DNA of 52,580 bases from the NCBI GenBank assembly GCA_016930835.1, contig JAFGGA010000051.1, positions 1 through 52,580 of the forward strand, written 5' to 3'. Below are positions 1 to 52,580 of this stretch, piece after piece (positions within the stretch are counted from its first letter, which is position 1; every line of letters begins with the position of its first letter). A model generated the notes under the pieces. That model was given only the letters and a program-made list of their open reading frames with translations. It was not told the DNA's origin and did not search any database. A program made the position numbers and the translations under genes. Source of the DNA: Deltaproteobacteria bacterium (GTDB lineage: Bacteria; Desulfobacterota; DSM-4660; Desulfatiglandales; HGW-15).

Positions 1-28
1 AATTGATATTCATTGCTTTCTTGGGCAT
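1..28 (-). CDS. 5' end of an unidentified minus-strand gene (partial)
   Basis: Read on the minus strand, an ATG at position 28 is preceded by the strong Shine-Dalgarno sequence GGAGG (positions 39-35) with six bases of spacing. It opens the frame MPKKAMNIN, which runs off the left edge. Nine codons are too few to name a product. The call rests only on the ribosome binding site and the open frame. Confidence 0.5.
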
Positions 29-63
29 CTTTAACCTCCGTTATAGGTTGGCGTATGCCCAAG
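20..63 (-). promoter_or_regulatory. Inverted repeat spanning the ribosome binding site of the left-edge gene
   Basis: CTTGGGCAT (20-28) and ATGCCCAAG (55-63) form a perfect 9-bp inverted repeat. In the minus-strand mRNA one arm contains the ATG start codon and the Shine-Dalgarno sequence lies in the loop. Folding could therefore limit translation initiation. This structural role is inferred. Confidence 0.4.
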
Positions 64-108
64 CATAACATATTATCGATTAATAATACAAGTAAACACT
101 AGTACTTT

Positions 109-129
109 GACTTTTTACGAACCCGTCAA
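109..129. repeat. Single copy of the end of the 49.7-kb MITE-like repeat
   Basis: GACTTTTTACGA, four bases, then GTCAA. The same arrangement with identical spacing occurs at 49838-49858, the right end of the inverted-repeat element at 49676-49851. It appears to be a solo end of the same dispersed repeat family, lying just upstream of the purO-like gene. Confidence 0.4.
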
Positions 130-185
130 GAATGATTTTTAGAAAACTTTTTATACCAGGTGAACGATTTTTTTAAGGAGTTGAC

Positions 186-905
186 ATGAAGAGAGATGAA
201 ATAGCTTTATCCAATTTCAAGCATTATTTATCCCAGAACCCATATCCAGGCCGGGGGCTTGTTATTGGTAGATCAGGGGAAGACAAGTGGTTGATCCTAT
301 ATTGGATCATGGGTCGGAGTGCCCAGAGTCGGAATCGCAGGTTTGTAGTTGATGGAGGCATTTTAAAAACAGAACCGATCGATCCAGGCTCGATCGCAGA
401 TCCGAGTTTGATCATCTATGAAGCCATGCTGGACCTCCCCGATATCTATCTGGTTAGTAACGGGGATCAAACTCGAACAATGGTTGAAACGCTGCAAGGC
501 GGGGGGACGATTGAAGATGCATTAATTAAACGGGAACACGAACCGGATGCTCCTCATTTCACGCCGCGCATTAGTGGCGTTTTGAGTTTCAAGGGCAAAA
601 CCGCCAGTATGATATTAAGCATTCTGAAGGCAAGCCCGCTTGATTCATCCTATACGGATCGATTTTTTTACAGGCCCTCCATGCCGGCTGTAGGTTTTGG
701 ATTTGGTCTGACCACTTACCTAGGAGATGGAAATCCATTACCAAGCTTTTCGGGAGAACCACTGCTATTACCCTGCCACGACGGAGCCGAGGAGATATTG
801 GAAAGATACTGGAATGCCCTGAATCTCGACAACCGCATCGCAATAGCGGCAAAGGAAATCTCGGATCTAGGGCGCCGGAGTGAAATATTCATTCGGAACC
901 GTTAA
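186..905 (+). CDS. PurO-like IMP cyclohydrolase
   Basis: A 239-residue protein resembling the archaeal-type IMP cyclohydrolase family (PurO, Pfam IMP_cyclohyd). That family closes the purine ring of FAICAR to give IMP, the last step of de novo purine synthesis, in the cytoplasm. The N-terminal segment NPYPGRGLVIG and the following YWIMGRSAQSRNRRF are characteristic of bacterial members, and the length suits the family. There is no signal peptide or membrane segment. The ATG follows AAGGAG with good spacing. It is monocistronic here, with no other purine genes nearby, so use in the main pathway is inferred. Most bacteria use the unrelated bifunctional PurH for this step; whether purH exists elsewhere in this genome cannot be seen. 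Confidence 0.75.
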   Translation: MKRDEIALSNFKHYLSQNPYPGRGLVIGRSGEDKWLILYWIMGRSAQSRNRRFVVDGGILKTEPIDPGSIADPSLIIYEAMLDLPDIYLVSNGDQTRTMVETLQGGGTIEDALIKREHEPDAPHFTPRISGVLSFKGKTASMILSILKASPLDSSYTDRFFYRPSMPAVGFGFGLTTYLGDGNPLPSFSGEPLLLPCHDGAEEILERYWNALNLDNRIAIAAKEISDLGRRSEIFIRNR

Positions 906-1024
906 TGAAATGGAGAAAAGGCATTAGGGAATGTGGAAGATTATCAGATGAGTCTTCAGGAGAGTTGTTGAGGACCCTATATAAGGGAGAAGTGGACAGA
1001 AGGTAGATTTGACGAACAAAGGCA

Positions 1025-1050
1025 AGGGGCCCACTATCATATGGGCCCCT
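1025..1050 (-). terminator. Hairpin terminator of the liv-type operon
   Basis: AGGGGCCCA (1025-1033) and TGGGCCCCT (1042-1050) form a perfect 9-bp GC-rich stem with an 8-base loop. It lies 10 bases past the stop codon of the binding-protein gene. On the minus strand it is followed by TTGCCTTTG, a weak T-rich tract, so termination is likely but not ideal. Confidence 0.6.
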
Positions 1051-1059
1051 GAAATATTT

Positions 1060-2301
1060 TTAGTAAATACCATGCACGGGCGCGAGTCCGACTTTGACCG
1101 ACTTGCCGTTTCGCACCTGATCAATCCGTATCTCATCAACGCCCTCGATATCACCCTTCCCGTAGGTCAACGGCGTGCTGCTGATATCACCGGTGTTAAG
1201 ATTTTTGATCCTGTAGAAGCCTTGCTCCAGTACGACCTTGGGCGTGAGCTTTTCATATGGCGCCTTTTCCAGGGCCAATCTTAAGGCCTCGACCTGAACC
1301 ATCGCCTCAAGCATTCCCCCCTCGTACATGATGTGGGTCACACGCTTGTCGGGATGGTATTTTTTCTGCAGATCATCACAAAATTTGATTCCCGGTGTGG
1401 CGAGATCGTCTAACGGACGGAAACTACCAGCGCAGACATAACCATCACCCAATTTTCCCATGGCCTCGGCAAAAACGGCAGCATGACCGGGCAGGGCAAC
1501 ACCAAAGGTCATCTTGTAGGGTTGAAACGGCCCCATCCCCAACCTGACCATCTCCTTGACTGTTGGCTGAGAGCCCGGATTGATCATCACACCCAGGGCC
1601 AGGTCAACACCCTTTTGCTTCAACCATGTGAGTTGGGTGGTCGGTGGCGATGTCGCTATCAAAGGCACATACTGGGTACCCACAAACTCATAGCCGATCT
1701 TATCCAGGTAGGCTCTCATTGCAGGTATCTCAAGTGATTTACCCATGGCGTTGTCGGCGGTCAAGTAGGCAACCCTCGGTTTTCTCGATTCCTTCCAGCT
1801 TGCCTTGAACCAATCCGCAATAGCGGCACAGGAATCCGTATAAATAGGATAATAGGTAAAGATGCTTTGTGGCGGCGTCATCAGGTATGAACCGCTCGCC
1901 ATGCTGGTAGCACCCATCTGATCCTCCCATAACCTGTCTTTGAGAGCCAATGCGATGGGAGATCCTGATATCCTGGCAACCAGCATTCCCTTGGCCTTGA
2001 GTTCTTCATAAATCGAAAGGGCCTTGGCCGGCTTGAGCTCATCATCCCGCCATAATACTTCCAGCGTGATATCGGCCGGGAATTTCTCTTTTCGCCACGG
2101 GGCCATCATCTTTGTCTCATTGACGTATCGAACATAATCCTGAATTCCGGCCAGGACCGCCGCTGAATCCTCTGCAAAGGCCCCTGTCAGCGATTGGGTG
2201 CCGCCGACATAAAGTGTTTTTGCCTGTGCGCCGATCGGGACCATAAAAAGCGCGACCATTACGATCAATAAAGCTACGAACCCAAATCTTGTTTTTCCCA
2301 T
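1060..2301 (-). CDS. Periplasmic substrate-binding protein of a branched-chain amino acid-type ABC transporter
   Basis: A 413-residue type I periplasmic binding protein (Peripla_BP_6, LivK-like). Residues 1-27 form a signal peptide ending AQA, with mature sequence starting KTLYVGG. The repeated alpha/beta binding-protein pattern follows. It is the last gene of a six-gene minus-strand operon with two permeases, two ATPases and an acyl-CoA ligase. The ligand is probably not an amino acid: the ligase in the operon suggests a carboxylic acid that is activated after import. That is inference from context, since the protein itself does not reveal its ligand. Start: ATG preceded by AGGAGG on the minus strand. 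Confidence 0.85.
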   Translation of the reverse strand: MGKTRFGFVALLIVMVALFMVPIGAQAKTLYVGGTQSLTGAFAEDSAAVLAGIQDYVRYVNETKMMAPWRKEKFPADITLEVLWRDDELKPAKALSIYEELKAKGMLVARISGSPIALALKDRLWEDQMGATSMASGSYLMTPPQSIFTYYPIYTDSCAAIADWFKASWKESRKPRVAYLTADNAMGKSLEIPAMRAYLDKIGYEFVGTQYVPLIATSPPTTQLTWLKQKGVDLALGVMINPGSQPTVKEMVRLGMGPFQPYKMTFGVALPGHAAVFAEAMGKLGDGYVCAGSFRPLDDLATPGIKFCDDLQKKYHPDKRVTHIMYEGGMLEAMVQVEALRLALEKAPYEKLTPKVVLEQGFYRIKNLNTGDISSTPLTYGKGDIEGVDEIRIDQVRNGKSVKVGLAPVHGIY

Positions 2302-2385
2302 TTTTCTCCTCCTTTTCAGTTGAATTAGGTTGTTGATGTTAAAAAAACCACTCTATCAGTAGAAAAATACCCCTCTTCACGACGA

Positions 2386-3435
2386 TTATTCCTGGTGTGA
2401 GAAAGGCCAAAGCCTAAAGTAGTTTTTAATCATTTCCCATCGATGATAAAGTCCGCGGGGTTCAAAAATAAGGAAGATGATGATGATCAACCCATGGGAC
2501 ATAATGGCCACGGAAGCGGCAGCTTGAGGAGCAACGGCGGCCGATAAGATCGGTCCGATGACAGTGACGAGTTCATCCAACAACTTAAGTGCCACCACGC
2601 CGAAAATGGCCCCACCTGTACTTCCCATCCCCCCTACGATGAGCATTCCCAGATACCAGACAGAATCCATAAAAGGAAACTGGTCCGTGCTGGCGAAACT
2701 GATATAATGAACGAGCAATGCCCCGGCCACGCCGGCAAAGACACACCCGATAAAAAATGCCTGCAGCTTGTAACTCCAGAGGCTGATGCCCATGACTTCC
2801 GCGGCCAGGTCGTTATCGCGAATGGCAATAAAGGCCCGCCCCGCCCTGGTTCTGACGATATTGTGGGCGATGAGGGTTGCCAGGCAGGCCAACACCATCA
2901 CCAAGTAAAAATAATTCGTCTTGGTACCGAGCATGATAGCCCCTATTCGAGGCCTTGGTACACTCAGCCCGTCAGCTCCGCCGGTTAGACCATAGAGCTG
3001 AATAATGGCCCAGATGATAATAAAGTGTGCGGCGATCGTGGCCATAATAAGGTAAAAGCCTTTGATCTTCAGGGATGGAAGGCCAAAGAACAGACCCGCG
3101 ATCCCCGCGGCCAGTGCACCGCAGGGGAGGGCCGCCCAGAATGGAAAGCTCAGCTTGGCATATAAAATAGCCGAGGTATAACCACCTACCGCCATAAAGC
3201 CCGCATGTCCCATTGAAATCTGGCCGCAATAGCCAACCAAGATATTCAGTCCATGCACGCTGATGATGGTAATCCCGATCATGGTCAGGATGGTCAGTAT
3301 CCTGTCACTGAAAAATAGGGGGCAGGTAAAGAGAAGGATGAGAAAGATTATGAGCAATCCCCAATGGAGCTTGGTAGGGAAAACAGCCATATCCTGGGCG
3401 TAATTTTCATGAAATGTGCCGGAATAAAGAGCCAT
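2386..3435 (-). CDS. livM: ABC transporter permease, LivM family
   Basis: A 349-residue integral membrane protein of the LivM family, one of two permeases forming the transmembrane channel of a branched-chain amino acid-type importer. The diagnostic segment GLNILVGYCGQISMGHAGFM lies near residues 65-85, and several hydrophobic helices cover most of the length. It begins 3 bases after the LivH-type gene stops, so the two are surely co-translated. The name reflects family membership only; the transported substrate is likely a carboxylate, judging from the operon's CoA ligase. Confidence 0.85.
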   Translation of the reverse strand: MALYSGTFHENYAQDMAVFPTKLHWGLLIIFLILLFTCPLFFSDRILTILTMIGITIISVHGLNILVGYCGQISMGHAGFMAVGGYTSAILYAKLSFPFWAALPCGALAAGIAGLFFGLPSLKIKGFYLIMATIAAHFIIIWAIIQLYGLTGGADGLSVPRPRIGAIMLGTKTNYFYLVMVLACLATLIAHNIVRTRAGRAFIAIRDNDLAAEVMGISLWSYKLQAFFIGCVFAGVAGALLVHYISFASTDQFPFMDSVWYLGMLIVGGMGSTGGAIFGVVALKLLDELVTVIGPILSAAVAPQAAASVAIMSHGLIIIIFLIFEPRGLYHRWEMIKNYFRLWPFSHQE

Positions 3436-3438
3436 GAA

Positions 3439-4326
3439 TCAGATCCTTTCTATGGTAGCCAGGCCGAATAGACCATGGGGTTTGAAAATGAGGACAATAA
3501 TCATCACAATAAAGGGAAATACCTGGGCCAGCCCACCACCGGGCAGGAGCGGATCCAGATAACCGGCAGCCACATTTTCCAGCATCCCCAATATGATACC
3601 GGCAAAAATGGCTCCCCCGATGGAATTGACCCCGCCCAGCAAAACAACCGCAAATGCCTTGAGGCCGATATCGGCAAGAACCATGTTGGCGCCGGATATG
3701 CCGCCCAAAAGGATCCCTCCGATCACGCCCACGATACAGGCGATTATCCACGATACGGCATAAACAGTGGTTGCCTTGATACCCAGGCTTTGCACCACTT
3801 GCAGGTCCTCGGCCGTGGCCCTCATGGCCAGTCCGATCTTGGTATATCGGAAAAGGAGCATGAGCAGGGTTACACAAATAACGGACACGATGAGTCCGAT
3901 CAAGGATTCCGACGGTATGGATATGGAGCCTACCTTTAGGATTATCGTCGGTAATAACCCATGGTACGCTTTATATTCGGCCCCCCAAATCAGGGTTGCC
4001 AGTCCACTTAGTACCGTGGCTAGGGCGATGGTCATCATGATAACCGCCAGGACGGGTTGGCCGATAAGGGGACGTAAGGTGAATCTTTCAATTACCAAAC
4101 CCATGAAAACAGCCACCACAACCGCAGCCAATAAACTTGCCCACACAGGTAATCCGAGCGGGACCAGGAATGTATAACCCAGGTACCCGCCAATCATGAC
4201 AAAGTGTCCTTGGGCGATGTTGAACACCTCGGAGCACTTGAGAATAATCACAAATCCAATGGCAATAAGAGCATAGACCATGCCCTGAGCAAAACCGGTT
4301 ACGACTAATTGTATGAAGAAGGTCAT
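3439..4326 (-). CDS. livH: ABC transporter permease, LivH family
   Basis: A 295-residue integral membrane protein of the LivH family, partner of the LivM-type permease. The N-terminal segment GFAQGMVYALIAIGFVIILK and the following FNIAQGHFVMIGGYLGY are typical of LivH. It lies 12 bases downstream of the acyl-CoA ligase and 3 bases upstream of the livM-type gene on the minus strand. Naming is by family; substrate is unknown. Confidence 0.85.
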   Translation of the reverse strand: MTFFIQLVVTGFAQGMVYALIAIGFVIILKCSEVFNIAQGHFVMIGGYLGYTFLVPLGLPVWASLLAAVVVAVFMGLVIERFTLRPLIGQPVLAVIMMTIALATVLSGLATLIWGAEYKAYHGLLPTIILKVGSISIPSESLIGLIVSVICVTLLMLLFRYTKIGLAMRATAEDLQVVQSLGIKATTVYAVSWIIACIVGVIGGILLGGISGANMVLADIGLKAFAVVLLGGVNSIGGAIFAGIILGMLENVAAGYLDPLLPGGGLAQVFPFIVMIIVLIFKPHGLFGLATIERI

Positions 4327-4338
4327 AAGGCGTTTCCT

Positions 4339-6279
4339 TTAGATAGAATGGATATGCAAGGTTGTGGTTACGGTATTGGTTTGCCCATCCCCTGAAGTGA
4401 CCGGGGATTCAATGGGAACTTCGATCTTGTCTTGGCAGACGGCATCTATCAGCGTTTGATATCGCTCTCTTAAAAAGGCCTTCCTGAGTTTCCGGTTACG
4501 AGTCAGCTCACCTTTGTTCGGATTAAATTCTTTGTTAAGATGGACATACTTTTTGATTCGGGCATCTGACGGTAGATCCTGATTGATTCGATCGATGTCC
4601 TTCTTGATCAGATCGTAGACCTCCGGTCGTTGCGATAGATCGTCAAAGGCCGTATAGGGCACCCTATTTTGGCCCGCCCATCGACTCACATTTTCATAGT
4701 CAATGACAATAACCGCGGCGAGGTAATCATTATCGGGATTGGGGATGATCCATGCGTCCCTGATAGAAGGGCTGAATCGCAGACGGCTTTCAACGAATTG
4801 GGGGGCCAACTGCCGGCCATTGGCTAACACCAACAAATCCGTGACCCTGTCCAAAAACATGATGTGTTTATCATCGCGCACAGAGACACTGTCACCGCTA
4901 TAAAACCATCCATCCTTAAAAACATGGCTTGTCTCTTCAGGATTATTTTGATACCCGATGAAGGTCCCCGCCTGTCGATAGATTAATTCACCATTCTGTG
5001 CTATCCTGATCTCTACGCCTTCGCGGACGGGGCCAACCGTATCTGGATGGATGTCATCGTTCATGGCGCCGCTTAAGACGCCCCCCTCCGTGGACCAGTA
5101 CAGGCTTTTTAGGGGAAGTTTCAGGGCATGATAAAACCGGAACGCATCCGGACTGAGTGTGGATCCGGATGTATAACAGATCCTGGCATTCGAAAGGCCA
5201 AGGCTTTTCCTGACATGACGGAACAGCATCATATCGGCCAATGCATAAAGGGTCCGTAATCCGAGCCCCGGCTTCTGACGTTGCCGCCTTTTCTCCACCA
5301 TCCTGTATCCAATGGGCATGAGTTTGCGAAAGGCAAAGCGCTTGACGGGATCGGCGTCGAGAATACGGGCATGTACGTTCGCGGCTTGACTCTCCCAAAT
5401 CCCCGCCCTGTAGATGACGATACTGGGATTCGTCTCGTGGGTATCCCGCTGCTGGGTTGCCGGTGATTCCGCAAAATTCAGGGCGCAGGCCGATAATAAA
5501 TGGCAGCCGATTCCAAACCATTGTTCGGCCATCCAAGCGGGTGGGAGATAGGGAACCACGTTATCCTGTTGTAGCCACGGGTCTAAAGATAAGTACAAGT
5601 CGGTCCCCGCTCTCATGGTTTGATAAGTATGTAGTGCCCCTTTAGGCGTGGAGCCGGTGGTCCCAGAGGTATACACAATGGCGCATATATCATCCGCCTT
5701 GCCGCTCGCGACATTCTGTTCAAAAATACCGGTATGTGCTTTTTCGTATTCTTTACCCTTTTCAAGTACTTGTTCATAACCCATTAAAATGGGGTCTTTA
5801 TAGTGGGCAAGTCCTTTATGGTTCCAAAAAATAACGTTTTTCAGAAAAGGCAGATCTTCCTTAATCTGAAAAAATTTATCCACTTGCTCCTGATCCTCCA
5901 CAACAGCGAATACAGCTTCGGCATTCACCGCGATGATTTTGATTTCCTCCGGGGTTAATTCAGAATAGAGGCCCACTGAAACACCATGATCGGCCTGCGC
6001 AGCCAGTTCGGAATAATAATAATGCGGCGCATTATCTCCGATGATGAGGAGCTTATCACCAGGTTGGAACCCCAACGACAGCAACCCCAGGGCCAGGCCT
6101 TTTACATTAAGGTAATAATCTTTCCACGTATAGGTTTGCCAAATACCATAATGCTTGTGCCGCATGGCCGTGCGAAGGCCATATTGTTCGTAATTAAACT
6201 TCAGTATCTGAGGCCAGGTGTCACCTTTTTCTTTGTAACGTTCATCCAAACCGGTCGTCATGCTTTTCCGCCCTTCCAT
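4339..6279 (-). CDS. AMP-forming acyl-CoA synthetase within the ABC operon
   Basis: A member of the ANL superfamily (long-chain acyl-CoA synthetase type), about 646 residues. It would activate a carboxylic acid with ATP and CoA to the acyl-CoA in the cytoplasm. The P-loop reads YTSGTTGSTPKGA, with one residue more than the common YTSGTTGxPKG. The second core motif SLYWSTEGG and the GDSV/DRVTDLLVLANG region near the C-terminus are present. The reading frame opens at 6291, but the ATG at 6279 overlaps the livF stop codon as TAATG and follows AAGGTGG, so I prefer it; an ATG at 6261 is also possible. Its location between ATPase and permease genes suggests vectorial activation of an imported acid. 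The substrate, fatty or aromatic, is not evident. Confidence 0.85.
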   Translation of the reverse strand: MEGRKSMTTGLDERYKEKGDTWPQILKFNYEQYGLRTAMRHKHYGIWQTYTWKDYYLNVKGLALGLLSLGFQPGDKLLIIGDNAPHYYYSELAAQADHGVSVGLYSELTPEEIKIIAVNAEAVFAVVEDQEQVDKFFQIKEDLPFLKNVIFWNHKGLAHYKDPILMGYEQVLEKGKEYEKAHTGIFEQNVASGKADDICAIVYTSGTTGSTPKGALHTYQTMRAGTDLYLSLDPWLQQDNVVPYLPPAWMAEQWFGIGCHLLSACALNFAESPATQQRDTHETNPSIVIYRAGIWESQAANVHARILDADPVKRFAFRKLMPIGYRMVEKRRQRQKPGLGLRTLYALADMMLFRHVRKSLGLSNARICYTSGSTLSPDAFRFYHALKLPLKSLYWSTEGGVLSGAMNDDIHPDTVGPVREGVEIRIAQNGELIYRQAGTFIGYQNNPEETSHVFKDGWFYSGDSVSVRDDKHIMFLDRVTDLLVLANGRQLAPQFVESRLRFSPSIRDAWIIPNPDNDYLAAVIVIDYENVSRWAGQNRVPYTAFDDLSQRPEVYDLIKKDIDRINQDLPSDARIKKYVHLNKEFNPNKGELTRNRKLRKAFLRERYQTLIDAVCQDKIEVPIESPVTSGDGQTNTVTTTLHIHSI

Positions 6280-7073
6280 TATGCCAGCCACCTTTTCTTC
6301 CGCTTGTAATGTTTGACATCACGATAGCTTTTTTTGGCACCGACCGTGGATATCCCCATGTAGAATTCCTTGATATCTTCATTGTCTCTCAATATTTCCG
6401 CCGGGCCGCTTAGAACAATCCGGCCATTCTCCATGATATACCCATAATCAGCTATGCCCAGGGCCGCCTTGACATTCTGCTCCACGACAAGTATGGCCAT
6501 CTTTACTCCAGCGTTGATCTCATGAATAATCTTGTAGATCTCTTTCACCACCAACGGGGCAAGGCCCAATGACGGTTCATCCAGAAGGATCAGTTTCGGC
6601 CTTGCCATAAGTGCCCTCCCGATCACCAACATCTGTTGTTCTCCACCCGATAAGTACCCGCTTACCTGCCGGCGGAGCCGCTGAATGTAAGGGAAATAAT
6701 CAAAGACCATTTCCAGGTCTTTTTTGATGGCGGTCTTGTCTTTACGGCAATAAGCCCCGACCAAGAGATTTTCTTCCACACTCAAATGCTCCAGGACCCG
6801 CCTCCCCTCCATGACCTGGGTAATTCCCATGGCGGCGATCGCCTCGGGACCATATCGATCAATCTGTTTCCCATTAAATTGAATGCTGCCGTTGGTGACC
6901 TCCCCGACCTCCGTCTTGAGAAGACCGGATATGGCCTTTAGCGTGGTTGTTTTGCCGCCTCCGTTGGCCCCGAGAAGGGCCACGATACGGCCATCATCGA
7001 CCTTTAATGATACGCCCCGCAAGACCTGAATCACCTTCATGTAAGCCACTTCAATATTATTCACATCCAGCAT
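6279..7073 (-). CDS. livF: ABC transporter ATP-binding protein, LivF family
   Basis: A 264-residue ABC ATPase. Walker A is GANGGGKTT, with Gly in place of the usual Ala in LivF proteins. The signature is LSGGEQQML and Walker B is LILLDEPSLGLAP; the H-loop position is less typical (VVEQN, as in LivF). It lacks the longer insert of LivG. The C-terminus carries a lysine/arginine-rich tail of about 20 residues (KKSYRDVKHYKRKKRWLA) beyond the usual end. It is the second gene of the operon and overlaps the ligase start. It would energise import together with the LivG-type subunit. Confidence 0.87.
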   Translation of the reverse strand: MLDVNNIEVAYMKVIQVLRGVSLKVDDGRIVALLGANGGGKTTTLKAISGLLKTEVGEVTNGSIQFNGKQIDRYGPEAIAAMGITQVMEGRRVLEHLSVEENLLVGAYCRKDKTAIKKDLEMVFDYFPYIQRLRRQVSGYLSGGEQQMLVIGRALMARPKLILLDEPSLGLAPLVVKEIYKIIHEINAGVKMAILVVEQNVKAALGIADYGYIMENGRIVLSGPAEILRDNEDIKEFYMGISTVGAKKSYRDVKHYKRKKRWLA

Positions 7074-7171
7074 CTTGTTTGCTCTACCTCTATTTTTTGT
7101 CGTATATCAAGACTCTGCATAAAATCCTTACTCCTTAAGCCTTGTGCCCTGCGCCCTGCGCCTTACTCCTG

Positions 7172-7990
7172 TTATTCCTCTTCTCCCAGGTAAGCGCTAA
7201 TAACTTTAGGATTTGACTTGATTTCAGCAGGCGTGCCTTCGGCTATTTTCCGCCCGAAATCGAGGACAATAATCCGGTCCGCAATATCCATGACCACACC
7301 CATATCGTGCTCTACAAGGACGATACTGCGAATGCCGTCTCTGAGTATGGGGGTATTTGAATAGGTAGCTCCCTGACCCTCATATATATCCAGGATAAAT
7401 CGGGCGATGTCTTCCTTTTCTTCCAGGTTCATGCCGGCCATGGGTTCATCAAGGAGTAGAAGATTGGGCTCCAGGGCCAAGGCCCGGCCCAGTTCCACCC
7501 GTTTCTGCATTCCGTAGGGCAAGACCCCGACATGTGTCTTCCGAATAGGGGCGATCTCCAGGAAATCAATGATTTCCTCGGCGATTTGCCGATGTGCGAT
7601 TTCTTCTTTAAGGGCCCAGCCTAGATAAAGGGCGCCTGCAACAAAATTTTGTCTCATCAACACATGCCTTGCCGCCATGATATTGTCTTGTGTGGTTAAC
7701 CCTGCATATAATTCAATATTTTGAAAGGCCCTGGCGATGCCCAGTTTAGCCAATTTATCAGGCCGCATCCTGGTAATTTTTTGTCCTTTGTAATAGATTT
7801 CCCCCTTCTGGGGCTTATAAAAGCCGTTAATGCAATTCAGGAGGGCCGTCTTACCGGCGCCATTTGGCCCGATAATGGCGAGGATTTCATTATCCCTTAT
7901 CTCCATGCTCACATCAATGAGGGCATTCACACCGCCAAAGCTGAGGGAGATATTCTCGATTCGTAATTTCACGTTTTTATCTTTTTCCAC
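7172..7990 (-). CDS. livG: ABC transporter ATP-binding protein, LivG family
   Basis: A 272-residue ABC ATPase, first gene of the six-gene operon. Walker A is GPNGAGKTALL and Walker B is LLLLDEPMAGM, followed by the H-loop VLVEHDMGVVM typical of LivG. The signature region reads LPYGMQKRVELGRA, a YG variant common in LivG. The C-terminal GTPAEIKSNPKVISAYLGEEE matches the LivG tail that follows the nucleotide-binding domain. The preceding 520 bases form an unusually long leader or promoter region. Confidence 0.88.
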   Translation of the reverse strand: MEKDKNVKLRIENISLSFGGVNALIDVSMEIRDNEILAIIGPNGAGKTALLNCINGFYKPQKGEIYYKGQKITRMRPDKLAKLGIARAFQNIELYAGLTTQDNIMAARHVLMRQNFVAGALYLGWALKEEIAHRQIAEEIIDFLEIAPIRKTHVGVLPYGMQKRVELGRALALEPNLLLLDEPMAGMNLEEKEDIARFILDIYEGQGATYSNTPILRDGIRSIVLVEHDMGVVMDIADRIIVLDFGRKIAEGTPAEIKSNPKVISAYLGEEE

Positions 7991-8512
7991 CTGCTATGAT
8001 CTCCGTATTCATACCACAAGAGATTGCTTAAGATGCCTGTTTCAATAACGAATAAGATCGCCAGCCTGTCACCCCTGCCCTTACCCTCCCCCAATGGGGA
8101 GGGTGGGGCAAAGGTTGCCCTGTTGGATAGCCTTAGGGGGATCGTTGGTTGACCCCCTGAAGGCTTTCCGCTAAAATCATTGGAAAAACTCAATGATTCT
8201 AGATATCTATTACACTGCTAAAAAATTATAGGTAAGAAATCGGCGACGATAAAAGGTTATTTCATATGCCTGGTCAGGCATCAGCCTTGTCCATTTGATT
8301 CTAAATCGAATAAAACACCCCCATCATCAGCCTGTATCTGCAGATGCACTGGGATCAATAGGTATTGCAACCGGAAGATCATTGACCATCGTATTGACTT
8401 TACATGCTGGATGATCTTCCCGGCAGTTGTTTATATGATATGGTTGGAATTGAATTTAGGGCGGCAGTATATGGGTTTTCACACAAGGCGTCAAGACCTA
8501 AATGTAAAATTA
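7991..8512. other. 522-base gap between livG and the hybrid kinase
   Basis: No gene was recognised. It holds the minus-strand sigma-70 promoter at 8466-8494 and two hairpin-forming repeats. CCGGAAGATCAT (8372-8383) pairs with ATGATCTTCCCGG (8411-8423). ACCCTCCCC (8083-8091) pairs with GGGGAGGGT (8096-8104) around a 4-base loop. The second looks like a common dispersed intergenic palindrome. Transcripts from the promoter would carry both before reaching livG. Confidence 0.5.
8466..8494 (-). promoter_or_regulatory. Sigma-70 promoter, minus strand
   Basis: On the minus strand TTGACG (8494-8489) is separated by exactly 17 bases from TATACT (8471-8466), a strong match to the -35/-10 consensus. 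Predicted transcription starts near 8459 and runs towards livG, whose start codon is about 470 bases downstream. It may drive the liv-type operon through a long structured leader, or a separate small RNA. Confidence 0.55.
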
Positions 8513-11500
8513 TCAATCATTTTTTTTATCCAAGACCTTTCGGATGGTCTCGGCTATTTCTCTCATTTCAAAGGGTTTCATGGCAAGCGCTCGAATCCCT
8601 AATGACCGGGCCTGATCTTCCGAGATCATGGCACTGTGACCCGTGCATAGGATGATGGGTATATCCGGTCGTATCCGAATTAATTCTTTGGCCAGTTCCG
8701 ATCCGGGTATCTTGGGCATGGTTTGATCCGTAATGACCAGGTCAAAACCTTCCGGCTGGGACCTGAAGATATCGAGTCCTTTCATGCTATCGGAGGTGGT
8801 CACCGTCTGATAACCAAGCTTTTCAAGGACTCCACGCTCCACGTCTATGAGATCATCTTCATCATCAATAAGAAGAATACGCTCTTTTCCTTTGGGTATG
8901 GGGCCTATTTTTTCGACCATCTTTTTACCCTCTTTTTCAAGCCTAGGGAAAAAGATGGAAAAAGTCGTCCCTTTTCCCTCCTCACTTTCAGCGGTAATGG
9001 CGCCTCCCAGATTTTTAACAATCCCGTAAACCACGGAGAGCCCCAGGCCGGTCCCTTCACCCCGTTCCTTTGTCGTAAAAAAAGGATCAAAGATTCGTCT
9101 CAAGGTCACGGGGTCCATTCCATTACCGGTGTCACTAACGACCAGTTTCAGATACGGCCCCTGATGCAAGTCGGGATGGAATGATGATGTCTCCGAACCA
9201 ATATCCTCAGGACTTAGAGTTACATTAAGCACGCCCCCTTTCGCCTTCATGGCATGACCCGCATTTGAGCAAAGATTCATTATCACTTGATGGATCTGGG
9301 TTACATCAGCCATGACCAGATCCGACTTTGAATTGAGCTTTTTTCGGATCTCAATGGTCGTGGGCAATGACGATCGCAGCAATCTAAGGGCCTCTTCGAT
9401 GATGATACCAATATGCAAAGGTTTAAGCTCCAACTCGCCCCGTCGGCTGAAGGTCAGTATCTGTTTGACCAAATCCGCGGCTCGTTTAGAGGCCTTTAAG
9501 ACCTCCTCCATACGACCGGTTCCTTCTATGGATCTTCTCTCATAGATCGCCAACTCCGTATTCAGGATAATGGACTGCAGGATATTATTAAAATCATGGG
9601 CGATGCCCCCGGCCAAGGTCCCTATGGCCTCCATTTTTTGGGCCTGTTGCAGTTGTGCTTCAACCCGTATCTTCTCCCTTTCGACCTTTTTTCTTTCTAG
9701 CTCCGCTGAAACCCTTGCGGCCAGGATCTTCATGACATCCTCGGCCCTTTCAGGCAGGCTTAATTTTTTTCGAGATACGGCACCCAGCACCCCTATTTTA
9801 TTACCGGCGCCATCAATCAGTGATGTCCCGACATATCCCATAGCGCCCATTTCCGGCAAACGCTGATCATCAGGGAATCGGCCTTGAATGCCCTCAGGAT
9901 AGAATCGAAATCCATTAAGGAAAACCCCGTGACATGGTGTACCGGTCAATTTAAATGAAGAAGCGGGTGATATATGACCATCCACAATCACTGCAACCGG
10001 ATGACAAACCATGTCATTATCTATCTCCACAATAAAGGCTATTTCACAATTCAGCCAATTGCAGGTCTCATGCAGAATTTTATTAAAAAAACCTTGTCCG
10101 ATAATCCCCACCGTGCTTTCAAGAATGGCCTGGAAGGCCTTTTCCGATTCTTTCCGATCAGTGATGTCCTTGGCAATCCCCACGATCCGATCGACTCCCC
10201 CAGCCTCATTGGATATGGCGAAACCTCGGGCTAGAATCCATCGGATAGACCCATCAGGTCGAGTGATCCGATACTCAGGGAAGGCAATCTCGGACAGATC
10301 TTTATTCATTTTTTTCTTCAAATAACCGGTGACGAGATCTCGATCCTCAACAACCACGGCATCAAGCCAAGATTGAGGGTTCTTATATAGACTTTCGCAC
10401 GTTCGTCCCCATACATTTTCATACGCGGGGCTGATGTAATGGATGCGAAGCCAATCCGGAGAGACCACCCAAAAGACCTCCTGTATATTTTCGGCTAGTT
10501 GACGAAATCTTTTTTCGCTTTCTTGAAGAGCGGTTTCGGCCTTTTTGCGGTCCGTGATATCGAGGCTGATGGTTTGTATAAACTGTTTCCCATGAATACA
10601 GATGGGTACCGCACTGACCAGAATATGCCTGGCATCATCGTTCTTGGTACGGTGTTTTTCCTCGAATGTGAGAGATCCTTTTTCCAGGATCATCCGCATG
10701 CGGTCTTGAACAGCTTCAGGACCGTCCTCATATTGAATATCAGTAATTGTTAAATTTTTACACTCTTCATAAGTATATCCTAAACGCTCATATAAATTTC
10801 TATTAAAGGCTTCTCGCCTGCCCGTATTCGGGTCCACCAGGGCTATCCCAAACCCGGCGTGTTCAAAAAGCATACGGTACATCTCCTCGCTTTCCCGCAA
10901 CTTCTGCTCATACTGTTTCCGCTCGGTTTCATCGCTATAGATGGCCACGATCTCTCCTGACGGCAGTTTATGCACAAAATTATCACGCCACCCGCTGATC
11001 CGATCGTCTTGGTACATGGCCACCGGAAAATGTTCAGGGTTTCCGGTTTTCCAGACCCGTTGGAATACATCAAAAAGGCCAAACGATTTTACACCAGGAA
11101 AGACATCCGTCACCCTTTTCCCGATAATGTCGTCTCTATGCACTCGCTCAATGCTTTCTCCTGCCCGATTGAAATCCACCAGGATAAAACCCTCGCCATC
11201 ATCAACGGCCAGATAGACCGCCACGGCATTGATGGTGTTTTCAAATATCCCTTTATATCTGGCCTCGCAGACTTTCAAGGCACGGGTCCTTTCCCTGATA
11301 AGGTCTTCTAGCAAATCCTTCTCCCTCCTCAACAAGTCTTCCGATTCCTTGATTCTGAGCATGGCGAAGACCTGGGTAATCAACTCCGTCTTGTTAATGG
11401 GTTTTCTTAAAAATGCGTCCGCGCCGAATCCAGTCTGTTCCAAGGGGTTATTTTCGTCCGCTTCTCTGTCCATCAAGAGAACCACGGGAATATATCGTAA

Positions 11501-11719
11501 TGCTTCTTCGGTTTTTATTTGTTTGCAGATTTCAAATCCATCCATCCCATGGACGCTGGTATCCACCAGGATCACATCAGGGTGCTCCGACACGGCCTTT
11601 TCCATGCCTTCAGGACCGGATGAAGCGGTGATCAATCGGCATTGCGGGATGATGTCCTTAAGGAGGGTTGAAAAAATATCCAATGTATCAAGATTATGAA
11701 TAATCAATATCTTGGCCAT
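8513..11719 (-). CDS. Hybrid sensor histidine kinase with two receiver domains, PAS and GAF domains
   Basis: A 1068-residue cytoplasmic signalling protein without membrane segments. Apparent order: receiver (1-120), coiled linker, three PAS/PAC units (about 150-270, 280-395, 400-520), a GAF-like domain (about 525-680), HisKA with the phosphoacceptor in GGIAHDFNNIL (His708), HATPase with DTGNGM and GEGTGLGLSVVYG, and a C-terminal receiver (about 945-1068) with a full acidic pocket (IDDEDD). The N-terminal receiver keeps the phosphorylatable Asp53 and Lys106 but has HN where the metal-binding acidic pair should be (ILIIHNLD), so it may be poorly phosphorylated. The gene stands alone with no output regulator beside it; its signal and target are unknown. 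Confidence 0.9.
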   Translation of the reverse strand: MAKILIIHNLDTLDIFSTLLKDIIPQCRLITASSGPEGMEKAVSEHPDVILVDTSVHGMDGFEICKQIKTEEALRYIPVVLLMDREADENNPLEQTGFGADAFLRKPINKTELITQVFAMLRIKESEDLLRREKDLLEDLIRERTRALKVCEARYKGIFENTINAVAVYLAVDDGEGFILVDFNRAGESIERVHRDDIIGKRVTDVFPGVKSFGLFDVFQRVWKTGNPEHFPVAMYQDDRISGWRDNFVHKLPSGEIVAIYSDETERKQYEQKLRESEEMYRMLFEHAGFGIALVDPNTGRREAFNRNLYERLGYTYEECKNLTITDIQYEDGPEAVQDRMRMILEKGSLTFEEKHRTKNDDARHILVSAVPICIHGKQFIQTISLDITDRKKAETALQESEKRFRQLAENIQEVFWVVSPDWLRIHYISPAYENVWGRTCESLYKNPQSWLDAVVVEDRDLVTGYLKKKMNKDLSEIAFPEYRITRPDGSIRWILARGFAISNEAGGVDRIVGIAKDITDRKESEKAFQAILESTVGIIGQGFFNKILHETCNWLNCEIAFIVEIDNDMVCHPVAVIVDGHISPASSFKLTGTPCHGVFLNGFRFYPEGIQGRFPDDQRLPEMGAMGYVGTSLIDGAGNKIGVLGAVSRKKLSLPERAEDVMKILAARVSAELERKKVEREKIRVEAQLQQAQKMEAIGTLAGGIAHDFNNILQSIILNTELAIYERRSIEGTGRMEEVLKASKRAADLVKQILTFSRRGELELKPLHIGIIIEEALRLLRSSLPTTIEIRKKLNSKSDLVMADVTQIHQVIMNLCSNAGHAMKAKGGVLNVTLSPEDIGSETSSFHPDLHQGPYLKLVVSDTGNGMDPVTLRRIFDPFFTTKERGEGTGLGLSVVYGIVKNLGGAITAESEEGKGTTFSIFFPRLEKEGKKMVEKIGPIPKGKERILLIDDEDDLIDVERGVLEKLGYQTVTTSDSMKGLDIFRSQPEGFDLVITDQTMPKIPGSELAKELIRIRPDIPIILCTGHSAMISEDQARSLGIRALAMKPFEMREIAETIRKVLDKKND

Positions 11720-12294
11720 ACCTGAGCCTCGATTCCTTATTCGATGGGATGGATGTGTTTGATAACGAGATTGTAGTTTTTTTCAAACAACATGTCAAAA
11801 ATGCGGCCTAGTAGGTATGCCAGCCAGAAGGATTAAGGAGATTCAATAACCTGAAGCGCTCTGTCATGTATTCCCTTGGCCGGTAGAATGGAGACATTAT
11901 AACATAATTGATTCCATATGTTGAAGAAATTATTTTCTTGCGATCTTGACCGGCTAATCAAGAGGTGACAGTGATTTTATCCAGCGAATCGTTGAGGGCC
12001 TCATAAGGACCAGCACCACCACCGCATCAAAACGATCCTCACTTGTCTTTTCAAGTTGTAAAAAAAACCGACACATCCATCCGCCCCCATTAAGACCCAT
12101 AAAATGATAACAGCTTTATATTATAGCATAAATAGCCCCCTTAAAATTATGGGATGGAATGATTTTATGGTATATTTTTTGCTCCGATTCACATTGGAGC
12201 CGAGTATGATTAAACCGGTCTTTTGATTGGGTACCCATTTATGGAAATAAAATCTCAATAAAACCACTGTGTCCTGATTGATCAAAATCGATGA
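11720..12294. other. Gene-poor gap upstream of the hybrid kinase
   Basis: No intact gene was seen. On the minus strand, 12060-11958 reads in two frames fragments such as EKTSEDRFDAVVV and GPYEALNDSLDKITVTS before a stop codon. They look like the frameshifted tail of a lost gene that I do not recognise. The rest is AT-rich with many stop codons in all frames. Confidence 0.3.
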
Positions 12295-12689
12295 AACAGG
12301 TGTGTTCTTTACATGAAGGCATGCCCAACAGAGGCTATCCGCATTCGGGACGGGTTGGCTCATATTGAAGGTGAATGTGTCTGGATCTGCCCAAAAAGGG
12401 CCATAAAGGCCATTATCATAGGGGAAAAGACTGCCGATCCAGATCGTTATGCCATGATCAGTTCATCGCCGGCATGTTATGCCCAATTTGGTAGGGGTAT
12501 TTCTCTCAACCCGGTCCTTTTGGCATGAAAAAGATTTCTGGACATGTCTATGATTAAGGCGTTATGGACGAGATATTCAATGTGGTGACGGAACGTTATC
12601 TTGAAGAAAACCGAATGTTAGATGATCCTGTTTTCCCCTAGGTATCTACCGCTTGCCCGGTAGTGAAATCACGTATTTTATCATTTTAA
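12295..12689 (+). pseudogene. Decayed 4Fe-4S/[FeFe]-hydrogenase-like domain protein
   Basis: Frame one reads NRCVLYMKACPTEAIRIRDG, then CPKRAIKAIIIGEKTADPDRY and AQFGRGIS, closely resembling proteins that fuse ferredoxin 4Fe-4S motifs to a hydrogenase large-subunit-like domain. After a frameshift near 12522 the next frame reads KKISGHVYD, a TAA, GVMDEIFNVVTERYLEENRM, and then a TAG before VSTACPVV. The ferredoxin motif has lost cysteines: Tyr sits where the second Cys is expected, and the second cluster motif is shortened by deletion. The frameshift, two in-frame stops, missing N-terminus and missing C-terminal half show that this is a relic. Family members often take part in signalling beside SpoIIE-type phosphatases; none is found here. 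Confidence 0.8.
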
Positions 12690-13518
12690 AGAAAATGCCG
12701 ATAAGAAGTCAACCTAACAAGAGAGGCGGGGATTTCTCATGGGCCATGAAAATGAGCAAAAAACAGAGATGAAGTCAAATTTTTCGGTATATATACTTGC
12801 CTTTTTTGAAAAATTGTGGGATAGACGGATGGCCTTGATCTTGTAAAAGATTACAAAAGGAGATGGATATCAAGTTTGAAATATTTACCAGCTAAAAGCC
12901 TTGAATGATTATAACCAGAAAGGCTTATTTTTTATGTTTTTTGGCCGTAATAAGATTCGCAGATAAGAGTTTGCTTCGCATCCCATTGCGAAGAAAAAGA
13001 ATTATCCGATAATCCTAAAAGGTTACATCATCTATCTGACAATGAAAGGGAAACATATCCATTAGTTTTTGTAAGAGCCCAATCTAAAATGTTCCACTTT
13101 ATCCTGTGCCTGAGAACCGCTCTTTTTAGATATGGGGTGCAATACAGGCTTAGGCATGAGGGGCAAAGAACGTCGCATGATCGGCTCTAAGAGTTTTGAT
13201 GATATCCTTTTTCATAACAGATAAAGCGATGAAGCCCATAATAGCTGAAGATACTCATTTTTTTCATCCAGAGGCACAAACCTCCACGATATCGTTATTT
13301 CGTTTTCATCCGATATCCCCTCCAATGAAGATGATCTTCATCAAGTATCTCCTTAAAAAGGCAATATTCATTGTTAAATTATTTTCAGGTGTATTTCGTC
13401 TGCAAGACGTTTTATGTACATCTGCTATTCCAAGCCCTATGGGATGGAAGCAAACCTTAACCCATAACCTAATGTCAATATATGACAGAATAATCTACTC
13501 ACTGAAAGGAGTTTAGAC
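12690..13518. other. 829-base gene-poor region upstream of acs
   Basis: AT-rich, with no supported gene. A minus-strand stretch near 13240-13130 reads ALSVMKKDIIKTLRADHATF but is bounded by stop codons and was not recognised. A perfect palindrome TTGTAA-AAGA-TTACAA lies at 12841-12856. The promoter of acs must lie in the right-hand part, but no convincing -35/-10 or sigma-54 pair was found. Confidence 0.4.
13473..13487. promoter_or_regulatory. Palindrome upstream of acs
   Basis: TGTCA-ATATA-TGACA is a perfect inverted repeat 31 bases before the acs start codon and about 18 bases before its Shine-Dalgarno sequence (AAAGGAG). The position suits an operator, but no regulator can be assigned. 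Confidence 0.35.
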
Positions 13519-15492
13519 ATGGCACAGGAAAAACAAGTTGAATCGGTTTATATGGAAAAAAGGGTGTTTGAACCGCCAAAAGAGTTTGTTGAAAAGGCTC
13601 TTCTTAAAAACATGAAAGAATACGAGACGCTGTGGAAGCGCTCTATTGATGATCCCCAGGGATTTTGGGGTGAGATGGCCGAGAAACACCTCGATTGGTT
13701 CAAAAAGTGGGACGGCCCGGTTGAAGAATACAGTTTTAAGGATGATATTTTCATTCGATATTTTGCCGGGGGGAAACTCAATGTGACCTATAATTGTCTG
13801 GACCGCCATTTAACAACCTGGCGGAAGAACAAGGCTGCCCTCATTTTCCAGGGTGAGCCTCTGGAGGAATCAAAGACATACACCTATCAACAACTGCACC
13901 GGGAAGTGTGTAAGTTCGCCAATGTATTAAAAAAATTAGGGGTCAAGAAAGGCGATCGTGTCGCCATCTATCTCCCCATGATCATGGAACTTGCCGTGGC
14001 CATGCTGGCTTGTGCCAGAATCGGCGCCGTACATAGCATTGTTTTCGGCGGATTTAGCGCAGACGCCCTGAAAGACAGGATTCAGGACTGCAAGGCCGAG
14101 ACATTGATTACGTGTAACTGGGGATACCGATCCGGCAGGGTCTTGTCGAGCAAGGCAAATGCCGATGCTGCCCTACAAAAATGCCCGAGTGTCAAGCAAT
14201 GTGTTGTGGTCAATCGGATCGACAAAGAAACAGACATGAAAGAAGGACGAGATTACTGGTGGCACGAACTCATGGCCGATGCATCACCTGTTTGTGAGCC
14301 TGAAGAAATGGATGCCGAGGATCCCCTGTTTATTCTTTATACAAGCGGTAGCACGGGTAAGCCCAAAGGTGTGCTTCACACCACGGCTGGTTATCTCCTT
14401 TACACCACCATGACCATGAAATACGTATTTGACCTGCGGGATGATGACATGTACTGGTGCACGGCGGACATCGGATGGGTCACCGGACATAGCTATATTG
14501 TTTATGGTCCTTTGGCGGCGGGGGCGACCTCATTGATCTTTGAAGGTGTACCCAATTACCCCGAACCCGACCGTTTCTGGGAAGTGGTGGAAAAATACGG
14601 CGTCAATATATTTTATACCGCACCTACGGCTATTCGTGCCATTATGAAAAACGGCGATGACTGGCCAAATAAACGTGATCTGAGCAGCCTTCGTCTTTTG
14701 GGTAGTGTGGGCGAGCCCATTAACCCGGAGGCATGGATCTGGTATTATCAGGTGATCGGAAAAGAGCGTTGCCCCATTACCGACACATGGTGGCAGACGG
14801 AGACAGGTGGTCATCTAATCGCCGGGATTCCCGGCGCCATGCCCATGAAACCCGGTTCGGCCGCGCGTCCGTTCTTTGGAGTGGACCCTGTGATCCTACG
14901 ACAAGACGGTTCGGAAACGGACGTCAATGAAGGCGGGCATCTTTATATCAGAAAACCATGGCCCGGTTTCATGCGAACCGTATATGGTGATCCGGCTCGA
15001 TTCAAGGAACAATATTTTGTCCAGACCCCGGGCTATTATTTTACCGGCGATGGGGCCAGGAGGGATGAGGACGGCTATTACTTCCTGATGGGCCGCGTGG
15101 ATGACGTCATCAACGTCTCCGGTCACCGAATGGGGACCGCGGAGGTTGAGAGCGCCCTGGTGGCCCATGAAGCCGTAGCCGAATCCGCTGTTGTTGGATT
15201 CCCGCATGACATCAAAGGTCAGGGGATCTACGCCTTTGTGACCTTAAAGGTGGGTTATACGCCTTCGGACGAATTGAAGAAAAATCTTGTTCAGCATGTG
15301 AGAAAGGAGATCGGTCCCATTGCGTCTCCGGACAAGCTTCATTTCGCGGATGCCCTTCCAAAGACGAGAAGCGGAAAGATTATGCGACGAATCTTGCGAA
15401 AAATCGCCGAAGGCCAGATCGATCAGCTCGGGGACACATCAACCCTTGCAGAACCCGATGTAGTGGATAAGCTGGTAGCCGGGCGACAATAA
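13519..15492 (+). CDS. acsA: Acetyl-CoA synthetase, AMP-forming
   Basis: A 657-residue acetate-CoA ligase that makes acetyl-CoA from acetate, ATP and CoA through acetyl-AMP. Visible features are the P-loop [12 protein letters not shown], the acetate-pocket and adenylate region [12 protein letters not shown], the hinge motif [18 protein letters not shown], and the C-terminal [11 protein letters not shown]. In that last motif Lys620 is the catalytic lysine that acetylation regulates in this family. Length matches the family. The ATG is preceded by AAAGGAG. It is followed by an OFA-family transporter, suggesting uptake of acetate or a related acid and its activation. A long hairpin between the two may set relative expression. 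Confidence 0.95.
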
Positions 15493-15519
15493 TCTTTCAA
15501 ATAACTTTCTTTTTTTGGG

Positions 15520-15568
15520 TCGGGGTATCCCCATGGACCATCAGTCCACGGTATGGAGGATACCCCGA
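15520..15568 (+). terminator. Long hairpin between acs and the MFS gene
   Basis: TCGGGGTATCC (15520-15530) pairs perfectly with GGATACCCCGA (15558-15568), and an inner stem TGGAC/GTCCA (15534-15538, 15544-15548) extends it. The following sequence TCTTATTTAG is only partly T-rich. It may be a terminator, an attenuator or a stabilising 3' structure. It lies just upstream of the Shine-Dalgarno sequence of the next gene. Confidence 0.5.
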
Positions 15569-15591
15569 TCTTATTTAGACAAGGAGGAGGA

Positions 15592-16896
15592 ATGATGTCA
15601 CAACAGATCAAAAACAAGGGCTGGATGGTGACCTTCAGCGGGATGGGAATCAATCTGGCCCTTGGTATATTATATACTTGGAGTATTTTTAAAGGGGCCA
15701 TCAAACAATCCATAGAAGCAGGGGGAGAAGGTGCCTTTAATTGGAATCTCGCATCCCTGAATGATCCCTACGCCGTTTGCTGTATTGTCTTTGCCTTTGC
15801 CATGATCTTGGCAGGAAAGTGTCAGGACAAATTCGGCCCCAGGATTACGGCCTTTATGGGTGGACTCCTGGTGAGCATCGGCTTTATCTGGATTTCCACG
15901 ACCACCAGTTACGCGGCTTGGATCTTCGGTTTCGGTGTGCTGGCGGGGACGGGTATCGGATTCGGCTATTCCGCGGCCACACCCCCGGCCCTTAAGTGGT
16001 TCCCCCCGGCCAAGACAGGGCTTATCGCGGGACTGGTGGTCTCCGGTTTCGGCCTGGCTTCTGTTTATATTGCGCCTCTATCCCAATTCCTATTAGGGAT
16101 CTGGGGTCTCCAGAAGGCCATGTTGTTTTTCGGTATTGCCTTTTTAGCGGTTGTGTGTGGCCTTTCCATGATGTTGGTCAATCCGCCCGTGGGATATAAG
16201 CCCGTGGCGGAATCAGCGGGCCGGGTCGGCGCGACGGCCAGCCTACCACAAAAGGACGCTGGCCCGTCTGAAATGATGAAGGCCCCCACTTTTTATATTA
16301 TTTGGTTTATCTATTTTATTGGTGCCGGGGCCGGGCTCATGGTCATCGGCAGCGTGGCCGGCATGGCGAAACAGAGCATGGGAGAAATGGCTTTTCTGGC
16401 TGTGGCCATTATGGCCATCGGCAATGCAGGTGGACGCATTATCGCGGGAATCCTATCTGATAAGATCGGCAGGCGCGCCACACTGGCGATTATGCTGACC
16501 TTCCAGATGTTACTAATGCTGGCGGCTATTCCCATGGTGGGGGCAACCCACTCCAATGCCGTTTTGCTGGTGATACTGGCGACCCTGATCGGGTTCAATT
16601 ACGGGACCAACCTTTCTCTCTTTCCTTCTTTAACCAAGGACAATTGGGGACTAAAGAACTTCGGCACCAATTATGGCATCGTTTTTACGGCCTGGGGTGT
16701 CGGCGGCTTCGTCATGGGGCGTTTATCCCAAATGCTTCAGGCAAGTTCCAACAGCTACACATCTTCATTTATTACGGCGGCGGTGCTTCTTGCCATCGGC
16801 GCGGTTCTGGCCTTAACGTTGAAAAGCGAGAAAAAAGAAGAAGCGGGTGAAAAATACCAAGGAACCCCTTTAATGGCCCAAGGCCCTTCCCGCTGA
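15592..16896 (+). CDS. MFS transporter, oxalate/formate antiporter (OFA) family
   Basis: A 434-residue major facilitator transporter with about 12 membrane helices. The opening KGWMVTFSGMGINLALGILY and the segment GFGYSAATPPALKWFPPAKT are typical of the OFA family, which moves small carboxylates such as oxalate, formate, lactate or acetate. The MFS loop motif appears as GRIIAGILSDKIGRRAT in the second half. The frame is open from 15553, but AAGGAGGAGG immediately before the ATG pair at 15592/15595 fixes the start. Its position after acs suggests a monocarboxylate substrate, perhaps acetate; this is inference. Confidence 0.85.
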   Translation: MMSQQIKNKGWMVTFSGMGINLALGILYTWSIFKGAIKQSIEAGGEGAFNWNLASLNDPYAVCCIVFAFAMILAGKCQDKFGPRITAFMGGLLVSIGFIWISTTTSYAAWIFGFGVLAGTGIGFGYSAATPPALKWFPPAKTGLIAGLVVSGFGLASVYIAPLSQFLLGIWGLQKAMLFFGIAFLAVVCGLSMMLVNPPVGYKPVAESAGRVGATASLPQKDAGPSEMMKAPTFYIIWFIYFIGAGAGLMVIGSVAGMAKQSMGEMAFLAVAIMAIGNAGGRIIAGILSDKIGRRATLAIMLTFQMLLMLAAIPMVGATHSNAVLLVILATLIGFNYGTNLSLFPSLTKDNWGLKNFGTNYGIVFTAWGVGGFVMGRLSQMLQASSNSYTSSFITAAVLLAIGAVLALTLKSEKKEEAGEKYQGTPLMAQGPSR

Positions 16897-16926
16897 TTTT
16901 TTCCTTTCACCTCCAACCAACCTTCC

Positions 16927-16952
16927 TGACCGGTTTTGGTGAAAACCGGTCA
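16927..16952. terminator. Perfect hairpin after the MFS gene
   Basis: TGACCGGTTTT (16927-16937) and AAAACCGGTCA (16942-16952) form a perfect 11-bp stem with a GGTG loop. No T tract follows on the plus strand and a Shine-Dalgarno sequence comes next. It may be a weak terminator or a translation-control structure for the downstream gene. Confidence 0.45.
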
Positions 16953-16974
16953 GGAGAGGGAGGAGGAATACACC

Positions 16975-18651
16975 ATGCTCTCCATCCTGTTTCAATCCTT
17001 TGGCGGTTTGGGGCTGTTTCTTTTCGGCATGAAGATCATGTCGGAAGGGCTTCAAAAGGTGGCCGGCAAAAAAATGCGGCGGGTACTGGGTCTGGTCTCC
17101 AATAATCGCTTTGTGGGTTGCGGTGTGGGCGCCTTGGTCACCAGTGTTATACAAAGTTCCAGTGCCACAACGGTCATGCTGGTGAGCTTTGTGGACGCCG
17201 GATTAATGACCTTTAAACAGGCTGTGGGCGTTGTTCTCGGGGCCAATATCGGGACCACCATAACCGCCCAATTGATCGCCTTCAATATCACGGCATACGC
17301 CCTTCCCGCCGTCGCCGTGGGGGTTTTCCTCAAATTCTTTTTAGGGCATCGAAGGTGGGTTTATATTGGAGATATCCTGCTCGGCTTTGGGCTGGTCTTT
17401 TACGGCCTGGCCACGATGAAGGCAGGCTTTGCGCCTTTAAAAGAGAGTGCATCGTTTGTTTCATTTATCACGAGGTTTCAGGCAGATTCTTTATGTGGAG
17501 TCACGCTGAGTGTGATCGCCGGAACGATTTTCACCATGATTTTGCAGAGTTCAAGCGCCACGGTCGGCGTGACCATGGCCTTGGCCATGCAAGGGCTTTT
17601 GACCTTTGAAACCAGCGTTGCATTGATATTAGGGGATAATATCGGCACAACCATCACGGCGGAGCTCTCCAGTATCGGCTCTAATATCAATGCCCATCGC
17701 ACGGCCCGGGCCCATACATTGTTTAATGTTATCGGTGTATTCATGATTATCCTTTTTTTCCCGATCTTTTTAACTCTCGTCTCTTTTGTCACCCACACCG
17801 TGATGCAATTCGGACCCCCAGATTTGGTAATCCAGGGGGAAAGACCCAACGTAGCCCGATACATCGCCAATGCCCATACCTTTTTTAATGTAATCAATGC
17901 GGCCATTTTTCTTATGGCCATCCCAATCTTGATGAAGATAGCCACCTGGTTGACACCGGGTAAAGAGGAAAAACCCGAATTGGATGAACTTCACCACGTT
18001 AGATATATGGATGTCAAATTTGTGGAGACCCCTGCGGTGGCGTTGACACAAGCCAGGGCCGAGGTTTATCGAATGGGCGAAGCCGTTCAAGTGATGTTCG
18101 CTGATGTCATCCATTCCCTCAGGGAGCGGAAGGTCAAGGAATTATCCAAATGGCGAAAAAGGGAATATGCCCTGGACGTGCTTCAAAAGGAGATCACCCA
18201 ATTTCTTGTTCGAGTAACTCAAGAGGTCATCAGCCCAGAAGAATCCCGGGAGGTTCGATCCTTGATCCGGATGACCAACAACCTGGAGAGGGTCGGGGAT
18301 GCCGTGGAAGATGTGGCGGAGATGATCGAAAAGCTATTTGAGCGGAATTTGACCCTGTCCGAGGAGGCCATGAAGGATTATGAGGACATATCCAGTGAGG
18401 TGTCTCGGTTTTTATCACTGGTGGTCGATGCCATCAGGCATGATCATGAGGAATTGATGGCAAAGGCCCGAACATCAGAGGACATGATCAACCACATGGA
18501 AGAACAGATGAAAGGGAATCACCTGACCCGTTTACAGAGGGGGGTTTGCAGTATCGACCCGGGGATCATTTTTGTGAACATATTAACGGCTTTCGAAAAA
18601 ATGGGCGGATTTTGTTTTAATATCGCACAGGCGGTAGCCGGATTAAGATAA
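16975..18651 (+). CDS. Na+/phosphate cotransporter family protein with C-terminal PhoU-like domain
   Basis: A 558-residue membrane protein of the Na/Pi cotransporter (NptA/PNaS) family. The two inverted-repeat signatures are present: TSVIQSSSATTVML near residue 60 and ILQSSSATVGVTM near residue 190. About eight hydrophobic segments end near residue 330. Residues about 360-550 form a helical PhoU-like domain, as in bacterial YjbB/NptA relatives, which may control transport or export of phosphate. Start: the ATG at 16975 follows GGGAGGAGG; the frame extends to a TTG at 16936, which I reject. The physiological direction of phosphate movement cannot be read from sequence. Confidence 0.88.
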   Translation: MLSILFQSFGGLGLFLFGMKIMSEGLQKVAGKKMRRVLGLVSNNRFVGCGVGALVTSVIQSSSATTVMLVSFVDAGLMTFKQAVGVVLGANIGTTITAQLIAFNITAYALPAVAVGVFLKFFLGHRRWVYIGDILLGFGLVFYGLATMKAGFAPLKESASFVSFITRFQADSLCGVTLSVIAGTIFTMILQSSSATVGVTMALAMQGLLTFETSVALILGDNIGTTITAELSSIGSNINAHRTARAHTLFNVIGVFMIILFFPIFLTLVSFVTHTVMQFGPPDLVIQGERPNVARYIANAHTFFNVINAAIFLMAIPILMKIATWLTPGKEEKPELDELHHVRYMDVKFVETPAVALTQARAEVYRMGEAVQVMFADVIHSLRERKVKELSKWRKREYALDVLQKEITQFLVRVTQEVISPEESREVRSLIRMTNNLERVGDAVEDVAEMIEKLFERNLTLSEEAMKDYEDISSEVSRFLSLVVDAIRHDHEELMAKARTSEDMINHMEEQMKGNHLTRLQRGVCSIDPGIIFVNILTAFEKMGGFCFNIAQAVAGLR

Positions 18652-18753
18652 AGGCGCAAGGCATCAGGTACACTTAAAACAAAAAGTGCTTCAAAATGTT
18701 TTATTTGAGTATTTCAAGAACGACAAAAAAGGCATATCCATGAGGAGGAAACC

Positions 18754-19368
18754 ATGTTACAACAAAAGGCAACCAATGTGTATTGGCATCATGGAGCGAT
18801 TACGCGCACGGACAGGGAAAGGTTGAACGGCCATCGCGGTTTCACCGTTTGGTTTACCGGTCTATCGGCCGCCGGGAAATCCACGTTGGCCGTCGCCATG
18901 GAAGAGGCATTATTTGAACGGGGATATCACACGTATATCCTGGATGGCGATAACATCCGTCACGGATTGAACAAGAATTTAGGGTTCTCGCCGGAAGACA
19001 GGGAGGAGAACATACGCCGGATCGGTGAAGTGGCGAAGCTGTTCAGTGACTGCGGCATCATCACCATGACGGCATTTATTTCACCTTATCGGCAGGATCG
19101 ACAAACCGCACGATCATTATTTGATGATCATTCCTTTATTGAGGTGTTTGTGGATTGCCCTGTTGAGGTGTGTGAGCAACGCGATCCAAAGGGTATATAT
19201 ACCAAGGCGCGGCAGGGGATCATCCCCTCATTCACGGGGATCAGCGCCCCCTATGAGCCCCCTGAAAATCCGGAAATTCATTTACGCACGGACCAAATGC
19301 CCCTTGCGGAATGTGTTTCCATAATCCTGGAATATCTTGGAAAACAAAAATTTATCCCTTCTCTCTAG
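18754..19368 (+). CDS. cysC: Adenylylsulfate kinase
   Basis: A 204-residue APS kinase that phosphorylates adenylylsulfate to PAPS with ATP in the cytoplasm. The P-loop is GLSAAGKS (residues 36-43), followed by the APS-binding signature DGDNIRHGLNKNLGFSPEDR and EENIRRIGEV, and later IYTKARQG. It is a full-length stand-alone kinase, not fused to CysN. The ATG follows GAGGAGGA. No sat, cysD or cysN is next to it. In a sulfate reducer, PAPS would serve sulfation or assimilation rather than dissimilation; that is inferred. Confidence 0.93.
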   Translation: MLQQKATNVYWHHGAITRTDRERLNGHRGFTVWFTGLSAAGKSTLAVAMEEALFERGYHTYILDGDNIRHGLNKNLGFSPEDREENIRRIGEVAKLFSDCGIITMTAFISPYRQDRQTARSLFDDHSFIEVFVDCPVEVCEQRDPKGIYTKARQGIIPSFTGISAPYEPPENPEIHLRTDQMPLAECVSIILEYLGKQKFIPSL

Positions 19369-19390
19369 GATTTGAAAATTCGTAAAAAAG

Positions 19391-19450
19391 AGAGCCCGAT
19401 TCCTAAATCGCGTTTTCGGATTCACCCCCCGTGATTAGAAAACGGGCTCT
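19391..19450 (-). terminator. Rho-independent-like terminator of the DASS1/two-component operon
   Basis: AGAGCCCG (19391-19398) and CGGGCTCT (19443-19450) pair at the base of a long loop. On the minus strand the stem is followed directly by TTTTTT, a classic terminator tail. It starts 5 bases past the stop of the REC-CBS gene. On the plus strand it may also terminate cysC, though its tail there is not T-rich. Confidence 0.7.
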
Positions 19451-19454
19451 TCAT

Positions 19455-20363
19455 TTACCATAGTCCTCTTTGAATTTTCTCCATCTCAAAAAACAGATCC
19501 TGTTCTCGCAACATGCCCACCACCTTGCCGGCATCCACCACCACCAAGCGCCTGGCATTGTTGGTGACCATTATGTATGAGGCCTCCATGAGGTTGGCAT
19601 CACTCGCGATGGTCAAGGGTGCGGGGGACATGACCTCTTCAATCTTTTTGATGACCAATGCCTGGGTTTCCTTCGTAAACATGCCTTGCCAAAACATGGG
19701 AGAAAATTGAATACTATCCGCCATGGACGGTTTGGGGGCATTAATGTAGGCCGGCATAATGGCCTTAAGAAGATCTTCGATCGTCAATACACCGATCACC
19801 TCTTCATGACGGTCAAACACAAGAATGGAACGATGCCCGGTTTCCATAATTTTACCGGTTGCGACCTTTAAGATAAATGACCGCTTTAAACGTAAGATGG
19901 CCTCTTTGATGGTCTGGTCTTTTTCAATAGTGGTATAATCATCAATGGGTATCATCACATCGCCGACACGCTTTTCAACATAAACATCGCCTTTTTTTTC
20001 GTATTCATATGCTTCCGTGATTTTTGCAACCAATATGTTTATGTCGCAGGGTTTGGCCAGGTAATCAAATGCCCCTTCGGCGAGGGCCTCCTGGGCGGAG
20101 GGTAAGGCTCCGTGGCCGGTCAGCATGATCACGGGCAGATCAGGAGATCTTTTTTTTATCTCCTTTAATGCCTGATGGCCATCCATGCCCGGCATCTTGA
20201 TATCCAGGACAATAACATCGGGATTCTCAGCCAGCTGTTCAATGGCAGCCTCACCGCTTTCGGCCATGATCATTTCAAATCCGCGCTTATCAAGAAGCTT
20301 TTTTGTGGTGATTCGAAATTTTTCTTCATCATCTACCATCAAGACCTTTATCTTTTTACTCAT
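19455..20363 (-). CDS. Response regulator receiver fused to a CBS domain pair
   Basis: A 302-residue protein. Residues 1-120 form a receiver domain with acidic pocket DDEE (11-14), phosphoacceptor Asp54 in VLDIKMPGMDG, and the conserved Lys in LAKPCD. Residues about 130-300 hold two CBS motifs (VGDVMIPIDDYTTI and VMSPAPLTIASDANL), which usually bind adenine nucleotides. A 40-residue insert separates the halves. There is no DNA-binding domain, so output is probably allosteric or protein-protein. It is the last gene of the operon, 35 bases after the DASS transporter, with GGGAGGA before its ATG. It could couple phosphorylation to energy state and act on the transporter; this is inference. Confidence 0.88.
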   Translation of the reverse strand: MSKKIKVLMVDDEEKFRITTKKLLDKRGFEMIMAESGEAAIEQLAENPDVIVLDIKMPGMDGHQALKEIKKRSPDLPVIMLTGHGALPSAQEALAEGAFDYLAKPCDINILVAKITEAYEYEKKGDVYVEKRVGDVMIPIDDYTTIEKDQTIKEAILRLKRSFILKVATGKIMETGHRSILVFDRHEEVIGVLTIEDLLKAIMPAYINAPKPSMADSIQFSPMFWQGMFTKETQALVIKKIEEVMSPAPLTIASDANLMEASYIMVTNNARRLVVVDAGKVVGMLREQDLFFEMEKIQRGLW

Positions 20364-20398
20364 TCCAGTATCCTCCCATATCGGAGATAATATATCGA

Positions 20399-22252
20399 CT
20401 AAAATGGATTAAGTCCCGGCCATCCCAACCAGAGCCAATAAGTGGAGGCCATGAGCATCAAACCGAGCATGTTGGTGACCCAGAGGATAACGCCCACCCT
20501 TAAAAAATCCTTGGAATCCAGATAACCGCCGGCGTATACAATGGCGTTCGGGGGTGTTCCAATGACCAGGCAATAGGCAAAGGATGAAGCAATGGCCGTG
20601 CCCATGGCCATAAAGGGAATCATATGTGTCCCGGGGTGGACGATCCCCGCCATGGCCAGGGTGACCGGGCCCACCGCGGCACAGGCCGGGCCGTCCGCCA
20701 TAATTTGTGTAAGCAGGCCTGTAATTACATTGCCCGTGAGCATGAGGCCCAGGCCATCTGTGATACCTAGAGGTTCCGTCACATCCAATAAAGAACGAGC
20801 GATCCAGTAGGCGCCGCCCGTTTCCACAAGCACCCTCCCAAAGATAATGGCCCCGGCGTAGAGCCAGACTACACCCCAGTCCACCTTGGTTTGATAGTCC
20901 CGCCAATTTACCACACCCGCAAAGATATAGGCGATAGCGCCCATGACGGCTAAAACCCCGATACCGAACCGGATGCCGGTCAGCTTGAGCAGAAGATTAT
21001 TTTCCGTGATCCAACAAAAAAGCATGGCCAGAAAAATGATAATCGATATGATTTGTTGTCGTGACCATTTACCCCCCAATTTGGTGGTCTCATGTTTTAC
21101 AAGAGCTAAGGCATTGCCCAGGTTCCGTACAGAAGGATTGAATCGCTTATTGATCACGAACCATGTCACTGGAATAACAAATATCAAATAAGGAACGCAG
21201 TAGATTAACCATTGTCCGAATCCCATTTGAATGCCGAACATATCTTCCGCGTAATTCATCATGATAATATTTCTGGCAGCACCGGATGGCGCAAGGGATC
21301 CTCCCAGATTACAGGCCATGGCAATGGTGATCATAAGCATCTTGGCAAGCTCAGGATCGTCGTTGCTGGTTGATGCGGTCGAAGCCGTATACAGCAGGAT
21401 CCCCACGGGCAGAAACATGGCGGCCAGGGCATGATCCGACATGAACATGGTGAGGGGAGCGATAATGACGATAATGATCAGCGTGACCCATTTGATATCC
21501 GGATTTTTCAGTCTCCCGAACATCATCATGGCAATGCGTTTATCCACGCCGGTTTTGATAAAGGCGGTAGCGAACATCAGGCTTCCCATGATAAACCAAG
21601 TGGCATCGGACCAATAGAGACTTGCAATGGCTTCCCTTGAGATAATCCCGCTTATCAGGGCGATAATGCCAATACAAAACGCGACCATGGGAAGCGGAAT
21701 AGCCTCCGTAATAAAACACAGGACCACAAATACGACAATCCCCACCGCCATCTTGACCTTAAATCCGGCCTCTTTGGCTTTTGTTTTTTCGCTTTCCTGG
21801 AGATTATTCAAAGCGAGTTTGTCAACTCGCAAGTCAAAACCTTGTTTCATCAATTGAAAAAACGCATCCGACGGGATCTCTTTGGCAAAGGCCATCACCC
21901 GGGCCAGATGTTCTTTGGTGCTTGAGATCCCGTTTTGTTCACACCATCTCTCATTTCTTTTTAAAAAAGAGTTTTGTGAAAAGGCGGATTTATCCACACT
22001 TGCTTCCATCATGCGGACCATCTGTAGTTGCCATTGGGAGAGATCTCCGGTCTTTTTATCAAAGAGCTCTTGAGCGAAAAAGTCTCGCACGTATCTGGGC
22101 CCCATGGTATATTCCACACCCACATCAACCATGCTTTTGGGTGTGGGGATGATGGTTAAGAGAAAAAACGCGCCCAACGGAATAAAAAACAGTTTCCAGT
22201 TGATAAATCGATCATATCCAGTGGGTTTCTTTTTTATCGTTTTATCCGTCAT
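20399..22252 (-). CDS. DASS (SLC13)-family anion:Na+ symporter with large N-terminal insert
   Basis: A 617-residue membrane protein of the divalent anion:sodium symporter family, which imports dicarboxylates, citrate or sulfate. After a first helix (about 22-40) comes a roughly 120-residue soluble stretch before the next helices begin near residue 168, longer than in typical members. Core motifs are ITEAIPLPMVAF, a first hairpin-motif equivalent MSDHALAAMFLP (where SNTAT is usual), GGSLAPSGAARN and the C-terminal VIGTPPNAIVYAGG. It lies in the HK1-RR1 operon. The second half GTPPNA motif is well kept; the first hairpin differs from characterised carriers, so substrate is uncertain. Confidence 0.85.
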   Translation of the reverse strand: MTDKTIKKKPTGYDRFINWKLFFIPLGAFFLLTIIPTPKSMVDVGVEYTMGPRYVRDFFAQELFDKKTGDLSQWQLQMVRMMEASVDKSAFSQNSFLKRNERWCEQNGISSTKEHLARVMAFAKEIPSDAFFQLMKQGFDLRVDKLALNNLQESEKTKAKEAGFKVKMAVGIVVFVVLCFITEAIPLPMVAFCIGIIALISGIISREAIASLYWSDATWFIMGSLMFATAFIKTGVDKRIAMMMFGRLKNPDIKWVTLIIIVIIAPLTMFMSDHALAAMFLPVGILLYTASTASTSNDDPELAKMLMITIAMACNLGGSLAPSGAARNIIMMNYAEDMFGIQMGFGQWLIYCVPYLIFVIPVTWFVINKRFNPSVRNLGNALALVKHETTKLGGKWSRQQIISIIIFLAMLFCWITENNLLLKLTGIRFGIGVLAVMGAIAYIFAGVVNWRDYQTKVDWGVVWLYAGAIIFGRVLVETGGAYWIARSLLDVTEPLGITDGLGLMLTGNVITGLLTQIMADGPACAAVGPVTLAMAGIVHPGTHMIPFMAMGTAIASSFAYCLVIGTPPNAIVYAGGYLDSKDFLRVGVILWVTNMLGLMLMASTYWLWLGWPGLNPF

Positions 22253-22291
22253 TGTCTACCCCAAAAATTGTATTTTTCTGTTAATACCTCA

Positions 22292-22426
22292 TCAAGTACT
22301 GAAGAGCTTTAAAAAACAATAAAGTAAGAACATGACGATGGTGGCATAGAAGAAAAGGCGCCGCTCGAACTCTTTGGAATACGAGAAAACTCCTCTGCGA
22401 CCTGCATGATGCTTTTCCTGAGTCAT
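22292..22426 (-). CDS. 44-residue single-pass membrane protein
   Basis: A short open frame between the RR1 and DASS1 genes. The ATG at 22426 is preceded on the minus strand by GGGAG with suitable spacing. The protein starts MTQEKHHAGRRGVFSYSKEF, has a basic stretch ERR, and then one hydrophobic helix FFYATIVMFLLYCFLKLF before stopping. The charge pattern predicts the N-terminus inside. It fills an otherwise unexplained gap of 220 bases in a tight operon, 40 bases upstream of the transporter start. I know no family for it. A role as a small regulatory or assembly partner of the transporter is a guess from position. Confidence 0.6.
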   Translation of the reverse strand: MTQEKHHAGRRGVFSYSKEFERRLFFYATIVMFLLYCFLKLFST

Positions 22427-22473
22427 ACGATCAGGCTCCCTTCCAAGACATGGGTATCAGAGCGTTATTGAGA

Positions 22474-22923
22474 TCAAACCTCTTCCCTCAATATTTCTCT
22501 GGGTGACTTCATGTATCGCCTGCTTTGGGCCATGCGGATCTTCTCCTCAAGCCTGAGTCTTTTTTCAAAGGCCTCCTCCGCCTTTTGTATGAGATCCGAT
22601 ACATCAGTGGGTTTCATGAGATAATCCGTGGCACCGGCTTTCAGACCATCCACCGCCGACTCCACCGTCCCATGCCCGGTCAGCATGATCACTTCCACCA
22701 GAGGAAATTCGTTTTTGATCGCCCTTAAGGTTTCAATCCCGTCCATGCCGGGCATCTTCACGTCAAGAATGACCACATGAACATTCTGGGAACGCATTTT
22801 CTCAAGGGCCTCTCGACCGCTGCCTGCCGTGACGATGTCATACCCTTTTCTTGAGAGCAGCTTCTCCGTGGTGATTAAAAACCGTTCTTCGTCATCCACC
22901 AACATCATCTTCATTGTTTCCAT
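22474..22923 (-). CDS. Receiver-only response regulator (RR1)
   Basis: A 149-residue protein consisting of one receiver domain plus a short charged helical tail (EEKIRMAQSRRYMKSP). Acidic pocket DDEE (10-13), phosphoacceptor Asp54 in VILDVKMPGMDG, Thr in MLTGHG and Lys in LMKPTD are all present. No DNA-binding or enzymatic output domain exists, so it acts through phosphotransfer or by binding a partner. It follows HK1 by 65 bases and is presumably phosphorylated by it. The ATG is preceded by AGGAGG. Confidence 0.9.
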   Translation of the reverse strand: METMKMMLVDDEERFLITTEKLLSRKGYDIVTAGSGREALEKMRSQNVHVVILDVKMPGMDGIETLRAIKNEFPLVEVIMLTGHGTVESAVDGLKAGATDYLMKPTDVSDLIQKAEEAFEKRLRLEEKIRMAQSRRYMKSPREILREEV

Positions 22924-22988
22924 AATACTTCCTCCTGTTGCTTCCTTACGCCATCATCCCGAAAAGACAAATTTCCATATTACGACAT

Positions 22989-24674
22989 TCATCCAGCCAC
23001 AGGAAAACGAATCGTAAAAGTCGTGCTTACACCCTGTTCACTGCGCACCTCCATGGTGCCGCCCATATCATGAATAATGCCGTAGCAGATGGATAATCCC
23101 AATCCTGTGCCCTTACCGACCGGCTTTGTCGTAAAAAAGGGGCTGAAGATCTTTTTAAGATTTTCCGGGCTGATGCCAATCCCGTTATCCGTAACCGATA
23201 CTTCTGCTTTTCCGTCCTCCGTGGGGCCGGCCTGGATATCGATGTGTCCCCCGCTGACCCCGTGTCGGGTAGTAATGGCATCAATGGCATTGTTAAATAA
23301 GTTGATGAAGACCTGTTGCAATTGTCCTGAATCTCCGCGGATAAAGGGCGTATCACTTAGTATCTCTTGATTAATCTGAATACCATGAACACTTGCCTTT
23401 TGATCTATCATGGCCACTACCTCAGGCAAAAGTCTTTGAAGATCAATGTCTTTAACCACGGGTTCCCCCTGTCTGCCGAACTTCAATATGGCCTGGGTAA
23501 TCTTGGTGCAACGGGCGATCTGGATATGAATTTCATTCAAGGAATCTTCAAAATCCGTCATCAACTCCGATCCCTTTAGATCGCCCTTTTCTTTCAGTTC
23601 CGCCCATATATCCATCATCAGGGCCTGTTCATTATTGATAATCTGAAGGGGGTTGTTGATTTCGTGAGCAAATCCCGCGGCCATCTCACCAAGCTCCGCC
23701 AGGCGGGTAGCGCGAATCAGTTGACCACTCAGATTTTCCCTATCGGCCTCCATTTGTTCCATCTGCCGGATAATCCGATCCGTTCTATAAAAAGCGAGAC
23801 CCACGATAAGAACCCCGGCAATGACCATGATCAGCACGATCAGGTAACTGGCCGATCGAAGTGCCTTAAAGGCATCTTCCTTCTGCTGCCTGACAACCAG
23901 GATCCAATCTCCCTCTTTCAGCCATATGGTTGCATAAAGATATTTTTCACCATCTTCCGCATTGGCCAAAAAGGTCCTAATCCCAGAGTGATGAGAAGGG
24001 TATTTAAGGTGATCGGGATCTTCACTCATCAGGCTTCCTCCGGATCGCCGTTCTGTTTGAAAGATTCCATCACGGTTTAAAATATACGATTCCCCGGTTT
24101 TGCCGATACGGAACTTTTTCACCAGATCATTAAACATGAACGTATCAATAGTGGCTCGAATCACCCATGTTTCACCATCTTCCACCTTAGCCATGGCGAT
24201 GATAAAATGGGGAATATTCCGATATCCCAAAAAGATATCACTGATGTAATATCCCTTTTTAATAACCTCCTTAAACCACTCCATTTCGCCATAAATCCTA
24301 CCCGTCAATTGGTAGGGTCCATAATAGGCCACATGGATTCCATCTCCATTAAAGACGCCCAAGTCCACGAATGCATTGGAGCCTTTCTGAAGATTCACAA
24401 ATACTTCCTGGAGCCTCTCCGGGTCTTTGAGGGTATGGTATGAGGAGGAATCGCAGACCAGCCTGAGGTCAGCCTTCCGTTCATTGAGAAAGGTTTCGAT
24501 CATCTGACAGTGATCACCCACGATACGTTGCATACTCGCAATGGTGCTTGATTCGATGGAGGTGGTGAAGTAGTAGTATCCGACGGCCAAGATGATCAGA
24601 AGGGGAATGACGGGCACCAGGACCATGCTGGCCAGGATGTTTTTTCTCATTGATTTGTAATGATTTTTTTCCAT
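22989..24674 (-). CDS. Membrane sensor histidine kinase with Cache-type sensor (HK1)
   Basis: A 561-residue kinase. Helices at about 12-36 and 270-295 bracket a periplasmic double-Cache-like sensor containing YGPYQLTGRIYGEMEWF and GYRNIPHFIIAMAK. The cytoplasmic part has HisKA with the phosphoacceptor in AAGFAHEINNPLQ (His337), N box NLFNNAIDAI, G1 DNGIGI and G2 GKGTGLGLSICYG. It resembles the DctB-type kinases that sense organic acids. The frame extends to a TTG at 24683, but the ATG at 24674 is preferred; the Shine-Dalgarno match is weak either way. A sigma-54 promoter ends about 30 bases upstream, which makes this the first gene of a five-gene operon. It is paralogous to HK2. Confidence 0.9.
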   Translation of the reverse strand: MEKNHYKSMRKNILASMVLVPVIPLLIILAVGYYYFTTSIESSTIASMQRIVGDHCQMIETFLNERKADLRLVCDSSSYHTLKDPERLQEVFVNLQKGSNAFVDLGVFNGDGIHVAYYGPYQLTGRIYGEMEWFKEVIKKGYYISDIFLGYRNIPHFIIAMAKVEDGETWVIRATIDTFMFNDLVKKFRIGKTGESYILNRDGIFQTERRSGGSLMSEDPDHLKYPSHHSGIRTFLANAEDGEKYLYATIWLKEGDWILVVRQQKEDAFKALRSASYLIVLIMVIAGVLIVGLAFYRTDRIIRQMEQMEADRENLSGQLIRATRLAELGEMAAGFAHEINNPLQIINNEQALMMDIWAELKEKGDLKGSELMTDFEDSLNEIHIQIARCTKITQAILKFGRQGEPVVKDIDLQRLLPEVVAMIDQKASVHGIQINQEILSDTPFIRGDSGQLQQVFINLFNNAIDAITTRHGVSGGHIDIQAGPTEDGKAEVSVTDNGIGISPENLKKIFSPFFTTKPVGKGTGLGLSICYGIIHDMGGTMEVRSEQGVSTTFTIRFPVAG

Positions 24675-24702
24675 AGCAAACAAACTCGTAATAAATACTT
24701 AA

Positions 24703-24718
24703 GGCAATCTTCATGCCA
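24703..24718 (-). promoter_or_regulatory. Sigma-54 promoter of the HK1-RR1-DASS1 operon
   Basis: Minus strand TGGCATGAAGATTGCC. It matches the sigma-54 consensus TGGCACG-N4-TTGCW with the required 10 bases between GG and GC. Predicted start is near 24692, just ahead of the HK1 start codon. The same element occurs before the second operon at 28954-28969. Confidence 0.75.
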
Positions 24719-25125
24719 TGTATCAATAGTCCGAGCGCATTGTTAACCAGCTGATATGACTAATGTTGTTCTGAGGTTGCGCGTGTTGGATAAAATGACT
24801 TTACCAATAAGCTGTCGGGGGATTTTACAGGGTGTAAAACTTATGGAAAAAAATAATTGTACCGGCATGAAAAAATCTGCATCACTAACAAAGAGATATT
24901 TATGGAAACAGGATATGCGGGATCTATTCGTTTTTGAAGTAGGGGATGAACGTATCCATTCAGGACAAAACGGATCGGTTCCCGATTCCCTTATCACCAT
25001 TGGATAAATCATGGAATGTGTACATGGTTTTAGGGAAAAAGATAAGGCAACCACTCATCCTAAAACAATGAAGAGGTAGGTAAGGACGAGGACTTGATCG
25101 GTCCGGTCGATTTTTCTTTAAGAGA
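24719..25125. other. Regulatory gap between the two signalling operons
   Basis: It contains the upstream palindrome at 24823-24839 serving the HK1 operon, and the 3' end region of the RR2 operon. No convincing gene is present: a plus-strand frame at 24843-25007 lacks a ribosome binding site and resembles nothing known. A possible short hairpin around ATCGGTCCGGTCGAT (25097-25111) lies just past the RR2 stop. Confidence 0.45.
24823..24839. promoter_or_regulatory. Upstream activator palindrome of the HK1 operon
   Basis: TTTTACA-GGG-TGTAAAA, a perfect 7-bp inverted repeat with a 3-base spacer. Its centre is about 115 bp upstream of the -24 element of the sigma-54 promoter, the usual place for an enhancer-binding protein. 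An identical palindrome with a different spacer (GTT) lies at the same distance from the other sigma-54 promoter. Confidence 0.65.
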
Positions 25126-25554
25126 TTACCAGTATTTTAATGCTTCTTTTATCTTGGCCCTGCGGATCTTTTGATCATGGGCATCTTTTTTTTCAAATGC
25201 CGATAATAGCTTGGGAAGCAGCTCCTCCAGTTTTACGGGTTTAAGGAGGTAGTCAAAGGCACCCAGCTTCATCCCCTCAATGCTGGTTTCCACGGATGCG
25301 TGACCTGTCAACAGCAGAACCTCGGTCAGGGGCTGGAGTCTCTTGATTTCCCTGAGCGTCTCGATACCGTCCATCCCTCCGGGCATCTTGATATCCAGTA
25401 TGACAATATCAATGGGTTTTTTCTTGATGATCTCCAAGGCTTCTTCACCACTTTTGGCGCCATGCGTATCGATCTTTCTTTTTTTAAGACGATTCACCAG
25501 GGTCTCTAAAAAATCCTCTTCGTCATCCACGACGAGTACGCTAAAAAATTCCAT
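25126..25554 (-). CDS. Receiver-only response regulator (RR2)
   Basis: A 142-residue single receiver domain with a short basic tail (KIRRAKIKEALKYW). Acidic pocket DDEE (10-13), phosphoacceptor Asp54 in VILDIKMPGGMDG (one Gly more than usual after the turn), LLTGHA and LLKPVK are present. There is no output domain. It is last in the DASS2-HK2-RR2 operon and is closely similar to RR1. It is likely the phosphorylation target of HK2. The ATG has a Shine-Dalgarno sequence AGGAGG. Confidence 0.9.
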   Translation of the reverse strand: MEFFSVLVVDDEEDFLETLVNRLKKRKIDTHGAKSGEEALEIIKKKPIDIVILDIKMPGGMDGIETLREIKRLQPLTEVLLLTGHASVETSIEGMKLGAFDYLLKPVKLEELLPKLLSAFEKKDAHDQKIRRAKIKEALKYW

Positions 25555-25640
25555 AGTTCCTCCTTTTCTTGATATTCAATTCAACCGACCAATAATTATA
25601 CATGAAAACTATATTATCGTCATTCGTCCTCTATTTCACT

Positions 25641-27302
25641 CTATTTTTTTTCAGGCGTCACCATGGGGATAGATACGGTAAATATGGTCCCCTGATCGAC
25701 CTGGCTTCTAAACTGTATGTTCCCGCCGAGTTTTTGCATGATATCATAACTGACCCATAGCCCCAAACCGGTTCCCCGTCCTGTCTCCTTGGTGGTAAAG
25801 AAGGGATCAAAAATCTTACTTTGCAGGTCATCCGGAATACCCGGGCCATTGTCTATGATCTGGACTTCAATACTGTTCTGCACGCATTTACTCACGATTC
25901 TTACGATTCCATCCTTATTGATGGCGTCAATCGCATTGGATATGAGATTTAAAAACACCTGCTGAAGCTGAGCCTGCTCACTGGCGATAATGGGAATGTC
26001 TGCGGCCAGTTCGGTTGTTATTTCAATATTATTGATCCGGGCGTAGTTTTCAAGAAGATTGATGGTCTGTCTGAGTGTGCTATTTATATCCACATCTTCA
26101 AGATGCGGCTCCATCTTACGAGCGTAACCGAGCATATTATGGACGACCTTTCTGGCCCTTTCCACATGCTCTTCGATCTTTTTGATCGATGTCCTGAATT
26201 CATGGAGATTTTGACTTTGCTTAAAATCCTCGTCCTCCAAGAGATCTTCCATCCACCCGGTCTTCTGCAGTATGACAGCCAATGGATTGTTGATCTCATG
26301 GGCCAGACCTGCGGCCATCTTTCCCAAGGCAGCCATCTTATCGGACTGGACCAATTGTGCGTTTAATTCATTCATTTTATTGTCGGCAGCGCGTAAACCG
26401 CTGATAGCCAGGAATGTTGTAAAAATCGTGGTCAGGACGATGGCAAGGATACCGGCTAGAATGATAATAACCTCCATGGTTCGCGTGGCCAGTAATCCTC
26501 TCATCTCTTCCTTGACTTCCTGATTGATCACCAGAAGCCAGGTATTGTTTTTTAACCAGGCCCCGGCATACAGTATCTGATTGCCGTTGCCGTTAGTCAT
26601 TTCAATGACGCTTGTTTTTCCACCAAACAGGCTTGTGTCAAGATTTGATTTGGATTGGATATCAGCCCCGAAACGCGGTTGTGTCTGATAGATACCCTCT
26701 TTATTGATAATATAGGCATCGCCGGTTTTACCGACCTGGGCCGCCTGGACGATATTTCCAAAGATATAGGGGTCAATGGTGGCCCTCAAGATCCAACTTT
26801 GATCATTCTCCTGCCGACGGACGGCGATGATAAAGTGGGGGATCTGCCGATATCCCATATACACATCACTGATATATATCCCGCGGCTCATGACCTCACC
26901 GAACCATGGTTGTTGAAAATAGTTCAATCCTTCAAGATTATATGGGCCCACATAGGCCAAGTGCCTGCCGGCATTGTCGATCACCCCCAGATCCACAAAG
27001 GCGCCTGCATGGGTATTCATAACCTGAAAGATATTATTGAGTTGGCGACCGTCAGTCATGTCCATGAAACGATGAGTGTCAGCCATGGCGGACAGTATCG
27101 CCGTTCGTTCCTTTAAAAACAGTTCCAATGCCTCCGCTTGCGCCGTGGCACGATAAATGATCTGTTCTTCTATTTTGACTTGATATATCTCCGCGAATTG
27201 GTAATAAATAACGGCACCCAGGATGATTAAAGGTGCCAGGGAAACCACCAGTGTGATGAGGATAATTTTTCGCTGCAGAATGGAATATAAATTGGTTTTC
27301 AT
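25641..27302 (-). CDS. Membrane sensor histidine kinase with Cache-type sensor (HK2)
   Basis: A 553-residue kinase paralogous to HK1. Two helices (about 12-35 and 275-300) flank a Cache-like periplasmic sensor with YVGPYNLEGLNYFQQPWF and GYRQIPHFIIAVRR. The cytoplasmic part shows AAGLAHEINNPLAV (phosphoacceptor His335), NLISNAIDAI, DNGPGIP and GRGTGLGLWVSYD. The frame reaches 27326, but the ATG at 27302 overlaps the DASS2 stop codon as ATGA, so translation is probably coupled and I take this start. The GYRxIPHFIIA segment shared with HK1 suggests related ligands. Confidence 0.9.
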   Translation of the reverse strand: MKTNLYSILQRKIILITLVVSLAPLIILGAVIYYQFAEIYQVKIEEQIIYRATAQAEALELFLKERTAILSAMADTHRFMDMTDGRQLNNIFQVMNTHAGAFVDLGVIDNAGRHLAYVGPYNLEGLNYFQQPWFGEVMSRGIYISDVYMGYRQIPHFIIAVRRQENDQSWILRATIDPYIFGNIVQAAQVGKTGDAYIINKEGIYQTQPRFGADIQSKSNLDTSLFGGKTSVIEMTNGNGNQILYAGAWLKNNTWLLVINQEVKEEMRGLLATRTMEVIIILAGILAIVLTTIFTTFLAISGLRAADNKMNELNAQLVQSDKMAALGKMAAGLAHEINNPLAVILQKTGWMEDLLEDEDFKQSQNLHEFRTSIKKIEEHVERARKVVHNMLGYARKMEPHLEDVDINSTLRQTINLLENYARINNIEITTELAADIPIIASEQAQLQQVFLNLISNAIDAINKDGIVRIVSKCVQNSIEVQIIDNGPGIPDDLQSKIFDPFFTTKETGRGTGLGLWVSYDIMQKLGGNIQFRSQVDQGTIFTVSIPMVTPEKK

Positions 27303-28885
27303 ATCAATCCCAATATCTTCCACCACACGGCCGCCACCAAGATAAGGATCGCCAATAAGACAGGGGTTGCCACCATACCGGCCTTGGTAAGGTCCGAGGC
27401 CTTAAAATATCGATAGCTATATGCAATGGCATTAGGCGGACAACCGATAACCAGAAGCATGGCAAATGAGGTGGCCGTCCCAAGGCACAAGGCCAAAACA
27501 GTGGGATTGACGCCCTCCAATTGCGCTATCGGGATTACGATGGGCAATATCAAGGCAGCTGCGGCCACATTGGCCATGGCGTTGGTCACCAAGGCCCCAA
27601 AGACGCCCACACCGACAAATAACAGCAACCAACCACCCCCTTTTACCATGGGAAAGAAGAGATGGGCGAAATAATCCGCGGCCCCGGAAGACCCCATGGC
27701 CAGACCCAGGGATATCCCGCCACCGAAGATAAACAAGGCCGTTCCCCATTCCAGGTTTTCATGGATATCTTCCCATTTGAGCACCCCGGATATGACCAAT
27801 GCACCGACACCCAACATGCCCGGGATGGAATAATCCATGCCGTGCCACCCTTTTGTAAGCCACAGTGCGAAAACAATCATGGTAATGATAAGGGTTTTTT
27901 TCTCCAATGCAGTCCAAGGGCCCAGGTCTTCCTCAAATTTCGGCAGCTTAAAAGATTTATCCGGGCGGAAGACCAAATACACGACACCCACGGCCGCGGG
28001 TACGGTCAATAAGGCGGCGGGCATGGCGTACTTGATCCAATCAAAAAAGCTGATTTCAATGCCCGTGTATTCCTTTAAAAAAGCGGCGGCGACCATACAA
28101 CGTCCCCCGCCGATAAGAGATCCCATCCCACCGCAAGAGCAGGCAAAGGCCAGAGAGATCAGCATAAACTTAGCTGTATTGGTATGCGGATCAATCCCCA
28201 CGGACCTCATTAAAGGGAGCATGGTCACGATCCCGATGGCGGTAGCGGCGGCATCGTGCATAAAAGCCGAGGATACACCCAGACCGATGGAGATAATAAA
28301 TGTAAAACGCACCACACTGTCTCCGGCCTTTTTCGTTATAAAATACCCTAGACGTTTTGTCAGGCCGGCCTTATCCAAGGATACGGCAAAGATCAGACAA
28401 CACATGATAAAGACCACCACCGGATGCATATAGGATGCCCAGATATCTTTCACATCACCCACACCCATTATGACTAAAAATACGCCGATACCAATGGCCG
28501 TAATCTCCAAAGGGATGGGCTCCAGGATAAAAAGAAATAGCAAGAACGCCAACACGGCTAGAAACCGCATGGCCTTTGGTGACAGCCCGTCCACATAGTC
28601 CACCTGAATACCCACCATACTTAGCTCTTTGGCCTTGGCTTTTAAGAATGCCCCACCGGATTCCTGGCCTCCGGGATTTTTTGATTCAATGATATAGGCT
28701 GGAGGCGGTCCCGCTTTTGTGGAAAGGATGTTAAAATGACTCTGGATATTTATCATAAATGTCTGAGCGTCTTCTCCCGTTATGCGGAACTGTTTTCCTT
28801 CAGGCCGTGGAAGAAGCAGAACCACCGCGCCAAGCGCAAATGCCAAAACCAATTGAACCCCTTTTCTTTTTAGAACCATATTCAC
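27299..28885 (-). CDS. DASS (SLC13)-family anion:Na+ symporter (DASS2)
   Basis: A 528-residue membrane transporter of the same superfamily as DASS1 but a different branch. A first helix (about 10-25) is followed by a soluble insert of about 80 residues, then about 11 helices. Core motifs are LEPIPLEITAIG, MHDAAATAIGIVTMLPL in the first hairpin, CGGMGSLIGGGRCM, and VIGCPPNAIAYSY in the second. It is the first gene of the DASS2-HK2-RR2 operon, under a sigma-54 promoter. The kinase beside it suggests that the transporter's substrate is also the signal. Dicarboxylate, tricarboxylate or sulfonate/sulfate are all possible. Confidence 0.86.
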   Translation of the reverse strand: MNMVLKRKGVQLVLAFALGAVVLLLPRPEGKQFRITGEDAQTFMINIQSHFNILSTKAGPPPAYIIESKNPGGQESGGAFLKAKAKELSMVGIQVDYVDGLSPKAMRFLAVLAFLLFLFILEPIPLEITAIGIGVFLVIMGVGDVKDIWASYMHPVVVFIMCCLIFAVSLDKAGLTKRLGYFITKKAGDSVVRFTFIISIGLGVSSAFMHDAAATAIGIVTMLPLMRSVGIDPHTNTAKFMLISLAFACSCGGMGSLIGGGRCMVAAAFLKEYTGIEISFFDWIKYAMPAALLTVPAAVGVVYLVFRPDKSFKLPKFEEDLGPWTALEKKTLIITMIVFALWLTKGWHGMDYSIPGMLGVGALVISGVLKWEDIHENLEWGTALFIFGGGISLGLAMGSSGAADYFAHLFFPMVKGGGWLLLFVGVGVFGALVTNAMANVAAAALILPIVIPIAQLEGVNPTVLALCLGTATSFAMLLVIGCPPNAIAYSYRYFKASDLTKAGMVATPVLLAILILVAAVWWKILGLI

Positions 28886-28953
28886 TCCCTGAACATATTG
28901 ATTTCAATCATTAAGGATGGAGAAGAAATCATACAACATGACATTTTTAGATG

Positions 28954-28969
28954 GGCAATACCCATGCCA
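28954..28969 (-). promoter_or_regulatory. Sigma-54 promoter of the DASS2-HK2-RR2 operon
   Basis: Minus strand TGGCATGGGTATTGCC, an excellent sigma-54 -24/-12 match with 10 bases between GG and GC. It differs from the HK1 operon promoter only in the N4 spacer. Predicted start is near 28942, about 57 bases ahead of the DASS2 start codon. Confidence 0.78.
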
Positions 28970-29075
28970 AAAAAAGTGAAAGGGGCATATTGAATTAACT
29001 GTATGAAATGATGCTGGTTTTGAATTTTTAAGAGGCTTGCTGACTCACCGTCTCCACAATCTCTTTGTCGATATT

Positions 29076-29092
29076 TTTTACAGTTTGTAAAA
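29076..29092. promoter_or_regulatory. Upstream activator palindrome of the DASS2 operon
   Basis: TTTTACA-GTT-TGTAAAA, centred about 116 bp upstream of the -24 element. Both arms are identical to those at 24823-24839. It also lies 75 bases past the 3' end of the P-type ATPase gene, where it has no obvious other role. Confidence 0.65.
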
Positions 29093-29166
29093 CTCAAGAT
29101 GAGAACAGGGAAGCGAAAGCGATCATACTTTTGGGTCGTTTTGTGAAGGGATAGAAGGTACTTATT

Positions 29167-31815
29167 TCATCTTTTCCCCGGTCGATGGATCAATCTAGTC
29201 AGAACCTTCCCCACAATAAACAAGGCGATCATGACCATGCCAATATGGATCCAATGGCTAAGGGACAGCCCAGTTGTTTTGAAGATAGCGTTCATCGGGG
29301 GTATATAGACAACCGCGATCTGAAGCAAGACGGAAAGGATGATGGCGCCAAACAGATACATGTTGGAAAAAAATGAAAGGCCGTATTGTGAGCGGACCAT
29401 GGTGACGCGCACCATCTCCAGCATCACAATGGATGTAAAGGCAATCGTCCGTGCAGTAGCCGCACCGTCCGGGAGAAATCGCTCAAACAGAAAAAGAACG
29501 CCCGCCGCCATAAGCACGGAAACCATGATAATATTGACGGCCATTGGTTTTGTAATAATGGGTTCATCGGGATGTCGCGGCGTCATCTCCATAATGCCGC
29601 TTCTTATGGGGTCAACGCCGATGGCCACGGCGGGAAGGCCGTCCGTAATCAGATTCAACCACAAGATCTGCGTAGCCAAAAGAGGCATGATGATAGCGCC
29701 TTCAGCATCCCGGAAACCGATAATCATGGCCGTAAACAGGATCAATACCTCTCCCAGATTACTGGAAAGGAGATAATTCACGAACTTTTTGATGTTTTCG
29801 TAAATCCCCCGGCCTTGCTCTACCGCTTTTACGATAGACGTATACTTGTCATCCAGCAAAACCATGTCCGCCGTCTCCTTGGTCACATCCGTTCCCGTGA
29901 TGCCCATGGCAATACCGATATCCGCCTCCTTAAGGGCCGGGGCATCATTAACGCCGTCTCCGGACATGGCGACCACTTCACCGGTTTGTCGCAGGGCCCG
30001 TACAATACGGATCTTATGTTCCGGGTTGACCCTGGAAAAAATAGAGACCCGTTTTACCGTGCTTTGCAAGGTCATATCATCCATGTGTTCAAGGGCTTCT
30101 CCACTGACGGCCTCACCCGGTATGCCCAATTGTGTGGCAATAGCCTGTGCGGTCAAGGCATAATCACCCGTGATCATAATAGTACGAATGCCGGCCCTCC
30201 GACATCGATTCATGGCATTTCGTACCTCATCCCGAGGCGGATCGATCATTCCCTGGAGGCCCACAAAGATCAAATCGTTTTCATCGGATTCATCCCAATC
30301 TTTATCCGACTTTAAGGGCTTATAGGCAAACGCGAGCACACGCAGGGCATGGGATGCGAATTGACGATTGGTTTCTGCAATCATATGCCTGGCTTCATCG
30401 GAAAGGGGCAAAATTTCTCCATTCAGATCCATTCTTGTGCAAAGCTCTAGAACCGTATCCGGTGCCCCCTTTGTAAACATGAATGTTTGATGGTCTGCTT
30501 GGTGTATCGTGGATTTTCTTTTTCGTTGGGAATCAAATGGGATCTCGTGAATCCTTGGAAACAGATCATTCATGGTTTTCTGATTCAAACCTGCTTTTGC
30601 CGCGCTGACAATGAGGCATGCCTCCGTGGGATCACCGATAATCGTTCCTTTGTCTGATAATTCCGCATCATTATTCAGGACACCGATTCGGAGAAGAAGC
30701 TCAGCGGGTGAAGGATCTGTCTTTTCGCCAGAGGATGTGAATCCCCCGATCGGTTCATAACCTGTGCCGGTTACATCAAAAACAGAATTGTTAACAAAGA
30801 GTTTGGTGACCGTCATCTCATTGCGTGTCAGGGTCCCGGTCTTGTCCGTGCAGATCACCGTGGTACACCCCAAGGTCTCCACGCTCGGCAGGCGCTTTAC
30901 CAGGGCATTTTGGCCCACCATACGTTTTACACCAATGGCCAAGGCAATGGTCACGACTATGGGGAGTCCCTCGGGCACGGCGGCCACGGCGAGACTGACA
31001 CCCACCATGATCATTTCAAGGAAATGCCCCCCTTTGAGGATACCGAAACCGATGATGATGCCACAGATGATAAGGGTGAGACCGCCCAGCCTCCTGCCAA
31101 GACGATCCAATTTTTTCTGTAGAGGGGTCTCATCATCAACCACGGATTCAATGGACTCCGCGATCTTCCCCATCTCTGTATTCATCCCGGTCTTTACCAC
31201 CACGGCTTTTCCGGAACCATTGACGACGCTTGTACCGCCAAACACCATGTTCTTCATATCTCCCAATGTGCTTGTTTCGCTAACAGGCTCAACGATCTTG
31301 TGAACGGAATGGCTTTCACCGGTCAGCGATGATTCCATCACTTCCAATAGATAAGATTCCATAATACGGGCATCGGCAGGGATCCGGTCACCGGACTCAA
31401 AAACCATTATATCGCCGGGCACCAGGTCATGAGTATCAACACGCACCTTACGCCCCTCTCGAATGATGGTCGCATGAAGAGCCGCCATCTTCTTAAGGGA
31501 TTCCACGGCCTTCTCAGCCCGGTACTCTTGAAAAAAACCGAGCAGTGCATTGATGATGAGGATCGCTATAATAACGCCGCTATCTATATATTCATGCAGC
31601 ATGAATGATACAAAGACCGCCGCGATGAGGATATAGACAATAAAGCTGTTAAACTGAGAAAACAGGATCTTTAGGGGAGAGATTTCGCGTTCCCGCTGGA
31701 TAATATTCGGGCCATACTGATCCAGCCGTTTTCGGGCCTCTACGGAACTAAGGCCGGTCGCCTTTGTGGATAGTGACTTGAGGACTTCTTCAATGGGCAT
31801 TTCAAGATAAGGCAT
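29167..31815 (-). CDS. P2-type cation-transporting ATPase (calcium-type)
   Basis: An 882-residue P-type ATPase of the P2 (SERCA/PMR1-like) group that exports cations, probably Ca2+, using ATP. The N-terminal cation ATPase domain contains the ...TGLSSVEARKRL... pattern. Visible core motifs are TGES (LTGESHSV), the helix-4 PEGLPIVVTIALAIG site, the phosphorylation motif CTDKTGTLTRNEM with Asp324, KGAPD in the nucleotide domain, and the hinge SGDGVNDAPALKEADIG. About ten helices and the C-terminal cation ATPase domain are complete. It is monocistronic. Ca2+ selectivity is inferred from the PEGLP and NLITDGLPAVAIG helices; Na+ or Mn2+ cannot be excluded. Confidence 0.9.
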   Translation of the reverse strand: MPYLEMPIEEVLKSLSTKATGLSSVEARKRLDQYGPNIIQREREISPLKILFSQFNSFIVYILIAAVFVSFMLHEYIDSGVIIAILIINALLGFFQEYRAEKAVESLKKMAALHATIIREGRKVRVDTHDLVPGDIMVFESGDRIPADARIMESYLLEVMESSLTGESHSVHKIVEPVSETSTLGDMKNMVFGGTSVVNGSGKAVVVKTGMNTEMGKIAESIESVVDDETPLQKKLDRLGRRLGGLTLIICGIIIGFGILKGGHFLEMIMVGVSLAVAAVPEGLPIVVTIALAIGVKRMVGQNALVKRLPSVETLGCTTVICTDKTGTLTRNEMTVTKLFVNNSVFDVTGTGYEPIGGFTSSGEKTDPSPAELLLRIGVLNNDAELSDKGTIIGDPTEACLIVSAAKAGLNQKTMNDLFPRIHEIPFDSQRKRKSTIHQADHQTFMFTKGAPDTVLELCTRMDLNGEILPLSDEARHMIAETNRQFASHALRVLAFAYKPLKSDKDWDESDENDLIFVGLQGMIDPPRDEVRNAMNRCRRAGIRTIMITGDYALTAQAIATQLGIPGEAVSGEALEHMDDMTLQSTVKRVSIFSRVNPEHKIRIVRALRQTGEVVAMSGDGVNDAPALKEADIGIAMGITGTDVTKETADMVLLDDKYTSIVKAVEQGRGIYENIKKFVNYLLSSNLGEVLILFTAMIIGFRDAEGAIIMPLLATQILWLNLITDGLPAVAIGVDPIRSGIMEMTPRHPDEPIITKPMAVNIIMVSVLMAAGVLFLFERFLPDGAATARTIAFTSIVMLEMVRVTMVRSQYGLSFFSNMYLFGAIILSVLLQIAVVYIPPMNAIFKTTGLSLSHWIHIGMVMIALFIVGKVLTRLIHRPGKR

Positions 31816-31881
31816 TCAGGGGGCTCCATAACAAGGTATTACTGCCTTAAAAGTTTTGGGTTTGATAGAGGGCATGGTTGG

Positions 31882-32382
31882 TCAACGGGATAGTAGAGCC
31901 TGGACGGATTGTTCCATAACCTTTTTTCTTTCCTCCTCCGTTTCCTCAAACAACAAAGCTTGCGTAGGACAAGCCCGGACACATGGTGGGAGTTCATTCT
32001 GATATTCTATCTCTTGGATACACATATCGCATTTCTGCATCTTTTCATCCTCACCGAATTGGGGAACACCAAAAGGACAAGCATCTAAACAGGTCCGGCA
32101 GCCGATGCATTTCTCCTTATCAACGATAACGATCCCGTTGCCGGGTAATTTCTGTATAGCCTCTTCAGGGCAGGCTTTGATACATTCCGGCTCAACACAA
32201 TGCATGCATGCAACAGAGACCGATACGCATGTTACTTCAGGGTAATGATTTTCCCAGATGTTTTTGACCTGTCTCCAATGGATACCCAATTCAACATCAC
32301 GCCAGCTTTTACAAGCCATCTCGCATGAATGGCATTGGATGCATTTAGAAGGATCAAACACAAATCCATATTGTAAGGGCAT
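31882..32382 (-). CDS. Four-cluster ferredoxin-type subunit of a molybdopterin oxidoreductase (DmsB/PsrB-like)
   Basis: A 166-residue electron-transfer protein with 16 cysteines in four motifs: CIQCHSCEMAC, CMHCVEPECIKAC, CIGCRTCLDACPFG, and CDMC plus CVRACP. This predicts four [4Fe-4S] clusters, as in DmsB, PsrB and related subunits. The frame extends to 32427, but the ATG at 32382 has GGAG 8 bases upstream and gives the usual start MPLQYGFVFDPSKC. It lies just downstream of the catalytic subunit on the minus strand. No membrane anchor subunit follows, so the complex is probably soluble or uses another partner. Confidence 0.9.
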   Translation of the reverse strand: MPLQYGFVFDPSKCIQCHSCEMACKSWRDVELGIHWRQVKNIWENHYPEVTCVSVSVACMHCVEPECIKACPEEAIQKLPGNGIVIVDKEKCIGCRTCLDACPFGVPQFGEDEKMQKCDMCIQEIEYQNELPPCVRACPTQALLFEETEEERKKVMEQSVQALLSR

Positions 32383-32480
32383 AAAAGTTACTCCAGTATC
32401 TTGTAGAATCGATGCCGGATAAAACAAAGAAAATTCCTGTCATCCAGGATCCAGGACCCAGCATCCAGTATCGCCATCGC

Positions 32481-34700
32481 TCACGCCTTTCTCACCTGGA
32501 CAAGGGTTTGGCTGGACATGGCCGTGATGAGGGGATCAAAGGCCTTATCCGGATCAACACTATACATGTTATTGGCATTGGCACCGCCGTCTAAAATCGG
32601 GAAATCCCTAATTCCGAGCTCCACGCATCCCTGCCACCAGCCATGGAGGATCATGACCGTATCGGGCCTGATTCCCTCGTAGATCTCCGCCTTAACCTTC
32701 ATCCACCCATGCGGCGATTCCACAATAATCCAATCATCATTGTTAATCCCCCTTCGGAGGGCGGCATCGGGATGAATGTGCAGCGTCGGGTAAGGCATGA
32801 TTTCCCTCAGGTGCGGTACATTTCTCTGCCACGAGGCCGTATATAGCTTTGAAGTGTGATAATCGGATAGAATAAGGGGGTAATCTTTCACCAGCTCAGG
32901 CGTGCCGGTCATACTTTCAGGCGGTTCCCGCCATTCCGGCAAGGGATTGAAGCCCTCCTCTTCAAATGTCGTATTGTAGATCTCCACTTTGCCGTGAGGT
33001 AGGAATGGTTTGCCGGAGAGACCAGGGCTATTTTTGGAAAAGAACTCCCGGTAATTTTCATATGTCCTGGGCATGCTTTTATACTTGATGCCGGTAGGGT
33101 GTCTGCGAAGCTCATCAATGGTCATATTAAATGGCGTTAGCTGGTCGTTCATGGAATCCATCATGCTCCCGTTCCAGAAATCCGCGCCATACCCCATTTG
33201 AGCACCCAGATCCAGGATGAATTCGTACATGGATTTATAATCGGCCAAGGGCTCGATCACGCGGTTTCGGGCCATGATCCAGTTGCCGCGAGCCTCAAAG
33301 GGATGATCGGTCTCATAAGGCGTGGCCAGAGGAATGACAATATCCGCGTAATCCATGTCCGCCGTGCGGGCTACATCAGCCACCACGTAAAAATCCAATT
33401 TCTTGAGGGCCTCCACTACCCTTTTGGATCCCCTGGTGCTGACGGTGGGTTGCGTTCCGGGGGCGATAATGGTCCTGATGGGATAGGGTTTTTCAGTCAG
33501 GACACTGTCAAATATCCTGTAATAGGCCGAGGAGGTCCCCTCGACAAAAGGTTGAAAGGCCTTTGGAAATTCCGGTCCCACGAGTTTGTCTACCCATTCC
33601 CGGGTGTACCGTTCCCTCAGGTGAACACTTTTGGGGGTCGGCATTTCTCCGGATGGAGGGAAAAGATTGCCTCCAGGTCTATCCAGGTGTCCGGTGATGG
33701 CGATAAGGATGGTGACGGCCCGGATCGCATCATTGGCAGACGGGGCATGCTCCACGCCGTTTCCCAGGTCGATACCTGCCTTTTCGGCCTTTCCATAGAT
33801 CCTGGCAACATGAATAATTTGTCCGGCCGGAACACCTGTAATGGTTTCCGCCCATGCAGGCGTATATAGTTGGATATGTTCCTTGAGTTTGTCATACCCA
33901 TAACACCAGGTGTCAACAAATTCGTGATCGATAAGGTCTTCGTTCACGACCACGTGCAACATGGCAAGGGCAAGGGCCGCATCCGTACCCGGACGGATCG
34001 GAACCCATATGTCCGCGAAGCCGCCGTCCGCTTCCACGGAAGGCTTGATGGTAATGATCTTTGCGCCCCTTTGTTTGGCCTTGACCAGCGCCCTTGCCGA
34101 TCCTTGGGAAGGACCGGAATAGATAGGTTGCCTGCCCCAGATGAGAATGACATCGGCGTTTTGGTAATCACACCCCCTCAGGTTCCCCCCGACGGTATAC
34201 ATGAATGAAAACATCTTTTGTATGGCACAGATGCCGCTATGGCCGTAGTTTGGACTCCCATGGGCGATGAGAAAACGATAGAGATAATCGCTATAACTTC
34301 TCTTTGCAGGGGATAGCATGGCCAAGGTTTCCGGGCCGTATTTTTCCTTCTGATGTTTGAGTGTCCCCGCAATAATCTCCAATGCCTCATTCCATGTGAT
34401 TTCCCTGAATCTTCCTTCCCCCTTTTCTCCGATCCTCTGCAAGGGGGTCTTTAACCGGTCCGGTGAGTATACCCATTGTGGGGCTACAAAACCTTTGGCG
34501 CATAAGGCGCCGTGATTGATGGGGGATTCCTTCATCCCCGACACCTTTGTGAAAATACCGTCCTTGACAAAGGCATATACCCCGCAGCCCATGGTCGGGC
34601 CGCACATGCCGCACAATGTGGGGATAACGGTCTGTCTTGTTTTTTTTGAAAGGGCTAAGGCCTCTTCATAGGTAAGGGGTCCTTTATTATTTTTCGGCAT
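32481..34700 (-). CDS. Molybdopterin-dependent oxidoreductase, catalytic subunit
   Basis: A 739-residue member of the DMSO reductase/formate dehydrogenase superfamily. The N-terminal [4Fe-4S] site is CGMCGPTMGCG with a fourth Cys in ALCAKG. The molybdopterin regions follow (TWNEALEIIAG, ILIWGRQPIYSGP, PIRPGTDAALALAM, VEHAPSANDAIRAV), and the C-terminal dinucleotide-binding domain includes PLILSDYHTSK and HPDAALRRGIN. There is no twin-arginine signal, so the enzyme is cytoplasmic. The metal-ligand residue is probably in the GHSGICAIQKM region but cannot be fixed by eye. It pairs with the four-cluster Fe-S protein. Substrate is unknown; the group contains thiosulfate, polysulfide, arsenate and acetylene-acting enzymes. 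Confidence 0.87.
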   Translation of the reverse strand: MPKNNKGPLTYEEALALSKKTRQTVIPTLCGMCGPTMGCGVYAFVKDGIFTKVSGMKESPINHGALCAKGFVAPQWVYSPDRLKTPLQRIGEKGEGRFREITWNEALEIIAGTLKHQKEKYGPETLAMLSPAKRSYSDYLYRFLIAHGSPNYGHSGICAIQKMFSFMYTVGGNLRGCDYQNADVILIWGRQPIYSGPSQGSARALVKAKQRGAKIITIKPSVEADGGFADIWVPIRPGTDAALALAMLHVVVNEDLIDHEFVDTWCYGYDKLKEHIQLYTPAWAETITGVPAGQIIHVARIYGKAEKAGIDLGNGVEHAPSANDAIRAVTILIAITGHLDRPGGNLFPPSGEMPTPKSVHLRERYTREWVDKLVGPEFPKAFQPFVEGTSSAYYRIFDSVLTEKPYPIRTIIAPGTQPTVSTRGSKRVVEALKKLDFYVVADVARTADMDYADIVIPLATPYETDHPFEARGNWIMARNRVIEPLADYKSMYEFILDLGAQMGYGADFWNGSMMDSMNDQLTPFNMTIDELRRHPTGIKYKSMPRTYENYREFFSKNSPGLSGKPFLPHGKVEIYNTTFEEEGFNPLPEWREPPESMTGTPELVKDYPLILSDYHTSKLYTASWQRNVPHLREIMPYPTLHIHPDAALRRGINNDDWIIVESPHGWMKVKAEIYEGIRPDTVMILHGWWQGCVELGIRDFPILDGGANANNMYSVDPDKAFDPLITAMSSQTLVQVRKA

Positions 34701-34871
34701 AATTGCTCTCAGGTCTTATGATGAAATTTGTTAGCCAATCGACTAATCATTTGGTACGATCGACATTTTGCTTTTATCTTATTTTATAATTCAACGATAG
34801 GCAATGCTTTCTTTACCTTGATTTTCATATTCAGGTCAGGTTATTCATCCTTTTCATGAGGATAAAGCTCG

Positions 34872-36290
34872 ATGCAGGTTATCCATACCGAAACCCCGCG
34901 TGATCAAATCATTGCGGCCAATGAAGCCGGGTTTAATGAGCCCACCCACACCATCCCATGGATTACGCCCTCACGGGCTATGGAGGCCGAAGCCCAACGT
35001 GCCATGATCATGGCATCCATGGAGCCCTTTATTACACAGGCATACAAACAGACCAAACCTCATTTTAAAGAATTGGCTCCCGGGTGTCGTATCTGCGGCC
35101 GGGGTGAATGGTCATGCCTTTTTATCAATGGGAAATGCAATTGCCGGTGCTTTTATTGTCCAACCGCCCAGGATGATATCAGTGTGCCCACGACCAACCA
35201 GGTGCCCTTTTCAAACGCCTTTGATTATGCCGATTATGTATCTCGATTTGATTTTTCCGGTGTGAGTATCAGCGGCGGGGAACCCTTGTTGACCTTTGAC
35301 CGGACAGTGGAATATATGGGAACGGTCCGGGATGAATTGGGCAAAGGCCTTCACATCTGGATGTACACCAACGGCACCCTTCTCACCAAAGAACGACTAA
35401 AAATCTTGAAGGAAGTGGGTTTAAATGAGATTCGTTTTGACATCAGCGCGGTCGATTATGATCTGAAAAAACCACAGATGGCGGCAGATTTCATTCCCTA
35501 CGTAACGGTTGAGATACCGGCCATCCCGGAAGATTTTGATCGTTTGACCCGCCTGCTACCAGTGATGTCAGAGATCGGTGTGCAACATCTAAATCTGCAC
35601 CAGCTTCGGCTGACCCCCCACAACAGCGCCAACCTGCGTAAAAGGAACTATACCTTTTTGCATGGTGAAAGCATTACGATTATGGAATCTGAAATGGTCG
35701 CCCTTGGGCTATTGCAAAAGGCCGCGGAACAGGACCTTCCATTACCCATCAATTACTGTTCTTATGTCTATAAACACCGTTACCAACAGGCGGCGACCCG
35801 TCGGCGTAATGCCCGCGGTATTATGAAAGGGTATGAATCCGTCACGGAAAACGGCTTCATTCGATCTTTATCCCTAACAGGTGATCCCGAAATCCTGGGT
35901 AAGCAGGCCGATGCGCTGGATAGGACCGATACGGACTCCCAGAGGTGGGCCATCAATACCAAAAAAGACCGACTCCATTTTCATGAAACACTCTGGCCGA
36001 TTATCGATCGGACCGACTGTCGACTGCAACTGACATATTCGGAGGCCGTATTATGTCCTTTCATATCCTATCACTGCGCCTTCAAAGAAGTACGGCTCGA
36101 TTCGGGTAAAAAAATCTATATTGAAAAGCGACCGATTCGGCTCGATCTACCATTGAGTGACGATGAACTCCCTCTATTTGAAAAGCTTGTTATCAAGCAA
36201 GCTCCCGAGGCACCACCGACAATGACGCCCTCCCTTGAAGAGATTATCCGATATGAATTCATCCAACCTGGCCTGCAAGATTATTTTTAG
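34872..36290 (+). CDS. Radical SAM protein, function unknown
   Basis: A 472-residue protein with the radical SAM motif CNCRCFYC (CxxxCxxC) near residue 92, preceded by two extra cysteines in CRICGRGEWSC that may bind another cluster. The glycine-rich SAM-binding motif ISGGEPLLTFD and the strand WMYTNGTLL are clear. The second half is rich in hydrophilic sequence with CSYVYKHRYQ and a late CPFISYHC pair. It is divergent from the molybdopterin oxidoreductase with 171 bases between them, so a shared control region is likely. Possible roles are maturation or an independent metabolic reaction; I do not recognise a characterised member. Confidence 0.85.
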   Translation: MQVIHTETPRDQIIAANEAGFNEPTHTIPWITPSRAMEAEAQRAMIMASMEPFITQAYKQTKPHFKELAPGCRICGRGEWSCLFINGKCNCRCFYCPTAQDDISVPTTNQVPFSNAFDYADYVSRFDFSGVSISGGEPLLTFDRTVEYMGTVRDELGKGLHIWMYTNGTLLTKERLKILKEVGLNEIRFDISAVDYDLKKPQMAADFIPYVTVEIPAIPEDFDRLTRLLPVMSEIGVQHLNLHQLRLTPHNSANLRKRNYTFLHGESITIMESEMVALGLLQKAAEQDLPLPINYCSYVYKHRYQQAATRRRNARGIMKGYESVTENGFIRSLSLTGDPEILGKQADALDRTDTDSQRWAINTKKDRLHFHETLWPIIDRTDCRLQLTYSEAVLCPFISYHCAFKEVRLDSGKKIYIEKRPIRLDLPLSDDELPLFEKLVIKQAPEAPPTMTPSLEEIIRYEFIQPGLQDYF

Positions 36291-36357
36291 ATCGCCTCGA
36301 TATGTTCCATGACATCACGATTTGTTTGATCGTTAGACCTATTTTTTCAATAGCGTG

Positions 36358-36897
36358 TTATTCGGCAGAGTGTTCAGCGGTATTGATATTTTTCGCCGGG
36401 GTAGATATTATACTTCCAGGCACCCACTTCCCTGTCCGCCTTTTATATTGCATATAGTCATCACCGAATCTTTCCTCCAACAACATTTCCTCATAGCCGG
36501 CGATATAATTATAGAATGTGAAGCCGATGATAACCACCAGCAAGAAAGAAATCCATGAGGCCGTTGAGATAGCCAGTCCAAGATATGTCAAGAGACTGGC
36601 CAGATAAAGGGGGTGTCTCACGTATTTAAACGCACCCGTGGATACGATACCTGTGGGACGATGTTCATGGTTAACGACCTCGTGACCGGACATGGAGAGA
36701 AAGATGGCAACAAGAATAATAAGCGCCAAAACGACCAGACGAATGGGCAATGGGATATACACTGACATGAATGTGGATATGCCCAGGAAGAATGAATCCA
36801 AAATCCAGGTTATCAGAAACAACACCAGAAAGATAAGTTGCCCTGCATCCCCCTTGGGATGTTCCCCGTTTTTTTGTTTTAGTTTTTTATTCGACAT
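36358..36897 (-). CDS. Isoprenylcysteine carboxylmethyltransferase (ICMT/PEMT)-family membrane protein
   Basis: A 179-residue membrane protein with about four helices and the family motif YVRHPLYLASLLTYLGLA followed by YEEMLLEERFGDDYMQYKRR. These residues bind SAM in the ICMT/phospholipid methyltransferase fold. Bacterial members methylate varied small or membrane-bound substrates, usually unknown. It is the last gene of a minus-strand operon with an ECF-type sigma factor and a small membrane protein, and overlaps the latter by 11 bases. A related paralogue lies at 47735-48280. Confidence 0.82.
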   Translation of the reverse strand: MSNKKLKQKNGEHPKGDAGQLIFLVLFLITWILDSFFLGISTFMSVYIPLPIRLVVLALIILVAIFLSMSGHEVVNHEHRPTGIVSTGAFKYVRHPLYLASLLTYLGLAISTASWISFLLVVIIGFTFYNYIAGYEEMLLEERFGDDYMQYKRRTGKWVPGSIISTPAKNINTAEHSAE

Positions 36898-37342
36898 GTT
36901 GAGCCCCCTCTTCTTTAGCTTGAACCCTTTTTACATAGGCCTCAAAGGCCTCTTTTCCTTCATCCTGCCAATACTGGCGATAATATTTCCAGTGGCTGCC
37001 TTTTTGGTCCCAAGGGGCATGGCTTGAACCGTGGAAGCGGTCATGCCATTTATCAAAGGGCGATGGATGCCCATGATTCTTGTCACGAGGATGAGAACCA
37101 AAGGCCCCGAAAAGCAATTTTGCCAAGACCACCATGGCAAAGGCCTGCCAGTAGGTGATCTGTGCCAAACCAAACAGTCCCGGCATTAAAAAATTCCATA
37201 ACCATTTCACGAGAAAACCGAAAACAAGTGCGAATAAGACCGCGAAGATCACCCCCACGAAAACCATGCCGATGATTCTGAAGACCTTCCCGGAACGGCT
37301 GTTAGACGAATAATAATCTGTTTTGTTTATTTGATTTTCCAT
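36887..37342 (-). CDS. Small membrane protein with histidine-rich tail, unknown function
   Basis: A 151-residue protein with two hydrophobic helices (about 22-46 and 55-82) and a hydrophilic C-terminal half rich in His, Trp and Lys (DKWHDRFHGSSHAPWDQKGS). It sits 31 bases after the sigma-factor gene and overlaps the methyltransferase gene. The position between a sigma factor and its likely target gene suggests that it might act as a membrane-bound anti-sigma factor. No zinc-binding anti-sigma motif is seen, so this is only a possibility. Confidence 0.75.
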   Translation of the reverse strand: MENQINKTDYYSSNSRSGKVFRIIGMVFVGVIFAVLFALVFGFLVKWLWNFLMPGLFGLAQITYWQAFAMVVLAKLLFGAFGSHPRDKNHGHPSPFDKWHDRFHGSSHAPWDQKGSHWKYYRQYWQDEGKEAFEAYVKRVQAKEEGAQHVE

Positions 37343-37373
37343 TTTTTCCTCCCTGATACAATCTTGTCGGGTT

Positions 37374-37907
37374 TTACTTTATGGTCTCTCTTACCTTTTG
37401 GATCGCCCGGGATTTCCGTGCGAGCAGAGTTCCTAAAGGGATGTCCCATTCCTCGGATAGCTCCTGGAAGGTCTTGCCTTCCAATTCAGTTGCGATTAAA
37501 ATCTCCCGTTGTTCATCATTCAGTACGGATAATGCTTCAAAAAGGCTTTCACGGATCTCCATGCGTGAGACTTCATCAGCACCGTTTGTTTGGGGATCAG
37601 GCAGTACCTGTAATAAAGTCGTTTCTTCATCGTCTGACCAACCATCATCCAATGACACCGTGTCTTTTCGCTTTCTGAGATAATCAATCACCCTGTTTCT
37701 CAATGCCTGGTAGACATAGGCGGTGATATTTTCAATGGGGATGCTGATATCCGCACGGGTGAAAAGGTTCAAGACCACATCTTGCACAATGTCTTCCCCA
37801 TCCCTTTCCGCTGCGTCATCGATGAGGCGATGAACATACCCGATCAACCTTTCCCGTTCCCGGGTCATGAAGTCGAGGATTTTGATTTTCCAAGGCGCCT
37901 TTTCCAT
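37374..37907 (-). CDS. RNA polymerase sigma factor, ECF (sigma-70 family)
   Basis: A 177-residue ECF-type sigma factor. Region 2 includes GEDIVQDVVLNLF and AYVYQALRNRVIDYLRKRKD, which binds the -10 element and core polymerase. Region 4 includes LNDEQREILIATELEGKTFQ and IPLGTLLARKSRAIQKVRE, the helix-turn-helix that contacts the -35 element. The linker between them is acidic. It is first in a three-gene operon with a membrane protein and a methyltransferase, the usual arrangement for an autoregulated stress response. Its stimulus is unknown. Confidence 0.9.
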   Translation of the reverse strand: MEKAPWKIKILDFMTRERERLIGYVHRLIDDAAERDGEDIVQDVVLNLFTRADISIPIENITAYVYQALRNRVIDYLRKRKDTVSLDDGWSDDEETTLLQVLPDPQTNGADEVSRMEIRESLFEALSVLNDEQREILIATELEGKTFQELSEEWDIPLGTLLARKSRAIQKVRETIK

Positions 37908-38330
37908 GATTGGCTCTTAAGACGTTTTAGAGGTGGATTTTATTGCATGTGGAATCACACCTGTCCAAAAAGGGTTTTTTGGGGAGGTGGGGATCTCTTT
38001 AAAAGTCCGCCAACCAAAAGCCGGCATGGTCATGAATGGTCCATATGGATTTTTTCAACCGGCGAATCCCGTGGGGCGGGACGGGATATTGACATATTGT
38101 CTGATCCATTCCAGTAATCCCCCCTTCCCTCGCCGGAGGGGTTTAGGAGGAGGGAATCAGGGGTTCCCCTCTGAAAAGAGCCTCCCGTATCCCCAAAAAT
38201 CGTTTTTGGATAAGCATATTAGCAGAAATCATTTGACGGATAAGAATAAAAAAAGCAAATATGTCAATATCAATAAAGGTTAATGTTTATCAAATAAAAT
38301 CTGTTATTCAGAATGGTCATGGAGGACAAT
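37908..38330. other. 423-base gap between the sigma factor and the SnoaL-like gene
   Basis: The divergent promoters of both neighbours must lie here. The stretch 38119-38170 is purine/pyrimidine rich and partly palindromic (CCCTCGCCGGAGGGG), like the dispersed palindrome at 8083-8104. No gene was seen. Confidence 0.4.
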
Positions 38331-38711
38331 ATGGCATCGCGTGAGGAAACCAACCGGGAGATTGTAAAAGAATTTTATGACCTCATTATCAATAAAAAAG
38401 ATTATCAAGCGGCTAGTAAGTATGTTGGGCCACACTACAAGCAGCACAATCCCCTGGTAAAAGATGGTCCGGAAGGACTCAAGGAGTTTATCGAATTTCT
38501 TAAGAGGGATTATCCGGAGGCCCGAAGCGAGATCAAGCGGGTCATCGCCGAAGGGGATTATGTCGTGCTCCATGTTCATTCGATACGAACACCAAAATTA
38601 CAACGCGCCATTATTGAGATATTCCGTCTGGAAGACGGCAGGATCGATGAGCACTGGGATGCTATCCAGGAGATCCCGGAAACCTCAGTCAATCCGAACG
38701 GTATGTTCTAA
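38331..38711 (+). CDS. SnoaL-like (NTF2 fold) protein
   Basis: A 126-residue protein of the SnoaL/NTF2-like superfamily, a cone-shaped fold used by small hydrolases, isomerases and binding proteins. Recognisable are NREIVKEFYDLIINKKDYQA, the phrase YVGPHYKQHNP, and the closing FRLEDGRIDEHWDAIQEIPE typical of the SnoaL-like polyketide cyclase group. The frame extends to 38313, but GGAGG at 38321-38325 points to the ATG at 38331. It is monocistronic. The reaction is unknown. Confidence 0.82.
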   Translation: MASREETNREIVKEFYDLIINKKDYQAASKYVGPHYKQHNPLVKDGPEGLKEFIEFLKRDYPEARSEIKRVIAEGDYVVLHVHSIRTPKLQRAIIEIFRLEDGRIDEHWDAIQEIPETSVNPNGMF

Positions 38712-38738
38712 AAGTGCCGAAATCCTCCGCTAAACTCT

Positions 38739-39194
38739 TCAGACAAGATTCTGATGCGTAGGGTCATTATCTCTATGATGGAGTGGATTTTCCACGAGGA
38801 CATGGTTATATCTTTGGCCATCACCGAAATCTTCCGACGTCACCTTGTCACATCCAGCCCTTTCCGCTGCGGCAATGATAAGCGAAGCCCGGTATGAAAT
38901 ACGATATCCTTTTTGCGTTTCAATCGCGCTTTTCACGAGAGACAAGTCTATTTCCGAAATAGGCAAGGTTGAAAGGATATCAATAATTTTTTCCGCCTCC
39001 TCTGCCGATAAAGGGTTTTTAATCTTCCCGGTAACCACCACAAAAAATTCTTCTAAAACCTGTGCCGATAGTATGGCGGACCCCTTTTTGATGGCTGAGG
39101 AAAGGATTTTTTAGGCAATGGCCTGTTTCATCGGTTCATGTCTATCGTAGGCATATACAATAATGTTTGTATCAATGAAAACCTTATCGTTCAT
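38739..39194 (-). pseudogene. VapC-type PIN-domain toxin interrupted by a stop codon
   Basis: From the ATG at 39194 the frame reads MNDKVFIDTNIIVYAYDRHE up to a TAA at 39111-39113. It then continues in the same frame with ILSAQVLEEFF, GYRISYRASLIIAAAERAGC and SEDFGDGQRYN, all standard PIN-domain RNase segments. The first catalytic Asp (FIDTN), the middle Glu and the C-terminal Asp residues are kept. A single nonsense change, perhaps CAA to TAA at codon 28, inactivates it. It overlaps the preceding antitoxin gene by 11 bases. Confidence 0.82.
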
Positions 39195-39447
39195 ATGGGT
39201 CATCTCTTCTCCATTCCCTGTTTCCCATATCCCTGCTTAATTCATTAAATGAACGCTCAAGCGCCCCAAGGGTGCGTGCTTTTTGTTCCGAGTCTCTTTG
39301 CGAAATAAAAAGCCGGGATTCTCTTATCATCCGTGTAAGGGTTGTATTCCTGTCAATCGCTATTTTACGGACCTTCCGGATAATTTCGTCGTCTTTGGTG
39401 AGGATTATAAAACATAAATGCCTGATGTCGGTATGTGGCTCTCGCAA
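39184..39447 (-). CDS. VapB-type antitoxin, N-terminus damaged
   Basis: An 87-codon frame that only opens with a TTG. From residue 17 it resembles ribbon-helix-helix antitoxins (TKDDEIIRKVRKIAIDRNTT, then QRDSEQKARTLGALERSFNE). The expected beta-strand start (such as MxKNITL) is replaced by unrelated sequence, and the middle segment RESRLFISQ looks shifted. It is paired with the interrupted PIN toxin downstream, so both halves of this module appear to be decaying. Whether it still makes protein is doubtful. Confidence 0.6.
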   Translation of the reverse strand: MREPHTDIRHLCFIILTKDDEIIRKVRKIAIDRNTTLTRMIRESRLFISQRDSEQKARTLGALERSFNELSRDMGNREWRRDDPYER

Positions 39448-39495
39448 TCAGGATGCCCGGTTCAATAAAGAACCGCTTTGATCAAAGGATTCATC

Positions 39496-39735
39496 TTAAG
39501 AAATCGAGTCCTCACTATTGTCAATAACATCTCCAAGACCTGCAAGAAACCCTGTGATGTCCAGATCGTATTTTTGAGCCACATCTTGCATGGTATCAAA
39601 CAGGGCATGGCAGCATATGCACTCCCCGGCCTTTTCATCGAGCCTTTTAAAAATCGCTTCCCTTTCCCGGTATTTGGAGATGGTATCCAAGACGGTCATC
39701 TCAGGATTGATATATTTTGGCTTTTCTAACATCAT
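39496..39735 (-). CDS. DUF1858-domain protein
   Basis: A 79-residue protein with the DUF1858 pattern: INPEMTVLDTISKYRE, then FKRLDEKAGECICCHALFDT and VAQKYDLDI. The CICC cysteine cluster is typical. DUF1858 proteins are small, common in anaerobes, and often found near hybrid-cluster or nitrogen-metabolism proteins; their function is not established. It is flanked by toxin-antitoxin genes and reads alone. The ATG pair at 39735 has AAGGAA upstream. Confidence 0.82.
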   Translation of the reverse strand: MMLEKPKYINPEMTVLDTISKYREREAIFKRLDEKAGECICCHALFDTMQDVAQKYDLDITGFLAGLGDVIDNSEDSIS

Positions 39736-39859
39736 CCGTGTTCCTTATCAAATGCATCTCGCTTCTGAGATTTAGCCGTAATGAATGGGACGATAATCCA
39801 GAATAACGGATATTCTCATAGCCCCTGCATTATCCACGAAAAGCTGAGTAAATGATTTC

Positions 39860-40252
39860 TCACCACATGGTTCTAACGCCATATTCACGAAACACTCTAT
39901 CTTTAGTTAACACGATCAATTTTTCCTTTATTGCCTCGGCGATAATGATGCGATCAAAGGGATCTCGGTGGATCAAAGGTAGCGAGGCTGACGAAATACC
40001 GGTTTGAAAACCAATGGATAATGGTTGAACGGAAAAATTCTGCATGGCTTCAGGTATGAAGCGCCGGGGGTCATCCGGCAATTCGAGCCTATTGAGCTGT
40101 CGCAGCAAAGCAATTTCCCAGCCACTGGCAGCGCTTAGAAAAAGTGTATTGCTTCGTTCACTGACGATCTTGGATACTCCTGGTGATAAGGCATCCGGAT
40201 CGGCTACCATCCAGAGGAAGGTATGGGTGTCAAGAAGGTATTGATTATTCAT
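39860..40252 (-). CDS. VapC-type PIN-domain toxin
   Basis: A 130-residue PIN-domain ribonuclease of the group paired with Phd/YefM antitoxins. Catalytic features: LLDTHTFLW with the first Asp, AASGWEIALL with the central Glu, and RDPFDRIIIAEAI with the C-terminal Asp pair, followed by LTKD. All are intact. It overlaps the antitoxin by 8 bases on the minus strand, giving antitoxin-first order. It presumably cleaves RNA when free of the antitoxin. Confidence 0.9.
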   Translation of the reverse strand: MNNQYLLDTHTFLWMVADPDALSPGVSKIVSERSNTLFLSAASGWEIALLRQLNRLELPDDPRRFIPEAMQNFSVQPLSIGFQTGISSASLPLIHRDPFDRIIIAEAIKEKLIVLTKDRVFREYGVRTMW

Positions 40253-40487
40253 CCGCTTTCAGCCAGAAAGTGTCCAAAACGTCTTCGGGAATCGGCTCTA
40301 AAAGGTCGCCATGAAACTTGATCTTTCCTTGATAGGCGCCCAGAGGTCGTGGTCCGCCCTGTGTTTCAACGGGCACCAGTTTGATAAGGGGTCGTCCGGC
40401 TTTGGTAATGATAACATCCTCGCCGCTCAAAACGGCCGGTATGAGCTTCGATAATTGGGTTTTGGCCTCATGTATTCCGATTTTCAT
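40245..40487 (-). CDS. Phd/YefM-family antitoxin
   Basis: An 80-residue antitoxin. The N-terminal DNA-binding domain reads MKIGIHEAKTQLSKLIPAVL followed by GEDVIITKAGRPLIKLVPV, the standard Phd/YefM core. The acidic C-terminus (PEDVLDTFWLKADE) would bind and neutralise the toxin. It precedes and overlaps the PIN toxin gene. A palindrome just upstream is the likely site of autorepression. Confidence 0.9.
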   Translation of the reverse strand: MKIGIHEAKTQLSKLIPAVLSGEDVIITKAGRPLIKLVPVETQGGPRPLGAYQGKIKFHGDLLEPIPEDVLDTFWLKADE

Positions 40488-40501
40488 ATTTCCTCACTTG
40501 A

Positions 40502-40548
40502 TTAGTTTAGTTCTAAACTAAGCTAATATGGGTCGGCTTGTTTGTCAA
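40502..40548 (-). promoter_or_regulatory. Promoter and operator of the Phd/PIN module
   Basis: TTAGTTTAG (40502-40510) and CTAAACTAA (40513-40521) form a perfect 9-bp palindrome with a 2-base centre, starting 15 bases upstream of the antitoxin ATG. A minus-strand TTGACA (40548-40543) lies 17 bases from TAGCTT (40525-40520), so the palindrome covers the -10 and start region. This is the expected layout for autorepression by the antitoxin. Confidence 0.55.
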
Positions 40549-40587
40549 GCTGTAATAGCTTTTCAATCAGGTCGTTTTTTTTAAGGT

Positions 40588-40773
40588 TTAATGAAAACAA
40601 TGATCGATTATTTCTCTTGTCCGCACCAAATCCATAATCACATATTTTCTGGTACTCCGCATATCTTTGTATCTAAGCGCATGTGAGACCAGATATATGT
40701 CACCAGCTTCATGATATAACATGGCAGTGTAACCGGAATGGAACGAATGAACGGTTAGATCATTCCATATCAT
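40588..40773 (-). pseudogene. C-terminal remnant of a tyrosine recombinase/integrase
   Basis: A 61-codon frame reading NDLTVHSFHSGYTAMLYHEA, GDIYLVSHALRYKDMRST and KYVIMDLV, matching the C-terminal catalytic region of phage-type integrases (HxLRHS...GDIxxVSxxLGHKDIxST...Y). The expected Arg of the HxxR box is His, and the LGHKD motif has become LRYKD. The rest of the gene is missing, with an in-frame stop just upstream. It marks a past integration event near the toxin-antitoxin genes. Confidence 0.7.
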
Positions 40774-40877
40774 TTTATTTCATCTTTAAACATATTGACG
40801 AATGGGGGCATTCATATTTAGACACTCTTATGGTTGATCTTTTAATCGATTTTGAGCAATCCATGTCAACCTTCCAT

Positions 40878-41097
40878 GCCGCCCAGGGGGAGCTCTTTTG
40901 TAAGTTCCAACTCAAACTCGACCAAGCCCGTTACCGCCCCCCAGCCGCGAATATTTTACCGTGCAGGCACGGAAGATGGATTCGGTCGGAGAGACCGTCC
41001 GATGGGGCTTCATCCAGCAGATTATGAAGGCCCAGGTGCCGTCCCAAAGGTTTATGATGAATAGTTGGGACTTACAAAAGAGCTCCCCCTGAGCGGC
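40878..41097. mobile_element. 220-bp inverted-repeat element (MITE or insertion sequence remnant)
   Basis: The 35-base ends 40878-40912 and 41063-41097 are inverted repeats with 33 of 35 matches, starting GCCGCCCAGGGGGAGCTC and GCCGCTCAGGGGGAGCTC. The interior encodes no complete protein; one frame reads MDSVGETVRWGFIQQIMKAQ and could be the tail of a transposase. This fits a deleted transposon or MITE. No clear target duplication was seen. Confidence 0.55.
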
Positions 41098-41123
41098 ATA
41101 GGTCATCAAAAGATTGTCCATTT

Positions 41124-41396
41124 TCATGTATAAAAAATGATGGTCTCCATAGTAATATCTTTCACGACACGTTTTAGTAACCGATCGCTCCACCCCTTCC
41201 TCTTTCGTATTACTTCGACAGATCGTCCCCATCTTCCCTCCGGATATGTTTGTAATCTCGCGAGAAGATCAAAACGCAGTTCAGTCATTTCAACGAGCAG
41301 GTAAGTATCGCTTTTTATCTCAGTTATCCTTACTTCATGACGATGTAAGAATATCAAGGTTTTGATCCCCACTTGGTAGATGAAATTTGAATGCAT
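41124..41396 (-). CDS. Hypothetical protein, possibly not expressed
   Basis: A 90-codon frame starting at an ATG with a distant AAGGAA. It is hydrophilic, basic in the C-terminal part (RKRKGWSDRLLKRVVKD), and resembles no family I know. It lies between the inverted-repeat element and the marR control region. It could be a fragment of a lost accessory gene. There is no independent support beyond the open frame. Confidence 0.3.
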   Translation of the reverse strand: MHSNFIYQVGIKTLIFLHRHEVRITEIKSDTYLLVEMTELRFDLLARLQTYPEGRWGRSVEVIRKRKGWSDRLLKRVVKDITMETIIFYT

Positions 41397-41424
41397 GCAC
41401 AGGAATTTCCTTGACTTTTTTTAG

Positions 41425-41460
41425 TTAGATATCTAATCATTTAATATCAAATAGTTTGAT
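41425..41460 (+). promoter_or_regulatory. Two palindromes upstream of marR
   Basis: TTAGATATCTAA (41425-41436) is a perfect 12-bp palindrome, and ATCAAA-TAG-TTTGAT (41446-41460) is a second one 9 bases further on. A TTGACT lies just upstream (41411-41416). They sit 32-67 bases before the MarR start codon, as expected for operators through which a MarR protein represses its own efflux operon. Confidence 0.5.
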
Positions 41461-41492
41461 GTGCTACTATAAAGATCCTTGAAAGGAGGTCG

Positions 41493-42017
41493 ATGGACAT
41501 GAGAAGACAGGAAAGCATAGAAAGAATCATGACCTATGTGAATGATCTCAATGATCCGGGGATTGATCCCGAAATGGTCAAAAAGGGCCTATCCGTTTTT
41601 TATCTCCACGGGGAACTCGAAAACCTCATAGAATACGTAACTATAAAGCGTTATGGCCTTTCCTTGCGACATTTAGAGACCTTGATGGCGCTGTTCTATC
41701 GACAGGATAGTCCGCTGATGCCGGCCCAGCTGGCGGAGGAAGTCGGCTTGACGCGGCCTGCCATGACCAGCAATCTGGACTCCCTTCAGCGCAAGGGATA
41801 CCTCTCTAGGTTCGCCCACCCCAATGACCGCAGAAAGCTGGTCATCACGCTGACCCAAAAGGGCGTAAAGTTATGCGAAAAGATTATGCCGATATATTAT
41901 CAGGATATGACAAAAACATTAGAAAAAATACCTATGAAGATGCTTTTTTCATTAGAAAAAATATATAAAATGCTAATGCATAGCCTGAATGAAATCCTTA
42001 AGGAGGGTGCTATTTGA
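41493..42017 (+). CDS. MarR-family transcriptional regulator
   Basis: A 174-residue winged helix-turn-helix repressor. The DNA-binding core shows LRHLETLMALFYR, the recognition region MPAQLAEEVGLTRPAMTSNL, and the wing LSRFAHPNDRRKLVITLTQKG with the conserved D-R pair. Terminal helices would form the dimer and ligand pocket. The first ATG follows GAAAGGAGG. Its stop codon overlaps the TTG start of the tolC-like gene, so it is co-translated with an RND efflux operon it probably represses until a drug or metabolite binds. Confidence 0.9.
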   Translation: MDMRRQESIERIMTYVNDLNDPGIDPEMVKKGLSVFYLHGELENLIEYVTIKRYGLSLRHLETLMALFYRQDSPLMPAQLAEEVGLTRPAMTSNLDSLQRKGYLSRFAHPNDRRKLVITLTQKGVKLCEKIMPIYYQDMTKTLEKIPMKMLFSLEKIYKMLMHSLNEILKEGAI

Positions 42018-43417
42018 TTCTAAAGAGTAAAAAAATTTTATGCGCCGCAGTCAAATTTCTGCCCTTTTCAGTCATAACAATGCTTATTGCAGCTTTGATG
42101 TCTGGATGTACCTCGGACTATAATAAAATGCGCACCAACCACGCCTTTGAATTCTCAAAAACACTGGAACAAAAGACAAAAGAACTGGTTCCCGAGGATG
42201 GGCGTCTTGACCTGGAAAAATGTGTAGAGATCGCCCTTGCAAATAACCTGGACATCAGGATCGCCGACATAAAGGGAAGACTGGCAGGGCTCGACCGAAA
42301 AATAGCCTTCAGCTATTTTCTGCCCCATGTAGACCTGCAGTATACCGACCTGTACAACGACAAACAGCAAATGCGTAGGGCCGTGACCATGTATGTCGCA
42401 TCCTCTGATCAGGATATTACGCAATGGGTCATCAGCGGCCAGCTCGCGGTGTTTAATCCATCGACATGGTTTCTCTATAACGCCTACAAGAAGGGAGAAG
42501 AGATACAGCATCTTGTGGCTGAACGGGTAAGGCAGGCCATCACGCTCCAGGTGACGGGGCTCTATATCGCATGTCTTTCCCATGAGGCATCCGAGAAAGC
42601 TATTGTTTCTGCTGTTGAACAGGCTGGAATCCTGGTCAGGGAGATGGATGCCTTATTCAGAGAAGGGCTTATCCTTAAGAGCGAACTTGAGACGGCCAGG
42701 CTTTTTCTTGCATCCCAGGAAAACCGCCTATAAGAGAATCACAGGCTTAGATCCGAGTCAAAGGCTAGGATTATGGAGGCCATGGGCCTTTCACCTCTGG
42801 TTGACATCACCCTTTCGGGTATCCCTGCCATGTCCATCCAGGAAGGAGACGTCTCGGGACAGATACTGGAAGCAATGGTCAACAGGCTTGAGCTCAAAAT
42901 CTCCGACCGTCGTGTGGCCTTAATGGAAGGGACCATCAAAATGGCCATCGCCGCTTTTCTGCCCAGGATAATCCTCTTCGGCAATTACACCAACAGCAGT
43001 GACTCTTATCAATACTATGAAAACATCCTGAGTTATGGGATCTGCGGTATCCTGACCCTCTTTGACGGTTTTGCAAGCATCCAGCGCTACAAGGCCGCAA
43101 AACAGGAACATCAGCAGGCCATGATCCAAAGAGAGCAATCCTGCATGAAGATCATGTTGGAGGTCATCAATACGAGGAACCTCTTGGATAGAGCAAGAGA
43201 ACAGAAAGATCTTTTAGTGATGGAACGGGATGCCTCCATAACCGCCCTCAAAGAGGTCGAGGCCAAATGGCGGGAAGGTTTGGTCACCGGCTCGGACAAG
43301 CTCAGTGCCGTGAGTCGATACACCACAGCCGAGACCAACGTCAATCTTGCGGATTACCAGTATCAGGTGGCAGTCGTCACCATGAAGGATGTAATGGGAC
43401 TAACGGGAAAGGATTAA
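42014..43417 (+). pseudogene. TolC-family outer membrane efflux protein, reading frame disrupted
   Basis: The outer membrane channel gene of the RND operon. The first part (42014-42733) starts at a TTG overlapping the marR stop and encodes a lipoprotein-like N-terminus (ALMSGCTSDYNKM) and TolC repeat helices, then hits a TAA. The second part (from about 42773) continues in the same frame with RIMEAMGLSPLVDITLSG and the rest of the family. Between about 42717 and 42768 the adjacent frame reads AYKRITGLDPSQR, exactly the missing TolC piece. An inserted base followed by a deleted base explains this. The gene is therefore split by compensating frameshifts, or the assembly has two errors here. The flanking operon genes are intact. 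Confidence 0.75.
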
Positions 43418-43421
43418 AAAA

Positions 43422-44630
43422 TTGAAGAAACAAATTAGAAAATGGACTTTGTCGGGCATCATCATACTGGCTTGTATAGGATGGCTTACCATTGAAAATC
43501 TGGTAATCAATCAGGCTGCAGCCCAAGACGAGGCTCCTAAAAGCGAAAAAGAACGCACATCCGTGGTCACCACCCCATCCAGGCTGATGACCTTTGAAAA
43601 ACGCATTGAGACCTACGGCAATGTGGGGACCAAGAATTTCAGCCTTGTATCCGCAAGGATACCGGGAGTGATTGATGAAATATTTGTGGAAGAAGGGGAT
43701 TATGTCATTAAGGATGAGACGCCTCTTTTTCAGATGGACAAAATAAAGGTAAGCCAGGCATGGGAGATCGCCAGGCAAGCCGTGGCCGTGGCCGATTACG
43801 GATACCGAGCGCGCACGGCCACCATTGTCAGGATTAATGCCGATTTGGAAAAGGCCGAAATCGACTATGAACGTTTCAAGCGGCTTTATGAAGCAGATCA
43901 GGCCGTGACGAAAAATGCCTTTGAGTCCCAGGAATCCCGTTATAAACAACTTCGGGCCGCCCTTGATGAGGCCCGGGCCAGCGCCGACCTGGCCCTACGC
44001 CAGAAGGAACAGGCCCGGAACCAATTGATCATCGCTCAAAAGGACCTTGAAGACTCCTTGGTAAAGGCCCCGATTACGGGGCACGTCAGCGAGCGTTTGC
44101 ATGAACCGGGCGAAATGGTCGGAGCGGGAATTTCCGTCCTCCGGATCGATGACCTGTCAATACTCGAGATCTCCGGTCTTTTACCCGCACAATATTACTC
44201 ATCGATTATTAAGGATCAAACCATGATGCTTGTCAGTGTAAACGGGACTGCGGTCGGGAAAATGCCTGTGACTTATCGAAGCCCCACAATAGACAGCAAG
44301 TTGCGGACCTTTGAGGTCAAATCACTACTTGAGCGTCCAAAGGAAGGCGTTGTGCCCGGTTCAATGGCAAGGATGAGCGTGTTGTTGGAAAGCCGCAAAG
44401 GTGTTGGATTGCCTGTAAAGGCGGTGCTCAGAAGGAGCGGACATGATATCGTCTTCACTGCCGAAGGGAATAAGGCCAAGATGGTCCAGGTGCGAACAGG
44501 CATGGAAACGGACGGCTGGATTGAAATCACATCGGGCAGTCTCCGGGCAGGTGCGCCTGTTATCACCATGGGACAAGACAAACTCAATGACGGCTCATCA
44601 ATCAACGTGATCGGGGAGGATAGCAACTGA
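43422..44630 (+). CDS. RND efflux periplasmic adaptor subunit (membrane fusion protein)
   Basis: A 402-residue adaptor linking the inner membrane pump to the outer membrane channel. An N-terminal anchor or signal (about 8-30) precedes the biotinyl-lipoyl half motif PGVIDEIFVEEGDYVIKDE. A long coiled-coil hairpin (about 100-205) follows, with the second lipoyl half DSLVKAPITGHVSERLHEPG and beta-barrel domains after it. The start is TTG at 43422, with AAAGGA upstream. Its stop overlaps the pump start as TGATG. Together with the TolC and RND proteins it would form a tripartite exporter under MarR control. Confidence 0.88.
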   Translation: MKKQIRKWTLSGIIILACIGWLTIENLVINQAAAQDEAPKSEKERTSVVTTPSRLMTFEKRIETYGNVGTKNFSLVSARIPGVIDEIFVEEGDYVIKDETPLFQMDKIKVSQAWEIARQAVAVADYGYRARTATIVRINADLEKAEIDYERFKRLYEADQAVTKNAFESQESRYKQLRAALDEARASADLALRQKEQARNQLIIAQKDLEDSLVKAPITGHVSERLHEPGEMVGAGISVLRIDDLSILEISGLLPAQYYSSIIKDQTMMLVSVNGTAVGKMPVTYRSPTIDSKLRTFEVKSLLERPKEGVVPGSMARMSVLLESRKGVGLPVKAVLRRSGHDIVFTAEGNKAKMVQVRTGMETDGWIEITSGSLRAGAPVITMGQDKLNDGSSINVIGEDSN

Positions 44631-47600
44631 TGTTTCTTTCCAATGCATCCGTAAAACGGCCCATTGCCATGGGTTGCCTGATCATCGCTCTGACGATTCT
44701 CGAGTTCAACGCGTCACGGAAATTGGGATTGGAGCTTATGCCCAAGACGGACATGCCTTATATTACGGTCACGACCGTCTACCCGGGTGCTACCCCTTTG
44801 GAGATCGAAACGGATATCGCCAAGCCCATAGAGGATCAAATGGTCACCATTGAAGGCCTGAAACACGTCAGCTCTTCCTGCATGGAGAATGTATGTCTAA
44901 CCTTCCTGGAATTCAACCTGGACGTGGACGTGGACATTGCTTCCACAGACGTACGAGAAAAATTGGATCTTATTCGTGCGAAATTTCCGGAAAACGCCGA
45001 AGATCCGAAGATACTCAAATATGATATCAATGCCAAGCCCATCATACAGCTTGCCCTGACCGGTGATCTGCCCATTGAAGAGATCTATGACTACGCGCAT
45101 AATACACTCCGGGATCGCCTCACGGTAATCTCGGGCGTGGCGGATGTCACACTGATCGGAGGATCCCGGAAGGAGGTCCAAGTGTTGCTGAACAGGGAAG
45201 AGCTCGCTGCCCGGGGACTCACCAGCATGAATCTGGTGGAGACCCTTCGCCAGGGTATCCGGACCATCCCCGCGGGCCGCGTCCGGGAAAAAGGGATGGA
45301 ATACGCCGTCAAATTTGATGCGGACCTCTCACGTATCGAGGATATAGGCGACCTGGAAGTCTCCAATACAGAAGGACAGACATGGTATATCAGGGATTTG
45401 GGCCGTGTGGTCATGGGGACGGAGGAAATCAGACAAGTCGCCAAGATAGACGGTAAAGGTTGTGTCGCCATCAAGGTCGTAAAAAAGGCGGACGCCAATG
45501 CCGTTAAGGTGGTCAATGATGTTAAGGCCGCCATTCAATACATCCAGAAATCACTTCCGGGGGGCATGGAACTCATTTGGGTGACGGACGACGGCACATT
45601 TATCGAAGCCACCGTCAACAGTGCATGGGTCAATGTGGCCCAGGGTGTCGGCCTCACGGCCTTGATACTCTTTCTTTTTCTATATAATTTCAGGTCCCTT
45701 ATGGTTGTGGCCGTGACCATGCCCCTTACCATTATTATCGGCCTTTCCATTATGAATATCCTGGATTTCACTCTCAACACGGTCACCCTATTGGCCATAG
45801 GCATGTCCGTGGGCATCCTGGTCACCAATTCCATCGTGATCCTGGAGGCCATCGTGAAAAAGCTGGATCAGGGTGAAGCTCCCAAATCGGCGGCGCGGAT
45901 TGGTACCAGCGAGGCCGCCATAGCCGTCCTCGCCAGTGTGGGAACCAATGTGGTGGTGCTGTTTCCCATTGCCTTCATGGGTGGCCTTATCGGTCGTTTT
46001 ATCATGCACTTTGCCATAACCATGATTATCATGACCGCCATCTCTTTACTTGTCTCGTTCACCCTTACCCCCCTCCTGTGCTCTATCCTCTTAAGCCCCA
46101 AGGAAAATAACTCCCGGTCCCTCTTGGCCAGGATGGAACGGGGGTGGAATAGGGTATTCAACCGGACAATATCCGTTTATGGGTCTATTCTTACCTTTCT
46201 GGAACGTCATAGATGGTCCGCTATGATGCTGCTTGTGGCCGTGGCCCTGCTGCTGCTCCATTCCCTGTTTGTGGCCGGTAGACTGGGATCGACACTGGCA
46301 GCAGAACCGGATCAAGGTGAGATATTCATCAAACTGGAGTTCCCCACTAGATATAACCTGGACCAGACCCAAAAAATGGTCCATGAGGCCGAGGGCATGC
46401 TCAGGGACCTGCCCCACCTCAGGCACACCATGAGCATTATCGGAAAAGTGGACAGTCTGCTGGGCCAGGCCTCGGAAGGGATTTACCTGGCCCAGATCCT
46501 CTTGAAATTTACCGAACGAATCAATCGGCATATCACGCTAAATGATCTCATGAATAGGGTCAGGGATCGCCTCACATCCCTTCCGGATGCGATAGCAACC
46601 GTAAGCATTCCTTCTATTTTGGGCGGACAGGCTTCAGGTCTTGAACTTGAGATCTCCGGCCAGGACTTTGACACCCTAAATCAGCTTGTCCTCAGGGCCA
46701 GGGACCTTTCGGAAGGGATACCCGGCATTATTGACCAGGATACAAGCGTGAGAGAAGGGAAGCCGGAACTCAGGATCATACCCAACCGGGAGATCCTGGC
46801 CGATCTGCAATCATCCGCCATAGGACTCGGTATCATATTAAGGGCCAATCTGGAGGGGATGGAAGCCGCTACTTTTAAGCAAAACGCGAGAAATTATGAT
46901 ATCATCGTTAAGATGGAGGAAGTGAAGGGAAAAGATCAGGTTGCGCAATTCATGTTCCCTGGAAGGCCGGGATTGCCTATCCTTTTGACCAACCTCGGTA
47001 AGGTCGAGGAAACCGTCTCTCCCGTGCAGGTCACCCGTGTCGACAAACAACGTGTCGCCAAGCTTTACGCCAATCTAGAATCAGGCAAACCCCTCGGGAC
47101 CGCCGTCAATGAGCTTTCAATGCTATTGAAAGAAAAGGGGGAATTTTCCCCTGGGTATGGCTTCAGGTTCGCAGGGACTTATGAAGCCTTACAGGAATCA
47201 CAGGGAGAGATATTTGAGGCCGCGATCATCGCCCTTATTCTGGTCATTCTCACCCTTTCGGCCATTATGGAGTCTTTCAGACAACCCGTCGTGATTATGG
47301 TCACGGTTCCCCTCTCGCTGATCGGTATATTTTACGGCCTTGCGGTTGCGGGCAAAAGCATCGAGATCTTTGTCCTTATGGGAAGCGTCATGCTCATCGG
47401 GATCGTGGTCAACAATGCCATCCTGATCATGGACCAATTCAATACGCTGCTCCGGAACGGAGTCCCACGGCACCAGGCCATGGTCCAGGCCGCCTGTGAG
47501 CGCTTTCGCCCCATCGTGATGATCACCCTGGCTGCGGTCCTGGGCATGCTCCCCTTAGCGATCGGGCAAGGGATCGGGGCGGAATTGCGAAACGCCTGCG

Positions 47601-47725
47601 GTATCGCCTCCATGGGGGGCATATTCGTATCGGGTTTGCTTGCGATCTTTGTCGTTCCGGTTATGTATAATCTCTTCACCAGGCGCGGTTCTTTTCCATC
47701 GAAGGAGACCATGAATATTTTATAG
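44630..47725 (+). CDS. RND-family efflux transporter, inner membrane pump
   Basis: A 1031-residue pump of the AcrB/MexB/HAE1-like family with 12 helices and two large periplasmic loops (about 35-335 and 560-860). The opening FLSNASVKRPIAMGCLIIAL, the segment KLGLELMPKTDMPYITV and the helix-4 region LLAIGMSVGILVTNSIVILE are clear. In AcrB the equivalent of VTNSIVILE is VDDAIVVVE; the two proton-relay aspartates (Asp407, Asp408) appear to be Thr-Asn here. Helix 10 reads IGIVVNNAILIMD, with Asn where AcrB has Lys940. Coupling may differ from the standard proton antiport. The substrate is unknown. Confidence 0.9.
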   Translation: MFLSNASVKRPIAMGCLIIALTILEFNASRKLGLELMPKTDMPYITVTTVYPGATPLEIETDIAKPIEDQMVTIEGLKHVSSSCMENVCLTFLEFNLDVDVDIASTDVREKLDLIRAKFPENAEDPKILKYDINAKPIIQLALTGDLPIEEIYDYAHNTLRDRLTVISGVADVTLIGGSRKEVQVLLNREELAARGLTSMNLVETLRQGIRTIPAGRVREKGMEYAVKFDADLSRIEDIGDLEVSNTEGQTWYIRDLGRVVMGTEEIRQVAKIDGKGCVAIKVVKKADANAVKVVNDVKAAIQYIQKSLPGGMELIWVTDDGTFIEATVNSAWVNVAQGVGLTALILFLFLYNFRSLMVVAVTMPLTIIIGLSIMNILDFTLNTVTLLAIGMSVGILVTNSIVILEAIVKKLDQGEAPKSAARIGTSEAAIAVLASVGTNVVVLFPIAFMGGLIGRFIMHFAITMIIMTAISLLVSFTLTPLLCSILLSPKENNSRSLLARMERGWNRVFNRTISVYGSILTFLERHRWSAMMLLVAVALLLLHSLFVAGRLGSTLAAEPDQGEIFIKLEFPTRYNLDQTQKMVHEAEGMLRDLPHLRHTMSIIGKVDSLLGQASEGIYLAQILLKFTERINRHITLNDLMNRVRDRLTSLPDAIATVSIPSILGGQASGLELEISGQDFDTLNQLVLRARDLSEGIPGIIDQDTSVREGKPELRIIPNREILADLQSSAIGLGIILRANLEGMEAATFKQNARNYDIIVKMEEVKGKDQVAQFMFPGRPGLPILLTNLGKVEETVSPVQVTRVDKQRVAKLYANLESGKPLGTAVNELSMLLKEKGEFSPGYGFRFAGTYEALQESQGEIFEAAIIALILVILTLSAIMESFRQPVVIMVTVPLSLIGIFYGLAVAGKSIEIFVLMGSVMLIGIVVNNAILIMDQFNTLLRNGVPRHQAMVQAACERFRPIVMITLAAVLGMLPLAIGQGIGAELRNACGIASMGGIFVSGLLAIFVVPVMYNLFTRRGSFPSKETMNIL

Positions 47726-47734
47726 GAGAACAAA

Positions 47735-48280
47735 ATGGAACGGCAACAGACACCATCAAAAGAATCAAAAACAGTGCACGAGAAATGGTTTGACCAGCGG
47801 GATGACCTTACCGGCGAATATAAATGGGGTGATATGGGGCAGGGAATTTGCGCCTTGCTTTTTTTTGGGGTATGGATAACCGATTCATTTGTTTTTCACT
47901 ATAGCACACGACTTAATGAAATGGTGCCAGAACTGATAAGAATACTGACAGGCCTTGTTATTTTGTGTTCATCCGCTTATTTGGCGTGGTCCGGTCTGAA
48001 GACGGTGTTTCATGAAGTGAGAGAAACACCCACCGTTATCCGAAAGGGAATATTCAGGATCGTGCGGCACCCTATCTATTTGAGTGAGGTCCTGCTATAT
48101 CTGGGGCTCTTTATCATTAGCATGTCCATAGCAGCGTGTGTGGTATGGATCGGCGCCGTGATTTTTTTATACTACCTGTCACGATACGAAGAGAAACTGT
48201 TGCTCAATCGTTTTGGTGAGGATTATAAAGCATACATGAATGAGGTCGGTATGTGGCTGCCGCGAATCAAAAGAGGATGA
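47735..48280 (+). CDS. ICMT/PEMT-family methyltransferase-like membrane protein
   Basis: A 181-residue membrane protein with about four helices and the SAM-binding family motif FRIVRHPIYLSEVLLYLG followed by YEEKLLLNRFGEDYKAYMNE. It is a paralogue of the protein at 36358-36897. It is 9 bases after the RND pump gene with AGGAGA before its ATG, so it is the last gene of the efflux operon. Methylation of a pump substrate, or of a membrane lipid, is possible but unproven. Confidence 0.83.
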   Translation: MERQQTPSKESKTVHEKWFDQRDDLTGEYKWGDMGQGICALLFFGVWITDSFVFHYSTRLNEMVPELIRILTGLVILCSSAYLAWSGLKTVFHEVRETPTVIRKGIFRIVRHPIYLSEVLLYLGLFIISMSIAACVVWIGAVIFLYYLSRYEEKLLLNRFGEDYKAYMNEVGMWLPRIKRG

Positions 48281-48310
48281 CCGCTATCCATAAATCGGGA
48301 TGTCTGATCA

Positions 48311-48579
48311 TCATCCGTTGATTTCCACGGTCACATGGGAAAGATCAGGTATATGGCACAGATGGCTCTTTAGCTCTCTTGCGCTTTGATCTTCTTCCGA
48401 TCGTAGCGAAATAATAGCACTGTAATGACCAGGCCCCACACGCCATACATGCAAATCCTGGATGGCGGTGCCACATCATCTTCCAATGCCTCCCTTTTCT
48501 GCCAATAGTAACATTCGTGAATATCATGATATCCCAAGAGAGCCATATTTACACGTCCATATGAAACGGTGATTAGCAA
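48311..48579 (-). pseudogene. C-terminal remnant of a CDF-family Co/Ni efflux transporter (DmeF-like)
   Basis: From 48466 to 48311 the minus strand reads AIQDLHVWRVGPGHYSAIIS and ends ELKSHLCHIP, DLSHVTVEING, stop. This is the cytoplasmic C-terminal domain of DmeF-type cation diffusion facilitators, with the DLHVWRVGPGHY signature. The upstream part continues in another frame (CYYWQKREALEDD), so there is a frameshift near 48470. The membrane domain is missing. It is a relic of a divalent-metal exporter. Confidence 0.8.
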
Positions 48580-48834
48580 ATAAAGGTAAACGGATCTAAT
48601 ATACCGGATTGATTAGGTTTTAAATTATTCATTCATCAAAGGCGGTTGCGGATAAAGGGGAAGAATATTTTTTATTGACTTCCATAATAGAATATTATAC
48701 TCCAGAATAGCCTTCCAGAAGGATAATGGGCGGACAAGCGGCATGCTGTGACTATTTCTTATTGGTGGGTAGCTCTCCAGTATCTTTCCGCATCATGATA
48801 CTCAATTTTTCGTCAAATATAAGGAAGTATTGTT

Positions 48835-49620
48835 ATGGATTATCGATTTTTTAGGTCTTTGAAGATTTGGGGTCTGATTCGCTTTGCACTATCTGTTTTC
48901 GTCATTTTTCTTGGAACGTTGGGTACGGCCGGGGCTGAGGATCTCTTTATGTATTGCGGGGCCGGCCTCCGGCAGCCGATTGATGAGTTGTTGGAAGCTT
49001 ACAAGCAACAAACAGGGATAAATGTTGCAGTCGAATTCGGAGGAGCCGGTCAAATGCTGACCCGTTACAAGGCCACCGGTAAAGGGGACTTGTTTTTGCC
49101 CGGTTCCCATTTTTATGTAGAGCAATTAAAGAAGAACAACCAGGTCATCTTTTCAAAACAGGTCGTACTGCACACACCGGTTTTCGCCGTCAATAAGAAG
49201 ATGGGCAATCAGATAAAAACCTTTGATGATCTGGCCGTTCCAGGTGTTCGTGTCGGTCTGGGAGATCCCAAGGCAATGGCCCTGGGACGAACCGCGGAGG
49301 ATATCCTGATAAATTCGGGGATTAAAGATGCCATACTCAAAAATACCATTGTCCGCGCAGCCACGGTAAAACAACTGACCCTCTATGTGGTCAAAGGGGA
49401 TGTGGATGCAGCCATCATCGCCAGGGCCGATGCCTTCCAAAACAAGGAGAGCCTGACTTACTTTGATATCGATCCGACTTGGTATACCCCTGAAATAGTG
49501 ACTGTGGCGGCATTGAAAACCGCATCCGATCCCGCGGCGGCCCGAAAATTGGCGGAATATCTCGGGTCCTTCTATGCGGTCGAGATCTTCGGTAGATACG
49601 GCTTTCTGCCGGCCCCATAA
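48835..49620 (+). CDS. modA: Molybdate ABC transporter substrate-binding protein
   Basis: A 261-residue periplasmic binding protein. A signal peptide of about 34 residues ends TAGAEDLFMYCGAGL; the mature protein begins in the ModA/Wtp pattern with MYCGAGLRQPIDELL, then FGGAGQMLTRYKATGKGDLF, VVLHTPVFAVNKK, and later AAIIARADAFQNKE. These match the group of ModA-like binders for molybdate or tungstate. It is separated from the permease gene by a 400-base repeat region, so expression may be partly uncoupled. It would supply Mo or W for the molybdopterin enzyme found at 32-35 kb. Confidence 0.85.
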   Translation: MDYRFFRSLKIWGLIRFALSVFVIFLGTLGTAGAEDLFMYCGAGLRQPIDELLEAYKQQTGINVAVEFGGAGQMLTRYKATGKGDLFLPGSHFYVEQLKKNNQVIFSKQVVLHTPVFAVNKKMGNQIKTFDDLAVPGVRVGLGDPKAMALGRTAEDILINSGIKDAILKNTIVRAATVKQLTLYVVKGDVDAAIIARADAFQNKESLTYFDIDPTWYTPEIVTVAALKTASDPAAARKLAEYLGSFYAVEIFGRYGFLPAP

Positions 49621-49675
49621 AATAAACACAAAAAAGGTAACAATTTAGATCTTTTCAAAACCCCAACATTGATGC

Positions 49676-49851
49676 ACTCGTAAAAAGTCGGGAAACACGC
49701 GTTTTTGTCATTCCGGCCTGCCTGTGCGTGTCCGTGCGCAGACAGGCGAAGGCATGAATCCAGTCTTTTCAGATAGTTACATGGGATCTGGACCCCGGCT
49801 GCAGTCTATCCCGTACTTGATACGGGACCGGGGTGACGACTTTTTACGAGT
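49676..49851. mobile_element. MITE-like 176-bp element
   Basis: Perfect 15-bp terminal inverted repeats ACTCGTAAAAAGTCG (49676-49690) and CGACTTTTTACGAGT (49837-49851) bound a non-coding element. The interior holds smaller palindromes: the imperfect arms CTGCCTGTGCGTG/CGTGCGCAGACAG at 49729-49744 and CCCGTACTTGATACGGG at 49810-49826. It lies between modA and modB. A solo end occurs at 109-129. Confidence 0.6.
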
Positions 49852-49862
49852 ATGTCAACATT

Positions 49863-49970
49863 GGATTCCGCGATCAAGTCGCGGAATGACGGGCAGAAAC
49901 CAGAAATGACAAGTTACGGTTCCGTAACCGAGAACTATATTGGTCATTCCGCGACTTGATCGCGGAATCC
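49863..49970. repeat. 108-bp cruciform-forming inverted repeat
   Basis: The 28-base arms 49863-49890 and 49943-49970 are perfect reverse complements. Each arm is itself nearly palindromic (ATTCCGCGATCAAGTCGCGGAAT). The loop between them contains a further palindrome, TTACGG-TT-CCGTAA (49914-49927). It is directly adjacent to the MITE-like element and fills the rest of the modA-modB gap. It could slow or terminate transcription between modA and modB. Confidence 0.65.
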
Positions 49971-50026
49971 ATGAATTTGACCAAAGTTTTTCAAAAATTT
50001 AAAATCATACCCAAAAAGGTGTCCCA

Positions 50027-50842
50027 TTGAACAGGCTTGACCGGTTATTGACCATTCCATTAATCTTTTTCAGTTTGATTGTCATCGGGGTTCTGTTGGC
50101 CCTGATGACCCAGGTTTCCCCTGCCGAATTATGGGCGTCGATGTTTCACCCGGAGACTCTCTATGCTCTCCGGTTTTCGCTTACAACCGCCTGCGGCGCA
50201 ATGGCGACGGCAATATGTTTAGGCGTTACAGCGGCCTATTTCATGGCGCGCAGGAATTTTCCAGGCAAAGGCCTCCTCGAAACCCTGCTTGACCTGCCGT
50301 TGGTCATGCCACCGCTTGTGACCGGGGTCGGGCTGTTATTTCTCTTCGGTAAGGATCTATTGGGCGGACCCTTATCCGAACTGGGGCTCCATATTGTTCT
50401 GACACCCTGGGGGGCTGTGATGGCGCAGGCCTTTATCGCCACGCCGATCGTGATGCGCAGTTCTCAAGCGGCCTTTGCCTCCGTGGACAGAGGCTATGAA
50501 GAGGCTGCCGCGGCCTTGGGGATGCCCCCACTGAAAGTGTTTTTTCAGATCAATATTCCCCTGGCCGGCCGAAGCCTTATTTCAGGAATCATTCTTGCCT
50601 GGGCGCGAACCATGGGGGAATTCGGCGGGACCCTCATGGTGGCAGGCGCGACCCGGTTCAGGACTGAAACACTCCCTATAGCCGTTTATCTTAATATTTC
50701 AAGCGGTGAGATTGGAATCGCCGTCTCCTGCGCGCTGGTGTTGATGGGTGCGGCATTTATCCTCTTATTGGCTACCCGCATGATAAACCTGCCAATTGGC
50801 CATGATAACAAGGGAGGGGCACAATGGCCGCTCTCGAGATGA
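50027..50842 (+). CDS. modB: Molybdate ABC transporter permease
   Basis: A 271-residue permease of the ModB/CysT group with about five or six helices. The EAA loop is present as EEAAAALGMPPLKVFFQINI followed by WARTMGEFGGTLMVAG, the segment that docks with the ATPase. The start is TTG at 50027 (MNRLDRLLTIPLIFF) with a weak AAGGT upstream. It overlaps modC by 19 bases. With modA and modC it would import molybdate or tungstate. Confidence 0.87.
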   Translation: MNRLDRLLTIPLIFFSLIVIGVLLALMTQVSPAELWASMFHPETLYALRFSLTTACGAMATAICLGVTAAYFMARRNFPGKGLLETLLDLPLVMPPLVTGVGLLFLFGKDLLGGPLSELGLHIVLTPWGAVMAQAFIATPIVMRSSQAAFASVDRGYEEAAAALGMPPLKVFFQINIPLAGRSLISGIILAWARTMGEFGGTLMVAGATRFRTETLPIAVYLNISSGEIGIAVSCALVLMGAAFILLLATRMINLPIGHDNKGGAQWPLSR

Positions 50843-51882
50843 TCGGTGTTAAAAATCGATTTGTATGTCCAGGCCATTTCCATGTTGACGATGGTGATAT
50901 CTGCGCAATTGTCGGGCCTTCCGGTTCCGGTAAAACAAGCCTTCTGAGAATCCTCGTCGGACTGGACGCGCATGAAGGCCGGGTTCTAGTGGATCAGGAG
51001 GAGATCCAGATGCTTGCGCCTCATCGGCGCGCGATCGGTTTCGTGAGCCAGGATCTGCATCTTTTCCCCCATTTGACATTAGAGGGGAATCTGTTTCTGG
51101 CCATGCAGCGTTCGAACCTAAGCCGCTCTCAGAAACATCGAAAGGCCAGGGAATTGATGGGGTTGCTACGCATCACGCATCTGAGCGGCAGGAAGCCCGG
51201 AACCTTCAGTGGTGGGGAAAAGCAGCGAGTGGCCCTCGCCAGGGTTCTCGCCTCATCTCCGCGGATCTTGCTCCTGGATGAACCATTCAGCAAACTCGAT
51301 TTCCGGACCGTGCGTTATCTTCGGGAGGAGTTTAAGGCTCTTCAGAAAGAAGTCGGGCTGACCACGATCCTTGTCACACATGACCTTGAAGAAGCAGGCG
51401 ACCTGGCAAAGACCATATGGGTTATGCGATCCGGTTCTTTGACGGCCTCGTCCACCCCTTTGACCTTGGAAGGGGATGACCAAAATCATGTCGATACATT
51501 CTTGGAAACCCCCAATGTCCTATCCTGCCGGATACTGAAGGTTTTTAGGAATGGCCTGGTCCAAGCCAAATGGGCAGGCGGCATCATCCTGATTCCGGAT
51601 GAAGGGGAGCCTTTTTCGCATTTCACCATAGGACCCGGGGCCATTGAAATCGGGATGAGCCCACCGCGGGGTCCCCGGATCAACCGGTTTAAAGGGGTTG
51701 TCGGGGAGGTGGAAACAGGCGATGATGCGGCCTTGGTTACGCTTGATGTAAACAGAGTAAACGTGAGGGTGGAGGTCTCTCGTGAGAAATGGCATCAACT
51801 TGGCTTGTCGCCCGGTCAAAAGGTGCATGGTTATTTCCGATTGCGTGCTTTAAAGGGATATGTTAGATATCCGCAATCTTAG
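50824..51882 (+). CDS. modC: Molybdate ABC transporter ATP-binding protein
   Basis: A 352-residue ABC ATPase: Walker A GPSGSGKTSLL, signature FSGGEKQRVALA, Walker B ILLLDEPFSKLD, H-loop LVTHDLEEA. The C-terminal 120 residues resemble the TOBE/MOP region that binds oxyanions and regulates ModC (VVGEVETGDDAALVTLDVN). The N-terminal ABC domain is somewhat shorter between strand 1 and Walker A than in other ModC proteins. It is the last gene of modBC, 8 bases upstream of the PadR gene. Confidence 0.87.
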   Translation: MAALEMIGVKNRFVCPGHFHVDDGDICAIVGPSGSGKTSLLRILVGLDAHEGRVLVDQEEIQMLAPHRRAIGFVSQDLHLFPHLTLEGNLFLAMQRSNLSRSQKHRKARELMGLLRITHLSGRKPGTFSGGEKQRVALARVLASSPRILLLDEPFSKLDFRTVRYLREEFKALQKEVGLTTILVTHDLEEAGDLAKTIWVMRSGSLTASSTPLTLEGDDQNHVDTFLETPNVLSCRILKVFRNGLVQAKWAGGIILIPDEGEPFSHFTIGPGAIEIGMSPPRGPRINRFKGVVGEVETGDDAALVTLDVNRVNVRVEVSREKWHQLGLSPGQKVHGYFRLRALKGYVRYPQS

Positions 51883-51890
51883 GATATGTT

Positions 51891-52421
51891 ATGGCACCAC
51901 AATCTTTCACGGAATATATTATTCTCGGCGCCCTTATGTCCGGCGCGAAGCATGGGTATGAAATCATGCAGTTTCTGGGCTCCGCTCTCGAAGCCGCCTG
52001 GCGGCCAAGCACAAGCCAGCTCTACGTGTTATTAAAAAGGCTGGAAAATACGAAATTGATTGAATCCCATACTGAAAGTCAGGAGACCCGTCCTTCAAAA
52101 CGGGTGCTGAATCTCACTACGGCAGGGCGGGAGACCTTTCTGGAGTGGTTGAATACCCCCGTTGAACATGTCAGGGATTTCAGGATGGAATTTTTAGGCA
52201 AGATGTTTTTCTTTGATTTTCTCTCTTTATCAGGAGCCGGAGATCTCGTTGAAAAACAGATCCGAATTCTTGAAAAATTGGCCGAAAAAATCAGGACCCG
52301 GGTTAACAATATTGATAAGAAAGGATTCATGAATCTGGTCTATGGATATAAATTAAGAACCGTGGAAAGCCTGCTTTTATGGTTGATCCAAGAGGCCAAA
52401 CCGTTTGCCGTTAAAAAATAG
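51891..52421 (+). CDS. PadR-family transcriptional regulator
   Basis: A 176-residue PadR-type winged helix regulator. The N-terminal domain shows TEYIILGALMSGAKHGYEIM, then STSQLYVLLKRLENTKLIES and RPSKRVLNLTTAGRETFLEWL, which form the DNA-binding core. A helical C-terminal domain for dimerisation follows. It begins 8 bases after modC, so it is probably co-transcribed. No ModE is seen here; this regulator could take its place in metal- or oxyanion-dependent control, but direct evidence is lacking. Confidence 0.87.
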   Translation: MAPQSFTEYIILGALMSGAKHGYEIMQFLGSALEAAWRPSTSQLYVLLKRLENTKLIESHTESQETRPSKRVLNLTTAGRETFLEWLNTPVEHVRDFRMEFLGKMFFFDFLSLSGAGDLVEKQIRILEKLAEKIRTRVNNIDKKGFMNLVYGYKLRTVESLLLWLIQEAKPFAVKK

Positions 52422-52457
52422 ACATACCTCGATAAGAAACCTTTCTTCAGCCTGATA

Positions 52458-52580
52458 TTATACCTGAATCCTGCACCAATCATCTACTGCGGTTTGAAGC
52501 GCCTTGACGATAAAGCTTGTTTCGTGATTTTGATCCTCACCATATCGGTAATATGCCTGCGGGTCAAAATCACTCCAACT
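52458..52580 (-). CDS. 3' end of an unidentified minus-strand gene (partial)
   Basis: From the right edge the minus-strand frame reads DFDPQAYYRYGEDQNHETSF and VKALQTAVDDWCRIQV before a TAA at 52460-52458. The composition is protein-like and free of stops over 40 codons. It faces the PadR gene. I do not recognise the family from this fragment. Confidence 0.5.
   Translation of the reverse strand, partial: SWSDFDPQAYYRYGEDQNHETSFIVKALQTAVDDWCRIQV

Follow-up and report, generated by a model that had tools for sequence, protein, structure and literature searches.

A conserved sigma-54 enhancer and its candidate activator EBP4 at paralogous DASS transporter operons, with a probable role in sulfate uptake and activation

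How are two neighbouring operons controlled that encode anion transporters and sensor kinases but no DNA-binding regulator? The window analysed here is one whole contig (C101; 52,580 nucleotides) of a draft genome of 4.7 Mb in 224 contigs. On its minus strand, operon 2 (DASS2-HK2-RR2) encodes the DASS-family anion transporter DASS2 (27299–28885, with a GTG start at 28885 or an ATG start at 28879), the dCache sensor histidine kinase HK2 (25641–27326, domain search) and the receiver-only protein RR2 (25126–25554, 142 aa, domain search). Operon 1, on the same strand, encodes the dCache sensor histidine kinase HK1 (22989–24683, the likelier start being the ATG at 24674), the receiver-only protein RR1 (22474–22923, 149 aa, domain search), a 44-residue protein (22292–22426), the DASS-family anion transporter DASS1 with an N-terminal extension (20399–22252) and, as its last gene, a REC-CBS-CBS protein (19455–20363; PF00072 and, twice, PF00571). 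A probable intrinsic terminator, read in the sequence as a hairpin AGAGCCCG...CGGGCTCT followed by a T run, lies 3' of operon 1 on the minus strand (19385–19450). The original prediction, made from the letters of this DNA, had described two minus-strand operons with matching parts, promoters and palindromes, and the genes and domains are as it stated. The two are indeed adjacent on that strand, but instead of lying "back-to-back" they are arranged in tandem, head to tail, with operon 2 preceding operon 1.

DASS1 and DASS2 both score above the cut-off of TIGR00785, the DASS sodium-coupled anion symporter family (220.2 and 220.6 bits, cut-off 198.6), and match PF00939, with only 27% identity to each other over 433 aa. 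HK1 and HK2 share the architecture dCache-HisKA-HATPase, 36% identity over 560 aa and, as had been noticed beforehand, the stretch GYRxIPHFIIA; the similarity claimed for the two receiver-only regulators likewise holds, at 48% identity. Each module gene has its own separate set of orthologues in other genera, at 55–80% identity, so the paralogy of the two modules is old. The "duplicated system" of the original prediction is therefore correct as far as paralogous modules go, but not as a recent duplication, since these old paralogues are shared across genera. Only eight close relatives of DASS1 were found, some of them labelled Omnitrophota or Planctomycetota; those on the metagenome-assembled contigs L119, L121 and L125 (64–70% identity; labelled Omnitrophota, Planctomycetota and Phycisphaera) point to horizontal transfer, unless the bins are mislabelled or contaminated. 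The 44-residue micro-protein, which has a single membrane span and the pattern G[VI]..[FY][ST]K..ER..FF..T..M, is conserved beside DASS1, with homologues in other loci: in several genera its ORF adjoins DASS1, on either side of the transporter gene, and it is possibly an unrecognised small subunit. Converging on operon 1 from the plus strand are a Na/Pi-cotransporter-like gene and a CysC-like APS kinase gene (16936–19368), relatives of which occur near the same cluster in L076 (both) and L074 (the cotransporter).

The heads of both operons carry the same regulatory element. Without mismatches, TGGCAYG-N4-TTGC occurs twice in the whole window, at the heads of operon 1 (TGGCATGAAGATTGCC, 24703–24718, minus strand) and operon 2 (TGGCATGGGTATTGCC, 28954–28969, minus strand), each time in the form TGGCATG-N4-TTGCC and in exact agreement with the -24/-12 consensus TGGCAY-N5-TTGC. 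The perfect palindrome TTTTACA-N3-TGTAAAA has only two copies in the 4.7-Mb genome (24823–24839 and 29076–29092), each upstream of one of these perfect sigma-54 promoters at a gap of 105 or 107 bp, whereas shuffles of the window give an expectation of 0.18 palindrome matches even when two mismatches are allowed. These exact-match counts in window and genome show that the pairing of promoter and palindrome is real and far beyond chance. The shared element exceeds the palindrome, because GACA stands at exactly +7 in both copies, which gives the composite enhancer TTTACA-N3-TGTAAA-N7-GACA (operon 1, 24813–24838; operon 2, 29066–29091; both on the minus strand). A third, decaying copy with one mismatch lies on the plus strand (12048–12073), with a degraded promoter TGGTATATTTTTTGC 105 bp downstream and a short 4Fe-4S ORF (12313–12528) that resembles the remnant of a larger gene; together (12048–12528) they are probably a decayed member of the regulon.

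This element is widespread among relatives. The survey pattern (TTTACA-N3-TGTAAA, a gap of 85–115 and TGGCAY-N5-TTGC) was present in 35 of the 85 genomes of the order and in 49 of the 394 genomes of the phylum, spanning 15 families, and a reversed control pattern was found in no genome of the same two surveys. A class-level survey added nothing, as the class comprises this order alone. Across the 135 enhancer sites collected, each with a sigma-54 promoter downstream, GACA follows the palindrome after exactly seven bases in 113, and the flanks are otherwise without conservation. GACA was also considered as the -35 box of a sigma-70 promoter, but no conserved -10 region follows it (positions 26–83 of the sites). 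The distance between enhancer and promoter has two modes, about 104–110 and 95–98 bp, roughly one helical turn apart, as expected of an enhancer that needs to face its promoter. The element is thus a conserved palindromic site in the place expected of an activator site, about 100–150 bp upstream.

HK1 orthologues, sought independently of the element, gave the same picture: 29 were found in 28 of the 85 genomes of the order, and all 15 that head an operon have the element just upstream (at most one mismatch), followed in 14 cases by a canonical sigma-54 promoter at the expected spacing. Of the other orthologues, some are internal to longer operons, where RR2 or related genes precede them, and some adjoin a contig end. 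Orthologous operons without promoter and palindrome, which had been named in advance as refuting the proposed common sigma-54 control, were absent among these 15, and the proposal is supported.

A sigma-54 promoter with such an enhancer calls for an activator, and the original prediction placed it at a distance on the grounds that the local regulators have no DNA-binding domain. Domain search found none in RR1, RR2 or the REC-CBS protein, so that a local DNA-binding regulator is ruled out as the activator, and there is now a specific candidate elsewhere in the genome: EBP4 (G000:C216:20726–22153), encoded on contig C216. It has the REC-AAA-Fis HTH architecture (PF00072, PF00158, PF02954) and the GAFTGA motif, as in activators of the AAA+/Fis-type HTH class. 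Its locus encodes an additional DASS protein (DASS3; 149.9 bits, below the TIGR00785 cut-off of 198.6), a kinase and EBP4, followed by an enhancer with one mismatch and, 108 bp further on, a perfect promoter TTGGCACATCCGTTGCT / TTGGCACATCCGTTGC; this TTGGCACATCCGTTGC promoter, 3' of EBP4, heads a cluster encoding kinases, receiver-only proteins, a TauE/SafE permease and a PPDK-like protein. An EBP4 orthologue (62–100% identity, with a shortened copy in some genomes) is present in all 49 enhancer-bearing genomes of the phylum compared with 91 of 394 overall (Fisher p = 1.4e-37, uncorrected for phylogeny), and its gene lies within 34 of the 119 site-bearing loci (loci of up to 20 kb). In the order survey, seven EBP4 genomes were without the strict composite, and seven composite-bearing genomes, mostly fragmentary, were without a detected EBP4. 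The closest paralogue, EBP8, was rejected as the activator, being present in only 11 of the 49 enhancer genomes. EBP4 itself scores below the cut-offs for the NtrC equivalog (TIGR01818; 484.1 against 558.6 bits) and for PrsR, the PEP-CTERM response regulator (TIGR02915; 422.8 against 502.6 bits), and is therefore a member of the NtrC type in its own right, without an established name.

The genes found behind the sites point to the function of the regulon. Within 6 kb downstream, the commonest encode dCache kinases, receiver-only, DASS, TauE/SafE, CBS and Usp proteins. At seven sites, one in each of seven genomes from three families, sat or aprB comes first among the downstream annotated genes of usable length, with aprA and qmoA-like genes next in some of these loci; representative Sat, AprB and AprA proteins score above their NCBIfam cut-offs, and the chance expectation of such sites is well under one if one assumes, roughly, that 2 of 1500 operons are of this kind. 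EBP4 also tracks aprA, which is present in 74 of 80 EBP4 genomes compared with 30% of genomes without EBP4. The genome of the window has aprA, and its sat/apr promoter would lie off a contig end. At the level of sequence, these targets and this co-occurrence tie the regulon to sulfate respiration; against this, about one site in five is followed by genes without an evident sulfur link. As the targets comprise DASS and TauE transporters together with sat and aprBA in some relatives, the regulon most likely serves sulfate uptake and activation. Two further arrangements were seen: a set of three genes that recurs in the EBP4 regulon (L085:1–3996) and encodes a TauE/SafE permease, a 228-aa protein that matches no Pfam family and a PPDK_N/PEP-utilizers protein; and, in family f9 (L173, L175, L183 and relatives), a regulon that starts with Usp, TauE, DUF4881 and a 260-aa protein instead of DASS, which suggests that the transporter type is exchanged under the same regulator.

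DASS transporters also carry dicarboxylates, and the regulon might sense energy or carbon status instead of sulfate, with its DASS proteins carrying organic acids. Usp, CBS and PPDK-like genes recur among the targets, acyl-CoA-ligase-like genes occur there as well, and the fold of the sensor is a generic dCache, with solved relatives that bind amino acids and organic acids; we nevertheless consider this reading unlikely, because sat and aprBA are direct targets, EBP4 goes with aprA, and related Desulfosarcina DASS clusters are assigned to sulfate in the section that describes them (PMC11887813). The shared control with sat/aprBA and that published assignment suggest sulfate as the substrate of DASS1 and DASS2. 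For the sensor, PF02743 scores above its cut-off and the predicted structure (pLDDT 89) matches dCache domains with a Z score of 21; the search for PDB sequence relatives gave none that is convincing, and the fold search returned generic dCache domains only. Among its 27 invariant columns, R118, H122 and R139 (construct numbering) could, judging from conservation, hold an anion.

The abundance of kinases raises a further question about how signals reach the activator. Kinases and receiver-only proteins are the commonest members of the regulon and no DNA-binding partner is encoded beside the kinases, as would suit a scheme in which EBP4 receives its phosphate directly from the dCache kinases, with the receiver-only proteins serving as phosphate sinks that modulate its activation; against this, a kinase adjoins EBP4 in nearly every locus read, and we give the scheme roughly one chance in four. 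That another co-inherited regulator, a repressor or a different activator, binds the palindrome while EBP4 is a mere genomic neighbour is improbable: the genome does hold 34 strong sigma-54 activator domains and EBP4 binding is itself predicted, but EBP4 accompanies the enhancer in 49 of 49 genomes of 15 families and adjoins its sites while its nearest paralogue reaches only 11 of 49, and both the distance of the site, about 106 bp upstream, and its helical phasing are in keeping with an activator rather than a repressor.

We therefore favour, with good though not full confidence, the reading that EBP4 and sigma-54 together control both operons, as part of a regulon through which sulfate is taken up and activated. 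Computed directly are the shared element and its geometry, the fact that it co-occurs with EBP4, the target genes and the architecture of RR1 and RR2; from them we infer EBP4 binding and the role of sulfate. Based on this reading, we propose the following hypothetical multistep mechanism in which (i) the dCache sensor may read a small external molecule; (ii) the kinase encoded next to EBP4 presumably phosphorylates it; (iii) EBP4 would bind TTTACA-N3-TGTAAA and probably also GACA, a half-site that lies two helical turns away from the first one; (iv) from about 106 bp upstream, or one helical turn less, EBP4 would open the -24/-12 promoter by looping to the sigma-54 RNA polymerase; (v) the output would comprise DASS/TauE-type anion transporters, dCache kinases, receiver-only and CBS proteins and, in some relatives, Sat and AprBA; and (vi) the receiver-only proteins would signal by protein contact to the transporters, the CBS proteins or the kinase of EBP4. 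More tentatively, and with odds that we put below even, EBP4 might be a dedicated, phylum-wide activator of sulfate respiration that acts through one composite enhancer on both uptake (DASS, TauE, PiT) and activation (sat, aprBA-qmo); arrays of dCache kinases and receiver-only proteins would then adjust its output not at the DNA but through the transporters or the kinase of EBP4.

Parts of this system have known counterparts. In a 2025 study, Desulfobacteraceae clusters that combine DASS transporters, Cache kinases, response regulators and CBS proteins are interpreted as a system for sensing and taking up sulfate (PMC11887813), so neither the gene content nor the sulfate reading is new. Compared by the gene content described there, the cluster of Desulfosarcina variabilis and other sulfate reducers resembles the operons of the window in combining DASS, a Cache kinase and a CBS protein; in contrast, its regulators are called WalR-type, whereas RR1 and RR2 are receiver-only. 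The section on that cluster names no sigma-54 promoter, enhancer or activator, and the EBP4/sigma-54 regulon is proposed here. NtrC-family sigma-54 regulons of Desulfovibrio vulgaris (PMC3333781, PMC4641369; LurR, PMC6456213) likewise have REC-AAA-Fis activators, -24/-12 promoters, palindromic upstream sites and small regulons that include transporters. The LurR site is, in contrast, of the GTCCGCTTTTCAAGAC type (PMC6456213), and the main text of PMC3333781 and PMC4641369 contains neither the TTTACA/TGTAAA motif nor sat, apr or qmo targets. Transcriptional control of sulfate activation is also known from Rex, which represses sat in D. vulgaris (described in PMC7531388); Rex is an NADH-responsive repressor, whereas the system proposed here is an activator/sigma-54 system that also covers transporters. 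A literature search, covering the main text of largely open-access papers, found no publication of the enhancer, the activator or the link to sat/apr.

In summary, the sigma-54 regulon is real, well conserved and of a known type, its activator candidate is newly identified, and a role in sulfate uptake and activation is probable. Since the enhancer is confined, in the phylum survey, to EBP4 genomes and precedes sulfate-activation genes in relatives, it probably represents a conserved, undescribed control of sulfate respiration. Sulfate-reducing bacteria carry out a large share of sediment carbon and sulfur turnover, and to our knowledge little is known of the regulators that switch on their sulfate uptake and activation. 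With an activator named, a DNA element of high specificity and targets that include sat and aprBA, this question is open to simple experiments, and the enhancer motif can be used to find the regulon in any new genome. Such a regulon would account for the control of clusters that are rich in sensor kinases but without DNA-binding regulators.
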